In this document: piece after piece, positions 1 to 48,506 of the stretch | Numbering within the stretch: the first letter of the stretch is position 1 | Layout: every line of letters starts with the position of its first letter | Program-made: the position numbers and the translations under genes | DNA from: Candidatus Nomurabacteria bacterium | Lineage (GTDB): Bacteria > Patescibacteriota > Minisyncoccia > Phycocordibacterales > UBA9973 | NCBI GenBank assembly: GCA_943348755.1 | Contig: CALQYS010000006.1 | Span: 1 to 48,506, forward strand | Reading direction: 5' to 3' | DNA length: 48,506 nt | The notes under the pieces: model-generated | The model's database searches: none | Told to the model about the DNA's origin: nothing | The model's input: the letters and a program-made list of their open reading frames with translations, nothing else

Positions 1-1470
1 AAGAATAAGAGCGGCTGAAGAACTATTGGGGATGGTCAACGTTCCAGTAGTTGAAGTCACCGTCAATCCGTTGATGGAAGTAGCAGTGGCAGCCCCAATG
101 TTGGGGGTCGTTAAAGTCGGAGTATCTTGCATTACGAAAGTAGTTCCACTTCCTGTTTGCGCAACTGAAGTTACGTTACCGACAGAAGTAACTGGTCCGG
201 TTAAATTTGCGTTAGTAGTAACATTTCCAGCAGTTAACCCAGCAGCTGTACCGGTAATATATGTACCAATAAGTAAAGAAGGAGTGCCAAGATTAGGATT
301 GATTAATGTTGGAGAAGTCGCAAGTGCTAAAACGGTTCCACTTCCGGTAGTGGTCATTTCTCCAATTGTCCCGACGTTATCGTATAACACACGTCCAGAT
401 GTCCCACCTGTTACTGTGGTACTTCCTAATGTAATGTCACTTGGTGTCGTAATTCCCCAAGATGTTCCATTAAATATGTTTAGGAGATTGCTGGTAGTGT
501 TATAAATTATAAGACCAGTTGCGGGTGATGTTATGGCATCCCTCTGTGCCGTGGTCATGCGTGGTCCCAAAAAACCTTTAGAAGTAGAAGTAAGATCTAA
601 AATGGATGACGCAGCTGGAGTTGCCGTGCCGAGCCCGAGAATATGGTTAGTGGCATCATAAAAGAAATTCGAATTATCTTGTGTGATACCGCTGGCACCC
701 TGAAAATAAACTGAACCGAGAGTCAGAGCTGGATTAAAAGCTCCTGTAGAACTAATACTCGTCCCCCCCACCGTCAGTCCTCCACTGATCGTCGTGGCAC
801 CTGCTACATTCAAGGTAGTAACATTGGTGGTAGTAGCGTTAATAATATTGGAGTTTAGACTTGCAATGTTGGCATAAGCACCACCCGGGAAATTATTAGC
901 TGAAGAGTCTGGGTTAGCTAGACGAACTGGTAGATAAGCTACAGAGTTAGGAGTGGAAGGTTGACTTAAACCTTGAGGTCCCGCTGGACCTTGGGGTCCA
1001 GTGGGACCGCGTAGTTGATCAGCGATTTCTTTTTTGGAAAGTAGATTTTTTAAAGCAGGAATAAGGACGCTATCACTGACATTGGCTGTAGGTGAAGAAT
1101 TATTTGGCTGAGTAGTAATTTTTGAAAAAGTTTTAACTACACCCAATTGACTGGTATTAGATTCTGCAGAACTTGGATTAATACTTGGTTGAGGTTCAGG
1201 TAAGATATAAGCCTTGAAAGTTTTTAATAAGGAACTACTACCTATAACGTTAGCTGAAAATGGATTTGACGGAGGAAGAAAAGAAAATATGTAATCTTTA
1301 AAAGATTTAGTTAAAGAAGCGCTTGTAACAGATCCATTAGAAGATACCGGATTTATTGAATCAGCTGCAAAAACATCTTTTGATGTAGATAGAAAAACAA
1401 AAAAAGCAAAGACAAAAAGTCCAAGAGAGAATCTTTTTACAAAAATTCTAAAAGTTCTATTTTTTGACAT
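1..1470 (-). CDS. Giant surface/fibre protein, N-terminal part (partial, runs off left edge)
   Basis: The frame is open from an ATG at 1470 to the window edge (490 codons), so the ORF track missed it; the C-terminus lies outside. The N-terminus has a basic stretch and a hydrophobic segment (GLFVFAFFVFL) ending near FAA, a likely secretion signal. About residues 146-158 are a collagen-like run (GPTGPQGPAGPQG). After that come Ser/Thr/Gly/Asn-rich repeats typical of beta-helical fibres (TLNVAGATT, ATPAASSILDLTS). The block from KKEIADQLRG to TTLNVAGATT is almost identical to the gene at 36126-42308. By family knowledge such proteins are exported adhesins or fibres; the role here is inferred. 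It lies 69 bp downstream of murF on the same strand but has its own promoter-like region. Confidence 0.85.
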   Translation of the reverse strand, partial: MSKNRTFRIFVKRFSLGLFVFAFFVFLSTSKDVFAADSINPVSSNGSVTSASLTKSFKDYIFSFLPPSNPFSANVIGSSSLLKTFKAYILPEPQPSINPSSAESNTSQLGVVKTFSKITTQPNNSSPTANVSDSVLIPALKNLLSKKEIADQLRGPTGPQGPAGPQGLSQPSTPNSVAYLPVRLANPDSSANNFPGGAYANIASLNSNIINATTTNVTTLNVAGATTISGGLTVGGTSISSTGAFNPALTLGSVYFQGASGITQDNSNFFYDATNHILGLGTATPAASSILDLTSTSKGFLGPRMTTAQRDAITSPATGLIIYNTTSNLLNIFNGTSWGITTPSDITLGSTTVTGGTSGRVLYDNVGTIGEMTTTGSGTVLALATSPTLINPNLGTPSLLIGTYITGTAAGLTAGNVTTNANLTGPVTSVGNVTSVAQTGSGTTFVMQDTPTLTTPNIGAATATSINGLTVTSTTGTLTIPNSSSAALIL

Positions 1471-1540
1471 TTTTTTCTTTTAGAATACGCATATATTATA
1501 CTAATAATGTGTATGTTCTAAAAGGAAAAATGGGGATAAC
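1471..1540 (-). promoter_or_regulatory. Promoter and dyad in front of the left giant surface gene
   Basis: On the minus strand the intergenic DNA reads GTTATCCCCATTTTT, then TTTAGA, 16 nt, TATAAT, then about 23 nt to the ATG. The -10 sits inside an imperfect dyad (TAGAACATACAC.../...GCGTATTCTA). The same order, GTTATCCCC block then dyad with TATAAT then ATG, precedes the paralogue at 42308. The GTTATCCCC block touches the murF stop codon. The promoter call is from motif spacing only. Confidence 0.5.
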
Positions 1541-2850
1541 TACGGCATAGATTTATCGTCTCTTTTTAACCATTCATCGTCCTGACGCACTAATAATTTA
1601 TCTTTATTTTCTTTATCTAAAATTACCCCCTCAACCACTCTTTCCATGCGCATACCCTGGGAACCCTTTATTAAAAAAAGATCATTTTTTTGGACAAAAG
1701 TTTCTAAAAATTTGGCTGTCTGATAAGAGTCCAAAAACTCAAAAATAGCCTCGCTATTCATACCGGCCTCAATAGCACCAGATTTAATGGCTTGCGCTCT
1801 TGGGCCCACTACCATCAGAATATTACAATTTTCTTTTGCAATTTTACCTACACTCTTGTGTGCTTCTACCGTATGACGTCCTAATTGCAACATATCTCCT
1901 AATATTGCGATTTTTCTACCAGTACATTTAACTTGTCCCAATGTTTCAAGAGCTGACTTACAAGCAAAAGGAGAAGAATTATAAGTATCATCAATGATCA
2001 AACAATCTTTTATACCCCTTAATAATCTGACACGTCCGGGTGGAACATCATAATTCTTTAGTGAATTAATAGCATTTAATATGTTAAATTTTAAACCTGA
2101 AGAGAGTGCAAGAGTCGCAAGAGCTGCGTAAACATGGTTTCTGCCAAATACTCCTTCTATGATCACCGGCAAACTTTTCCCCTGTTCGTCTACCCTAAAA
2201 ATGACACCCTCGGGTTCGCAGTTATTATTATAAGAAATAGTTTCACTCGAACCAACGATGTCTGCGTCTTCTTTGAAACCGTAAGTGATGACTATATTTT
2301 TTGTTTTTGCTTTCATTTCTAAAACATCAGGATCGTCGGCATTCAATATCAAGAGACCGTCTTTCTTTAAAGTTTTTACTAAACTGTTTTTTTCTTCTAT
2401 CAGATGTTTGCGCGAATTAAAGAATTCAATGTGTGCTGGGGTTTCCCCTATCGCCGTTATGATGACTACATCGGTTTTAAGCCATAGGGCGGTACGACGC
2501 ATGTCACCAGGCTTACCCACACCCACTTCTAAGACAAGCCACTTTGGGTATTCATGCGGTCCGATAAAAAGCCATAAACCTTTGAAAATATTACACAACC
2601 ACACCAGAGGATTATTCCACCCATTTGAGATACCTAAAATAGTAAGAGGTAAACCTATTTCACTATTATAACTTTTCTCACTTTTACGAACATGGGCAAT
2701 TTTAGAAATGACCGCATAAACCGCATCTTTAGTAGAAGTCTTACCGACACTTCCAGTAATGGTAATAATTTTTGGTTTGTATTTAAAAAGCACTAGTTGG
2801 GATTCGACTCGTAGTATGTAAGCTATTATTTTTTTAAAAATGTTTTTCAT
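1540..2850 (-). CDS. murF: UDP-N-acetylmuramoyl-tripeptide--D-alanyl-D-alanine ligase-type Mur ligase
   Basis: MurF adds D-Ala-D-Ala to the UDP-MurNAc tripeptide, the last cytoplasmic step of peptidoglycan precursor synthesis, using ATP. The 436-residue protein has the Mur ligase P-loop near residue 33 (GSVGKTSTKD), the central-domain ENS/LNADDPDV region, and the C-terminal domain with DDTYNSSP and AILGDMLQLG. Those C-terminal motifs are typical of MurF rather than MurC, D or E. The start overlaps the PBP stop by 4 nt (ATGA), so the two are probably translationally coupled. It is the last gene of the mraZ-rsmH-ftsL-pbp-murF run. The N-terminal domain is short, as in other reduced MurF proteins. 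Confidence 0.85.
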   Translation of the reverse strand: MKNIFKKIIAYILRVESQLVLFKYKPKIITITGSVGKTSTKDAVYAVISKIAHVRKSEKSYNSEIGLPLTILGISNGWNNPLVWLCNIFKGLWLFIGPHEYPKWLVLEVGVGKPGDMRRTALWLKTDVVIITAIGETPAHIEFFNSRKHLIEEKNSLVKTLKKDGLLILNADDPDVLEMKAKTKNIVITYGFKEDADIVGSSETISYNNNCEPEGVIFRVDEQGKSLPVIIEGVFGRNHVYAALATLALSSGLKFNILNAINSLKNYDVPPGRVRLLRGIKDCLIIDDTYNSSPFACKSALETLGQVKCTGRKIAILGDMLQLGRHTVEAHKSVGKIAKENCNILMVVGPRAQAIKSGAIEAGMNSEAIFEFLDSYQTAKFLETFVQKNDLFLIKGSQGMRMERVVEGVILDKENKDKLLVRQDDEWLKRDDKSMP

Positions 2851-4553
2851 CGATCTGGGGCAACTTCGTAATAATTTAATAAAAATTTAGTGATATCTAA
2901 AAATGGATTGGTCCAAGTAGTCGCCGAATAAAGCACGTCCTTTGGATTGACCGCATAAAGGAAGATTATAAACTTTGGATTATAAGCTGGAAAATAACCG
3001 ACAAAAGAATGAGTGTGCCTGTCCGTATAGTATCCCCCGGAGGTACTATCTGCAACTTGAGCTGTACCTGTCTTAACGGCTACACTGAAATGATCGAGTC
3101 CTGATTTAAGCCCCTTATCCATGACAGTCACAAGCATTTGGGTGATTTCATCACTAGTCTCTTTTGTAATTTTAGTAGCTAAAGTTGGATATTTTATAAT
3201 TTTAGAAATACCACTGTTATATCTTACTTCTTTAACAACATGCGGTACAACCAATTTCCCCCCATTACCGAGTGAGGCTAAAGCACGGGTAAGCTCGACT
3301 GGAGTAAGGGCGATTCCTTGTCCAAAAGCCGCGTTTGCATACTCGATCTCACGAGGACTATTTATGATGTTAGATACAAGTCCCGAAGTTTCATTCGGTA
3401 GATCGATGCCAGTTTTTTCTTTTATTCCATAAGAGAGCAGATAATCACGCAGCTGAACTTTGCCCAACTTTTGCTCCACGAAAACCATTCCAGTGTTTAA
3501 AGATTGATTCAAAACATCCTGCATCGTTGTATTCGGACCTCTTCCCTTTTTATCAAAATTAAATATTTGATGTTTTTCGATTGTAACTTCACCCTTATCA
3601 TCATAGGTTGCTTCTGGCGTTAAAACTTTCGTATCTAGAGCAGCAGCCATCACTAAAGGCTTGACCACTGACCCAAATTCTAAAACGTTTTCAACTAGTG
3701 GATTAGAAAAAATAGAGACATTCTTGACTTGGGAAAAATTATTTGGATCAAAATCCGGTTTAACACCCATAGCATAAATAGAACCGTCTTGCGGATTCAT
3801 AATTATTCCGCCAATAGAATCTATCTGATATTTCTCCCTTACATCTTTTAGTGTTTTTTCCAAAAAAACTTGCACTTGTGGTTCAATAGTTGTCACTACG
3901 TCGCCTGATTCAACTTCACCTTTAAATAAAGTTTTATTTAAATTAGAAAAAACTTCAGCGAAAAAATTAACATAGGGACTGTCATTATTTATTGTGAGCT
4001 CTTTGTTATATTGCCTCTCGAGACCATAGCGTCCACCCAGCTCGGCATCTTTATATCCGACAAGACCAAGTGCGTGAGATGCAAGCGTTGCCCCTGGGTA
4101 AAATCGCCATTTTTCTTTAAAGATACTTACACCCGGAATTTTAAGTGCAGATACCGCATCGGCTTCTTTTTTGGCAAGATGATGAGCAACTTCTTCATAG
4201 GGGTCATTTAATTTAGATGCCCTCATAATAAAATCATTATGATCAAGAGGAACTATCTTGGATATCCTTTCATAGACACTTTCCTTATCTAAAATTTTAC
4301 TGGGATCAATGGCTACTTTGAACCCTGTCGCCTGTGTAGCCGCTGAAATAAGTTCGCCATTTTTTGCTTGAAAGAAAATAGTTCCCCGTTCATAAATGTC
4401 ACCAGCGGAAGTGGCATATTGACGATCTGCAGACTCTCTATAGACGTTGCGATGTACAACTTGCACCAAGAAAAGTTTAGAAATTAAAATAAAAGAGAAA
4501 ACGATAATACAAAAAAGAGTAATTCTGGATCTGGAAATAAAACTATAAGTCAT
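2847..4553 (-). CDS. Class B penicillin-binding protein (FtsI/PBP2-like transpeptidase)
   Basis: This is a D,D-transpeptidase that crosslinks peptidoglycan, probably at the septum given the division-gene context. The 568 residues start with a cytoplasmic tail and one membrane anchor (ITLFCIIVFSFILISKLFL). A PBP dimerisation domain follows (RGTIF...), then the transpeptidase domain. Its three active-site motifs are visible: SVVK (serine nucleophile, in EFGSVVKPL), SLN (QSLNTGMVF) and KTG (AVKTGTAQV). No PASTA domain is present. The start overlaps the FtsL-like gene by 11 nt and the end overlaps murF by 4 nt, which indicates one operon. FtsI versus PBP2 cannot be decided from sequence alone, but the position next to ftsL favours FtsI. 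Confidence 0.88.
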   Translation of the reverse strand: MTYSFISRSRITLFCIIVFSFILISKLFLVQVVHRNVYRESADRQYATSAGDIYERGTIFFQAKNGELISAATQATGFKVAIDPSKILDKESVYERISKIVPLDHNDFIMRASKLNDPYEEVAHHLAKKEADAVSALKIPGVSIFKEKWRFYPGATLASHALGLVGYKDAELGGRYGLERQYNKELTINNDSPYVNFFAEVFSNLNKTLFKGEVESGDVVTTIEPQVQVFLEKTLKDVREKYQIDSIGGIIMNPQDGSIYAMGVKPDFDPNNFSQVKNVSIFSNPLVENVLEFGSVVKPLVMAAALDTKVLTPEATYDDKGEVTIEKHQIFNFDKKGRGPNTTMQDVLNQSLNTGMVFVEQKLGKVQLRDYLLSYGIKEKTGIDLPNETSGLVSNIINSPREIEYANAAFGQGIALTPVELTRALASLGNGGKLVVPHVVKEVRYNSGISKIIKYPTLATKITKETSDEITQMLVTVMDKGLKSGLDHFSVAVKTGTAQVADSTSGGYYTDRHTHSFVGYFPAYNPKFIIFLYAVNPKDVLYSATTWTNPFLDITKFLLNYYEVAPDR

Positions 4554-4911
4554 TGTGGACTATTCCTGTGTTATTAGGTAGAGATCTGAAACCGAGTGCT
4601 TTGCGAGTCGCAAATGTCGCTTTTGTGTCTTTAAATCCCATTTTGTATGAAAATGCAAGATTGACATCACTAGACATAGATAGATAAGTAAGTTCTAAAT
4701 CCCTAACTTCACTAGAAAGCGAACGTGCTTGCGCTTCAAAGCTTCGACGCTCTATGATATTTTTCACCATGTTTCCTAAAAATAAAATATACAAAAGTGC
4801 AAGCGCCCCAAAAGACCAGAGAATAAAATGCAACGCAAACTTCTCGATATTGTTGTTTATCAAACTTACGCTTCTTACATATGTATTTAATTTTGAACTT
4901 ATTGCTCTCAT
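4543..4911 (-). CDS. FtsL-like cell division protein
   Basis: A 122-residue bitopic membrane protein: a short basic N-terminus, one transmembrane segment (about residues 28-47, LHFILWSFGALALLYILFLG), then a predicted coiled coil (NIIERRSFEAQARSLSSEVRDLE). This is the FtsL/DivIC layout. Sequence identity in this family is low, so the call rests on topology, size and position between rsmH and the PBP, the conserved location of ftsL. FtsL forms a complex with FtsB-type proteins (one is at 28012) to activate septal synthesis. It starts 2 nt after the rsmH stop. Confidence 0.65.
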   Translation of the reverse strand: MRAISSKLNTYVRSVSLINNNIEKFALHFILWSFGALALLYILFLGNMVKNIIERRSFEAQARSLSSEVRDLELTYLSMSSDVNLAFSYKMGFKDTKATFATRKALGFRSLPNNTGIVHNDL

Positions 4912-4913
4912 GG

Positions 4914-5801
4914 TTATATTTTTTCTAAAATTCTTAATTTGGCACTTCTAGACCTGGGATTATTCTTTAACTCTTCACTACTCGCTAAAATTACTTTTTT
5001 ATTTACCAACCTTGCCGAACCTTCACTTACTTTTGTTTTGAAAAATCTCTTGACTACCCTATCTTCCAAACTATGAAAAGAAATCACTGACATCCTTCCT
5101 TCGGCTTTTAAAGATTTAAAACCTTTATCTAAACCTTCCGATAGAGCTCCTAATTCATCATTGACTGCTATACGGATGGCCTGAAAAGTCTTGGTGGCAA
5201 AATGTATCCTTCCCTTACGAAACTTTGCTGGAATAGCTTGCTCGACAATCTTTACTAAATCAAAAGTCGTTTTTATCTCCTGCTTTTTTCGAAATTCAAC
5301 TATTTCCTTTGCAATCCTCCGGGCCTGCTTTTCCTCACCATAACCGTAAATGATATCTGCCAAACTTTCTTCTCCCCAGGTATTTACGACATCTTTGGCT
5401 GTAATATCTGAAGGGGTTGGGTTTGCTTTCATGGTCATTATGAGTGGCTCATCTTTCATGAAGGAAAATCCTCGTCCAGAACTTTCTAATTGGTCAGAAC
5501 TTAGACCGAGGTCGAAGATGATACCGTCTACGTTCTCTTGATTTATGTTTCGGAAGTTACTGTTTACGAAAGTGATGTCACACCCTTTAAATTTACCTTC
5601 CGCGTTATCAAAAACACTTTTATCTTGATCAAAGGCGATTATTTTAACTTTTGGAAATCTTTTGCATACTTCCAAACTATGCCCCCCTCCACCAAAAGTG
5701 CTGTCGATCACCGTCGCACCAGGCTTTAGATTTAGACCGTCTATTGTTTCTTGTAAAAGAACTGTCTTGTGTCTGGTATTCATTGCCTCTCGTTTTGTCA
5801 T
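4914..5801 (-). CDS. rsmH: 16S rRNA (cytosine-1402-N4)-methyltransferase RsmH
   Basis: RsmH methylates C1402 of 16S rRNA in the ribosomal P site using SAM. Motifs seen are the opening HKTVLLQETIDGL, the SAM-binding IDSTFGGGGHS, FDLGLSSDQL, the RIHFATKTFQAIRIAVNDEL block and the ISFHSLEDRVVKRFF signature. The track ORF begins at 5822, inside mraZ. I choose the ATG at 5801 because AGGAG lies 7 nt before it and it leaves one base after the mraZ stop. Another ATG at 5783 is possible. Length (295 residues) is normal. Confidence 0.92.
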   Translation of the reverse strand: MTKREAMNTRHKTVLLQETIDGLNLKPGATVIDSTFGGGGHSLEVCKRFPKVKIIAFDQDKSVFDNAEGKFKGCDITFVNSNFRNINQENVDGIIFDLGLSSDQLESSGRGFSFMKDEPLIMTMKANPTPSDITAKDVVNTWGEESLADIIYGYGEEKQARRIAKEIVEFRKKQEIKTTFDLVKIVEQAIPAKFRKGRIHFATKTFQAIRIAVNDELGALSEGLDKGFKSLKAEGRMSVISFHSLEDRVVKRFFKTKVSEGSARLVNKKVILASSEELKNNPRSRSAKLRILEKI

Positions 5802-5802
5802 C

Positions 5803-6246
5803 CTATTTCTCCTCACTTCCAAGGCTTTCTGCTAATTGTTCTGCCTGCCTTTCGACGACTGCCTTATTCTCCGACCATGCCTTTTCGTTCCATACTTCTA
5901 CTCTGTCTTTAACCCCCACAATTGCTGCTGTATCTTTCAAACCGATTCTCTCTGAAAGGAATTCTGGAATTAAAATTCTTCCGATCGAATCTATCTCCAC
6001 CTCTGCCGCACGTCCGAACATGTATCGATTAAAATTTCTCTGGTCAGCTTTTAAAAAAGATAGATCTGAATCTGAACTGGAAAGTTTGTTACTAACCTTC
6101 TCCCATTCTTTGTTTGTGAAAATGAACAAACAGTTTCCGAGTCCGGGAGTAATAATAATTTTCTTACCGAGCTCTTTACGAAACTTTGCCGGCATTGAAA
6201 CTCGATTCTTTTCGTCTATGGTGTGTATGTATTCGCCGATTAGCAT
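5803..6246 (-). CDS. mraZ: Transcriptional regulator MraZ
   Basis: MraZ is the DNA-binding regulator of the dcw cluster and forms oligomeric rings. The protein starts MLIGEYIHTIDEKNRVSMPAKFR, the first AbrB-like half, and carries the second copy of the fold with DSIGRILIPEFL. The track ORF adds 27 codons upstream, but the family begins at MLIGEY, so I place the start at 6246 (147 residues, the usual size). The upstream extension is a readthrough of the operator: its 'codons' are the GTGGGAAA repeats. It is the first gene of the division/cell-wall operon. Confidence 0.92.
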   Translation of the reverse strand: MLIGEYIHTIDEKNRVSMPAKFRKELGKKIIITPGLGNCLFIFTNKEWEKVSNKLSSSDSDLSFLKADQRNFNRYMFGRAAEVEIDSIGRILIPEFLSERIGLKDTAAIVGVKDRVEVWNEKAWSENKAVVERQAEQLAESLGSEEK

Positions 6247-6265
6247 ATATTTCGTAAAATTATTA

Positions 6266-6319
6266 TTTCCCACTTTTTCCCACTTGATATACATTGTATT
6301 CCACTCGTGAAATGCCCAC
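6266..6319 (-). promoter_or_regulatory. mraZ: MraZ-type operator repeats upstream of mraZ
   Basis: On the minus strand two perfect 10-bp tandem copies of AAGTGGGAAA occupy 6266-6285, about 20 bp before the mraZ start. A third GTGGG lies at 6315-6319 and a weaker GTGGA near 6301. MraZ proteins are known to bind spaced GTGGG-type repeats in front of mraZ, so autoregulation is the natural reading. Confidence 0.7.
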
Positions 6320-6329
6320 AAGCTCAAGC

Positions 6330-6338
6330 TGTGGATAA
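6330..6338 (-). promoter_or_regulatory. DnaA-box-like 9-mer upstream of mraZ
   Basis: The minus strand reads TTATCCACA, an exact match to the common bacterial DnaA box. It is single, so an origin is not supported. It could be a DnaA-regulated promoter element or chance. Confidence 0.3.
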
Positions 6339-6418
6339 CTTAAGGATGACTTTTGCTTATTTGACGACTATACTCTAAAGTGAGTTGATTGGTGTGACTG
6401 GTGTTAGTTCCGTGCGAT

Positions 6419-6538
6419 GGTCGTCCCTGACTGTGTTAATGGCAAACTGTGGTTTGCCGACTCAGTTGGGGACGACCTAACAATGTTTGCGCAATCGCGC
6501 AAAAAGATGCCCCGAGGATCGGTCTACGATTCTTGGGG
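6419..6538. other. Three consecutive stem-loops between mraZ and lysS (lysS terminator region)
   Basis: The 313-bp gene-free stretch 6247-6559 holds the mraZ control region and this structured block. Hairpin 1: GGTCGTCCC (6419) pairs with GGGACGACC (6469-6477) and encloses GGCAAAC-tgtg-GTTTGCC. Hairpin 2: TTTGCGC-aatc-GCGCAAA (6486-6503). Hairpin 3: a 12-bp stem with G-T pairs, CCCCGAGGATCG/CGATTCTTGGGG (6510-6538). Read on the minus strand, hairpin 3 lies about 20 nt after the lysS stop and is followed by CATCTTTTT, so it probably terminates lysS. The nested hairpin 1 is not needed for that and has no assigned role. Confidence 0.55.
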
Positions 6539-6559
6539 ATATTTATTTATAGGAGGTTT

Positions 6560-8023
6560 TTACTCTAAATGCTTCGGCCTCATGAGTGGGAACATCTGGG
6601 TCTCGCGAATAGGCTTGTCGGCGAGAAAAGCGAAAAGCATTTCACCAAATCCAAATCCACAAGTCGGTGGCATACCGTACTCGAGCATCTCGACAAATTC
6701 TGTGTCTGGCATCATCGCCTCTTTATCACCTTTTTCTATCAACTTTTGCTGCGCTTCAAATCTTTCTGCCTGATTTATCGGATCATTTAATTCAGAGTAA
6801 CCATTCCCCACTTCAGAACCAGCGATTATAATCTGGAATCTTTCAGTCAGCTCATCATTGTCCCCCATTCCTTTAGATAAAGGAGAAACGAGCTTCGGAT
6901 GTCCAGTTAAAAACACAGGTCCGGAAATGGATTTTCGGCAATATTTCCAAAGAGTATCCACCAGACGCTCCATAGTATCACCATCATAAGTAACTTTTAA
7001 CTTATCCAATTTATTTTTTACTTCTTCGTAAGTAGTATTGAGGACATCTATGCCAGTTTCTTTTTTGACGGTATCACGATAACTTATCTGTTCCCACTTT
7101 TTACCTAAATCAAATTTATGCCCGCGGGTTTCGAATTTTAAAGTACCAAAAACATCTTCAGCAATTTTTCTATAAAGTTCCTCCACCAATTTCATCCCAT
7201 CTTTATAATTTGCATAAGCCCAATAAAATTCCATATTAGTAAATTCTTGTAGATGATTCGCATCCGAACCCTCATTCCTATATGCCCGCCCTATTTCGAA
7301 AGTTTTAGCAAAACCAGCAGCCATGAGACGTTTCTGCCAAAGCTCTCCGACAGAGATACGTAGGTAAAGTGGAAGTTTAAAATCCTCATTGTACGTTTTG
7401 AATGGAGTGGCTTCGGCTCCGCCAGTCGTCACCTCTAGAGTAGGAGTTTCCACTTCTAGAAATCCGCGGTCCTTCATAAAGTTACGAGTGGTATCCCAAA
7501 ATTTAGTTTTCTTTTGCAGAGTATCTTTGATCTCCGGATTCATTAAAATATCCAAATATCTTTTTCGGAATCTCTCCTCCACATCTACTAGTCCATGCCA
7601 TTTTTCTGGAAGTGGTCGTAGGCTTTTTGAGAGCATCCGCCAATCTTTTGCTTCGAGCGTTTTCTCCCCCCTTTTGGTTGTAAAAAAGCTTCCTTGAATT
7701 TCTACAAAATCTCCAATGTCAGAAACTGCGCTAAAAAAATCAAGTTTTTCATCGCCTAAAACATCTTTCTTTAGCAGTCCTTGGAAAGTTGCCGTACCGT
7801 CGTTTAAAGTTATAAAAACTATAGCCCCCTGGCCACGTATAGACATAATACGTCCAGAAATCCATTTTATTTCTTTACTTTTTTCTAGATTATCAAAATC
7901 TTCTACCGCCTCTTTTAAAGAAATTTCTCTTTTTGACTCTGCTGGATATGGATTAACACCCTTACTCCGGAGGAGCTCGAGCTTTTTGATTCTAGCGTCT
8001 CGAATTTCGTCGATTGAAGACAT
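6560..8023 (-). CDS. lysS: Lysyl-tRNA synthetase, class II
   Basis: Charges tRNA-Lys. The 487 residues comprise an N-terminal OB-fold anticodon domain (WISGRIMSIRGQGAIVFITL) and a class II core. Motif 1 is around FLEVETPTLEVTTGGAEATPF. Motif 2 is FEIGRAYRNEGSDANHLQEF. Motif 3 reads PPTCGFGFGEMLFAFL. In the motif 3 pattern GxGxxR, the ATP-contacting arginine position is Met462 here (codon ATG at 6638-6640; AGG would give Arg). The start overlaps the greA stop by one base (TAATG), so it is read from the greA promoter. Confidence 0.93.
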   Translation of the reverse strand: MSSIDEIRDARIKKLELLRSKGVNPYPAESKREISLKEAVEDFDNLEKSKEIKWISGRIMSIRGQGAIVFITLNDGTATFQGLLKKDVLGDEKLDFFSAVSDIGDFVEIQGSFFTTKRGEKTLEAKDWRMLSKSLRPLPEKWHGLVDVEERFRKRYLDILMNPEIKDTLQKKTKFWDTTRNFMKDRGFLEVETPTLEVTTGGAEATPFKTYNEDFKLPLYLRISVGELWQKRLMAAGFAKTFEIGRAYRNEGSDANHLQEFTNMEFYWAYANYKDGMKLVEELYRKIAEDVFGTLKFETRGHKFDLGKKWEQISYRDTVKKETGIDVLNTTYEEVKNKLDKLKVTYDGDTMERLVDTLWKYCRKSISGPVFLTGHPKLVSPLSKGMGDNDELTERFQIIIAGSEVGNGYSELNDPINQAERFEAQQKLIEKGDKEAMMPDTEFVEMLEYGMPPTCGFGFGEMLFAFLADKPIRETQMFPLMRPKHLE

Positions 8024-8490
8024 TAAGATACGTTAATTATTTTATAATTAACTGTCCCATTTGGAGTTTTGAAGGAAACACTACTACCCTTCTTCTTACC
8101 GAAGAGCGCCTCACCAAAAGGAGATTTATTTGAAATTTTACCGGCTATCATATCAGCTTCTTCAGACCCGACTATTGTGTATGTTTTTTCTTCTTTAGTG
8201 CCTTCCTTTTGCACCACCACCTTGGAACCGACTTCTACTATGTCTCCTCCGTGCCGAGAAAAAATCTGTGAAGATTGTAAAATAGTTTCTACATGCTTGA
8301 TGCGCTCTTCAAGCTTGCCCTGATCTTCCCTAGCTTGATGATATTCCGCATTTTCCCCCAAATCACCGAGGGATTTAGCGTACTCTAAAGTCGAGAGAAT
8401 TTCTTTTCTTTTTGGGCCTTTTAAATCTTTCAGCTCTGCTTCTAGGGCCTTCTTTTTTTCTTCAGTTATATAGTTAGCTCCTTGATCCAT
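8023..8490 (-). CDS. greA: Transcription elongation factor GreA
   Basis: GreA rescues backtracked RNA polymerase by stimulating transcript cleavage. The N-terminal coiled coil carries the acidic tip (SLGDLGENAEYHQAREDQ). The C-terminal FKBP-like domain has TYTIVGSEEADM and ISNKSPFGEALFGKKKG. The track ORF uses a TTG at 8526, but that TTG is the -35 of the promoter. The ATG at 8490 gives MDQGANYITEEKK, the normal GreA opening, and 155 residues. The mRNA appears leaderless. Confidence 0.93.
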   Translation of the reverse strand: MDQGANYITEEKKKALEAELKDLKGPKRKEILSTLEYAKSLGDLGENAEYHQAREDQGKLEERIKHVETILQSSQIFSRHGGDIVEVGSKVVVQKEGTKEEKTYTIVGSEEADMIAGKISNKSPFGEALFGKKKGSSVSFKTPNGTVNYKIINVS

Positions 8491-8497
8491 GCTATTA

Positions 8498-8526
8498 ATA
8501 TTATCTTTTTTTGACAAAAGAGTCAA
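8498..8526 (-). promoter_or_regulatory. greA promoter with leaderless architecture
   Basis: Minus strand TTGACT (8526-8521), 17-nt spacer, TATAAT-like TAATAT (8503-8498), then 7 nt to the ATG at 8490. Transcription should start at or next to the A of the start codon. A plus-strand TTGACA at 8511-8516 inside the same DNA may serve rpsU divergently. Confidence 0.7.
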
Positions 8527-8548
8527 TTATATGATAGCCTATACCGAT

Positions 8549-8782
8549 ATGGCTAAAACAGTAATTGAGGTGAAGAAAAATCCAAACGAAAACAATTCGA
8601 GCGTCTTACGTCGTTTTTCGCGCAGAATTCAAGAATCGGGAATAATCCGTAAGGTTAAGGGCGCTCGTTACAACGTTCGCAAAGAGTCTCGATTGAAAAT
8701 AAAGAAAAGTGCACTCAAAAGACTCGCTCGAAGAATCGAGATAGAACACTTGAAGAAACTCGGCAAGATGGTCACTAAATAG
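8549..8782 (+). CDS. rpsU: 30S ribosomal protein bS21
   Basis: A small basic subunit protein that helps mRNA binding near the anti-Shine-Dalgarno region. The start at 8549 (MAKTVIEVKKNPNENN) is chosen over the track start at 8489 because the earlier codons run through the greA promoter. The body has the S21 pattern NSSVLRRFSRRIQESGI followed by a long basic C-terminus (RNVRKES-like, RLKIKKSALKRLARR). It is 77 residues. It lies divergent to greA and 3 nt before ybeY. Confidence 0.85.
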   Translation: MAKTVIEVKKNPNENNSSVLRRFSRRIQESGIIRKVKGARYNVRKESRLKIKKSALKRLARRIEIEHLKKLGKMVTK

Positions 8783-8785
8783 TCT

Positions 8786-9211
8786 ATGGAGGAAAATCTT
8801 TCCATAAGAAACAAAACAAAAATCAAGCTCCCCCGCTTACCCTTTTTAGAGATGAAAAACGACATACTGGGTAAAAATTATTCTCTCTCTATCGCTTTTG
8901 TAGAAGAAAAAGAATCTCGAAAAATAAATAAAAAATATAGAGGTAAAAATAAGTCGACAAATATACTCTCTTTTTCTTTACGTAAAAACGAAGGTGAACT
9001 GGTCCTATGCCCAGCGGTGATAAAGAGAGAAGCAAAAGATTTTTTTAGAAATTTCAACCAATTCTTGGGCTTTTTAGTTATCCACGGAATGCTTCATTTG
9101 AAAGGCCTCGAACATAGTAGTACAATGGAAAGAGCTGAGGCTAAATATGATAAGAAATATTTCAGTCGGAATAGACGTGGGATCCTCGACGACGAGGGTC
9201 GTGGTGGGTGA
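8786..9211 (+). CDS. ybeY: Endoribonuclease YbeY (rRNA maturation factor)
   Basis: A metal-dependent RNase of the UPF0054 family involved in 16S rRNA 3' maturation and ribosome quality control. The decisive motif is HGMLHLKGLEH (about residues 101-111), matching H-x3-H-x5-H zinc ligands. STNILSF upstream matches the conserved (S)TDVLSF strand. At 141 residues it is near normal length. The last 21 codons overlap the start of ftsA in another frame (65 bp), and the basic Gly/Arg tail (RNRRGILDDEGRGG) may simply result from that. Confidence 0.85.
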   Translation: MEENLSIRNKTKIKLPRLPFLEMKNDILGKNYSLSIAFVEEKESRKINKKYRGKNKSTNILSFSLRKNEGELVLCPAVIKREAKDFFRNFNQFLGFLVIHGMLHLKGLEHSSTMERAEAKYDKKYFSRNRRGILDDEGRGG

Positions 9212-10310
9212 ATTCGTAAAGGGAGAAAAAAATCCTAAAATTATTGGCGTCGGAGAAAGTGAAACTGTGGGAGTGAGACGTGGATATGTAGTTGACCCTG
9301 CTCCCCTTTTAGTTTCCATAAAAAGCGCTGTGGGAATAGCAGAGAAATCTTCCGGCATAAAAATAAAACGTGCATTTCTTGCTGTGGGTGGTATAAGTTT
9401 ACGCGGAGAGCTCAGTTCTGGTTCGACTATTATTTCTAAAGCTGATGGTGAAGTAACTAATTTAGATATAAACAAAGCACTACAGGATTGTGAAGATAAT
9501 TTAAATTTAAATAACAAGAAAGTGATCCAGATATTCCCCCTTTCTCACCGACTTGATGGCAAAGAAGTATTGGGTAGGCCAGAGGGCATGTGCGGAACCA
9601 AGCTTGAAGTAAAAGCCCTTTTTATAACTTATTCTCTCCAGCATTTAGAGGATCTGGTGGCTGTTTTAGCCGAAGCTGGAGTGGAGACAATAGACGTCAT
9701 CGCCTCTCCTATCGCCATGGCTCAGATAGCCCTTTCCGAAAAACAAAAAATCGCGGGTGTCGGTCTGGTAGACATAGGGTCTCAAAAGACCTCGCTTACT
9801 GTTTTTGAAAATGGATTACCGTTATCGATTCACACTTTTTCTATTGGTTCTTCTGACATTACTAATGACATTGCACTTGGGTTAAAAATCCCCCTAGATG
9901 TGGCAGAACGTTTTAAACAAGAAGGCGTCGAAGAAAATTTTTCGCAGAAAAAATTAAATGAAATTATTGAAGCACGTCTATATGATATTTTTGAATCAAT
10001 AGAAAATCATTTAAAGAAAATGAAACGAAACGAGCTCTTGCCTGCAGGCATTGTCTTCGTCGGTGGTGGCGCAAGTATTTTCGGACTTGAAGAATTATCA
10101 AAATCAGTGCTGAAACTGCCTTCGAGTCTTGGAACCAGCGAAGTTTTCGGCAATTCAAAAACCAAACTGCGAGATTCGTGCTGGTTTACAGTCCTTGGCT
10201 TGGTTGCCTCTGGCAGAGATAACGATGGATATTCCGAAGGTACCTTTAGAAATTTGTTTAAAGATCTTAAAAATTCAATAAAATCAAGCGTAAAACAGCT
10301 GATGCCCTAA
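9147..10310 (+). CDS. ftsA: Cell division protein FtsA
   Basis: An actin-like ATPase that tethers FtsZ to the membrane. The phosphate-1 loop is GIDVGSSTTRVVVGEF, right at the N-terminus, which fixes the start near 9147 even though it lies inside ybeY. LVDIGSQKTSLTVFENG is the phosphate-2 region and GIVFVGGGASIFGLEEL the adenosine motif. The C-terminus (NLFKDLKNSIKSSVKQLMP) can form the amphipathic membrane-targeting helix. The 387 residues are slightly shorter than E. coli FtsA. ftsZ follows after 239 bp with its own promoter. Confidence 0.92.
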   Translation: MIRNISVGIDVGSSTTRVVVGEFVKGEKNPKIIGVGESETVGVRRGYVVDPAPLLVSIKSAVGIAEKSSGIKIKRAFLAVGGISLRGELSSGSTIISKADGEVTNLDINKALQDCEDNLNLNNKKVIQIFPLSHRLDGKEVLGRPEGMCGTKLEVKALFITYSLQHLEDLVAVLAEAGVETIDVIASPIAMAQIALSEKQKIAGVGLVDIGSQKTSLTVFENGLPLSIHTFSIGSSDITNDIALGLKIPLDVAERFKQEGVEENFSQKKLNEIIEARLYDIFESIENHLKKMKRNELLPAGIVFVGGGASIFGLEELSKSVLKLPSSLGTSEVFGNSKTKLRDSCWFTVLGLVASGRDNDGYSEGTFRNLFKDLKNSIKSSVKQLMP

Positions 10311-10381
10311 AAAAATCAACACTCAAAAATAGCATGATTTATCTGACGATAAACTTGCTTTGTTGTCTAAGTTGCTTTTTT

Positions 10382-10448
10382 TTGCTTCGGTGGTAGTATG
10401 CATTTATAATAACTAATGAAGAGCATAAACAAATTTATTTATTTGTTT
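10382..10448 (+). promoter_or_regulatory. ftsZ: ftsZ promoter and leader hairpin
   Basis: TTGCTT (10382-10387), 17-nt spacer, TATAAT (10405-10410) gives a plausible sigma-70-type promoter and a leader of roughly 130 nt. That is long for this window. Inside the leader AAACAAAT (10427-10434) pairs with ATTTGTTT (10441-10448) around a 6-nt loop. Confidence 0.6.
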
Positions 10449-10519
10449 CATGTCTGAATGAAGTTATTATATGGTAATCCATATACAAGTAAAAAAGCTT
10501 TTTATTAGAAATAATTTCA

Positions 10520-10536
10520 CCCCGCCACGGGCGGGG
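10520..10536. repeat. GC-rich mini-palindrome (CCCCGCC-acg-GGCGGGG)
   Basis: A perfect 7-bp inverted repeat followed by CAAG, in an AT-rich leader 13 bp before the ftsZ start. Relatives with the core CCSGCC...GGCGGGGCARG occur at 12624, 13425 and 23397, and inside the 288-bp repeats. Confidence 0.65.
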
Positions 10537-10549
10537 CAAGAGAAAATAT

Positions 10550-11764
10550 ATGCCAAAAGTAAATCAAGAAATAGAGAGTTTCGCTCGCATCATGGTTATC
10601 GGAGTCGGAGGATCTGGAAAAAACGCTATTAACCACATGATAAATTCTAAGGTTAAGGGGGTCTCTTTTATTTGCATGAATACTGACACGCAAGATTTAC
10701 ATCACTCTTTGGCAGAGAAGAGAATTCATATTGGTAAAAATTTGACTAAGGGCCTCGGTGCTGGGATGGATCCAGAAGTCGGCAAGAAAGCAGCGGAGGA
10801 AACAAAGTCAGAAATTCAAGACGTCATCAAAGGCGCAGACATGATCTTCATCGCCTGCGGAATGGGTGGAGGCACTGGTACTGGAGCAGCACCGATCGTC
10901 GCTCGCGCAGCTCGAGAACAGGGAATCCTGACTGTTGCTGTCACGACCAAACCTTTCTTCTTTGAAGGTAACCATCGCATGAAAATCGCCGAAAAAGGAA
11001 TTGAAGAATTGTCTAAAGAAGTCGATGCTATTATCGTTATTCCAAATGATAAACTCCTACAATTAGCTGATAAAAACACTAATTTTAAAGATGCTTTCAG
11101 TAGTTGTGATAATGTGCTCCGCCAAGCTGTCGAAGGTATTTCTGACCTTATTACGACTCCTGGTATCATCAACGTTGACTTCGCAGATATCAAAGCTGTG
11201 ATGCGAGACGCTGGTAGCGCGCTGATGGGCATCGGCATCGGTTCTGGGGAAAAGCGTGCGGAGAAAGCAGCCATTGCCGCCATCAACTCTCCTCTTCTTG
11301 AGATCTCAATTCATGGCGCAAAGGGCGTACTCTTTGCTATCTCTGGTGGAGATGATCTGACGATTCATGAAATACAAGAAGCAGCCAAAATAATCACAGA
11401 GTCAATCGATAAAGACGCGAAGGTTATCTTCGGTACCATCCGTGATGAAAAATTAAAGAAAGGTGAATTAAAGGTTACTGTCATCGCTACTAACTTCCCT
11501 GCTGATATGCCCCGCAAGACCCTTTTCAGTGGAGCCGGTAATGCAGGTCAGACGTTGTTAAAAGAAGACAACGCGGCAATGGCAAAAAAGGAAATAAGCA
11601 GTAGCATCAATAGTGCGAAAAGCGGAAGTTCAAATATAAATAGTAACGATTTTATAAAAAAAGCTGACGGTAAGAAAACAGAACCTATAAAAGATATAAT
11701 AATTGAAGATGATAATGATGACTGGAGCGCTGTTCCAGCCTTTCTAAGACGCAAGAAAAACTAA
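10550..11764 (+). CDS. ftsZ: Cell division protein FtsZ
   Basis: The tubulin-like GTPase that forms the division ring. Motifs: N-terminal VIGVGGSGKNAINHM, the tubulin signature GGGTGTGAAPIVA, the T7 loop region (NVDFADIKAVM), and a long acidic/Ser-Asn-rich linker. The C-terminal peptide WSAVPAFLRRKKN closely follows the FtsA/SepF-binding consensus. It is 404 residues, a full-length member. It is expressed from the promoter at 10382 rather than only from the ftsA transcript. Confidence 0.96.
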   Translation: MPKVNQEIESFARIMVIGVGGSGKNAINHMINSKVKGVSFICMNTDTQDLHHSLAEKRIHIGKNLTKGLGAGMDPEVGKKAAEETKSEIQDVIKGADMIFIACGMGGGTGTGAAPIVARAAREQGILTVAVTTKPFFFEGNHRMKIAEKGIEELSKEVDAIIVIPNDKLLQLADKNTNFKDAFSSCDNVLRQAVEGISDLITTPGIINVDFADIKAVMRDAGSALMGIGIGSGEKRAEKAAIAAINSPLLEISIHGAKGVLFAISGGDDLTIHEIQEAAKIITESIDKDAKVIFGTIRDEKLKKGELKVTVIATNFPADMPRKTLFSGAGNAGQTLLKEDNAAMAKKEISSSINSAKSGSSNINSNDFIKKADGKKTEPIKDIIIEDDNDDWSAVPAFLRRKKN

Positions 11765-11777
11765 GATAAAATAGAAA

Positions 11778-11807
11778 GACCTCGCGAAGCAAGGCTTCTA
11801 CGAGATC
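11778..11807 (+). terminator. Probable ftsZ terminator
   Basis: GACCTCGCGAAGC pairs imperfectly with GCTTCTACGAGATC around a short loop, 14 bp after the ftsZ stop, followed by TTGAAATTCTTTTATT. Confidence 0.55.
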
Positions 11808-11828
11808 TTGAAATTCTTTTATTACCTA

Positions 11829-11856
11829 GCCTCCGCGCCCGTATTGGCGCGGAGGC
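11829..11856 (-). terminator. Perfect 11-bp hairpin ending the small minus-strand gene
   Basis: GCCTCCGCGCC-cgtatt-GGCGCGGAGGC is perfect. On the minus strand it lies 12 bp after the stop of the small ORF at 11869 and is followed by TAGGTAATAAAAG. The T-run is weak, so bidirectional or Rho-like function is possible. Confidence 0.5.
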
Positions 11857-11868
11857 TCATGAGAATGA

Positions 11869-12030
11869 TCACATAAAGATCTTGACGAGAAACGGATGGA
11901 TTCGTTCGTAGAAGTTCTCGAGAAACCACCACATTCCAAAGCCTCCGATCGAAAGACCGATAAGGCAGTAGAGAACAAATCGTCCGAGAACCCCCCAGAA
12001 TTTGCTTCGAGCAGCAGCATGCCTGCTCAT
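11869..12030 (-). CDS. Small hypothetical membrane protein (GC-rich gene)
   Basis: The track ORF begins at 12174. The ATG at 12030 gives a 53-residue protein, basic N-terminus then one or two hydrophobic stretches (WGVLGRFVLYCLIGLSIGGFGMWWFL). An intermediate ATG exists at 12117. The DNA from 11820 to 12170 is clearly richer in G+C than its neighbours, as is the isomerase gene at 17714. A good promoter (12249-12221) and a hairpin (11829-11856) bracket a transcript of about 385 nt, so something is expressed here. A structured RNA is the alternative. No function can be given. Confidence 0.4.
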   Translation of the reverse strand: MSRHAAARSKFWGVLGRFVLYCLIGLSIGGFGMWWFLENFYERIHPFLVKIFM

Positions 12031-12220
12031 GAAGTCACCATCCTCGACATTCTGGATCCCGCCCCAGTGACACTGCTGTCTATCCCCATTTACTCCGCTT
12101 GATCGCGTAGTTTTCATGGTTTTGATGTTTTCAACTGACCCTCTCATCAAACATACCCATACACTGCGCAACAATGACGGGATGCACGATATAGTTTTAC
12201 TGATGAGCTTTCAACTGTAC

Positions 12221-12266
12221 ATCCTATCATATTTAGAACCAAAAGTCAATAGGCTAAATAGCCTAT
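12221..12266 (-). promoter_or_regulatory. Promoter of the small GC-rich gene plus 8-bp dyad
   Basis: Minus strand TTGACT (12249-12244), 17-nt spacer, TAGGAT (12226-12221). Abutting the -35 is ATAGGCTA-AA-TAGCCTAT (12249-12266), a perfect 8-bp dyad in the space between this promoter and the divergent trxB promoter. It could be an operator for one or both. Confidence 0.55.
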
Positions 12267-12313
12267 AAAAACATAGATTTTTGAAACTTCTACAAATAAT
12301 GTATACTAGAGCA

Positions 12314-13297
12314 ATGACTTACGATTTGATCATTATTGGAGGTGGACCAGCAGGTAGTGCAGCCGCAGTGTATGCTGCTCGCAAGAGATTGCAGACGCTT
12401 TTTATCACTGCCGAATGGGGCGGGCAGTCTGTCGTGTCTGAAACTATTTACAACTGGATAGGCAGTCCGACCATATCTGGTCCTGGCCTAGCCGAAAACT
12501 TGAAGAAGCACGTCATGGCAAATGCCATAGGTAGCGAAAATTCCAAAGAAGCAGAAGATACTGGTTCGACACTTTTGGTTAAGGAAGGTGAAAAGGTAAA
12601 TTCCATCGTAAAAAACGGAGACCCACGCCAAGGCGGGGCAAGCCTATTTACAGTTAAAACAGAATCAGGCCAAGGATTTGATGCTAAGACTATCCTCATA
12701 GCGACGGGTAGCGGACGGAGGAAACTTGAAGCAAAGGGAGCAGATAGGCTCGAACACAAAGGACTCACCTACTGCGCTTCATGCGACGGCCCGCTTTTTT
12801 CTGGAATGGATGTCGTGGTGGCTGGTGGAGGTAACGCTGGATTTGAATCGGCTGCTCAATTACTTGCCTACTGTAAATCCGTCACGCTTTTACATCGAAG
12901 TGACACTTTTCGTGCAGATGAAATAACGGTGGAAAAAGTTTTGAAAAATCCGAAAATGAAAGCGATTAAAAATGTAGATATCCTGGAAATCCTTGGGGAT
13001 AAATTTGTAGAAGGTCTAATTTATAAAGACAAGAAAACTAGCAAAGAAACCAAATTAGATGTTTCGGGCGTCTTTGTCGAAATTGGGCAAATCCCAAACA
13101 CTGACTTTGCTAAAGATATCGTTCCACTTGATGAATATGGAAGGATAAAGATAGACCCGATGACCCAAAAGACACAAACCAAAGACATCTGGGCAGCTGG
13201 AGATTGCACTGATGTCCTCTACCACCAGAACAACATCGCCGCCGGTGATGCTGTTCGTGCCCTTGAGGATATCTATCTTGCAATACACGCAAAGTAA
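12314..13297 (+). CDS. trxB: Thioredoxin reductase-like FAD/NAD(P) pyridine nucleotide-disulfide oxidoreductase
   Basis: Transfers electrons from NADPH through FAD to a redox-active disulfide, normally to reduce thioredoxin. Seen: FAD-binding IIGGGPAGSAAAVYAAR at the N-terminus, redox motif CASCDG (CxxC), NAD(P)-binding VVAGGGNAGFESA, and the C-terminal FAD motif IWAAGDCTD. I start at the ATG 12314 (MTYDLIIIGGG). TATACT lies 6 nt upstream, so the track's upstream codons are promoter. Residues about 104-110 (DPRQGGA) are encoded by a GC mini-palindrome absent from the usual TrxB loop. A glutaredoxin at 27611 may share the thiol pool. Confidence 0.9.
   Translation: MTYDLIIIGGGPAGSAAAVYAARKRLQTLFITAEWGGQSVVSETIYNWIGSPTISGPGLAENLKKHVMANAIGSENSKEAEDTGSTLLVKEGEKVNSIVKNGDPRQGGASLFTVKTESGQGFDAKTILIATGSGRRKLEAKGADRLEHKGLTYCASCDGPLFSGMDVVVAGGGNAGFESAAQLLAYCKSVTLLHRSDTFRADEITVEKVLKNPKMKAIKNVDILEILGDKFVEGLIYKDKKTSKETKLDVSGVFVEIGQIPNTDFAKDIVPLDEYGRIKIDPMTQKTQTKDIWAAGDCTDVLYHQNNIAAGDAVRALEDIYLAIHAK
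12624..12642. repeat. GC mini-palindrome inside trxB
   Basis: CACGCCAAGGCGGGGCAAG sits in frame in trxB and matches the intergenic copies that end GGCGGGGCARG. It encodes a surface-loop sequence between strands of the FAD domain. Confidence 0.5.
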
Positions 13298-13304
13298 AAT
13301 ATGC

Positions 13305-13389
13305 TGGCGGAGGGTACAGGACTTGAACCTGTAAAGGATTACTCCTGCTGGTTTTCGAAACCAGTGCCATACCATTAGGCGAACCCTCC
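13305..13389 (-). tRNA. tRNA-Ser (CGA)
   Basis: Minus-strand cloverleaf with acceptor GGAGGGT/ACCCTCC, anticodon arm CTGGT-TTTCGAA-ACCAG (anticodon CGA), a class II variable arm (AGGA-gtaa-TCCT), and T arm ACAGG-TTCAAGT-CCTGT. Discriminator G is followed by an encoded CCA, unlike the other tRNAs in the window. It is convergent with trxB. Confidence 0.92.
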
Positions 13390-13424
13390 ATTTTGTACTG
13401 GATGAACCGGTGATTTCAACTTCA

Positions 13425-13445
13425 CCCCGCCTGAGCTGGGCGGGG
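13425..13445. repeat. GC mini-palindrome upstream of tRNA-Ser
   Basis: CCCCGCC-tgagctg-GGCGGGG followed by CAGG, same family as the copy before ftsZ. The rest of 13390-13549 shows only AT-rich spacer and the terminator at 13518. Confidence 0.6.
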
Positions 13446-13517
13446 CAGGCTCACCCATGCCTCCATTTTTTCAATTTAACATTTTTTGCGATTTTATCAA
13501 AAATAAAACAAGAACAT

Positions 13518-13542
13518 AAAAAGCCCCTTTTGGGAGCTTTTT
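13518..13542 (-). terminator. Intrinsic terminator, probably once that of tRNA-Glu
   Basis: AAAAAGCCCC-TTTT-GGGAGCTTTTT forms a stem with a single bulge and T-runs on both strands. Only 8 bp separate it from the mobile element's left end. Joining the two flanks of the element would place it about 13 nt after the tRNA-Glu 3' end on the same strand. Confidence 0.6.
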
Positions 13543-13549
13543 ACTACGC

Positions 13550-13837
13550 GTGAACTAATTATACACTTTGCACGAACTTTTTTCGAGGGGAAATCCTAGC
13601 GTGCCTCGCGCCCGCCAAAGGCGGGCAGGCGTTCTACGCCCTTTTTCCAAAGGAGAAAAGCGAGGCACGCAATACCAATACAAAATGGACTCGGTTTTGC
13701 GAAACTATTTTGCGGGAGGGAGGGTTCGCAAAACCGAGACTAAGTTTTTTGAAATTCGGCGGGATTCGGGTTTCCGCCCCGCAGGAGGGTGCGGGAGGAA
13801 TGCGGGGCGGGGGTTTTGGAATTTTGGCGGGGGGCTA
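13550..13837 (+). repeat. 288-bp inverted repeat, left copy (module A)
   Basis: Identical by eye to the reverse complement of 15554-15841. It contains nested palindromes: GCGTGCCTCGC...GCGAGGCACGC enclosing GCCCGCC-aaa-GGCGGGC, CTCGGTTTTGCGAA...TTCGCAAAACCGAG, and a GC-rich arm around CCGCCCCGC...GCGGGGCGG. The outer end carries TATAAT facing outward. The 93-codon ORF in each copy (MHELFSRG...) is low-complexity readthrough of these structures and I do not call it a gene. Confidence 0.92.
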
Positions 13838-13855
13838 GAAAATTCTTAAAATTGA

Positions 13856-14998
13856 TTAGAGGCTTAATATGCCAGAAAGCTCAAAGGCAGATTTTAATCT
13901 TGCTTGTTTGATTTTGCTTTCTAGTGAATCATCAAAATCTATCCATCTAATACCATATACATTTATGGTTTGTCTTTTGGTGGGTTGGATACCATTTCTT
14001 TTTTCATTTTCATAATACTCATATTTTTTGACTGATTCAGTGGGAAGACCAAGAAGAATGCCAACAGCCAAATGATTACCTACTGCTGATTTATTTTCGC
14101 CAATAGAACCCATAATTGTATCTGGATCATCAGAACCGAAAATCTCAAATATCTCTTTATGTTTTTTTATAACATCTCCAACTTGTTCTTTGTCATATAC
14201 ATACTTACCTTTCACTTCTATACCAAAAGATTTTAATAAATTAATTATTTCTAAATTATCAGGGTCCAGAGGTGTTTCAAGTAAAACAACAGGTTTTTCT
14301 CCCAAAAATAGTGCCTTGAGTGCGTTCAGATCGATTGGGTTAAAAATGGTTTCAAATTTTTCTCGTACTGATTGTTCTTGTATGATTTTAATAAATTGCT
14401 TAAATTTTTCTGCTCCTTTATTCCATTTTAAGGTATCTAATTCGTTAAAAATTTCTACTGGAGATTCAAATATTACTGGAGCTGGTGGAGTATTAGCACT
14501 TGTTCGTAAAGCATTGTTATATAATGTGTGAAATTCTGAATTTAATATTGTATATTCTTGCTCATCACCACTGGAAAGAGAACCTAAAAGTTTCCTCAAC
14601 CTACTAAGGATTTGTAGTCGCTCAAACTTTTCGTCATCCATTTCAAATACAATAGGATGCTCCATAGAATCTTGACTCCGTGTTTTGGTAATATGTTCTT
14701 CCGGTTTTTCAGTATTTGCAACTCTTACACGGCTTGAAGTTTCAACAGCATTAATAAATTTTTTATTCAAATCGGAATACTCTTCTCTGTCTGCTTCACT
14801 TAAGTTTTCACCCATAGCGAGAATTGCACCAAGTTCTTGAAGTCGGTTAAAATTTTCTTCTCCCATTATTTCTACACTATTATATCCATTAGGAACCACA
14901 GGAGAAGCTTCAGCAGTTGTTGATATGTTTTCTATCTTTTTTTGTGTTTTTACACCATTTAACGATGGATTAAGCGGTGTGGGTGAAAATCCTTCCAT
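13856..14998 (-). CDS. Unknown cargo protein of module A
   Basis: 380 residues, not recognised. The N-terminus is Ser/Pro/Thr-rich and disordered. Two similar helical segments follow, FNRLQELGAILAMGENLSEA (about residue 50) and FERLQILSRLRKLLGSLSSG (about residue 124), each continuing with (E)EYxxLNxxF, so an internal duplication is likely. The C-terminal half is globular-looking (VVLLETPLDPDNLEIINLL, VGNHLAVGILLGLPTESVKK). There is no signal peptide or membrane segment. TAGAAT lies 6 nt before the ATG, giving the leaderless layout. It ends 18 bp from the left inverted repeat. Confidence 0.75.
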   Translation of the reverse strand: MEGFSPTPLNPSLNGVKTQKKIENISTTAEASPVVPNGYNSVEIMGEENFNRLQELGAILAMGENLSEADREEYSDLNKKFINAVETSSRVRVANTEKPEEHITKTRSQDSMEHPIVFEMDDEKFERLQILSRLRKLLGSLSSGDEQEYTILNSEFHTLYNNALRTSANTPPAPVIFESPVEIFNELDTLKWNKGAEKFKQFIKIIQEQSVREKFETIFNPIDLNALKALFLGEKPVVLLETPLDPDNLEIINLLKSFGIEVKGKYVYDKEQVGDVIKKHKEIFEIFGSDDPDTIMGSIGENKSAVGNHLAVGILLGLPTESVKKYEYYENEKRNGIQPTKRQTINVYGIRWIDFDDSLESKIKQARLKSAFELSGILSL

Positions 14999-15095
14999 GC
15001 TTACATTCTATCACAAAAATACTATACACATAATTTTGCTTGACTTCCTTCGCTCGTTTGCTATACTTAATACACAAAGTGCCGAAAGGCTCCGA

Positions 15096-15120
15096 GAAAC
15101 CCCGCCAAAAGCGGGGTTTC
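15096..15120. terminator. Hairpin between the two module A genes
   Basis: GAAACCCCGC-caaaa-GCGGGGTTTC is a perfect 10-bp stem directly after the toxin gene on its strand. No strong T-run follows, so an attenuator or mRNA end is possible. Confidence 0.45.
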
Positions 15121-15126
15121 GAGTTT

Positions 15127-15516
15127 CTAGAGGAAAGATTTTAATTTTTGCCTAATTTCATCAAAAAGTTCGTTTGAAACCTCATAGAGCTTTCTTTTTA
15201 ATCTTTTCACACTAACTAATTTCATTTGTGCCAAAATCGCAGAAACTTTTTGATTATTTGGATCGGTGTAATTGAAATAAAAATCAAAATCTTTCTGCTT
15301 GGTGGAAAGTGATATAGACCAAAACATATGATTATTAAATTTCTTAATTATTAAAATCGGACGAGAAAAATTATCTCCGCTTCCATTTTGTTCAAATCCG
15401 ATATTTCTGCCAAGACTACACATCCAAACTTCTCCCTCTTTGGGAAATTTATCAGGATCATTTTTCTCGGCTTCAATTTTCTTTTTTAACTCATTCCAAG
15501 AGTCAAAATCTTTCAT
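15127..15516 (-). CDS. MazF/PemK-like toxin (type II toxin-antitoxin family)
   Basis: A 129-residue protein resembling the PemK/MazF fold: GEVWMCSLGRNIGFEQNG, then FSRPILIIKKFN, then FWSISLS, then the C-terminal SAILAQMKLVSVKRLKRKL. These correspond to the family's G(D/E)(V/I)W, RP.(L/V)(I/V), and (S.(I/A)..(Q)(I/M)(R/K).(I/V)) blocks. MazF-type proteins are sequence-specific mRNA endonucleases. No antitoxin gene is visible beside it; the neighbour upstream is the inverted repeat. It may help stabilise the element, or be a degenerate or regulatory relative. TAAAAT lies 6 nt before the ATG. Confidence 0.75.
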   Translation of the reverse strand: MKDFDSWNELKKKIEAEKNDPDKFPKEGEVWMCSLGRNIGFEQNGSGDNFSRPILIIKKFNNHMFWSISLSTKQKDFDFYFNYTDPNNQKVSAILAQMKLVSVKRLKRKLYEVSNELFDEIRQKLKSFL

Positions 15517-15553
15517 AGAAAGATTTTATCATATTTTGTATTTAATTTCTGGA

Positions 15554-15841
15554 TAGCCCCCCGCCAAAATTCCAAAACCCCCGCCCCGCATTCCTCCCGC
15601 ACCCTCCTGCGGGGCGGAAACCCGAATCCCGCCGAATTTCAAAAAACTTAGTCTCGGTTTTGCGAACCCTCCCTCCCGCAAAATAGTTTCGCAAAACCGA
15701 GTCCATTTTGTATTGGTATTGCGTGCCTCGCTTTTCTCCTTTGGAAAAAGGGCGTAGAACGCCTGCCCGCCTTTGGCGGGCGCGAGGCACGCTAGGATTT
15801 CCCCTCGAAAAAAGTTCGTGCAAAGTGTATAATTAGTTCAC
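15554..15841 (-). repeat. 288-bp inverted repeat, right copy (module A)
   Basis: Reverse-complement copy of 13550-13837. Its outer end has TATAAT at 15828-15833 on the plus strand reading toward the recombinase, with TCGAAA 17 nt upstream as a weak -35. Together with 15838-15967 it fills the gene-free stretch between the toxin and the recombinase. Confidence 0.92.
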
Positions 15842-15967
15842 CCAAAGAAACGTTTGCGAAATTAGAAATAAGGTGCGAGTTTTCAGAATGAAAACTCGCG
15901 CTAGGTAGCCCGCTTCCGCCCTTTGCGGAAGCGACAAAATCCCAAAGTTCCCCCCAGTGTATGGAAA
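15838..15967 (+). repeat. 130-bp inverted repeat, left copy (module B)
   Basis: Perfect reverse complement of 17375-17504. It holds two strong hairpins: GCGAGTTTT-cagaatg-AAAACTCGC and CGCTTCCGC-ccttt-GCGGAAGCG. Its inner end contains the ATG assigned to the recombinase. Confidence 0.95.
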
Positions 15968-17562
15968 CAATTCAAATCAAAACAAAATGTGTTCTCTACG
16001 CCAGAAAATCTACTGAAGATGACGACAAACAAGTCATGAGTATTGAAGCTCAACTTTTTGAACTGCGTGAATATGCGCGTAGAGAATGCATTGAAATTCT
16101 AAAAGAATTTACGGAAGCGAAAAGCGCAAAGAAACCCGGGCGAGAAGAATTTGCCAAAATGTTGGCGTTCGTGGAAACTTCAAAAGAACCAATCGGCATA
16201 CTCGCTTGGCATCCAGACCGTCTCGCCCGAAATTCTGTTGATGGTGGAAAAATAATATACTTAGTGGACATCAACAGAATTGCTTCTTTACGCTTTCCTC
16301 AGTTTTGGTTTGAATCAACTCCGCAAGGCAAATTTATGTTGCAAGTGGCTTTCGGACAATCAAAATATTTTTCTGATAATCTTGTTGAAAATGTGAAGCG
16401 CGGAGTCCGCCAAAAACTTCGCCGTGGGGAATGGCTTACAAAAGCTCCGTATGGTTATGTAAATAATTTGAAAACGAGAAATATTGAACCTCATCCCGTG
16501 TATTCAAAAATCGTGGTGAGAGCTTTTGAAGAATATGTGAAAAATATTTACACCATTGAAGGATTAAGCAAATTTTTGGCGGACTTAGGACTTGTCACAA
16601 AAATAGGAAAGCCACTTGCCAAAGCTTGCATTGTGCGATTACTTACCAATCGTGCATATTTAGGATTTATCAAACACCACGATGAATGGCACAATGGAAG
16701 CTTTGCGCCAATTATTTCTCCGACCCTGTTTGAAGCAGTGCAGAAAATCTATAAAACGAGACAGAGACCGAGAAAATCTAAAATTGCTCATCCATTTCAT
16801 TTTCTCGGTTTTGCTCGTTGTGGCGAGTGTGGAGGTATGTTTACCGCTCAATATTCTACCAACCGTTTTGGCACAAAATATTCATATTATCGTTGCACAA
16901 AAAAGTTTGGGAAGTGCGGTCAACTATACCTCCAAGAAAACGCACTCGCCACACAACTGCAAACACTGCTTCAATCAGTGTCGCTTCCCCGTGAAGAAAT
17001 ATTAAAAATGGAAAAGAAAATTGATGAATGGGAAAATGAAAATATTTGCGCGCGGGGAAGTGTTGTCCAAAATCTCAAAGAAAAGATTCGAGAAAATCAA
17101 GAGAAGCTGGACAAACTTGTTTCCATTTACCTAGACGGGGACATTGAACGAGAAATATATTTAGAACGAAAAGATTTACTCATGCGAGAAAAAGCTTCTT
17201 TTCTCGAATCCGAAAGAGATTTTGGACAACAGAGAAAAAATTGGATCGAACCCTTGCGGAGTTTCGTTTTGTCCTTGAAAGAATGTGCCGATTTGGAAAA
17301 AACCGAAAATTATTTGGAATGGAAGCGGTTTTTCAAAAAAATCGGCTCTAACCCTGAAATCAAGGACAAAACGATTTCCATACACTGGGGGGAACTTTGG
17401 GATTTTGTCGCTTCCGCAAAGGGCGGAAGCGGGCTACCTAGCGCGAGTTTTCATTCTGAAAACTCGCACCTTATTTCTAATTTCGCAAACGTTTCTTTGG
17501 GTGACCCTACAGGGAATCGAACCCTGATTATCGGATTGAAAACCCGGTGTCCTAACCGTTAG
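15961..17562 (+). CDS. Large serine recombinase
   Basis: A site-specific recombinase of the resolvase/invertase superfamily. The catalytic domain begins CVLYARKSTEDDD with Ser17 as nucleophile, and continues with MSIEAQ and the arginine motif WHPDRLARN. A recombinase (DNA-binding) domain follows (APYGYVNN...). Then comes a zinc ribbon (CGECGG...YYRCTKKFGKCG, near residues 287-320) and a coiled coil near 340-430. The last 43 or so residues before the tRNA are encoded by the right 130-bp repeat, and the final 20 (GDPTGNRTLIIGLK...) are antisense tRNA-Glu, so the natural C-terminus is probably lost or fused. The start codon lies in the left repeat. Confidence 0.9.
   Translation: METIQIKTKCVLYARKSTEDDDKQVMSIEAQLFELREYARRECIEILKEFTEAKSAKKPGREEFAKMLAFVETSKEPIGILAWHPDRLARNSVDGGKIIYLVDINRIASLRFPQFWFESTPQGKFMLQVAFGQSKYFSDNLVENVKRGVRQKLRRGEWLTKAPYGYVNNLKTRNIEPHPVYSKIVVRAFEEYVKNIYTIEGLSKFLADLGLVTKIGKPLAKACIVRLLTNRAYLGFIKHHDEWHNGSFAPIISPTLFEAVQKIYKTRQRPRKSKIAHPFHFLGFARCGECGGMFTAQYSTNRFGTKYSYYRCTKKFGKCGQLYLQENALATQLQTLLQSVSLPREEILKMEKKIDEWENENICARGSVVQNLKEKIRENQEKLDKLVSIYLDGDIEREIYLERKDLLMREKASFLESERDFGQQRKNWIEPLRSFVLSLKECADLEKTENYLEWKRFFKKIGSNPEIKDKTISIHWGELWDFVASAKGGSGLPSASFHSENSHLISNFANVSLGDPTGNRTLIIGLKTRCPNR
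17375..17504 (-). repeat. 130-bp inverted repeat, right copy (module B)
   Basis: Inverted copy of 15838-15967. It codes for the recombinase C-terminal region (SIHWGELWDFVASAKGGSG) on the plus strand and overlaps the last 3 nt of tRNA-Glu. Confidence 0.95.
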
Positions 17563-17573
17563 ACGATAGGGCC
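17502..17573 (-). tRNA. tRNA-Glu (TTC)
   Basis: Minus strand: acceptor GGCCCTA/TAGGGTC, D arm TCGTCTAACGGTTAGGAC, anticodon loop TTTTCAA (TTC), and T arm CAGGG-TTCGATT-CCCTG. Discriminator A is followed by CCC, not CCA, and these bases belong to the mobile element repeat. TTGCAA, 16 nt, TATATT lies just upstream on the minus strand and should be the promoter. The recombinase ORF reads through this gene in antisense and stops inside it. Confidence 0.93.
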
Positions 17574-17653
17574 ATGTAGAAAAATATAGCATTTTTGTAC
17601 TTAATTGCAAAACAAAAGAATAAATTAAATATAAAAAAATATTTTGAAAAAGT

Positions 17654-17683
17654 TTGACATAAGCACTACTTTAGTGCAAATAT
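17654..17683 (+). promoter_or_regulatory. Promoter with embedded dyad before the isomerase-like gene
   Basis: TTGACA (17654-17659) with an AT-rich -10 region about 17-18 nt downstream (AAATAT). Between them lies a perfect dyad GCACTA-CTT-TAGTGC (17663-17677), the expected place for a repressor site. Confidence 0.5.
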
Positions 17684-17713
17684 TAAGAAAAAGTTCCACC
17701 CATAATCAATTCT

Positions 17714-18634
17714 TTGGGCGTGAGCACAAAGATCTTTGATAATGTGATGGTGGGGCTAAACCTACAAAAAACTGAAGACATGAAAACACCTAGCAGAATG
17801 CATTCGCACTTCTTGGCTCACGGGACCATGCTAACACCGGACATACTCCGGGACTGTCTGGAAGCAGATCAAAAGCTGGGCTTCGAGGCCATGGTCATCG
17901 TTGCTGCCTTGATTGATCAAAGTCGCTACTCACCCGGAATCATCGCAGATGTTTTCGAAGAAGTGGGGATGAGCGGTCTCGTGTGCGGGTTAAATCAAGG
18001 AGACGGACCAGATCCTCTGGGTGGCGATGAAAAACTCGTCATCGAGTCTCTCCGCGCACAGGCCGCCTATGCGATCGCCCTCGCCGAGAGAGATTGCGGA
18101 CCGGAACTGTTTGTTGGTCCAACCCACGCAAAACACAGGACCCAACGACCAGTATGGCCGGACAGTGCGTTCGACCGCTGGATCGACGCAGTCGAAGGGC
18201 TCGCAAATGAAACTGGCCTCAGGGTTCTCTTCGAGCCACTGAATGGGATTGAGGATGGGACACCAACGCCCTTCTCGACCATCCATACGGCTGTTTGTGG
18301 TCGGAAAAAGCTTGGAATCCACTTTGATACCGGCCACGCACGTGCACACGGTCTCACGCCAAAAGACCTCCCCATGATCGCCGACTCCATTGGCTACTTC
18401 GAGTTCGCCAACGTCGGCCGTCACCCGCTCTACAATCAAATGGGTATAGACTTTGCCGCATACGCAAGGTCAATGCAATATCTCCCAGAAGATTGTGAAG
18501 TGGGAGACGAACCGTTTGACCCCTCCGTGATCAACGCCTTCGGGCTTCAGAAACTCTGCACTACCACGATGTCCGGGTCAGAGTGCCTCAAACGTGACGT
18601 AGCCTACCTCCGCTCACTCGGAGTCATGGCCTAA
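17714..18634 (+). CDS. TIM-barrel sugar phosphate isomerase/epimerase-like protein
   Basis: It resembles the AP-endonuclease-2/xylose isomerase-like TIM-barrel family. Metal/substrate strands are visible as LRVLFEPLNG (Glu), LGIHFDTGHARAHG (Asp, His) and GYFEFANVGRHPL. The substrate is unknown; hydroxypyruvate or a ketose are typical for relatives. The track start is a TTG; ATG codons at 17747 and 17780 are plausible starts and I cannot choose firmly. The gene has clearly higher G+C and different codon use from its neighbours, has its own promoter dyad and terminator, and sits next to a tRNA and mobile element. Horizontal acquisition is likely. Confidence 0.75.
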   Translation: MGVSTKIFDNVMVGLNLQKTEDMKTPSRMHSHFLAHGTMLTPDILRDCLEADQKLGFEAMVIVAALIDQSRYSPGIIADVFEEVGMSGLVCGLNQGDGPDPLGGDEKLVIESLRAQAAYAIALAERDCGPELFVGPTHAKHRTQRPVWPDSAFDRWIDAVEGLANETGLRVLFEPLNGIEDGTPTPFSTIHTAVCGRKKLGIHFDTGHARAHGLTPKDLPMIADSIGYFEFANVGRHPLYNQMGIDFAAYARSMQYLPEDCEVGDEPFDPSVINAFGLQKLCTTTMSGSECLKRDVAYLRSLGVMA

Positions 18635-18687
18635 CGCCAAAAGGTTTCAGGAGCGTTTACCATAAAAACCCCTCATCAAACAATTTT

Positions 18688-18718
18688 CGGCGACCCGCAA
18701 GGTCGCCGTTAACTTTTT
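18688..18718 (+). terminator. Terminator of the isomerase-like gene
   Basis: CGGCGACC-cgcaa-GGTCGCCG, a perfect 8-bp stem, then TTAACTTTTT. Confidence 0.7.
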
Positions 18719-18738
18719 ATATATTGTATAATCATCCT

Positions 18739-19329
18739 ATGGACAAAACCACAGAACTCAAAAATCTCCACAAAAAGTGGAAAGAAGAATGCCAATGTGA
18801 GCTGAAGAAAACGGCAACTCAGGCAGTGCCGGGAGATGGCAGCCCAAATGCGGAGATTGTCTTTATTGGCGAAGCTCCGGGAAAGTCTGAAGACGAGCAA
18901 GGCAGGCCTTTCGTGGGTGCAGCCGGCAAATTCTTGGCTGAAATGCTCGAACTCATAAATCTAAAAAAAGAGGACGTCTACATTACTAATGTAGTGAAAT
19001 ATCGTCCGCCGAACAATCGTGATCCCCTGCCCGAAGAAAAGAGTCTTTGCCGAGAATGGCTGCTCGGCGAGCTCAAAATCATCCAGCCCAAGCTCATCAT
19101 CTTCCTCGGCCGTCACGCCATGAATAATTTCTTCCCAGAACTCAAGATTTCTGGTGCTCATGGTAAATTATTGATAAAACCATTCAAAGGGATGTCCACG
19201 AAATATTTCTTCCCCCTATATCACCCAGCAGCTGCTCTCTATGACGGCTCGATGCGGGAAACTTTAAAAGATGACTTTAAGAAAATTCCGAAGGTTCTGC
19301 AAGAGATAGATAAACGCGGGAAAAATTAG
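18739..19329 (+). CDS. Family 4 uracil-DNA glycosylase
   Basis: Removes uracil from DNA at the start of base excision repair. Motif A is [17 protein letters not shown] and the C-terminal motif is YHPAAAL. The [12 protein letters not shown] block identifies family 4. Family 4 enzymes normally hold a 4Fe-4S cluster with CxxC, KC(R)P and a later Cys. Here the N-terminal pair reads CQC (Cys18, Cys20), the KC position is Tyr88, and only Cys104 is in place, so the cluster may be absent or altered. The start at 18739 follows TATAAT by 6 nt; the track's extra codons are the -10 box. Confidence 0.88.
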
Positions 19330-19359
19330 AAAAAAATAAAATTAGTGTATAATCTTCGG

Positions 19360-20118
19360 ATGGATAAAAAAGATAAAATCAGGGTAGTGATCCTAGCTGC
19401 CGGTCAAGGTACGCGAATGAAAAGTGACCTACCGAAAGTGTTGGTGCCCGTCAAAGGCAAGCCAATGATTGAACATCTACTCGAAGCAGTCGCTGAATCA
19501 AGTATTGATGCCAAGCCTGTCATTGTCGTCGGGTATAAGAAGGAAGAAGTGATAAAAACGCTTGGCGACAAATATGAATACGTGGTGCAAGAAAAACAGT
19601 TGGGCACTGGTCATGCAGTTATAACTACAGAGAAGATACTAAAAGATAAGACAGATCATGTGCTGGTGTTGTATGGGGACAGTCCTTTCTTGAGCTCAGA
19701 AACCATAGAAAAATTAGTAGATAGACACCTAGGATCAAAGGCAAAGATAACGATGGCTACAGTAGAGCTCCCAGATTTTAATGATTGGCGAGATTTTTTC
19801 TATAAAAGCTTTTCTCGAATAGTTCGTGATAAAAATGGAAACATTATAAAAGATGTTCAATTTAAAGATACAAATGAAGAGGAAAAGAAGATCAAAGAAG
19901 TTAATCCATGTTATTTTATTTTTGAAACAAGGTGGATGTGGGAAAAACTAAAAACTTTAAATAAGAACAATGCGCAAAAACAATATTATCTGACTGACCT
20001 AGTGGAATGCGCAATACAAGAAGGAACAAAAATAGAATCAATGAAAATTGATCCACGTGAAGCCCTTGCCGCAAATTCTCAAGAAGAACTCGCCGTTCTA
20101 GAAAAATTAACATTATAA
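19360..20118 (+). CDS. NTP transferase, GlmU N-terminal (UDP-GlcNAc pyrophosphorylase) type
   Basis: Resembles the uridyltransferase half of GlmU, which makes UDP-GlcNAc from GlcNAc-1-P and UTP for peptidoglycan. Seen: LAAGQGTRMKSDLPKVLVPVKGKPM, QEKQLGTGHA, LYGDSPFL, then FNPCYFIFE-like VNPCYFIFE and YYLTDLVE. At 252 residues it lacks the left-handed beta-helix acetyltransferase domain of bifunctional GlmU. A related sugar-1-phosphate nucleotidyltransferase specificity is possible. The start at 19360 follows TATAAT (19348-19353) by 6 nt. Confidence 0.82.
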   Translation: MDKKDKIRVVILAAGQGTRMKSDLPKVLVPVKGKPMIEHLLEAVAESSIDAKPVIVVGYKKEEVIKTLGDKYEYVVQEKQLGTGHAVITTEKILKDKTDHVLVLYGDSPFLSSETIEKLVDRHLGSKAKITMATVELPDFNDWRDFFYKSFSRIVRDKNGNIIKDVQFKDTNEEEKKIKEVNPCYFIFETRWMWEKLKTLNKNNAQKQYYLTDLVECAIQEGTKIESMKIDPREALAANSQEELAVLEKLTL

Positions 20119-20129
20119 TCATATCAAAT

Positions 20130-21380
20130 ATGCAAAACCCATTCGAAAATGCAATGAAACAATTGGACAGCGTTTCTAAAATAGCGAAGATAAAAAGCCT
20201 GAACGGTGGTCTTATCGCCCAACTCCGAGCGCCCAACCACGATATTAAAATTTCTATTCCAGTCAAGATGGATGATGGCTCGACGAAAGTATTTGAGGGA
20301 TACAGAGTTCAATACAACAATGTGCTGGGGCCTTACAAGGGTGGTATTAGGTATCACCCAAAAACTGAAATAAACGATGTGAAAGCTCTCGCCTTCTGGA
20401 TGACAATAAAGTGTGCAGTTGCGAACATCCCCATGGGTGGAGGCAAGGGCGGAATAACTGTAGATCCGAAAAATTTATCAAAGAGCGAGTTGGAGAAGCT
20501 CTCACGCGGGTGGGTGCGAGGCCTTTCAGACGTTTTGGGACCTTATAAAGATGTGCCAGCCCCCGACGTCAACACTACAGCCGAAATAATGGCTTGGATG
20601 GTAGATGAATTCGGAAAGATAACTAAAAATAAGAATACCAACGAAGTTAAAGCAGCTTTTACGGGGAAACCCATAGATAAGGGTGGGTCAGAAGGGCGAG
20701 ATGGAGCCACTGGACTCGGTGGATTTTATGTTTTCGATGCTCTGCGTGAAGAACTAAAGCTCCCTAAAAAATGTAAAGTGGTGATCCAGGGTTTCGGAAA
20801 TGTGGGTGGAAATGCAGCGCGTATTTTTGCCGAACAAGGACACACAGTAATAGCAGTTTCTGATTCACATGGCGCAATATTTAATGAAAGCGGACTAGAT
20901 ATAAAAAAAGTTGAAGCTCACAAAAAAAAGACTGGCGGTTTAAAAGACTTTTCCAAAGAAAACTTACAGACAAAAAACATTACGAACGAAGAATTGCTAG
21001 CATTATCGTGTGATCTATTAGTACCAGCCGCTTTTGAAAATGTCATAACTGATACGAACGCACACAAAATCAGAGCTAAGGCTATTTTAGAGCTTGCAAA
21101 CGGCCCGATAACCCCCAAAGCAGATGAAATTTTATTTAAAAATAATATTCCGGTGATACCAGACGTCCTGGCTAATTCTGGGGGTGTGACTGTGTCTTAT
21201 TTTGAGTGGGAACAAAATTTAAAAAATGAACATTGGACAGAGCAAAAGGTTTTTGAGAAATTAAGGCTAGTAATGGAAGATGCTTCCAGAAAAACCTTAG
21301 AAAAAGCCGAGGAATCTAAAACATCCCTGCGTATGGGTGCTTTCATCCTGGCCCTTGAAAGAATAAGAGGGAAAATGTAA
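20130..21380 (+). CDS. gdhA: Glu/Leu/Phe/Val dehydrogenase (glutamate dehydrogenase type)
   Basis: Catalyses reversible oxidative deamination of glutamate (or a hydrophobic amino acid) with NAD(P). Seen: YRVQYNNVLGPYKGGIRYH, the catalytic-lysine motif IPMGGGKGGI, DVPAPDVNT, and the Rossmann motif VIQGFGNVGGNAARIF. The C-terminal motif is DVLANSGGVTVSYFEW. It is 416 residues, full length. TATAAT lies at 20114-20119 over the glmU stop, so it may have its own near-leaderless transcript. Glutamate as substrate is the usual annotation; the cofactor cannot be fixed here. Confidence 0.9.
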   Translation: MQNPFENAMKQLDSVSKIAKIKSLNGGLIAQLRAPNHDIKISIPVKMDDGSTKVFEGYRVQYNNVLGPYKGGIRYHPKTEINDVKALAFWMTIKCAVANIPMGGGKGGITVDPKNLSKSELEKLSRGWVRGLSDVLGPYKDVPAPDVNTTAEIMAWMVDEFGKITKNKNTNEVKAAFTGKPIDKGGSEGRDGATGLGGFYVFDALREELKLPKKCKVVIQGFGNVGGNAARIFAEQGHTVIAVSDSHGAIFNESGLDIKKVEAHKKKTGGLKDFSKENLQTKNITNEELLALSCDLLVPAAFENVITDTNAHKIRAKAILELANGPITPKADEILFKNNIPVIPDVLANSGGVTVSYFEWEQNLKNEHWTEQKVFEKLRLVMEDASRKTLEKAEESKTSLRMGAFILALERIRGKM

Positions 21381-21400
21381 CATCACCATATGCGCGGTTA

Positions 21401-21438
21401 CCTGCCCGCAATGCTACGCATAGCGTTGCAGGCGGGGC
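21401..21438 (+). terminator. Stem-loop after gdhA
   Basis: GCAATGCTA-cgca-TAGCGTTGC (one T-G pair) is flanked by CCTGCCC and GGCGGGGC. It doubles as a member of the GC-palindrome family. No clear T-run follows. Confidence 0.45.
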
Positions 21439-21453
21439 TCAGTTGTAAAAAAT

Positions 21454-21690
21454 ATGTTTTATACTTATGTTTTAAAAAGTTTGAAAGATGGTAAACTGTA
21501 TATAGGTTTTTCCGAGAATTTAGAAAACCGTATAAAAGAACATACTAAAGGTTTGGTTGTTGCAACTAGAAATAGAACCCCTTTAAAGTTAATATATTAT
21601 GAAGCATGTCTGATTAAAGAAAAAGCGATTGAAAGAGAGAAGGTATTAAAATCTGGTTTTGGTAGAGCATATTTGAAAAGAAGATTATAG
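21454..21690 (+). CDS. GIY-YIG nuclease domain protein
   Basis: A 78-residue single-domain GIY-YIG protein: YTYVLKSLKDGKLYIGFSENLENRIKEH has the Y-T-Y and Y-I-G halves and the Arg/His that follow, and the later Glu is in ERE. Small proteins of this UPF0213/YhbQ type have no settled role; DNA repair or nucleic acid processing is assumed. It ends 7 bp before tRNA-Val and may share its transcript. Confidence 0.85.
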   Translation: MFYTYVLKSLKDGKLYIGFSENLENRIKEHTKGLVVATRNRTPLKLIYYEACLIKEKAIEREKVLKSGFGRAYLKRRL

Positions 21691-21697
21691 GGTGAAA

Positions 21698-21770
21698 GGG
21701 CGGTTAGCTCATTTGGTAGAGCGTGTCTTTGACGTAGACAAGGTAACAAGTTCGATTCTTGTACCGCCCA
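21698..21770 (+). tRNA. tRNA-Val (GAC)
   Basis: Acceptor GGGCGGT/ACCGCCC, D arm TAGCTCATTTGGTAGAGC, anticodon arm TGTCT-TTGACGT-AGACA (GAC), T arm ACAAG-TTCGATT-CTTGT. Discriminator A, no encoded CCA. The next gene's ATG begins two bases after the discriminator. Confidence 0.93.
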
Positions 21771-21771
21771 C

Positions 21772-22239
21772 ATGACATCAGAAAATGTTATCAAACTTAT
21801 ACAAGAAATAGTTGAACAAGCTCAATTATTAAAAGATAAGCACGTCTCAGGAGAAAATAACGCTCCTGTTAATTATGCTTGTATTTTTTCTCAAACAGAA
21901 AAAGAATTCAATGATTTCTTGGAAATTATTAAAAAAATGGGTCCTGAAGTCGAAAAAACCTCAAAAGGTCCTATTTTTGACATTGGAGGTATCGAAACCA
22001 AAGCAGGTCGATTGAGAGTCTTGAAACTTCGTCTTCCAGACATAAAAAGGCCAGAGCGGGGTGACGCTGATTTTACTGTTAAAAACTATCCGAAATTTAA
22101 AAAAGATTATTTATCTAAACCTGGTTTTAATTTAATAATCAAACCAAAATTTGAAATGATTGAACTTTCAGATCCAGCTTTTAATGTTTTAACATACTTT
22201 TCAAGTATCCCAATGAATGAACAACTTGGTTTAATATAA
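21772..22239 (+). CDS. Conserved-looking hypothetical protein between tRNA-Val and tsaD
   Basis: 155 residues, not recognised. An N-terminal helix (ENVIKLIQEIVEQAQLLKD) is followed by a mixed alpha/beta body with a basic central stretch (AGRLRVLKLRLPDIKRPERG) and FDIGG and LIIKPKFEMIEL strands. No membrane segment. The ATG begins at 21772, two bases after the tRNA discriminator, so tRNA 3' processing would leave a leaderless mRNA. tsaD starts 4 nt after the stop, so the two are co-transcribed. A link to tRNA modification is a guess from position only. Confidence 0.8.
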   Translation: MTSENVIKLIQEIVEQAQLLKDKHVSGENNAPVNYACIFSQTEKEFNDFLEIIKKMGPEVEKTSKGPIFDIGGIETKAGRLRVLKLRLPDIKRPERGDADFTVKNYPKFKKDYLSKPGFNLIIKPKFEMIELSDPAFNVLTYFSSIPMNEQLGLI

Positions 22240-22243
22240 CATT

Positions 22244-23395
22244 ATGAAAATTTTAAGCATTGAAACATCCTGTGACGACACAGCGATAAGTATTTTTGAG
22301 GTAAGGGGAACTGCCAAGCCTTCATTTAAGGTTTTAGCAAATAATTCAAATTCACAAATAAATATCCACATCCCCTACGGTGGAGTTTACCCGGTGCTTG
22401 CCAAGAGAGAACATGCCAAAAATCTACCCATTTTACTTGAAGCAAGTCTAAAACAAGCAAAGCTAGAAAAGAAATCAAAACCAGTAGACGCTATCGCTGT
22501 CACCTATGGCCCAGGGCTAGAAATGTGTCTCTGGGAGGGTATAATTTTCGCTAAAGATTTAGCGAAGAAATGGGGTGTGCCCATTATACCTGTAAACCAC
22601 ATGGAGGGGCATGTGGTTTCGGTTTTTGGAAAACACAAAGGAAAGTTTTTAATACCGAAAGTAAAAACGCCGATTCTTTCTCTTTTAGTTTCTGGTGGAC
22701 ACACACAATTAGTACTGAGCAAAAAGTTTATGCAATATGAAATAGTTGGAGAGACCCTAGACGATGCTGTCGGCGAGGCTTTCGACAAGGTCGCCCGTAT
22801 GCTTGATCTGCCCTACCCCGGCGGTCCACAGATTTCAAAGATGGCGGAAATAGAAAGGGCTGCAAAAAAACAAATTATTTTTGGGTCGCTGTCTCCGCGT
22901 GCTCGCGGAGCGCTGCCTCTCGGCTCGTCAGCCTGCGAGACACCCAAAAATGATTGTTTTTCTTTCGCCCTTCCAAGACCAATGCTTCACAGTAAAGATT
23001 TTAATTTTTCTTATGCTGGATTAAAAACCGCCGTTCTTTATTTAATTAGAAAAATCGCACCAGATGGAAAGCTGGATTATAAAACAAAAAGCGCTATAGC
23101 TCTAGAATTTGAAAACGCAGCTATAGAGTGTTTGGTGTATAAAACAAAAAAAGCCATAGAAAAGTACGGGGCTAAAACTTTAATGGTGGCAGGTGGAGTA
23201 GCTGCTAATAGACACCTAAGAAATGAAATGTCCGCCTTGGGTGGAAAAAAAATAAAACTCCTCTTCCCCACCCTAGAACTTTCAGGAGACAATTCCCTAA
23301 TGATCGGCATAGCGGGATACTTAAATTACATAAAAAATAAGAGAAAAGTCCCTAAACCAGCCCTCATAAAAGCAACTGGTAATCTAAGGCTCTAA
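22244..23395 (+). CDS. tsaD: tRNA N6-adenosine threonylcarbamoyltransferase TsaD
   Basis: Transfers threonylcarbamoyl to A37 of ANN-decoding tRNAs. Seen: opening ILSIETSCDDTAISI, metal-binding HMEGH, LLVSGGHTQLV, DDAVGEAFDKVARML, YPGGPQISKMA, the FPRPM-equivalent ALPRPM, SYAGLKTAV and VAGGVAANRHLR. It is 383 residues because of an insertion of about 28 residues (around 212-239, FGSLSPRARGALPLGSSACE) encoded by a long inverted repeat. The reading frame is kept and all catalytic motifs remain, so it is probably functional. Confidence 0.93.
   Translation: MKILSIETSCDDTAISIFEVRGTAKPSFKVLANNSNSQINIHIPYGGVYPVLAKREHAKNLPILLEASLKQAKLEKKSKPVDAIAVTYGPGLEMCLWEGIIFAKDLAKKWGVPIIPVNHMEGHVVSVFGKHKGKFLIPKVKTPILSLLVSGGHTQLVLSKKFMQYEIVGETLDDAVGEAFDKVARMLDLPYPGGPQISKMAEIERAAKKQIIFGSLSPRARGALPLGSSACETPKNDCFSFALPRPMLHSKDFNFSYAGLKTAVLYLIRKIAPDGKLDYKTKSAIALEFENAAIECLVYKTKKAIEKYGAKTLMVAGGVAANRHLRNEMSALGGKKIKLLFPTLELSGDNSLMIGIAGYLNYIKNKRKVPKPALIKATGNLRL
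22867..22960. repeat. Palindromic insertion element inside tsaD
   Basis: Outer arms AAAACAAATTATTTTTGGGT (22867-22886) and the reverse complement of 22942-22960 match except one gap and one substitution. Inside lies a perfect CTCCGCG-tgct-CGCGGAG hairpin (22893-22910) and further GAGA/TCTC pairing. About 94 bp in total, in frame, and GC-rich in the centre compared with the host gene. Confidence 0.75.
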
Positions 23396-23396
23396 C

Positions 23397-23416
23397 CCTC
23401 GCCCAGGCGGGGCAGG
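23397..23416. repeat. GC mini-palindrome before valS
   Basis: CCTCGCC-CA-GGCGGGG followed by CAGG lies directly before the valS -10 region, occupying the place of a -35 box. Confidence 0.6.
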
Positions 23417-23434
23417 TATGATATTATTCAACTT

Positions 23435-25912
23435 ATGAACGAGAAGCTGCTCAAGCCATATAACCCTAAAGAAACAGAAGAAAGAATCTACAAGCTATGG
23501 GAAGATAGCGGTTTTTTTAACCCAGATGTGTGTATAAAAAAGGGAGTGACTGAGGCTGATGCAGAACATTTTTCGATCGTCCTTCCACCACCAAACGTAA
23601 CTGGAAATTTACATACTGGACATGCTTTGATGCTTGTCATTCAAGACATCATGATTCGCCAGGCGCGCATGCAAGGCAAAAAGACACTTTGGCTCCCCGG
23701 CACAGACCATGCGGCCATCGCCACTCAGTCAAAAGTTGAAAAATTGCTTGAAAAAGAAGGTATCCGTAAAAATGATCTTGGCCGCGAAGAGTTTTTGAAG
23801 CGTGTTGAGAAATTTGCTAAAGAATCACATGACACTATCATAAATCAATGTAAGAAGATGGGTGCAACGCTCGACTGGTCTCGCGAAGCTTTTACTCTAG
23901 ATGAAGCTCGTAATCTCGCTGTTAAAACAGCTTTTAAAAAAATGTACGACGATGGTCTTATTTATCGAGGACATAGGATAGTGAACTGGGATCCGAAAGG
24001 ACAAACAGTTATTTCGGATGATGAAACAATTTACGAAGAAAGAAAAGGAAAATTTTATACTTTTAAGTATGGGCCTTTCGAAATAGGCACAGCAAGACCC
24101 GAAACAAAATTTGGAGACAAATACGTGGTCATGCATCCAGATGACAAAAGATATAAAAAATGGGATCATGGCGACAAACTGACGGTAGAATGGATAAATG
24201 GCCCCATTGAAGCAACAATCATAAAAGACAAAATAATTGACATGGAATTTGGCACTGGTGTGATGACCATTACTCCCTGGCATTCACATGAAGATTTCCA
24301 GTTAGCTGAAAAATATAAATTATACAAAGAACAAATCATAGATAAATTTGGAAAATTACTCCCGATTGCACAAGAATTTTCTGGTATGAAAATCACTGAG
24401 GCTAGAGAAAAAATTGTTGAAAAATTAAAAAATAAAGGACTGCTAGTCTCGGTCGATGAAAATTACACAAACAGAGTGGCCACAGCCGAGCGCACTGGAG
24501 GCATGATAGAACCACAAATCATGCTTCAGTGGTTTGTAGACGTAAATAAAAAGATCCCAGCACGTGGTAATAAATCTCTTAAAGAACTCATGCTCGAACC
24601 AGTGCGAGAAGGTAAAATAAAGATTATTCCCAACCATTTTGAAAAGGTTTATTTTAATTGGATAGAAAATTTGCGTGATTGGTGTATCTCCAGACAGATT
24701 TGGTATGGGCACAGAATTCCAGTATGGTATAAAAAGAAAGAAACGGGCAAAAAAATGGGTTTTGCGGGTGATATCGTTAATCAGGTTTTAGATACTAAAA
24801 CAAAAACATATAGATTGCGAGATCATAATTTGTCTGTAGGAGATGAAATTGCTTTTGAAGACAGTTCAGCTGGTAACATTTTCGGTTATGGAAAAATAAC
24901 CAAAATAGAACAAACCATAGTGGGTAAAATAGATTTAGAAGATAAAAAACACTGGAGAACTTACGAAAAAACAGAAGATCTAATAAAAGCTTTTAAACGA
25001 CATCATCCAGATAAAGAAGTAGACGAATCAACTCCAGTATGGATATATACATACGAGTTTACTTCACCAATACACTGCGGAATTGAAGCTCCTAAGGATG
25101 AAGACTGGACTCAAGACGAAGACACATTAGACACATGGTTTTCTTCCGGACTCTGGACTTTCTCCACGCTCGGTTGGCCAAACAAGACAAAGGATTTGGA
25201 GACATACCACCCTACTTCTGTGCTCGAAACCGGACACGACATTCTTTTCTTCTGGATTGCCCGCATGATTTTGATGTCGCAATATTTGCTTGGAGAAATA
25301 CCTTTCAAAAATGTATATTTGCATGGTATGGTCCGCACGTCTGACGGTAAGAAAATGTCTAAATCCCTTGGAGAAAAGGCCATTGATCCGCTTGATATAG
25401 TGGCTAAATACGGCAATGATGCGTTGCGTATGGCCATGGTGGTCGGCAATACTCCAGGCAATGATCTAAAGCTAAACGAAAATGACATCAGGGGGTATGG
25501 TAAATTCACAAATAAAATTTGGAATGCTTCTAGATTTGTTTTAGAACAGACAAAAGATGTGGCTGTTTTTAATCCTAAAAATTACGACGCGGAAGATAGA
25601 AAATCCGAAGATGAATTGAAAAACTTAATAAAGGAAGTAACAAAAGAAATGAACGAATATAGATTTTCGATAGTTTCGGAAAAACTTTACCATTATTTTT
25701 GGCACACTTTCGCAGATATCATTATCGAAAGATCAAAAAAGAAAATTTTGGAAGATAAAAATGCCCTATCAGCTAAGACGCTTTTACATCGTCATTTAAA
25801 TATCCTTTTAAGAACACTCCATCCCTTCGTACCATTCGTCACAGAAGAAGTGTGGTCTATGATACCTGATTATAAAAGTTTATTAATGGTTGAAAAATGG
25901 CCTAATGACTAA
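23435..25912 (+). CDS. valS: Valyl-tRNA synthetase with inserted ASCH-like domain
   Basis: A class I synthetase that charges tRNA-Val. Seen: PPPNVTGNLHTGHAL (HIGH), LPGTDHAAIATQ, editing domain with FGTGVMTITPWHSHEDF, WISRQ-type CISRQIWYGHRIPVWY, DEDTLDTWFSS and GKKMSKSLG (KMSKS). Between GHRIPVWY and the DEDTLDTWF motif, about residues 441-541, is a segment with the ASCH pattern: TYRLRDHNLSVGDEIAFEDS, then GYGKITKIEQ, then WIYTYEF. The C-terminal coiled-coil arm of bacterial ValRS is missing or very short. TATTAT lies 7 nt before the ATG. The last 8 nt overlap the next gene. Confidence 0.93.
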   Translation: MNEKLLKPYNPKETEERIYKLWEDSGFFNPDVCIKKGVTEADAEHFSIVLPPPNVTGNLHTGHALMLVIQDIMIRQARMQGKKTLWLPGTDHAAIATQSKVEKLLEKEGIRKNDLGREEFLKRVEKFAKESHDTIINQCKKMGATLDWSREAFTLDEARNLAVKTAFKKMYDDGLIYRGHRIVNWDPKGQTVISDDETIYEERKGKFYTFKYGPFEIGTARPETKFGDKYVVMHPDDKRYKKWDHGDKLTVEWINGPIEATIIKDKIIDMEFGTGVMTITPWHSHEDFQLAEKYKLYKEQIIDKFGKLLPIAQEFSGMKITEAREKIVEKLKNKGLLVSVDENYTNRVATAERTGGMIEPQIMLQWFVDVNKKIPARGNKSLKELMLEPVREGKIKIIPNHFEKVYFNWIENLRDWCISRQIWYGHRIPVWYKKKETGKKMGFAGDIVNQVLDTKTKTYRLRDHNLSVGDEIAFEDSSAGNIFGYGKITKIEQTIVGKIDLEDKKHWRTYEKTEDLIKAFKRHHPDKEVDESTPVWIYTYEFTSPIHCGIEAPKDEDWTQDEDTLDTWFSSGLWTFSTLGWPNKTKDLETYHPTSVLETGHDILFFWIARMILMSQYLLGEIPFKNVYLHGMVRTSDGKKMSKSLGEKAIDPLDIVAKYGNDALRMAMVVGNTPGNDLKLNENDIRGYGKFTNKIWNASRFVLEQTKDVAVFNPKNYDAEDRKSEDELKNLIKEVTKEMNEYRFSIVSEKLYHYFWHTFADIIIERSKKKILEDKNALSAKTLLHRHLNILLRTLHPFVPFVTEEVWSMIPDYKSLLMVEKWPND

Positions 25913-26606
25913 CGACCCTAAAATTCTGGCTTTAGCGTTTATTGGTGGGATTATCCCCTCCCTTTTGTGGCTCTGGTTCTGGATTAAAGAAGAAGAGAAT
26001 GATCCCGAACCAAAAGGAGTCATCACCGCAGTTTTCATTTTAGGCATGATAGGAGTGGCTTGTGTTCTACCGATTCAAAAATTTATCCAAGCACACACAA
26101 ACTCTCCCGAAGACCAGCTCGTGCTATGGGCAGGCTCGGAAGAAATAATAAAATACCTTGCCGTCTTGGTCGTTCTTTACAGAACGAGATACATAAACCA
26201 AGCCATAGATTGGCCTATATACTTGATCACTGCAGCCCTAGGCTTCGCTGCTCTTGAAAATACGTTATTTTTGATTAAACCGCTATCACTCGGTCAAGAC
26301 ACGGTGGGTTTGCTCACAGGAGAATTTAGGTTTTTGGGTTCGACGCTTTTGCATGCTGTTGCAAGTGGAATTTTGGGTATCGCACTCGGTATTTCCTTGC
26401 ATATTGAAGGATTTAAAAGAAAATTATATCTTATCACTGGCCTTGTACTGGCTACTGCCTTGCATAGTGTCTTTAATTTTTTTATAATAAGGGTTAAAGT
26501 AAACGATGGAAATTATCTTTTAGAAGTGTTGAAGGTGTTTGGTTTCTTGTGGGTCGTTACTATCATTGTAATGTTACTTTTTGAAAAAGTAAGAAGGATG
26601 AATTAA
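25905..26606 (+). CDS. PrsW-type intramembrane metalloprotease family protein
   Basis: A polytopic membrane protein of about 233 residues. It has the family's motifs in hydrophobic context: SEEIIKY (EExxK), GFAALENTLF (F..xEN), TLLHAVASGILG and LATALHSVFNFF (histidines). PrsW proteases cleave anti-sigma factors or other membrane substrates; the target here is unknown. The ATG at 25905 is preferred over the track's TTG at 25890. It overlaps the valS stop by 8 nt and so is translationally coupled to it. Confidence 0.82.
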   Translation: MTNDPKILALAFIGGIIPSLLWLWFWIKEEENDPEPKGVITAVFILGMIGVACVLPIQKFIQAHTNSPEDQLVLWAGSEEIIKYLAVLVVLYRTRYINQAIDWPIYLITAALGFAALENTLFLIKPLSLGQDTVGLLTGEFRFLGSTLLHAVASGILGIALGISLHIEGFKRKLYLITGLVLATALHSVFNFFIIRVKVNDGNYLLEVLKVFGFLWVVTIIVMLLFEKVRRMN

Positions 26607-26657
26607 AACTAATTTCAGCTTAAAGCTGATCCGCCTCGAGCGGACAAATTAAAAAAT

Positions 26658-27131
26658 ATGAATAAAAAAAGAAGTTTTTGGGAAAGATTAACAGGAAGTG
26701 TTCACGAAGAAGAATATGAAGAAACAAAAAAGGTTTCAGTTACGGTAAAAGGGGCTCGAGACAAAAAGCCTGACAACAATTGGATCGAGGAAGAAAATGA
26801 AGAAGCAGAACTAGCAATCGACGTTTATCAAACTCCGACTGATATCGTAGTGCAGACGATGACTGCTGGAGTTAAACCAGAAGATTTAGAAATATCAGTG
26901 GCTCGCGATATGATCACAATCAAGGGTCATCGTGAAGAGTCGAGAACAATAGACGAAGATAACTATTTCTCCAAAGAACTTTATTGGGGAAGATTTTCTA
27001 GAACTATATCACTTCCAGCTGAAGTAGAACCAGAAGAAGTGGAGGCAACGGAAAAACACGGACTTTTGACGATAAAAATCAGGAAAGTAGATAAGGAAAA
27101 GAAAAACAATATAAGAGTCAGATCAATCTAA
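26658..27131 (+). CDS. Small heat shock protein Hsp20/alpha-crystallin
   Basis: An ATP-independent holdase chaperone. The 157 residues have an unusually acidic N-terminal arm and a full alpha-crystallin domain (LAIDVYQTPTDIVVQTMTAG, VKPEDLEISVARDMITIKG, FSRTISLPAEVEPEEVEAT). HGLLTIKIRK is the conserved final strand. A short C-terminal tail follows, without a clear IxI motif (NIRVRSI is the nearest). A small hairpin (TCAGCTT-a-AAGCTGA) precedes it. It converges with tRNA-Phe, 2 bp apart. Confidence 0.9.
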   Translation: MNKKRSFWERLTGSVHEEEYEETKKVSVTVKGARDKKPDNNWIEEENEEAELAIDVYQTPTDIVVQTMTAGVKPEDLEISVARDMITIKGHREESRTIDEDNYFSKELYWGRFSRTISLPAEVEPEEVEATEKHGLLTIKIRKVDKEKKNNIRVRSI

Positions 27132-27133
27132 TG

Positions 27134-27205
27134 TGCCTGGGGGCAGAATCGCACTGCCGACCTATCCCTCTTCAGGGGAGAGCTCTACTACTGAGCTACC
27201 CAGGC
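27134..27205 (-). tRNA. tRNA-Phe (GAA)
   Basis: Minus strand: acceptor GCCTGGG/CCCAGGC, D arm TAGCTCAGTAGTAGAGC, anticodon loop CTGAAGA (GAA), T arm GCAGT-GCGATTC-TGC-type. The anticodon stem has one mismatch. Discriminator A followed by CA, so CCA is not encoded. Confidence 0.88.
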
Positions 27206-27208
27206 GTT

Positions 27209-27472
27209 TTACTTCTTAAAATTCTGAATTATCTTATTAAGATTACTTAAATCACTTTTTGCTCCACCATATACGCCGATTAATTTATCCACATATGGCT
27301 GAATAAAGTAATATGCCCCTACCGCAGAACCAACAATCAATATCCAATATATTGCTCTCATAATACTTGCGTAGCGCATTCCACGTCTCATAGAATGCAA
27401 CATTTTATTGTTGTCTTCTACAAGTTTTACGCTCTTGTACAAAAGTTCTCTTTCTTCCGGAGACATAGACAA
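27209..27472 (-). CDS. Small single-pass membrane protein, hypothetical
   Basis: 87 residues. The N-terminal half is a charged helix (SPEERELLYKSVKLVEDNNKML). One transmembrane segment follows (AIYWILIVGSAVGAYYFI), then a polar tail ending in basic residues. It ends 3 bp before the tRNA-Phe 5' end on the same strand and starts 36 bp after tRNA-Arg, so all three may be one transcript. Function unknown. Confidence 0.75.
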   Translation of the reverse strand: MSMSPEERELLYKSVKLVEDNNKMLHSMRRGMRYASIMRAIYWILIVGSAVGAYYFIQPYVDKLIGVYGGAKSDLSNLNKIIQNFKK

Positions 27473-27508
27473 ATACTAGCAAAAATAGATTTAAAAATCA
27501 AAACTTTG

Positions 27509-27580
27509 TGTCCTCGGCAGGAATTGAACCTACAATTACTCCTTAGGACGGAGTCGTTATATCCGTTTAACTACGAGGAC
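27509..27580 (-). tRNA. tRNA-Arg (CCT)
   Basis: Minus strand: acceptor GTCCTCG/CGAGGAC, anticodon arm ACTCC-GTCCTAA-GGAGT (CCT), T arm GTAGG-TTCAATT-CCTGC. Discriminator A, then CA; CCA not encoded. Confidence 0.9.
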
Positions 27581-27610
27581 ATTACAAGACAATAGTATAT
27601 GAGAGTCGGA

Positions 27611-27844
27611 TTAAAGTCCAAGCAACTTCACTATCAATGGTTTATTGAAACCGACAACCAAATCGTTGTCGATGATGATAACCGGCACACCCAGCTGCCC
27701 ACTTTTCTCTACTAGCTCCTTTCTTTTCTCTGGGTTTCCAGCAACATCATATTCTGTATATGGAATATTTTTCTCCTTAAAAAACTCTTTGGCCATGTGA
27801 CAGAAATGACAAGAAGGAGTCGAATAAATTACTACATTTTTCAT
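27611..27844 (-). CDS. Glutaredoxin-like protein (NrdH/Grx fold)
   Basis: A 77-residue thioredoxin-fold protein with the redox motif CHFC (STPSCHFCHMAKEFF), the cis-proline strand QLGVPVIIID, and the C-terminal VVGFNKP. It could reduce protein disulfides or ribonucleotide reductase. TrxB at 12314 is a candidate electron donor because NrdH-type glutaredoxins are reduced by thioredoxin reductase; that link is inferred. Confidence 0.85.
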   Translation of the reverse strand: MKNVVIYSTPSCHFCHMAKEFFKEKNIPYTEYDVAGNPEKRKELVEKSGQLGVPVIIIDNDLVVGFNKPLIVKLLGL

Positions 27845-27897
27845 AAAATTAAAAAATTAATTACTAATTACCTATATTGTATCATACTTTCTTAAAC

Positions 27898-27926
27898 TTG
27901 CCTAAAGATTAAAATAACGATATATT
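27898..27926 (+). promoter_or_regulatory. tRNA-Gly promoter
   Basis: TTGCCT (27898-27903), 17-nt spacer, TATATT (27921-27926), 10 nt before the tRNA 5' end. Confidence 0.7.
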
Positions 27927-27936
27927 TCTTGAATAC

Positions 27937-28007
27937 GCGGCCGTAGTTTAGTGGTAGAACTGGTGCTTCCCAAGCATCGGGTGCGGGTTCGATTCCCGCC
28001 GACCGCA
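27937..28007 (+). tRNA. tRNA-Gly (CCC)
   Basis: Acceptor GCGGCCG/CGACCGC (one C-A mismatch), D arm TAGTTTAGTGGTAGAAC, anticodon arm GGTGC-TTCCCAA-GCATC (CCC), T arm GCGGG-TTCGATT-CCCGC. Discriminator A, no CCA. Converges with the FtsB-like gene. Confidence 0.9.
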
Positions 28008-28011
28008 CAGA

Positions 28012-28395
28012 TTATTTAAACCAATTTTTCCAAAAAAACAAAAAGGAGAAGAACCCACCTGAATCTTTTTTAGGAACCACCGTGGAATTTTTATCATCTA
28101 CAACCACGATCAATCCCTCCCCTTCTTTAGCTAAACCAAACTTGTCACGAATACTTTCCTCTACCCCGCTGTCCGTCTTTAATTTAGCTATGTCAGAAGA
28201 TAATTTGACTTTTTCTTTTTGTAAATCTAAGACCCTATTTTCAGCTATTTTTTTATTCTCCGTAGTTATTGTCATTTTTCCCATAAAACCAACCACTCCC
28301 CAGACAAAAAATATCAGTAAAACACCTAAAATCACCAAAACTGGTCTGGAATACACTATGTTGCGAAAACCTCTTTTTGGTTGAAAACTTTTCAT
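28012..28395 (-). CDS. FtsB/DivIC-like septum formation initiator
   Basis: A bitopic membrane protein of 127 residues from the ATG at 28395. It has a basic N-terminus, one transmembrane segment (PVLVILGVLLIFFVWGVVGF), a coiled coil (ENKKIAENRVLDLQKEKVKLSSDIAKL), and the DKFGLAKEGEGLIVVV stretch typical of FtsB/DivIC (the 'ar..l.lv..gE' region). It should pair with the FtsL-like protein at 4543. The track's TTG start at 28425 is part of the divergent promoter region shared with the 37-residue protein. Confidence 0.8.
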   Translation of the reverse strand: MKSFQPKRGFRNIVYSRPVLVILGVLLIFFVWGVVGFMGKMTITTENKKIAENRVLDLQKEKVKLSSDIAKLKTDSGVEESIRDKFGLAKEGEGLIVVVDDKNSTVVPKKDSGGFFSFLFFWKNWFK

Positions 28396-28414
28396 GATAT
28401 GGTAATATAAGTAT

Positions 28415-28528
28415 ATGCTTTTCAATAAAAAACATCAAAAGAAAATACAAGTGGCTTGGGCGGCTGTTAGTCTACTGATAATTATCAGTATGATTTTGCT
28501 TTACTCTCCCTTCTTTGGCACAAGATAA
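28415..28528 (+). CDS. 37-residue single-pass membrane protein
   Basis: Too short for the ORF track. It reads MLFNKKHQKKIQVAWAAVSL... with a basic N-terminus and a hydrophobic segment (VAWAAVSLLIIISMILLY) ending SPFFGTR. TTGAAA (28381-28386), 16 nt, TAATAT (28403-28408), then 6 nt to the ATG gives a full promoter with the leaderless layout seen elsewhere in the window. It is divergent from the FtsB-like gene. Function unknown; a small subunit of a membrane complex is possible. Confidence 0.55.
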   Translation: MLFNKKHQKKIQVAWAAVSLLIIISMILLYSPFFGTR

Positions 28529-28596
28529 TTTTAAAATAACTTTGCAAGAGCATCCTCCTTATGACCTAACGCAGCAAAGTTTGATTTTAAAGTTTT

Positions 28597-30414
28597 TTAT
28601 TTTTCCCCGCTCCGCATCATTTTCAAAAAGACATCTTGCGGAATGTTTACCCGGCCCCTTTCTTTCATCTTTTTCTTACCCTTCTTTTGTTTTTCACGAA
28701 GTTTCATCTTGCGGGTGATATCCCCCCCGTACATATGAGCAGTCACATCTTTTTTCATCCCGCTCAGTGTGCGAGAAGAAATAATACGCCCAAGTGCCTT
28801 ACCCTGGATTTTTAAAGTAAACATTTGCCTCGGCAAGAGACCTTCTAGTTTGAGGACGGATTCTTCGGCCTCAGTTTCCACTCTCTTTTTAGAAATAACC
28901 TTAGAAAAAGCGGGTACAACTTCGTCTGCCACCAATATATCAAGTCTGGTAACTTCTGCTTCACGCATTTCGGCCATTTCATAAGATATCGATCCATAGC
29001 CTGAGGTTGTGCTCTTCAATTCATCAAAAAAATTACGCATCAGTTCACGTAGTGGCATCCTCACTGATAAGGAAGAACGATTGTCTCCGAAATTTTCTGT
29101 TTCTCCCACTTCCCCCTCATGGTCAAACATAAGTTGCATTATGTTGCCTAGATATTCTACTGGCGTGATTATTTTCGCCTTCACCCACGGCTCGAAAACT
29201 TTCTGTATATTGCCATCGTCTGGGAAAAAATAGGGTGAGTAGATTTTTTCCCTTTTATTGTTGTTGTTTATTACTTCATAAATGATAGAAGGTGTCGTAA
29301 TGACCAAACTTAGATTAAATTCTCTTTTTAGTCTCTCAGTAATTATTTCCAAATGAAGCATACCAAGGAAACCGCAGCGGAATCCCCGACCGAGAGACCC
29401 AGAAGATTCCTCCTCATACGAAAAGGACGAATCAGAAAGTTTTAGCTTACCCAAAGATAGTTTAAGAATAGCAAAATCATCTGCATTCTCCGGAAACACA
29501 CTGGCCCATACCACCGGCATAGGTTGCATATATCCCGGGAGAGCTGGTAGAGGGTTCGCAGATTTGGTAATGGTATCTCCGACAGAAGCGATACCTGGTT
29601 TCTTAATGCCTGTAACAATATACCCTATTTCGCCCGAAGTAAGAGATTCCCGTACCGTTTCCTCTGGTGAGAAAGTACCCACTTCCAGCGCCGCGAATTT
29701 TTCATTGGATACCGCAAAGGTTAGATTATCTCCCTTTTTCACCTTACCATCGAGTACCCGCACGAATACGATGACACCTCGATGATTTGAATATTTAAAA
29801 TCAAAAATAAGCGCTCGTAAGATATTATCACCCGATAAATAAGTTACCACTGGGGCTGGAACACGTTTTATGATCTCTTGTAACAGATTTTCTACGCCTT
29901 CTCCTGTACGTCCCGATACTTCTAATATTTCTTCTGGCCGACAGTTTAAAAGCTTGATAACTTCTTCTTTGACTTCTGATATTCTAGCAAGTGGTGAATC
30001 TATTTTGGTAATAACTGGAATTATCTTCTTGCCTGTTTCTTGACCTTCCCCACGTGCCATGGCAAGCGTGGTAAGTGTTTGAGCTTGAACCCCCTGTGTT
30101 GAGTCAATCAGCAAAATAGAGCCTTCTACAGCCTTCAGAGCACGAGAAACTTCGTATGAAAAGTCTACGTGGCCTGGAGTATCGATTAGATTTAAAGCAT
30201 ATTTCTCGACGCCAAAAACGTATTCCATGCGTACCGGCTGCATTTTAATAGTAATCCCCCGTTCACGTTCCAGCTCCATGGAGTCGAGTACTTGATCACG
30301 CATTAGACGTTCTGGCACTGTATGTGTAATCTCCAGCATTCTATCCGCCAAGGTGCTTTTACCGTGGTCAATATGGGCGATGATTGAAAAGTTTTTAATG
30401 TTTTTTAGATCCAT
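28597..30414 (-). CDS. lepA: Elongation factor 4 (LepA)
   Basis: A ribosome-associated GTPase of the EF-G family. Seen: IIAHIDHGKSTLADRML (G1), RERGITIKMQ (switch I), DTPGHVDFSYEVSRAL (G3), TKIDSP (G4). The LepA-specific C-terminal domain (YGSISYEMAEMREAEVTRLDIL, and GGDITRKMKLREKQKKGKKKMK) is present. It is 605 residues, full length. It starts 4 nt after the ABC exporter stop and is the last gene of that run. Confidence 0.95.
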   Translation of the reverse strand: MDLKNIKNFSIIAHIDHGKSTLADRMLEITHTVPERLMRDQVLDSMELERERGITIKMQPVRMEYVFGVEKYALNLIDTPGHVDFSYEVSRALKAVEGSILLIDSTQGVQAQTLTTLAMARGEGQETGKKIIPVITKIDSPLARISEVKEEVIKLLNCRPEEILEVSGRTGEGVENLLQEIIKRVPAPVVTYLSGDNILRALIFDFKYSNHRGVIVFVRVLDGKVKKGDNLTFAVSNEKFAALEVGTFSPEETVRESLTSGEIGYIVTGIKKPGIASVGDTITKSANPLPALPGYMQPMPVVWASVFPENADDFAILKLSLGKLKLSDSSFSYEEESSGSLGRGFRCGFLGMLHLEIITERLKREFNLSLVITTPSIIYEVINNNNKREKIYSPYFFPDDGNIQKVFEPWVKAKIITPVEYLGNIMQLMFDHEGEVGETENFGDNRSSLSVRMPLRELMRNFFDELKSTTSGYGSISYEMAEMREAEVTRLDILVADEVVPAFSKVISKKRVETEAEESVLKLEGLLPRQMFTLKIQGKALGRIISSRTLSGMKKDVTAHMYGGDITRKMKLREKQKKGKKKMKERGRVNIPQDVFLKMMRSGEK

Positions 30415-30418
30415 AGAA

Positions 30419-32194
30419 TTAAATTATGCTTTTGAATCCTCCAGCTTGGAGATCCCATAATTTTTTATACAATCCGCTTTCTTTGTTTATAAGATCTTCA
30501 TGGATTCCATCTTCAATAATCTTTCCTTTTTCAATAACAATAATTCTATCCATCTCTCTGATGGTCGAAAGTCGGTGGGCAATGATGATAGTTGTTTTTC
30601 CCTTAATAAGTGTACGAAGTGCATCTTGAATTAAAGATTCAGAATGAGAATCCAGAGAAGAGGTAGCTTCATCAAGAATAAGAATAGGGGCATTTTTTAG
30701 GATAGCTCGAGCGATCGCGACCCGTTGACGTTCACCGCCAGAAAGTTTGACTCCCCTTTCTCCCACAAAGGTTTTGTAACCCCTTGGCAATAGATCGATA
30801 AATTCATCACAATGCGCAAGGTGGGCTGCAATTAAGACTTCCTCATCGGTCGCATCACGTCTACCATAACGTATATTTTCTAAAAGGGTTCGATGGAAAA
30901 GGGATGGATCTTGCGGGACAAAAGCAATCTTTTCTCGTAGATTTTTCTGAGAAATACTTGAAATATCAACCCCGTCAATCAAAACCCTCCCAGAAGTAAT
31001 ATTAAACAATCTCATGAGTAAACGAACAAAGGTAGTTTTGCCAGCACCCGAAGAACCGACGATAGCGATTTTCTGCCCCGTGGGAATCCTTAGAGAAAAA
31101 TTATCTAATATCTTAGAATTATTATTCTCATAAACATATGTAATATTCTCAAATATCACTTCTCCTTTTACACTATTTATTACTTTCTTTGAATTGTCTG
31201 AAATTTCATACGGGGTGTTTAATATAACAGCCATTTCTTCAGCATCAGCAAAACTTTCATAATATGCGCGGACAATGGCTCCAAAACTCCAAAGATTTTC
31301 AATTAAACGAAATAGATAATTTTGCAGTAAAATAATGACGGGCAAGGTTATGAGACCAAGTCTCCAATCGTTGAGAACAATCCAAAAAATGATGAATTCG
31401 GTAATAAATGAATAAAAACTCTCTATTGACTGAAGCCCTTCCCATAAATACCAATTAAAAAGAGACTTTTTCTTTTGCTCGTCTATAACTCCACCAACTT
31501 TTTCTTTTTCATATTCATGACCAGTAAATAATTGAATTGAGGGATGGTTCCCGATCGAATCAGCTAAAGCTCCTGTGGTTTTTGAATCAGCTTCTGAGGC
31601 AATAACGTCATATTTTAACTTGTAACGAATATAAATAAAAGCAGTAAGTAAAAATATCAAGCAAAAAACTGCCAGAATATAAGAATATTTGGGAAACAGG
31701 GTGTAAATAGCAATTATCGTACCGAAACTGCGCACGATAAGCGGTAACCCATCAACCATCATTCGATCATTAATTTTTTCAAAAGCTCTGGCATATTTAT
31801 TAATTCTCTGGGTCAGAGAACCGCTAAAATGATTAGCAAAAAAAGAATGAGAATGACCAATCATGTACGAAAAAGCTTGCTTGCGTAAACCAGCTATCGT
31901 TTGTGCTTCAAAATATGAAAGCGAAAAACCGGAAATTCTACGAAATAACCAACGAATTAAGTTTAGTGAAAAAACAAGGATAATTATGGACTTAGCCTCA
32001 GTCACGGAGGTAAAATTATTAGTACTCAAAACATTCCAAAGCGTCAGGTATTGAAACGGTATTAAAATATCAAAGGACGCAGCGGCAACCGTACAAACGA
32101 TCACAGAAAAAAAAGACGCCTTGTAGTGTCTAGCCACTTGCCAAAAATATTTAAGCACCAATCCTCGGTGCAAATTTGAATAATCCTTTTCCAT
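30419..32194 (-). CDS. ABC transporter, fused permease and ATPase (MsbA/exporter type)
   Basis: 591 residues: six predicted transmembrane helices, then a nucleotide-binding domain. The latter has Walker A GSSGAGKTTFVRLL, Q-loop FVPQDPSLF, signature LSGGERQRVAIARAIL, Walker B ILILDEATSSLD and H-loop IIAHRLST. Such half-transporters act as homo- or heterodimers exporting lipids, peptides or drugs; substrate unknown. The location after murJ and an O-antigen ligase-like gene (47 bp gap) suggests an envelope lipid or glycolipid. Confidence 0.9.
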   Translation of the reverse strand: MEKDYSNLHRGLVLKYFWQVARHYKASFFSVIVCTVAAASFDILIPFQYLTLWNVLSTNNFTSVTEAKSIIILVFSLNLIRWLFRRISGFSLSYFEAQTIAGLRKQAFSYMIGHSHSFFANHFSGSLTQRINKYARAFEKINDRMMVDGLPLIVRSFGTIIAIYTLFPKYSYILAVFCLIFLLTAFIYIRYKLKYDVIASEADSKTTGALADSIGNHPSIQLFTGHEYEKEKVGGVIDEQKKKSLFNWYLWEGLQSIESFYSFITEFIIFWIVLNDWRLGLITLPVIILLQNYLFRLIENLWSFGAIVRAYYESFADAEEMAVILNTPYEISDNSKKVINSVKGEVIFENITYVYENNNSKILDNFSLRIPTGQKIAIVGSSGAGKTTFVRLLMRLFNITSGRVLIDGVDISSISQKNLREKIAFVPQDPSLFHRTLLENIRYGRRDATDEEVLIAAHLAHCDEFIDLLPRGYKTFVGERGVKLSGGERQRVAIARAILKNAPILILDEATSSLDSHSESLIQDALRTLIKGKTTIIIAHRLSTIREMDRIIVIEKGKIIEDGIHEDLINKESGLYKKLWDLQAGGFKSII

Positions 32195-32241
32195 ATTTTA
32201 TATTTGTATGGAATTTAATTCTAGCAAGAAAAACCCTTAAA

Positions 32242-33921
32242 TCAAAGCCCTTCTTGGGAAGGAGCGATAATTTTTGCTCGCCAGAATTTGGTTCTGAAGG
32301 TCTCTAAGAGATATTTTAACTCTTCATTTTTGAGCAAATATAACACGACAACAGCTGCCATTATGCCTAGAATTCCAGATATCAAGCCTTGAAAGAAAAC
32401 TCCAATAAGAGTAGTCGTACCAAAAATCGGAGAAAATATATTTAATCCGACATATGAGACAAGTCCTAGAAAGAACGAAGCGCCCAGGCTTTGGAAAAAA
32501 GTTTTGGTAATAAAAGATTCGTCTGGCATGAAATCTTTTTTCACAAAGAACCAATGTAAGATGAAATTTAATATAGTACCAATAGAATACGCAAGTGGCA
32601 ACATTAATACTTCCGTACCAGGGATATCATTCACCTTGAACAAAGCCTCTATAAAGTATCGAAATATGGGAAAATTTTTAAAAAAATTAATTAACACGAA
32701 AGATAAAATTATAATCAAAACAGAGCAGGAGAAATTAACGATAAGGGGGCGTTTGGTATCACCTGTCGCATAATAAGAACGAGATAAGAGCGTTATCATC
32801 CCCTGAGCCAGAATTGAGACAGAAAAAATGGCCAAACAAGCTGCTACTAGACGAGTATTTTCCCAAGAAAAAGTACCGGAACCTAGTATTACACGCACTA
32901 TCTGAGCACGAACCACAATAAAAAGAAATATGATAGGTAGAGACCAAAAAACTATCGCCCGCGCAGCTGATTTTAGATGAATTCTGAATTCGTCCATTTT
33001 GCCCATAGATACAGATTTGGCTAAAGTTGGAAAAGCTGCCACTGCGTAAGAAATACCGATGATATTTAAGGGCACGGACTGAAGATTGAAAGCAAAATTA
33101 AAAACTGAAATAGAGCCACTTTTTAGAAAAGAGGCAAGAGCAATAATAGAAATGAGAGCAATATTGTTAAAAGAAAGCCCGAGCGTTCTCGGAAGAGAAG
33201 TTAGAACTGATTTTTTTATATCCGCATAATTAATTGAAAAAGAAAATTTAGGTGTAAACCCGCAAGATTTAGATGAGATAAATTGTATCGCGAAATGCAT
33301 AAATGCACCCAAAACTACTCCAAGAGCTAGTCCGTAAATTCCAAAGATCGGATATAAAAATACCACCCCGATAATAATGCCCAGATTATAGAAAATTGGA
33401 CTTAAGGCATACATAAAAAATTTACGAAAAAGTTGAGTAACTGTGCCAAAAAGATTAGAAAGCCCTAGGAGTATTGGAGATAGCAACATGATGCGTGATA
33501 GTACTATTAATTTACTCTGGAAAAATGGTGTAAAACCAGGGGCGATGAAAGGTACTATAAGGGGCATAAGAAAAAAAACAATAAGGGAAACAACAACCAT
33601 TACCAGAAAAAAAATAGTGAAAACATCGTTTAGATACTTTTGTGCTTCATCGGTGACTTTGTCACCATTCATCTTTGCTGTAACGAAAGGAATGAGGACA
33701 GTAATAGAAGCCAGTGATGCGATACTGATGAATATGAGGTCAGGCACGCGAAAAGCCGCATAATAGGCATCCAAAGATGGCGAAGGACCGATAAAATGCG
33801 CAATGGAACGATCACGAAAGAGAGCTAAAATTTGAGAGAGTAAAGTAAAAAAACCTAAAAGAAGTGCTGCCTGGTTTATATTTACAGATTCTTTACTAAA
33901 AATCCTAAATATTTTCTCCAT
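32242..33921 (-). CDS. murJ: Lipid II flippase MurJ
   Basis: A MOP-family flippase with about 14 transmembrane helices that moves lipid II across the membrane for peptidoglycan assembly. The opening (ALLLGFFTLLSQILALFRDRSIAHFIG) and DAYYAAFRVPDLIF, with conserved basic residues, are typical. SRSYYATGDTKRPLIVN is the conserved central segment. It is 559 residues. It begins directly after the stop of the O-antigen ligase-like gene (TAA-ATG). Confidence 0.92.
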   Translation of the reverse strand: MEKIFRIFSKESVNINQAALLLGFFTLLSQILALFRDRSIAHFIGPSPSLDAYYAAFRVPDLIFISIASLASITVLIPFVTAKMNGDKVTDEAQKYLNDVFTIFFLVMVVVSLIVFFLMPLIVPFIAPGFTPFFQSKLIVLSRIMLLSPILLGLSNLFGTVTQLFRKFFMYALSPIFYNLGIIIGVVFLYPIFGIYGLALGVVLGAFMHFAIQFISSKSCGFTPKFSFSINYADIKKSVLTSLPRTLGLSFNNIALISIIALASFLKSGSISVFNFAFNLQSVPLNIIGISYAVAAFPTLAKSVSMGKMDEFRIHLKSAARAIVFWSLPIIFLFIVVRAQIVRVILGSGTFSWENTRLVAACLAIFSVSILAQGMITLLSRSYYATGDTKRPLIVNFSCSVLIIILSFVLINFFKNFPIFRYFIEALFKVNDIPGTEVLMLPLAYSIGTILNFILHWFFVKKDFMPDESFITKTFFQSLGASFFLGLVSYVGLNIFSPIFGTTTLIGVFFQGLISGILGIMAAVVVLYLLKNEELKYLLETFRTKFWRAKIIAPSQEGL

Positions 33922-36042
33922 TTATTTTGGCTTTTTGGTTGTTGGGGTAGGAGTGGAAGCAGTAGTTGAACTTTTGAAAGAATCAGCATACTTCTTTAAA
34001 TCTGTATTGGTAGGAGAAATAGATAGGGCCTTCTGCGCATAGTTAAGAGCTAGAACGTTATCACCCCGACTCTTTGCTATTTGAGAAAGAATTACGTAAG
34101 CATCGATATAGTCGGGTTTAAGGGTAAGGGCAGCATTGGCATAATCTTCTGCTTCTTTTGTTTTTTGATTAGCGACAGATACGATGGCCATACTGAGCTT
34201 AAGCCCTGGATTGTTTGGGTTAAGAGTGGAAGCTGTTGTATACGCTTCAATAGCCTTACTATAAGCGTCTTTAACTCCAAGTGAAGCGAGCTTCTGATAT
34301 ACAGCGCCAAGTGACTGGAAGTTTAAATAATTTGTAGGATCATAGGTCGTGGCTAGTTGTGCCCCGCTTACTGACTGCCCCAGACTTGATTGTAAACTGG
34401 CTTTATCTGCTTCAGATAAAGTAGCAGCATCCTTGCTGGCTAGAGAATTCAATTTGACAAGATATATTTGTGCATATGTACGAAAATACAAATCATTCTG
34501 GTAGAGTGTCAGAGCCTTGCTTATAGAAGCTTCGGCTACTGGTATAGAGGGAGCTGTTATTGCCTTTCCAAAATAAGAGACAGAAACAAGACGCTCTATA
34601 TACCTAAACGAAATAGCCGCAGTCCCGATCAATACAAGAACGATAAATAATATAGAGAAGAAACTTTTCCTGTGATCACTTAAATATGACAGAACAATTT
34701 CTCCTTTATGGTGACTAGACGAAGAGAGTCCTATGAATACCCCAGCGAAAGCAAGAGCTAGTAAAAATATAACTGCCCCGGTTGAATAGAAAAAGCAGGA
34801 TACAAATAAATAGAGAGACAAAACAAAGAAAGCCATCGTTTCCCAGTTTACGCCATTTTTAATGCTAGAAAAAATAGATTTTATGCCACTGGTTATAAAC
34901 ATAATGAAAAAAATAAGAAGCATGAGTATGCCGAGAAGTCCAGTGGTGACAGCAAGGGTCGGTAACAATCCCGAGCCAGAATTAAAGGAAACATCCCAAA
35001 AATCGTTGCCATTTATTGTTTGATTTATAACAAGAGGCTTGTACATAGCCCAGGCGCTTGAAAACTTGTTCGGACCCACGCCAAACAAAAGATGATCTTT
35101 TAGGGCTGACCGGGTGACCCCCATCGTAGCTGAAAAAGAAGGACCAACTTCGGTGTTTTGTATACCTAGACTGTTTGGTAATATTCCTCCGATGAAATTA
35201 CCAGACATAAAGAATAAAAGTGTTATCATTATGATGACAAAAGAAAATACAGGGAAACTATTCTTGCCATGTTCAGCACCCGAAACACCCTCCGACTCCT
35301 TTGCTTTAGAAGCAAGAGAGACTTTGTAGACAAAAATGATTAGTGCAAAGATTCCCAAGAGTTCCCAGACAAACTGGAAATTAACTGCTGCCACCATTAC
35401 CATGGAAAATATGGCTAATATTTGAAGCAGCCATCTCTCGACTCTTGTGGTTGGGAAAAATTCAACCACCAAAAGAGACATAAAGCTTAGAAATCCGGCG
35501 AAAATGCCAAACGCATTCCAGGAACCAAGAAGATTGTCTGTCTTTGAGGCCAAAACCCCCAAAGATAGAAAATTTGTTATAAACATTGGGAAAAATAAAC
35601 GAATACTTTGAAAGACTAAAACAATAGCACCCGAAAGTATTGCTCCAAATAAAACTATTTTGGCCTTCCTTGGGTCTCGTAAAACAATAGAAGACATAAG
35701 CATTAAAAGGAAAGCAGAAAAAGTAAACCAGAAAGTACCGATATCAAACATTGTACCAAAAAAAGAAACCTGTGGAACTTTTACTAAAAAGGCTGATAAC
35801 AAAAATGCCAAAACAATCCCCCCGCCGGCAAGTAAAGTGGCAGACCTGGGAAGAATTATTTTACCATCAAAAAATCTGGCCAAACACCAACAAATAACAC
35901 ATACGGTAAGCCCTACTACCAAGAGCAACCCCTTTGAAGTCTCAACTGGAATATTAGTGAAAGGTAAAAAGAAGAATGGAAGTAATACTATTACTAAAAA
36001 TAAAGAAACAAAAGAAACCCGATCAAAAATATTTGTTTTCAT
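33922..36042 (-). CDS. O-antigen ligase-like membrane protein with C-terminal TPR repeats
   Basis: A polytopic protein with many hydrophobic segments in the first 480 residues. A long extracytoplasmic loop (FGVGPNKFSSAWAMYKP) resembles the Wzy_C/WaaL loop of O-antigen ligases and polymerases. A soluble part with TPR-like repeats follows (YSKAIEAYTTASTLNPNNP, EDYANAALTLKPDYIDAY, ALNYAQKALSISPTN). It ends with a Thr/Pro/Lys tail. It probably transfers or polymerises glycans on the cell surface or on surface proteins; acceptor unknown. The ATG at 36042 is used because TATAAT (36055-36050) lies 7 nt upstream. Confidence 0.82.
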   Translation of the reverse strand: MKTNIFDRVSFVSLFLVIVLLPFFFLPFTNIPVETSKGLLLVVGLTVCVICWCLARFFDGKIILPRSATLLAGGGIVLAFLLSAFLVKVPQVSFFGTMFDIGTFWFTFSAFLLMLMSSIVLRDPRKAKIVLFGAILSGAIVLVFQSIRLFFPMFITNFLSLGVLASKTDNLLGSWNAFGIFAGFLSFMSLLVVEFFPTTRVERWLLQILAIFSMVMVAAVNFQFVWELLGIFALIIFVYKVSLASKAKESEGVSGAEHGKNSFPVFSFVIIMITLLFFMSGNFIGGILPNSLGIQNTEVGPSFSATMGVTRSALKDHLLFGVGPNKFSSAWAMYKPLVINQTINGNDFWDVSFNSGSGLLPTLAVTTGLLGILMLLIFFIMFITSGIKSIFSSIKNGVNWETMAFFVLSLYLFVSCFFYSTGAVIFLLALAFAGVFIGLSSSSHHKGEIVLSYLSDHRKSFFSILFIVLVLIGTAAISFRYIERLVSVSYFGKAITAPSIPVAEASISKALTLYQNDLYFRTYAQIYLVKLNSLASKDAATLSEADKASLQSSLGQSVSGAQLATTYDPTNYLNFQSLGAVYQKLASLGVKDAYSKAIEAYTTASTLNPNNPGLKLSMAIVSVANQKTKEAEDYANAALTLKPDYIDAYVILSQIAKSRGDNVLALNYAQKALSISPTNTDLKKYADSFKSSTTASTPTPTTKKPK

Positions 36043-36049
36043 GGGTTTA

Positions 36050-36079
36050 ATTATACTATAACCCCACATCTAATCACAA
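36050..36079 (-). promoter_or_regulatory. Promoter of the ligase-murJ-ABC-lepA run
   Basis: Minus strand TTGTGA, 18 nt, TATAAT (36055-36050), then TAAACCC and the ATG at 36042. No room for a leader. Confidence 0.6.
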
Positions 36080-36125
36080 GTTAAAAAGATGAAAAAGGTG
36101 TTGATAAGTGAATAATTTATATAAT

Positions 36126-39100
36126 TTACGGTCCCGCCGTAGGAGCAGGAGCATTAACATTGACTGTCCTAGTGACTTCTATGGCGTGGTTGCCAGCGGT
36201 ATCGGTAGCATTGTAGTGAATTGTATAGGTGCCAGCGGTGTTTGTATCTACTGTGCCACTAATGATGACAGCGACAGAAGTGTCTACATCGTCTGTGGCA
36301 GTGGCTCCTTGTTCACTATACGTCTCTCCTACATTTAGATTCATTGTGCTATCGCCATTTAGAGTAATTACTGGTGGAGTTGTGTCTGCTCCTGGAGTTG
36401 CACCACCCCCTGTTCCTGGATCTGCTGGTGGAGTACCGCCAGCGCTACTACCCCCACTTCCAGAGCTACTTCCGCCGGTGTTGTTGGCGACGCTGGAACT
36501 ACTACCCGCTGCCATGGCTTCGAGCTTATCACCATCTGCACAAAACTCAGTGCCATCGGATTTCGCAACACAAATTTGCTTGGTGTGTACCTTGTTGGCA
36601 AAAAAGTCTCCAATATTATTCGCCTTATCCGCCATCCAAGTATCAACTTTTTCATAAACATTTTTAAAGAAAGCATTAACAAAAGACTCATTGGTAGAAC
36701 CAGCAAGTGGCGTAATGGTGCCAGCGATGGCATTAAGATTAAGATCAAGTTCTTGAATAGATGCGATCATCACAGGAGTGAGTTTGGAATAATCCACCAT
36801 CCACTTATCTGCGTCATTGATTGGCTTAGTTACAGCGTGAGGATAAACATTATAGAGTTCTTGGGCAAAGACTCCAGTGTATAAATTGTGATTAGCATCG
36901 TTTTTCCAGGTAAAGTCGTGTATTTTTATTTGATTTAACACATTAAGAGACGAAGCAGTATTTTCGTTGACTAAATTCTTTAATCTTTGATCTGATGTTG
37001 TGTTATAGGCCGTGGCAGAAGAGCCAAAAGTAATTGAACCAATATCACCGCCATCGCCATCTTTAAAAGCAATAAGTGTAGATGGCCCAGCTGCGGTGTC
37101 ATCATCTAGACCAGCCTGAATGAGAACACCACTACGATTGGCGTTGTTGCCATCATTGAAAAAATTCGCAACATAAGAAGCAACATCATTTTTTACGTCA
37201 AATTTATAGCCTGGCGTCGTTGTCCCGATACCGACAGCACCCTCAAAATAAGCAGAATTTGCCCTGGTGATAGTAGTGTTTGTTCCAGCAATTGGTTTAG
37301 GCACATAAAGAGTAAATGCATCAGTGACTGTAATAGCATTTGTGGAAGCAAAGGTTGGGGCACCGAAACTATTGGCCGTTCTTATGGCCACTGTGCCTGC
37401 GGCAGCCGTACTTGTATCAGTGTATGTGGCAGCATTAGAGTCAAATGCTATACCATCTGTGGTCCATGAAGAAGCAGAGATGTTTCCATCTATCATTAGG
37501 TGCGCAGTGGGAGAAGTACTACCTATACCAAAATTACCACCAGAAGCAAAACGTCCACGTTCGCCATAAGCCGAGCCGGTATAGGTATAAAACATAAGAC
37601 CAGAAGTGTTGTTTGAACGAGTACCCAGAACAAGATTACCACTATCATCCACTGCTATCTGAGCAGAAAGAATACCAGAATCAGGGCCACTTCTGTCCCA
37701 ACCAATTCTTAGACGAGCGCTCGTTCCGGCTCCACCGATACCAACTAGGGTCTCATCACCTCCATCATCAATATCCAATATATTGGTTGCTGTTGTACCT
37801 ATACCCACTCTTCCACTGTCAGTAATGCTCATCTTGACAGAACCTCCAGCACCAGATCCACTTGCACTGTAATTCTCACGGAAAAATCTTAAAGTACCAG
37901 CACTGTTGTCAAAATTCCACATATTTGTTGAATCATTAGAAGCAACGAGTGTTAAACGTGCATTTGCTGCTCCAGAAATACGAATACCTTGTGAAGAAGC
38001 GCCGACCACATGAAGTGGTGCGACTGGTGTAGTTATTCCGATACCGACCGCCGCTGCACTCGTATCCACATATAATTGATTTGTATTTACCGCAAAGTCT
38101 CCTGTAGTAGAAAGAGCCACGTTTAAATTACTTCCTGCAGCTGGGGTCATAGTGATAGCTCCAGTGCTGATGAGAGATGGAGTCGATACAGATGTGGAAG
38201 ACAGAAGTTTGGTAGCGGAAAGTGTGTCTGTGGCAAAAGTTAAATCCGCATCATCAGAGAGAAGCCCTCCTGTACCAGCAAAAGTTACTCGGGTTGCTGT
38301 CAACCCAGAGTTGGTGAGATTGGTAAATGTACCCATTCCCGCATTGTTTATGCTGGCTACGGTAGTAGAAGTGCCACCAGTTGTTGTAAACTGATAACTA
38401 TCATAAGCATTAAAAATTAGAACATTGCTTGTATTTCTTATGTTAGCACCGGTACCAGCACCAAAATTAATACCCCCTGCCGCAGTTTGAAGAAGAAGAT
38501 TTGCGTATATAGTGACGTTATCAGTGCTTAAAACATTGGTTCCTGTTTGAGGCGAATAGAAAGCAAAACCCTGATAAGGAGCGCTGAGAGTCATTATACT
38601 ACTACCATCAGTTTTTAGTGATCCTCCACCGACAAATAAATATCCTGAAGCAGCAGGTACTGTTATTGATGATCCTGTGTTTATAGCTCCAGCCACACCG
38701 AGACCACCCGAAACCTTAAGCGCTCCAGTGGTGCTAGAAGTGGAGGCAGTGGTAGAGCTAACCGTCGTAGCTGCATTTATCGCCAAAGTCTGTGACGCCA
38801 CTGTGGAATTAAATGTTCCATACAAAAGCGCTCCGGCGATATCTCCAGCACGATTTGTGCGAGATTGGTTGTCTATGAAAAGTTCATTTGATTGAGTAGT
38901 ACTATAAGCACCAGCAGAGTAACCTATGGAGACGTTGTTTGAGCCAGTAGTAGCAGAGATACCCGCTTGAGAACCTAAATATGTGTTGTAATTTCCAGAA
39001 CTAACAGCATAACCAGCCTGCCAACCAACGCCCGTATTTTCGGCAGCTCCATTGGAAGAAGAGAGTGATCTGTAACCAACGGCAGTATTTCTATTACCAG

Positions 39101-42100
39101 TTTGGGTCGTAGAAAGAGCTTCTCGCCCAATAGCAGTATTTTGTATAGCTGTTGTGTTTGCAGTTAATGCACTTAAGCCAACTGCTACATTGTCTGTACC
39201 CGTTGTATTCGCAAATAAAGCACTATTACCGAATGCAGAGTTAGATGAACCTGTGGTATTTGTATACATCGAAGAAACACCAATAGCGGTATTTGAACCA
39301 CCAGAAGTAGTATTGGTCATTGCGTTATAGCCCATTGCTGTATTAGAAGCTGCAGTGTTGTTATATAGAGTTGCATAACCAACAGCCGTATTTCCATTTC
39401 CCGTAACTACACTAGCTAGCGAACTATCTCCTATAGCGACATTCCCCGCACCTGTAGTATTCAATAAAAGCGCATCCCCACCAATAGCCACGTTTGAGTT
39501 ACCTGTAGTGTTCGCATTCAATGCACGATATCCCAGAGCCACATCATATGTAGCAGTAGTTAAAGCTGCTGCTGCTGCTGAACCCACCGCCACATTTTTG
39601 TTGCCTGTAGTAGACGCTGCCAAAGCACTCGAACCTACAGCAGTGTTGTCCGATGCGGTGGTCATGGCCACCAATGCAGAATAACCCACAGCTGTGTTAC
39701 GAGCTCCTGTGGTCGCCGTGTATCCGGCTTGGGAACCAACGAAAGTATTAAACGTTCCGCTGGTATCTGATGTGCCCGCAAAGAAACCAACAAATGTATT
39801 TTCTGCCCCAGTTAGAGCCCCTGCTCCAGCTCCTGCGCCGACAATGGTCGCTCGAGTGGCGGTGGTATTACCTCCCGCACCCTGTGAACCGACTACTACA
39901 GTATCAGCATTGCTTCCTGAACCTAAACCTATTCTAAGAGTATTGATGAAAGAATCTTTTGCAATACCCACACCTCCAGAAACTACCAAGGCTCCTGTTG
40001 TTGTAGAAGTGGAAGCGGTAGTATTTGTTAAAGTTGCAACACCAGATGCTCCAAGAGTTGTTACCCCACTAAGTGGACCACTTAAAGCTAGAGATGTCCC
40101 AGACGCTGCACCAATATTTGGCGTCGTAAAGCTTGGACTCTCCAAAAAGGCAAATGTTTTTCGGGCAGCTCCGGTTGTAATCGTTCCATAAAATGCATCA
40201 GTTAGAAATTCCACTGCTCCAGCTTCGGGTGTGGTATTTAGAGAGCCTGAAGTAAATTTTAATGGTGCGGTGCTTGCTGTAGCTGTGCCAGCTCCTAAGT
40301 GAAGATAAGCAGTGGGTGCGGTAGTTCTTATGCCAAGAAGTCCACCAGTAGCATTGATAACAATATTTGCAGAATTACTATTACCATTTGTACCACCTTC
40401 GATCTTATAATAAGTATTACCAGAGACAGCAGATGGGTATATTCTGAATCCTGACCCAGTTGAACCACTCACCCAATCACTATTCGTGAGACCTAAAGAA
40501 CCTCCTAAAGTAGACGAGCCTCTGAACCCAGCCGATACGGTAGCACTGAATAAGTCACTGCCATTAAATGAAGCAGTACCATCTTGAGTAAATGTAAGAG
40601 CGTTTATTGAAGCACCACCTCCGCCAGCCATAAAGAAATTAAGTTTGTCTGTAGCTGGATTTCCATTAAAACTACTTTGAATTTCATTGTAGTAAACGGT
40701 TGGCTGTGCACTGTATGAAAGTCTTATGTTCGCTGAATTAGTAAAAGAACCAGCAACATTACGGCTGACTTCCAATGCTTGGGCTGGTGATGTGATCCCG
40801 ATCCCAACATTACCTGCGGAATCAATTCTCATCCTCTCAGAATTATTTGTTGCAAATGTATAAGGTTGAGCAGCAGAAGTACCTGTGATAAGTGCGGAGT
40901 TTACGTAGATTGCACTTGCACCAGCTTTAGTAACACCAAACAAAGTACCTGAAATTGAGTTTCCATAAGTTTCCATCGAAAGGGCATTACCATTGTTGGT
41001 ATTTTGAGCATAAAGAGAAGCAGTAGCATTGGCAGCTGTGGCATTAGCAGTAAAATATGTATTTTGAGAAGTTTGAGCAATAATATTTCCTGCTACTTGT
41101 AGTTTTTCACTTGGACTTGTGGTGCCGATGCCGACATTACCACTGCTATCAATCGTCATCCGTTCTGTACTGTTTGTCGCCAAACTAACACGGTTGGCTG
41201 CTGGTAAGTAGAGACCATTGGTTGGTACAGTACTTCCGGTCGGAATAAATGAAGCAGCAGAGGCAGAGGAAGAAATAGCTGTCATACCCGTCACTGCTAA
41301 TGCATTGCTTCCGAGAGTTGCACCATTGACAGCAAGTGAAGTTGCGGTTGCGACACCCAAGATTGGTGTAGTCAAAGTCTTGTTTGAAAGCGTCTCTATC
41401 CCAGCTAAAGTGGCCAGAGTGCCGGTCGTCGGCAGGGTAACACTGGTTGCTGCAGTAGTCAAAAGCGAGAGAGCATTTGTGGGCGAGAAGGTAACTACTT
41501 CACCACCACCTAGTGTAATGGCGTTGGTGGCAAGAGTCGTACTGTCTGAGACGGTAAGAGTTTTACTTGCGCCGAGAGTAAGAGTACCTGTGCCAGTGGT
41601 AATGGTGTTACCATTAATGCTAAGAGCAGTAAGCGCACCCGAGAGAGCAAGAGTGGTTCCAGTCAATGCCCCACTGCTAGCAATGCTTGTGCCACCGACA
41701 GTGAGAGCGCCAGTGAGTGTCGTCGCTCCCGCTACATTCAAGGTAGTAACGTTGGTGGTGGTAGCATTAATAATATTGGAGTTTAGACTTGCAATGTTCG
41801 CATAAGCACCACCAGGGAAATTATTAGCTGAAGAGTCTGGATTAGCTAGACGAACTGGTAGATAAGCTACAGAGTTAGGAGTGGAAGGTTGACTTAAACC
41901 TTGAGGTCCCGCTGGACCTTGGGGTCCAGTGGGACCACGTAGTTGGTCAGCGATTTCTTTTTTAGAAAGTATCTTTCGTAAAGCGGAGAGGACGCTAGAT
42001 TCACTGACGGATGATGGTGGGGTGGATACGTAGACTACAGGGGGGTTAGTGACAATAGATGATACAGAATTATCACCTTTTTCAGCACCTTGATTGGGTA

Positions 42101-42308
42101 AGAGTGCCGAAGGCGGGATAGTGTTATTTTGAGTAACTGGCGTGATTACAGAAGAAGAAGCAACATAGCTTCTAAAAGCATGGACAAGAGAGTTGGTATT
42201 TACTGCAGCCGATGCATCAGGGGTATATAGAAAAAGAAAAAAAGCAAAGACAAAAAGTCCAAGTGGAAATCTTTTTACGAGTGCCCTAAAATTATTTTTA
42301 TTTTTCAT
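36126..42308 (-). CDS. Giant secreted fibre protein with collagen-like, head-repeat, S74 chaperone and Ig-like domains
   Basis: 2060 residues. A signal-like N-terminus (FPLGLFVFAFFLFLYT...ASA) is followed by a collagen-like run (GPTGPQGPAGPQG, about residues 121-137). Long Ser/Thr/Gly-rich beta-helical repeats follow. A block of roughly 16 tandem 20-24-residue units (NTAVGYSAL-type, about 820-1143) resembles YadA-like heads. An intramolecular chaperone of the peptidase S74 type comes next (SDQRLKNLV...YTGVFAQELYNVYP...VDYSKLTPVMIASIQEL, about 1766-1860). The rest is a Cys-bearing linker (KQICVAKSDGTEFCADG) and an Ig-like/DUF5011-type domain (TPPVITLNGDSTMNLNVGE). By family knowledge S74 domains trimerise fibres and self-cleave at the Ser of SDxR. 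A surface adhesin is the likely role. Confidence 0.9.
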   Translation of the reverse strand: MKNKNNFRALVKRFPLGLFVFAFFLFLYTPDASAAVNTNSLVHAFRSYVASSSVITPVTQNNTIPPSALLPNQGAEKGDNSVSSIVTNPPVVYVSTPPSSVSESSVLSALRKILSKKEIADQLRGPTGPQGPAGPQGLSQPSTPNSVAYLPVRLANPDSSANNFPGGAYANIASLNSNIINATTTNVTTLNVAGATTLTGALTVGGTSIASSGALTGTTLALSGALTALSINGNTITTGTGTLTLGASKTLTVSDSTTLATNAITLGGGEVVTFSPTNALSLLTTAATSVTLPTTGTLATLAGIETLSNKTLTTPILGVATATSLAVNGATLGSNALAVTGMTAISSSASAASFIPTGSTVPTNGLYLPAANRVSLATNSTERMTIDSSGNVGIGTTSPSEKLQVAGNIIAQTSQNTYFTANATAANATASLYAQNTNNGNALSMETYGNSISGTLFGVTKAGASAIYVNSALITGTSAAQPYTFATNNSERMRIDSAGNVGIGITSPAQALEVSRNVAGSFTNSANIRLSYSAQPTVYYNEIQSSFNGNPATDKLNFFMAGGGGASINALTFTQDGTASFNGSDLFSATVSAGFRGSSTLGGSLGLTNSDWVSGSTGSGFRIYPSAVSGNTYYKIEGGTNGNSNSANIVINATGGLLGIRTTAPTAYLHLGAGTATASTAPLKFTSGSLNTTPEAGAVEFLTDAFYGTITTGAARKTFAFLESPSFTTPNIGAASGTSLALSGPLSGVTTLGASGVATLTNTTASTSTTTGALVVSGGVGIAKDSFINTLRIGLGSGSNADTVVVGSQGAGGNTTATRATIVGAGAGAGALTGAENTFVGFFAGTSDTSGTFNTFVGSQAGYTATTGARNTAVGYSALVAMTTASDNTAVGSSALAASTTGNKNVAVGSAAAAALTTATYDVALGYRALNANTTGNSNVAIGGDALLLNTTGAGNVAIGDSSLASVVTGNGNTAVGYATLYNNTAASNTAMGYNAMTNTTSGGSNTAIGVSSMYTNTTGSSNSAFGNSALFANTTGTDNVAVGLSALTANTTAIQNTAIGREALSTTQTGNRNTAVGYRSLSSSNGAAENTGVGWQAGYAVSSGNYNTYLGSQAGISATTGSNNVSIGYSAGAYSTTQSNELFIDNQSRTNRAGDIAGALLYGTFNSTVASQTLAINAATTVSSTTASTSSTTGALKVSGGLGVAGAINTGSSITVPAASGYLFVGGGSLKTDGSSIMTLSAPYQGFAFYSPQTGTNVLSTDNVTIYANLLLQTAAGGINFGAGTGANIRNTSNVLIFNAYDSYQFTTTGGTSTTVASINNAGMGTFTNLTNSGLTATRVTFAGTGGLLSDDADLTFATDTLSATKLLSSTSVSTPSLISTGAITMTPAAGSNLNVALSTTGDFAVNTNQLYVDTSAAAVGIGITTPVAPLHVVGASSQGIRISGAANARLTLVASNDSTNMWNFDNSAGTLRFFRENYSASGSGAGGSVKMSITDSGRVGIGTTATNILDIDDGGDETLVGIGGAGTSARLRIGWDRSGPDSGILSAQIAVDDSGNLVLGTRSNNTSGLMFYTYTGSAYGERGRFASGGNFGIGSTSPTAHLMIDGNISASSWTTDGIAFDSNAATYTDTSTAAAGTVAIRTANSFGAPTFASTNAITVTDAFTLYVPKPIAGTNTTITRANSAYFEGAVGIGTTTPGYKFDVKNDVASYVANFFNDGNNANRSGVLIQAGLDDDTAAGPSTLIAFKDGDGGDIGSITFGSSATAYNTTSDQRLKNLVNENTASSLNVLNQIKIHDFTWKNDANHNLYTGVFAQELYNVYPHAVTKPINDADKWMVDYSKLTPVMIASIQELDLNLNAIAGTITPLAGSTNESFVNAFFKNVYEKVDTWMADKANNIGDFFANKVHTKQICVAKSDGTEFCADGDKLEAMAAGSSSSVANNTGGSSSGSGGSSAGGTPPADPGTGGGATPGADTTPPVITLNGDSTMNLNVGETYSEQGATATDDVDTSVAVIISGTVDTNTAGTYTIHYNATDTAGNHAIEVTRTVNVNAPAPTAGP

Positions 42309-42311
42309 TAG

Positions 42312-42369
42312 GACCTATATATTATATCAATAATATATAGGTCGAAGGAAGAAAAAATGGGGATAACTA
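42312..42369 (-). promoter_or_regulatory. Perfect dyad and shared upstream block before the giant gene
   Basis: GACCTATATATTAT-atca-ATAATATATAGGTC (42312-42343) is a perfect 14-bp dyad ending 3 bp before the ATG. On the minus strand it contains TATAAT. Further upstream is TAGTTATCCCCATTTTT (42369-42353), identical in its core to the block before the left paralogue. The dyad could be an operator or an mRNA hairpin covering the start. Confidence 0.6.
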
Positions 42370-42453
42370 TGCACCTATTTTAGGGGCTAAAATGTTGGCT
42401 AACAGGCTAAAAAAATTTCTTTAAAAGAAGTGTAAGAAGACCTGCCCAAGAGA

Positions 42454-45400
42454 CTAGATAACGATGTTGACGAGTCTATTTTTTACGTAAATTACTCTTT
42501 TGATTTCCTTGCCCGCAATATGTCTTAAAACGTTCTCATCTTTGAGAACTTTACGCTTAACATCCTCTTCATTTTCATTTGCTTTGACAAAAATTTCTGT
42601 TCTCAGCTTGCCGTTTATTTGCACTACGATTTTTACTTCCTCATCTTTGATTAAATTCTCGTCGTGTTTTGGCCATTCTGAAAGATTAATGGATTTTTTT
42701 TCTCCAAGCATATTCCAAAGCTCCTCAGTGATATGGGGAGCGAATGGTGAGAGAATTTGAAGAAATATTTTGAAATCTTCCCTTGTCACGCTTTCTGCTT
42801 TATCCATTTCTGTCGAAAGTATCATCATAGAAGATATGGCGGTATTGAAATTCATACCTTCAATGTCTTCTGTCACTTTTTTGATGGTTTTATGGAGAAG
42901 ATTAATAAGATTCAAACTTCTTTCAATTTTGAGCTGCCCGAGGGTCCCACCCTTGTACTCAAGGGAAGGGCGCAGGGCCGAAAAATTGGAAGAAGTGAGA
43001 ATCTTTTCCCCTATCCTCCAAACTTTTTCTAAAAACCTGCGTGGACCAATGATTGCTTCTTCACTCCATGCGATGGCTTGATCAAAGGGCCCCATGAACA
43101 TCTCATAGACGCGTAATGTGTCTGCGCCATACCTTTTGACGATGTCATCTGGATTCACCACATTACCTTTAGATTTAGACATCTTTTCTCCACCCTCTGC
43201 CAAAATAAGCCCATGAGAAGTACGCTTCATGTATGGTTCGTTTGTCGGCACTAACTTTAAATCAAATAGAAATTTATGCCAGAAACGTGAATACAAAAGA
43301 TGAAGAGTGGTATGTTCATTGCCTCCGTTGTACCAGTTTACCCCGCCGTGGCGTGGGTCGTTTCCAAGCCAATATTTTAAATTTTTATTATCAGCAAAAG
43401 CTTTGCTGTTTTTCGGATCTGTGTACCTCAAATAATACCAAGAACTCCCCGCCCAGTTGGGCATCGTATCTGTTTCCCTCTTTGCCTTACCCTTACACTT
43501 CGGACATTTCACATTCACCCATTTTGTAATATTCGCAAGCGGAGACTCCCCTGAATCTGTCGGCTGATAATTCTTGACCTTCGGCAGTTCGACTGGCAAG
43601 TCTTTTTCGGATACTGGAACAAGTCCACATTTTTGACAATTTATCACCGGTATCGGCTCGCCCCAATATCGCTGACGAGAAAAAATCCAGTCGCGAAGTT
43701 TAAAGATAGTTTTTTCTTTACCACCGACAAATTTTATAATTTCTTTCTTAGCTTGCTCAGAATCCATATCATCGAACTTTTGAGAGTGGTGAAGGATGCC
43801 CCTGCCTAGAAAAATATAATTGGGATTATCGATTAAATCTAAAATGAACTGACCCTCTATAACTGTGAAAAAATTCTTTAATTCTTCTTTTTTTACCCAC
43901 ACAATGTCATGAATTTGGTTTTCTTCTTCACTTATTTGGTCCCTGGATTCATCTACTAAGTCAAAAAACATATATTGAAATCTTGCCCAACGATTCTGTT
44001 TTTTAACTCTATGATAAAATTTATTCTGAATTGCGAAATCTGGGTTTGTAACAAGTCTTAAATTTTTGTACCCAGTTTCCTCGTATACTTCTCTCTTAGC
44101 AGCCTCGATCATGTCTTCTCCTTCCTCCACCCCACCGGTTATTAACCCATTCATCTTGAACGCTTTCCATGAACTGCATAGATATGTATTATCTTTTGGG
44201 TTCCTAACGACGGCACAAACCGCGTTCCTTTTAACAAAAGACTGGTCATTTTTTACGGCCGACTCTCCCTCGGTAACTATTTGTATTGGCTCTACGACTC
44301 TCCTAATTGGTAAATCATATTTCTTAGCAAACTGAAAATCTCTCTCATCGTGCCCTGGCACAGCCATGATGGCCCCTGTGCCATAGCCCGCAAGCACATA
44401 GTCGGCAACCCAAACTGGAATTTCTTCATTGGTTGCGGGATTAATAACTTTCAAACCCTTCAACTCAACCCCAGTTTTTTCTTTCTCTGTATTTAAACGG
44501 GTTATTTCATCTTTTTTCTTGGTTTCAATAAGATATTTTTCAATCTCTGTCTTGTTCTCTGATATCCCCATTCGACTCTGAACGTAAGGGTTCTCTGGTG
44601 CTAAAACTAGATAAGTTGCTCCAAAAATAGTATCTGGTCGAGTAGTGAAAACTTTAATATTAGGCAAGAGATAGCTTAATACTTCTGGCTCCTCTTTTCC
44701 TGAAAAATGAGGCTCATTACCTGGAAAAGCTTGATAGAAAGATCCAAGATTTTTTGCTAAAATTTTTCCATCTTCTTGTGAGACTACAGAGTCTGTAGAG
44801 TCTGAAAGAATTTTAAAAAAGTCTGCTTGCTTTTTTATCTTTTCATAATCAAACCCTCGAACAGCAGCAGCCGTGACACTTGATCGTACTTTCCCATCAA
44901 GAAACCTTCCAGTAATTGGCGTCGCCAGAAAAACAACCCCATGAACTTTTATTCCGCGTTCCAGCAATCTTAAAGCCACCAAGCCTCCCATTGAGTGTCC
45001 TACTATTACAGTTTCTTTATTTAAAGTACAATTCTTTTCTACGAAATCGGCTTGTTCTATATCATTAGGCTCCCCCCTACCTGGCATTTCGGGTACTTCA
45101 ACCTTGAAACCCTTACTTTCTAGTTCCATTTTAAGCCATGGATAGAAATTATCCTTGGGCGTACTAGATCTGCCATGTAAAATCAAAAATCTTTTCACTC
45201 TTGGATTTACTACGGGAAAATCTATCTCCGCTCCTTCTGACTTCCCTATCCAATTCCTCTGCCCGAGTTTGATCTGCGGAAGATAATCTACATCGTCTAA
45301 ATCTTTATGAAGTCTATCCGCATACTTCGTGATAGCAAGCATCCATTGTTCCTTTTCTCTCTTTTCCACGGCGGTACCACAGCGTTCACAACAGCCATCA

Positions 45401-45924
45401 ACAACTTCTTCATTCGCAAGACCAATTTTATCCTTTGGACACCAGTTGATCGTCATCTTGGCTTTATAAGCCAGACCTTTTTTAAGAAACTGTAAAAATA
45501 TCCACTGGGTCCATTTATAGTATCTTGGATCCGTAGTATTTATTTCCCGGGACCAGTCGAAAGATATACCGAGGGATTGTATTTGTCGGCGAAAAGTATC
45601 ACTATTCTTCTTTGTAACAATTCTTGGATCTTTGCCGGTTTTTATCGCAAAGTTTTCTGTCGGTAGACCAAACGCATCCCAGCCGATAGGGTAAAGCACA
45701 TTGTAGCCCTGCAGTCTCCTTTTACGAGAAATGACATCCATGCCAATATAGGGCCTCGGGTGCCCCACATGTAACCCATCACCAGATGGATATGGAAATT
45801 CTATAAGACTGTAGTATTTTGGCTTTTTATTCTGACCTTTCTGGTCTTTGGCGTGATAGATCTCTTTTTTCTCCCATTCTTTCTGCCACTTGTTCTCAAT
45901 TTTTTTATGGTCATATTCTTTCAT
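42454..45924 (-). CDS. leuS: Leucyl-tRNA synthetase with inserted alpha/beta hydrolase and Nudix domains
   Basis: A class I synthetase charging tRNA-Leu. Core motifs: FPYPSGDGLHVGHPRPY (HIGH), WCPKDK, editing domain VFTTRPDTIFGATYLVL and GTGAIMAVPGHDERDF, RDWIFSRQRYWGEPIP, GEKMSKSKGNVV (KMSKS). At 1156 residues it is far longer than normal (about 800-870). Insert 1 (about 240-415) looks like a serine hydrolase: FLILHGRSSTPKDN and VIVGHSMGGLVALRLLE. Insert 2 (about 551-700) has a perfect Nudix box (GGVEEGEDMIEAAKREVYEE). The inserts sit just before and just after the editing domain. The start is the ATG 45924; the track's extra codons are the promoter. Confidence 0.95.
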   Translation of the reverse strand: MKEYDHKKIENKWQKEWEKKEIYHAKDQKGQNKKPKYYSLIEFPYPSGDGLHVGHPRPYIGMDVISRKRRLQGYNVLYPIGWDAFGLPTENFAIKTGKDPRIVTKKNSDTFRRQIQSLGISFDWSREINTTDPRYYKWTQWIFLQFLKKGLAYKAKMTINWCPKDKIGLANEEVVDGCCERCGTAVEKREKEQWMLAITKYADRLHKDLDDVDYLPQIKLGQRNWIGKSEGAEIDFPVVNPRVKRFLILHGRSSTPKDNFYPWLKMELESKGFKVEVPEMPGRGEPNDIEQADFVEKNCTLNKETVIVGHSMGGLVALRLLERGIKVHGVVFLATPITGRFLDGKVRSSVTAAAVRGFDYEKIKKQADFFKILSDSTDSVVSQEDGKILAKNLGSFYQAFPGNEPHFSGKEEPEVLSYLLPNIKVFTTRPDTIFGATYLVLAPENPYVQSRMGISENKTEIEKYLIETKKKDEITRLNTEKEKTGVELKGLKVINPATNEEIPVWVADYVLAGYGTGAIMAVPGHDERDFQFAKKYDLPIRRVVEPIQIVTEGESAVKNDQSFVKRNAVCAVVRNPKDNTYLCSSWKAFKMNGLITGGVEEGEDMIEAAKREVYEETGYKNLRLVTNPDFAIQNKFYHRVKKQNRWARFQYMFFDLVDESRDQISEEENQIHDIVWVKKEELKNFFTVIEGQFILDLIDNPNYIFLGRGILHHSQKFDDMDSEQAKKEIIKFVGGKEKTIFKLRDWIFSRQRYWGEPIPVINCQKCGLVPVSEKDLPVELPKVKNYQPTDSGESPLANITKWVNVKCPKCKGKAKRETDTMPNWAGSSWYYLRYTDPKNSKAFADNKNLKYWLGNDPRHGGVNWYNGGNEHTTLHLLYSRFWHKFLFDLKLVPTNEPYMKRTSHGLILAEGGEKMSKSKGNVVNPDDIVKRYGADTLRVYEMFMGPFDQAIAWSEEAIIGPRRFLEKVWRIGEKILTSSNFSALRPSLEYKGGTLGQLKIERSLNLINLLHKTIKKVTEDIEGMNFNTAISSMMILSTEMDKAESVTREDFKIFLQILSPFAPHITEELWNMLGEKKSINLSEWPKHDENLIKDEEVKIVVQINGKLRTEIFVKANENEEDVKRKVLKDENVLRHIAGKEIKRVIYVKNRLVNIVI

Positions 45925-45931
45925 GTACTTC

Positions 45932-45960
45932 ATAATACCTAAAATCCAATTGTTTGCCAA
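45932..45960 (-). promoter_or_regulatory. leuS promoter with leaderless architecture
   Basis: Minus strand TTGGCA (45960-45955), 17-nt spacer, TATTAT (45937-45932), then 7 nt to the ATG. Confidence 0.7.
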
Positions 45961-45989
45961 ATTAGTAAGTAGAAATTATATTTTAAATT

Positions 45990-48506
45990 TTAGGGTGCGG
46001 GTGTTGAATCTGGGGCTGGGGTTGGATCTGGAGTTGGAGATGGTGTAGGTGTCGTTTCTGGTGCTGGAGTTGGATCAGTTATTGGTGTGGGGTCAGGAGA
46101 AGGAGTTGGTGCTGAACTTTCACCTCCAGTCTGTCCTAATGAACCCGGAGTATTATTTACAACACTGCTACTAGCAGACCCCGTTAAAAGAGCGTCAAGT
46201 TTTTCACGTGTAATGCAGGTTTCGCCGGAGTCGTTACTTACACAAAGTTCCTTAGTTCTTACTCGATTTGCAATAAAATCTCCTATCCCATTTCCGACAT
46301 CCCCCATCCAAGTCCCAACCTTAGCAAAAACATTTTTGAAGAAAGCTGTGACAAAAGATTCATCTACCGAACCAGCGAGCGGAGTGATGGTGCCAGCTAT
46401 TGCACCTAATTTTAATTCTGGCATTTGATAATTTAGATTCATAAATGTGAGAACCTTCGTCTTGCCAGCAGAACTCTCTAAAGCAATACCCACGCCCTGT
46501 CCCGACTCTGTCATCTTCATAGCATAACCCGGTAAGGTTTTTGATGGAGCCAGCCTATCGCCCGGAATGATAGCTCCATTCTCTTCTGAAATTTTAACTG
46601 GGATTCTTCCCGCAAGAGCTACTTTCCTCCATTCTCCTCTAGTTTGATTACCTAAAGTTAGACCAGGATTTGTGGAAATTATACCGATAACATTATTTAT
46701 CCCTAGTGCATTTCTAATAAGTTTTCCATCTGCACCAACACTAACCACGTCACCCGGTACCAGTGTTGGATCAAGTGTTTGGTATTGTTCTGACACGTCG
46801 AAACCTCCCGCCAAAGTAGAAGTTAAGCCCTTAAAATTAACAGCATAGACATTATTAAAGAAACCGGAAGTATTTGTGCCTATGTCTCCTGATGGATTAT
46901 AAATTGTAAAAGCGTCTGTGGCCGCGTTTGTGACAGTGCTATTAGTTAGAGTTACAACTTGATAAGTAGTAGCTCCATCGACACATTGCGCAACAGAGGC
47001 AATTATATCATGTAGAGCTGCTGTGGAATTATAAAAGATGTGTCCTACGGTGGGAGCGGTTGTTCCAACAAAAACTGCAATGTTAACAGTGTTAACAGTG
47101 GCAACACAAGTACCAGTGCCATCAGTTAGAGTCGAAGTACCCATACTAACTGTACTATTGGCCGTGTCACTTATGGTACCAGCTACAGATAACGATGTAG
47201 CTGAAGCCACGCCAAGGGTTGGAGTCACCAACGTTGGGCTCGTAGAAAACACAAGATTAGTTGAAGTTGTTCCAGTTGCTCCACTAGCAGTGTAGCCTGT
47301 GATGTTGTTGAAGGCGGTGATACCAGCAGAAGTAGCATTAGTTCCACCTTGAGCCACAGTTACTACTGCATTACTGGTTAAAATAGTTGCAGAAGCATTC
47401 GGTAAAGTAAAGGTTTTTTCTGAAGTAGTAGGTCCTGTAAACTTAGTAAATCCATTTCCAGTTCCACCATAAGTTGAAGCAATAACTTGAGTAAGTGCCG
47501 CAGTGCCATCAAAGTTGTTACCATAAATAGCACGTGTAGTAGCAAGAGCCGTCGCAGTACTTGCTGTTCCAGTTAAAGCACCCACGAAAGTTGTCGCATT
47601 GACGGTGTTTGCAAAAGTTGCACTTTGGTCAGCGTTTAAGGTAAGTGCGGTAGTTGCCGTACCACCACTTGTCGTGGTTTGTAAAGCTAGGGTTCGGCTG
47701 TTGCCGGTACCAGCGGTGATGGTCATGTTACCTGCTCCACCTGTTAAAGTCCACGATCCTGTTCCGCTGATATTTCCACCAAATGTAGAAGATTGATCTG
47801 CGTTTCCTGTCAAGAAAGCAGTGGCCGTACCACCACTTGTAGTACTTTTCAACGTAAGAGTTCTACTATTTCCGGTACCAGCGGTGATAACCATATTACT
47901 TGCTCCACCTGTTATATCTCCAACTGATGTAAGTGAACCTGTGATGTTCGCTGTACCATCAAAGCTTTGACCCCATAAAGTTCTTGCAGTGGCTAGAGCA
48001 GTGGCAGCACCAGCCGTTAAGCTTGCAGCAGTACCTGTTAGATTAGTGGCAACACCAGAAGCAGGAGTACCTAGGGCTGGAGCTACAAATGTTTTATTCG
48101 TTAAAGTCTGGGTTCCTCCCACTGTCACTACACTTGCAGTATTTGTTCCTGCAGTAGTGATACGAAGATCCCCAGTACCTTCAGTTAAAATTCCAGTAGT
48201 GTGAGTAAATACCACATCACCGTTTGCATAATTGATAACTGCACCTGAAGCAAGGAAAAGGTCAGAGAAATTGTGTGTGGCATTTCCGAGTGCTGCACCA
48301 TCGTCAGTGCCAGGTAGAAGAGAGGTATTGATCGCGACAGAAGCCAGGTTATCTAAAGCGGTTGTAGCTCCTGAGGATCCACTTCCACAATCAGAACCTG
48401 TTCCAGAGACTACTCCACTAGTATTTACATGTAAACATTGAGTAGAGCCAGTAATGGAACTTAGGGTTAATCCAGAGGCTGTAGCGGCACCAATATTCGG
48501 AGTGAC
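45990..48506 (-). CDS. Giant surface/fibre protein, C-terminal part (partial, runs off right edge)
   Basis: The frame is open to the window edge (838 residues visible); the GTG start in the ORF track at 48215 is internal. The body is Thr/Ser/Gly/Ala-rich fibre sequence with repeats such as TLTNKTFVAPALGTPASG and MVITAGTGNSRTLTLKSTT. Near nt 46805-46440 lies a segment like peptidase G2-type self-processing chaperones (FDVSEQYQTLDPTLVPGDVV, VALAGRIPVKISEENG, IPGDRLAPS). Next is the linker shared with the gene at 36126 (AGTITPLAGSVDESFVTAFF, KELCVSNDSGETC), then a Pro/Thr-rich tail (TPAPETTPTPSPTPDP) that may span or anchor at the envelope. It lies 65 bp upstream-strand-wise of leuS. Confidence 0.85.
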   Translation of the reverse strand, partial: VTPNIGAATASGLTLSSITGSTQCLHVNTSGVVSGTGSDCGSGSSGATTALDNLASVAINTSLLPGTDDGAALGNATHNFSDLFLASGAVINYANGDVVFTHTTGILTEGTGDLRITTAGTNTASVVTVGGTQTLTNKTFVAPALGTPASGVATNLTGTAASLTAGAATALATARTLWGQSFDGTANITGSLTSVGDITGGASNMVITAGTGNSRTLTLKSTTSGGTATAFLTGNADQSSTFGGNISGTGSWTLTGGAGNMTITAGTGNSRTLALQTTTSGGTATTALTLNADQSATFANTVNATTFVGALTGTASTATALATTRAIYGNNFDGTAALTQVIASTYGGTGNGFTKFTGPTTSEKTFTLPNASATILTSNAVVTVAQGGTNATSAGITAFNNITGYTASGATGTTSTNLVFSTSPTLVTPTLGVASATSLSVAGTISDTANSTVSMGTSTLTDGTGTCVATVNTVNIAVFVGTTAPTVGHIFYNSTAALHDIIASVAQCVDGATTYQVVTLTNSTVTNAATDAFTIYNPSGDIGTNTSGFFNNVYAVNFKGLTSTLAGGFDVSEQYQTLDPTLVPGDVVSVGADGKLIRNALGINNVIGIISTNPGLTLGNQTRGEWRKVALAGRIPVKISEENGAIIPGDRLAPSKTLPGYAMKMTESGQGVGIALESSAGKTKVLTFMNLNYQMPELKLGAIAGTITPLAGSVDESFVTAFFKNVFAKVGTWMGDVGNGIGDFIANRVRTKELCVSNDSGETCITREKLDALLTGSASSSVVNNTPGSLGQTGGESSAPTPSPDPTPITDPTPAPETTPTPSPTPDPTPAPDSTPAP

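Follow-up and report, generated by a model that had tools for sequence, protein, structure and literature searches.

We analysed a window of 48,506 nucleotides from a Candidatus Nomurabacteria bacterium (GTDB lineage Bacteria; Patescibacteriota; Minisyncoccia; Phycocordibacterales; UBA9973), which spans positions 1 to 48,506 of the forward strand of contig CALQYS010000006.1 (assembly GCA_943348755.1). Two 288-bp repeats lie within it, one on the plus strand (13550–13837) and one on the minus strand (15554–15841). The initial annotation had judged the two copies identical by eye; the identity is indeed exact over 288/288 bp, and the orientation, which it left unmentioned, is inverted. A reading of the copies as direct repeats was dropped on account of this orientation, which is also the reason why a direct-repeat scan had missed them. 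The 288-bp pair (A arms) encloses two cargo genes on the minus strand, namely P0001 (13856–14998), a gene without assigned family that gave no Pfam match above the cut-off and no PADLOC match, and P0002 (15127–15516), which encodes a PemK/MazF-like toxin (Pfam E 1.5e-8). A further inverted pair, 130 bp in length (B arms; 15838–15967 on the plus strand and 17375–17504 on the minus strand, 100% identical), begins 4 bp inside the right A arm and encloses P0003 (15961–17562, plus strand). This gene encodes a large serine recombinase with Resolvase, Recombinase and zinc-ribbon domains (Pfam matches of 1e-21, 2.3e-10 and 9.5e-8), the catalytic motifs YARKST and DRLARN, and YokA as a relative in the PDB. 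P0003 reads toward a tRNA-Glu(ttc) gene located by ARAGORN at 17498–17574 on the minus strand, and its end (17375–17562) is encoded in the distal B arm, antisense into the tRNA gene (GDPTGNRT...). On the far side of the cargo, a terminator scan placed a terminator-like hairpin at 13516–13544 (minus strand), which comparison with relatives suggests to be the displaced terminator of tRNA-Glu. Elsewhere in the window we noted a 2060-aa ORF (36126–42308), together with two repeats unrelated to the element described below: a 300-nt direct repeat of 90% identity whose copies are 41 kb apart (754–1053 and 41682–41981), and a tandem repeat spaced 168 nt (47612–47914).

Junctions, arms and att sites

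On sequence grounds, 13550–17504 makes up a 3955-bp integrated element in the order tRNA-Glu, core, B'-recombinase-B, core (inverted), A'-cargo-A, core, chromosome, and its 288-bp and 130-bp repeats represent the A and B arms, respectively, of a 414-bp attP region that is present twice in inverted orientation. Starting at the tRNA, the three junctions read GTAGGG-TCAC-CCAAAG (tRNA/B), CTTTGG-GTGA-ACTAAT (B/A) and ATTAGT-TCAC-GCGTAG (A/chromosome); their assignment as attL, an intact but inverted attP and attR is well supported, and the element therefore carries two inverted attP sites, one of them split by integration. The intact internal attP (15554–15967, plus strand, 414 bp) consists of the inverted A arm copy A' (15554–15841), the core TCAC (15838–15841) and the B arm beside this core (15838–15967); it is inverted relative to attL and attR, and its exact string occurs once in the window. 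The same four core bases are found on the minus strand at 17501–17504 in attL and at 13550–13553 in attR. The attL copy of the B arm (B', 17375–17504) extends into the 3' end of tRNA-Glu, while the attR copy of the A arm, which is the repeat initially reported (13550–13837), has its outer end at 13550 and its inner end toward the cargo.

The 3' end of the tRNA gene would provide the left half of attB, and the flank carrying the terminator-like hairpin the right half. When these halves were joined in silico, tRNA-Glu was followed by this hairpin, and comparable hairpins stand directly after tRNA-Glu in three relatives (L144, L150 and L111); the right flank of attB in the window is thus a reconstruction rather than an intact site taken from a relative. 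A search for the empty site of the window via its TrxB neighbours returned no relative colinear enough across the junction.

In serine integrases the distance from the centre to the motif bound by the zinc domain is 5 bp greater in attP than in attB (PMC3783163). Across the family described below, the usual distance between the B edge and a TTC(G) motif is 22 bases for the A arm and 17 for the T loop of the tRNA, and the outward shift of TTC in attP relative to the tRNA amounts to 4–6 bp in 37/38 loci, with a mode of 5 (about 3% expected by chance from shuffled flanks). This shift matches the published one, and thus the T loop is probably one half of attB. The serine recombinase would then join attP to the 3' end of the tRNA gene by recognising GTTCG twice, once in the T loop as part of attB and once in the A arm, where the motif is displaced outward by 5 bp.

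Distribution, targets and cargo

Homologues of the A arm were found in 21/60 genomes searched, usually as inverted pairs, and homologues of P0003 in 58/80 genomes of the same genus. The full layout, with a tRNA junction, an inverted internal attP and a far end with the common core, was recovered at 14 loci of 2.5–9.5 kb, including two incomplete ones (the junction of L109 contains Ns, and the repeats detected in L102 end before the core). In this set the core is common to attL, attR and attP, and it varies with the tRNA (TCAC, CCGC, CGCAC, GCAC, CAGC and CTCC), TCAC being found at Glu, CCGC at Ser, GCAC at Leu, CAGC at Gln and CTCC at Thr. An empty site is available for one locus, L106, which lies between tRNA-Thr(cgt) and a prfB-like gene recognised by translation; the two genes are adjacent in L011, L032 and L046. 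A wider set comprises 60 distinct recombinase loci whose B arms are inverted (median length 124 bp, 99.2% identical). At the B edge of 43/60 of them stands a tRNA gene that stays complete with the insertion at its 3' end; it lies beyond the 3' end of the recombinase in 42/43, and more than 20 tRNA species are represented. A second A end was seen in 12/18 loci having at least 4 kb of contig on the cargo side, and the six others may be decayed or longer elements. Within one element the A arms share a median identity of 99%, while identity between elements is far lower, and the arms are therefore copied or corrected inside each element.

Several further loci of the family, or parts of them, are present in the source genome (G000; L009–L012, L101): contig C3 carries Type IIG R-M cargo, C4 a metallophosphoesterase, C9 Shedu, C11 a recombinase at tRNA-Leu and C8 an A-arm end. 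Individual loci show departures from the common plan. At L073:7989–9813 a recombinase segment stands between tRNA-Leu(caa) and tRNA-Leu(gag) with a B arm joined to each, which suggests, from a single draft assembly, either that the internal attP also recombined with a second tRNA or that the contig is misassembled. The recombinase segments of L122:4978–10897 and L124:9202–11833 are longer (2.6–5.9 kb) and may carry extra genes. At L098:12287–12306 a stretch equal or close to the initial 19 bases of the B arm recurs around the attR core, perhaps as the trace of an earlier insertion. Besides, the elements fragment assemblies of Patescibacteria: contigs of metagenome-assembled genomes often end inside A or B arms (L047, L056, L112, L178 and many others), which leaves cargo on small separate contigs.

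Related elements that carry other cargo, in many cases anti-phage genes, are found across the Patescibacteria. Using Pfam and PADLOC on the cargo proteins scanned, which are a part of all cargo ORFs, we recognised Shedu, an AbiP2-type reverse transcriptase with R-M genes, type I, IIG and IV restriction, a helicase-nuclease, ArsP/thioredoxin/ArsR, a D-Ala-D-Ala ligase, an aminoglycoside nucleotidyltransferase-like protein and a glycosyltransferase with NUDIX, besides proteins without assignment. Among the same proteins no transposase and no replication or conjugation gene was recognised. The source genome encodes a ComEC homologue, so competence would be a possible entry route. In a search for extrachromosomal or viral forms, plasmid and phage records returned distant recombinases only, the best phage record (MT836653) having no inverted arms, and neither the H3 loop described below nor P0003 had a match in IMG/VR.

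The hairpins of the A arms

Three nested stem-loops had been proposed for each 288-bp copy. All the stems named were found, though in a series arrangement in which only the first, H1, encloses other hairpins. H1 has the stem GCGTGCCTCGC (13599–13609) / GCGAGGCACGC (13660–13670) and thus covers 13599–13670 on the plus strand, with three small hairpins inside in a cloverleaf-like shape. H2 (13690–13738, plus strand) has the stem CTCGGTTTTGCGAA (13690–13703) / TTCGCAAAACCGAG (13725–13738) and a conserved loop of the family actattttctggggaaagga. H3 (13774–13810, plus strand) has the stem CCGCCCCGC (13774–13782), whose partner ends at 13810, and a conserved G-rich loop of the family AGGAGGGGTCTGGGGAGGAAT. 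Folding of one copy and covariation across homologues, two of the checks put forward in the initial annotation, both gave structure. One copy folds far better than its shuffles, at -68.8 kcal/mol as DNA (z -6.1) and with z -4.5 as RNA, 0/200 shuffles being as good for either.

As to covariation, in an alignment of H3 from 77 distinct arms 88.9% of cells are paired versus 65.4±1.1 after shuffling. This set was gathered by loop motif with 76 rows kept at 6/8 or more Watson-Crick pairs, a selection that raises the paired fraction and leaves the diversity of pair types as it is. Double-change cells in these 77 sequences number 159 versus 54±5 when shuffled, and the covariation score is 0.567 versus at most 0.200 when the alignment is slid. 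For H2, 52/56 stems have at least 8/9 pairs, versus 28% for swapped partners, and they are as variable as the H3 stems. The free loss of stems without covariation, named beforehand as part of the refuting outcome, was absent. This evidence covers H2 and H3, not H1, whose sequence differs in relatives; one of them (L039) shows by eye a similar branched shape made of other bases. The exact H3 loop is confined to A arms in the source genome and, across GTDB genomes, almost only to Patescibacteria, with the exact H3 pattern present in 6/192 genomes in an even draw of the phylum.

The first reading of the repeat offered recombinase-binding cruciforms or a folded RNA. Its recombinase half holds in so far as the repeat is an arm of a serine-recombinase attP; the recombinase site is, however, the outer ~30 bp (GTTCG motif and core), with the hairpins further inward. 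Since the outer arm ends vary between recombinase groups while H2 and H3 are common to them, the hairpin module is not the site of recombinase specificity. An RNA role, as a leader RNA or retro-regulator, is unlikely, even though several features agree with it: changes are compensatory and loops conserved, the G-rich strand runs inward in paired arms, cargo is mostly directed away from the internal attP, and in the integrated form most cargo operons have the hairpins upstream of them in the G-rich orientation, whereas in a circle the recombinase mRNA would contain the hairpins at its 3' end. Against it, wobble pairs are nearly absent. Mismatches in H2 and H3 comprise 15 G-T and 9 A-C in 1016 cells, versus 50 and 1 in 1589 cells of tRNA acceptor stems from the same loci; both the H2 and the tRNA stems were chosen for good pairing, so the G-T:A-C ratio counts more than the mismatch level. 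In Rfam searches at the gathering threshold and at E<=1, only the tRNA reached threshold and no structured-RNA family was found for the hairpins. Moreover, the two A arms of one element, L009 (2706–3007 and 5492–5794), carry H3 loops that are exact reverse complements of each other, a single case in a draft assembly; such a flip to the complement is a DNA-level event. The few, strand-unbiased wobble pairs and the flipped loop therefore favour a structure at the DNA level over RNA.

H2 and H3 thus likely work as folded DNA, either as a cruciform or as a single strand. Their strict pairing could in part come from a mutational process, template switching, and not from selection. As a best guess, the hairpins would serve initiation or protection of a single-stranded form, or promote exchange and homogenisation between arms.

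Movement of the element and related systems

The explanation that we hold with good confidence, judging from sequence comparison, is that a serine recombinase would integrate and excise an element with a doubled, inverted attP whose H2 and H3 hairpins likely act as folded DNA. Excision would rebuild a circle carrying two inverted attP sites; no directionality factor was recognised in the element. Such a circle would share the plan of the yeast 2-micron plasmid (two inverted sites, two unique segments, an own recombinase and near-identical repeats), and the inverted attP copies might recombine with each other and flip recombinase and cargo, giving phase variation or amplification. This site-specific inversion is improbable. 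Orientations are non-random, the recombinase pointing toward the tRNA in 42/43 loci and the cargo away from the internal attP in 16/19 (toward it in two, L098 and L105, and mixed in L010), counts that lower free flipping of the 2-micron kind; no replication gene was recognised among the cargo proteins scanned; and serine integrases normally leave pairings other than attP x attB, such as attP x attP, unrecombined without a helper factor (PMC3783163). The fixed layout suggests use of the split attP copy, with the intact copy serving as the divergent control region.

It is still less probable that the hairpins insulate the cargo, either as terminators or as GC palindromes arisen by chance: perfect GC-rich stems do stand at either cargo end, but their loops are of ~20 bases, a T tract is absent right after the stem, the terminator scan gives just one 5-bp hairpin per arm, and stems change while loops are conserved. 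Two unrelated transposons side by side, with terminal inverted repeats of 288 and 130 bp, would account for the separate inverted repeat around each segment, but are hardly credible given a core common to all junctions, a tandem found again at numerous tRNA genes, a motif shift of 5 bp and cargo proteins among which the scan found no transposase.

We found no published description of such cassettes in the open-access (PMC) literature. Returning to the doubled attP with folded DNA, we tentatively propose, at somewhat less than even odds, a class of mobile cassettes of Patescibacteria in which attP is obligatorily doubled and inverted with a conserved DNA-hairpin module in each copy, and in which folding of the element, as a cruciform or as a single strand, for instance after competence uptake, has a working part in its life cycle and in the exchange of cargo. 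Little is known about how Patescibacteria, which are small and streamlined, obtain and trade genes for defence and adaptation, and compact cassettes that turn up at many tRNA genes and cause assemblies to break at the repeats are easily missed. A serine-recombinase family with tRNA targets readable from sequence and built-in attP/attB pairs is also of interest as a source of tools, and covarying DNA hairpins tied to site-specific recombination offer a testable case.

Prophages and integrative elements with large serine recombinases (phiC31, A118/LI, Bxb1 and SPbeta YokA) share with the cassette the catalytic, recombinase and zinc-ribbon domains, the conversion of attP x attB to attL/attR and the 5-bp shift of the zinc-domain motif. 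The cassette differs from them in targeting many tRNA 3' ends, in its second, inverted intact attP, in its hairpin-rich arms and in its size (2.5–9.5 kb at the 14 full loci), with phage genes not recognised. tRNA-borne genomic islands (the Islander set) have the same target at the tRNA 3' end and variable cargo including defence genes; PMC4383910 describes tRNA integration as catalysed by tyrosine integrases. A tyrosine integrase is usual, though not absolute, for such islands, whereas the cassette has a serine recombinase and an attachment site present twice in inverted orientation. Tycheposons likewise target the 3' ends of tRNA genes and carry variable cargo including defence genes. In SCC/Ccr cassettes, serine recombinases move a cassette with variable cargo, as here, but into rlmH and not into tRNA genes, and SCC is not known to have a duplicated attP. 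The two inverted recombination sites of the yeast 2-micron plasmid split its circle into two unique segments, and in the cassette, too, two inverted sites separate the recombinase from the rest; it has, however, a serine and not a tyrosine recombinase, is integrated, keeps a fixed orientation and has no recognised replication genes. Finally, integron attC sites act as folded DNA in which the unpaired bases are conserved and the stems diverge, whereas the hairpins of the cassette adjoin a normal double-stranded serine attP, with no IntI and no cassette array, and accompany a single block of cargo.

Follow-up and report, generated by a model that had tools for sequence, protein, structure and literature searches.

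A two-lobed integrative element of Patescibacteria with a serine integrase gene that probably contains its own attachment site and exchanges its C-terminus on integration

The window, the whole stretch of 48,506 nucleotides analysed here, lies within a 694-kb genome of Candidatus Nomurabacteria and encodes a recombinase whose relatives are Patescibacterial. Both ends of the recombinase gene touch the same inverted repeat, and its last codons are read from the antisense strand of a tRNA gene. This raises the question of what kind of element carries a recombinase that is completed by its target, and how the protein would end before insertion. It is very probable that positions 13550-17504 form an integrative element that is moved by a large serine integrase, that its free form is a two-lobed circle with the attachment site attP inside the integrase gene, and that the tail of the protein is swapped upon integration.

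The open reading frame at 15961-17562 contains the Pfam domains Resolvase, Recombinase and Zn_ribbon_recom, all above cut-off, and its best PHROG match is phrog_95, an integrase. The catalytic serine, located in the motif YARKS, is invariant across 38 homologues. The start codon (ATG, 15961-15963) lies in the left arm of the repeat and its complement CAT in the right arm, where the plus strand, the integrase gene's own strand, encodes the conserved sequence SIHWGELWDF. The two arms span 130 bp with 0 mismatches, far above chance, and the arms with their ATG and CAT are exactly as a preliminary description had reported. The same is true of its reading of the 3' end, as the frame enters tRNA-Glu(ttc) in antisense for about 20 codons and stops inside the tRNA gene. 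A TCGAAA-17-TATAAT box outside the left arm is promoter-like and may represent a promoter. A structure model of the homologue L050 was looked at for a coiled coil in or after the zinc ribbon and shows long helices at residues 342-389 and 395-425 (mean pLDDT 68); the AlphaFold model of its native-tail protein has pLDDT values below 50 for residues 461-528 and is thus uninformative about the fold of the tail. Relatives of the element were also sought among viral contigs, where none were found.

The sequence outside the left arm (...CGAAAAAAGTTCGNGCAAAGTGTATAATTA|NNAC, termed the P flank) is conserved in unrelated loci whichever tRNA gene is occupied. A search of the family for this flank revealed an inverted second copy at 13556-13577, at the start of a second perfect inverted repeat of 288 bp, which flanks a cargo lobe on the left and overlaps the 130-bp repeat by the 4-bp core TCAC (Table 1). 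The arms that had been described as framing the gene are therefore real, but the left one is internal and the 288-bp repeat extends beyond it. The 130-bp repeat would represent the integrase-side half of a larger duplicated attachment region that was split by integration. The core TCAC is common to three junctions (J1, J2 and J3), of which J1 and J3 have the same orientation. On paper, recombination between J1 and J3 therefore yields a circle and an empty tRNA-Glu gene with a terminator-like hairpin behind it. The empty site would read TCAC and then GCGTAGTAAAAAG; terminator-like hairpins are also present 3' of unoccupied tRNA-Glu genes in relatives.

Table 1. Features of the integrated element and its target, by position in the window
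Feature	Positions	Strand	Basis and remarks
Host side B' of the attachment site	13504..13549	-	Terminator-like hairpin; would lie 3' of tRNA-Glu in the empty site
Whole integrated element	13550..17504		3955 bp, J1 core to J3 core; junction comparison in 8 elements with clear J1 and exact repeat extents
J1 core, attR-like (P.TCAC.host)	13550..13553	-	TCAC on minus strand; junction comparison and repeat extents
Arm Y'	13550..13837		Perfect inverted copy of 15554-15841, 288 bp
Orphan native integrase tail, ELIIHFARTFFEGKS then stop	13552..13596	+	Conserved in other elements
Cargo, 380-aa protein	13856..14998	-	No Pfam family above cut-off
Cargo, PemK/MazF-like toxin family protein	15127..15516	-	Family match
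Arm Y	15554..15841		Exact repeat comparison
Second copy of integrase C-terminal codons with native tail	15795..15971	-	Antisense to the gene's own start region
Promoter-like TCGAAA-17-TATAAT	15805..15833	+	In P half, outside arm X; read from sequence, flank conserved across loci
J2 core TCAC, intact attP (P.TCAC.I)	15838..15841	+	Junction comparison
Arm X (left arm)	15838..15967		130 bp; exact repeat comparison
Large serine integrase, 533 aa as integrated	15961..17562	+	Last codons antisense to tRNA-Glu; Pfam and PHROG matches
Arm X' (right arm)	17375..17504		Exact repeat comparison
tRNA-Glu(ttc), target	17498..17574	-	3' end restored by the element
J3 core, attL-like (tRNA.TCAC.I)	17501..17504	-	TCAC on minus strand; junction comparison

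The proposed free form is circular and measures about 3.95 kb; the integrase lobe and an exchangeable cargo lobe would be held apart in it by two perfect inverted repeats of 414 bp, each with attP at its centre. One attP would recombine with the 3' end of the tRNA gene; the repeat around it would be split and its halves would become the element's two ends, while the other repeat would stay whole and provide the intact internal attP at J2. Judging from where identity begins, the crossover would take place at tRNA bases 71-72. Integration would also replace a conserved tail of the integrase (IIHFARTFFE...) by codons that are antisense to the tRNA. The junctions lend good support to the view that both integration and excision are carried out by the serine integrase, with attP and the tRNA 3' end as its partner sites; among the contigs examined the circle was not seen in free form. 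The preliminary description did not extend to the cargo lobe and the second repeat, nor to the att sites and the location of attP inside the integrase gene.

The two-lobed layout recurs in L011, L016, L052, L009, L147, L137, L156, L170, L172 and L173, with repeats of 358 and 140 bp in L011 and of 242 and 131 bp in L016, all of them 100% identical. The tRNA gene is found at the integrase 3' side in 59 and at its 5' side in 1 of 79 locus records with arms, a count in which some duplicates may remain. The targets of these armed loci span 13 tRNA isotypes and the core tracks the tRNA, being TCAC at 16 of 18 Glu sites, GCAC at most Leu and CCAC at most Ala sites. A GTTCG motif occurs in P and in the tRNA, at distances from the core of 23-24 bp and 18 bp, respectively. 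In serine integrases the zinc-ribbon motif is shifted outwards by about 5 bp in attP relative to attB (PMC3783163). The GTTCG spacing is close to this shift, and GTTCG may be the zinc-ribbon motif. In a tree of arm presence the arms mark the large clade, yet a single origin of the arms is unsupported, since some of the arm-less rows are decayed or truncated and the deep branches are long.

The same genome carries a second two-lobed element on contig C9 (L156, 8150-15884), with a Shedu (SduA) defence gene and a class-III aminotransferase among its cargo. An orphan tail at the end of this contig (RCVLNEVRMYFELNPDDQ; L221, C9:21-80) suggests a further element, belonging to a distant arm-less integrase group. 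The left end of L137 (6918-7210) directly joins the apparent I arm of a different element in a tandem or nested insertion, and the two recombinase genes of L168 (5098-8779) lie within an inverted duplication of 1.5 kb (84%) that surrounds a tRNA cluster. In L010/L139 a tRNA-Leu(caa) gene takes the place of the usual P flank at the outer side of the left arm, and the element is located between two tRNA genes.

The attP site lies about 15 codons before the stop codon of the integrase. In silico joining of X' to the P side leaves the reading frame open across attP, and in nearly all of 46 elements the stop then follows after about 40-58 nt, the conserved C-terminal tail being gained in this way (for example AVIIHFARTFFERN, DVLLSFARTYFEQNES and WCVINKVRTYYEQNPDAD); the circularised frames of L040, L042, L096 and L103 run beyond this range. 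The native-tail integrase would comprise 529 aa, against 533 aa with the tRNA tail. In the integrated state the frame crosses J3 towards the tRNA in all 46, and stops 4 to 210 nt past the junction with a tail and a distance that vary with the site. This bears out the earlier proposal that the insertion site sets the C-terminus, and the different tails that it anticipated at other insertions are indeed found among the various tRNA targets. The same proposal had counted a tRNA-derived tail shared by homologues elsewhere as a point against itself. Elements in tRNA-Glu genes do share a DPTGNRT-like tail, but they share it because the target is common to them, and elements in Leu, Ala, Lys, Tyr, Phe, Gln and Asn genes have other tails.

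The native tail is under coding constraint although it lies within an attachment site, as judged from a codon test on 36 dissimilar elements. The synonymous fraction is 0.502 in the tail frame compared with 0.107-0.155 in four other frames, and shuffling the alignment columns gives a mean of 0.230, with 0 of 1000 shuffles reaching the observed value. The mirror frame is also high (0.458) due to its shared wobble positions, yet it contains stops in 17 of the 36 elements; the tail frame has them in only 1, against 15-25 in the other frames. When the C-terminus of an arm-less, distant relative served as query, the search returned integrase bodies that end near query residues 49-56 and orphan tails that start near residues 51-53, in separate genomes; bodies and tails part at the same residue. 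The split of the gene is thus independent of the repeat. The protein of the circle is an in silico reconstruction, and an unsplit, fused integrase gene is present in only two real contigs (L050/L207 and L166). L207 has a scaffold gap and its arms fit a circle and a flipped lobe alike. The other, G140:C88, carries the fused gene and was rejected as a circular contig because a terminal overlap is absent. On this contig (L166/L212) the full-length native-tail serine integrase sits beside a tyrosine-recombinase-like ORF, and its stop codon is about 85 bp from the contig end.

The cargo is different in each of the two-lobed elements compared. In the window it consists of two genes only, neither of which matches relaxase or conjugation families, the mark of ICEs and IMEs, and no replication gene or initiator was recognised in the cargo lobes examined. 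The Y arm contains a hairpin (TCTCGGTTTTGCG...CGCAAAACCGAGTCC, 15644-15703) that is also found in L050, L073 and L162 and could be an origin, a terminator or a protein site. A cassette array of attC-like hairpins in the Y arms was considered and rejected; the hairpins are real, but only four distinct ones pass a strict search and no array was seen.

One pair of isomers shows that the orientation of the integrase lobe can differ. L024 and L046 derive from the same strain in two samples, with flanks that are 99.6% identical over 2976 bp and lobes that are 99.8% identical over 1709 bp, and the lobe is inverted relative to tRNA-Glu between them. The lobe may invert in place. Between these two records the arms form a mosaic, which indicates that the arms have exchanged sequence and makes the crossover unmappable, so that site-specific and homologous inversion are indistinguishable here. 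In the usual orientation the gene would keep the promoter-like box in P together with the tRNA tail, and in the flipped orientation it would regain the native tail and sit downstream of the tRNA gene. The earlier claim that inversion leaves the frame and the upstream region intact is not supported; the promoter-like box lies outside the arm and would be replaced by the tRNA gene, and the reading frame would receive a different C-terminus, namely the conserved native one.

Tail exchange might alter the activity of the integrase, and inversion might restore the gene. A more specific and rather doubtful idea is that the tail controls the direction of the reaction. The integrase with its native tail would integrate the element, the tRNA-derived tail would impair excision and so lock the insertion, and a flip of the lobe would rejoin the native tail and reopen excision. 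If this were true, the near-uniform orientation of the insertions would be explained. Equal use of two identical attP copies predicts similar frequencies for the two orientations, as opposed to the strong bias seen; such a bias is at odds with equal use, except where the flipped form does not last long, as the switch idea would predict. No second excision factor came to light, and the idea offers a possible way for a very small element to steer direction with no separate factor.

A genuine possibility, if somewhat short of probable, is that the element is the same, with attP in int, and that neither the tail exchange nor the repeat has a regulatory role, the repeat instead serving the replication or copying of the circle. 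The yeast 2-micron plasmid (Flp/FRT), a plasmid with two repeats, offers the comparison; it replicates autonomously, encodes a tyrosine recombinase and consists of two unique lobes with inverted repeats that hold the recombination sites. The proposed circle resembles it in its two lobes and in its repeats with sites, but here neither a replication gene, in the cargo lobes examined, nor a circle has been seen, and the former speaks against a role in replication. The tail is only about 15 codons long, and the distant relatives without arms have a split tail too, so that repeat and split tail are separable; both points favour this reading, whereas the coding constraint on the tail does not.

It is improbable that the arms are inversion sites whose main purpose is to flip the recombinase gene, as in an invertase cassette. 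The opposite lobes of L024 and L046 are what such a cassette would produce, but it leaves unaccounted for the second repeat, the cargo and the att junctions at many tRNA genes. It also sits poorly with an orientation bias of 59 to 1, with arms of about 130 bp that differ between elements and with a protein family that is integrase-like. It is hardly credible that a transposon whose terminal inverted repeats measure 130 bp landed next to the tRNA gene, for although near-perfect arms bound the recombinase gene, the arms were ruled out as transposon ends by the left outer flank, conserved across insertions at different sites, which makes the left arm internal, and by the second repeat outside it, with which the element reaches 13550. 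An assembly artefact deserves as little credence; the assemblies are drafts and many contigs break at the arms, but real repeats cause such breaks, and the layout recurs with element-specific sequences in many independent assemblies.

The integrative element with attP in its integrase gene would have practical consequences for annotation. The orphan tail, the attP repeat and the tRNA gene may serve as landmarks for the ends of many Patescibacterial islands, and the tRNA-like C-termini of annotated Patescibacterial recombinases would be explained as a property of the integrated state that differs from the native end of the protein. In the open-access literature searched, no account was found of Patescibacterial serine recombinases with inverted repeats and a tRNA, nor of an attP duplicated in inverted repeats.

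Several known systems share parts of this arrangement. Large serine integrases of the A118/phiC31 type are alike in domain order and in the attP/attB spacing rule, and differ in that here the target is a tRNA 3' end and attP lies inside int. Integration of ICEKp1 at a tRNA gene changes the control of int via the promoter (PMC13023037), whereas here, in the common orientation, the promoter-like box would stay and the C-terminus would change. In the integration-dependent immunity of mycobacteriophage BPs, attP is located in the repressor gene and integration changes the C-terminus of the repressor and thereby its fate (PMC4557955); the gene altered here is that of the integrase. The archaeal SSV-type 'suicidal' integrases carry attP inside int, target tRNA genes and have their gene split by integration, and a 2021 review calls such self-disrupting recombinases exclusively archaeal (PMC8371274). 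The present element shares with them an attP within the integrase gene, but is no member of the SSV type, being based on a serine recombinase in a bacterial (Patescibacterial) host; SSV-type enzymes are archaeal tyrosine recombinases whose gene is cut into two large parts, and here the catalytic part stays whole. It would thus be a bacterial serine-recombinase gene that is edited by its own integration, where the review recognises archaeal tyrosine recombinases only (PMC8371274). A bacterial precedent is the Myxococcus phage Mx8, in which attP lies in the integrase coding sequence and integration creates a new int 3' end without inactivating the gene (PMC6070905). In contrast to Mx8, the integrase here is a serine integrase, the element measures about 4 kb, a tail of about 15 codons is lost, and there are two copies of attP, held in inverted repeats. 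Overall, we rate the element as a likely bacterial serine-integrase counterpart of the SSV and Mx8 elements with attP in int, distinguished by its two-lobed repeat.
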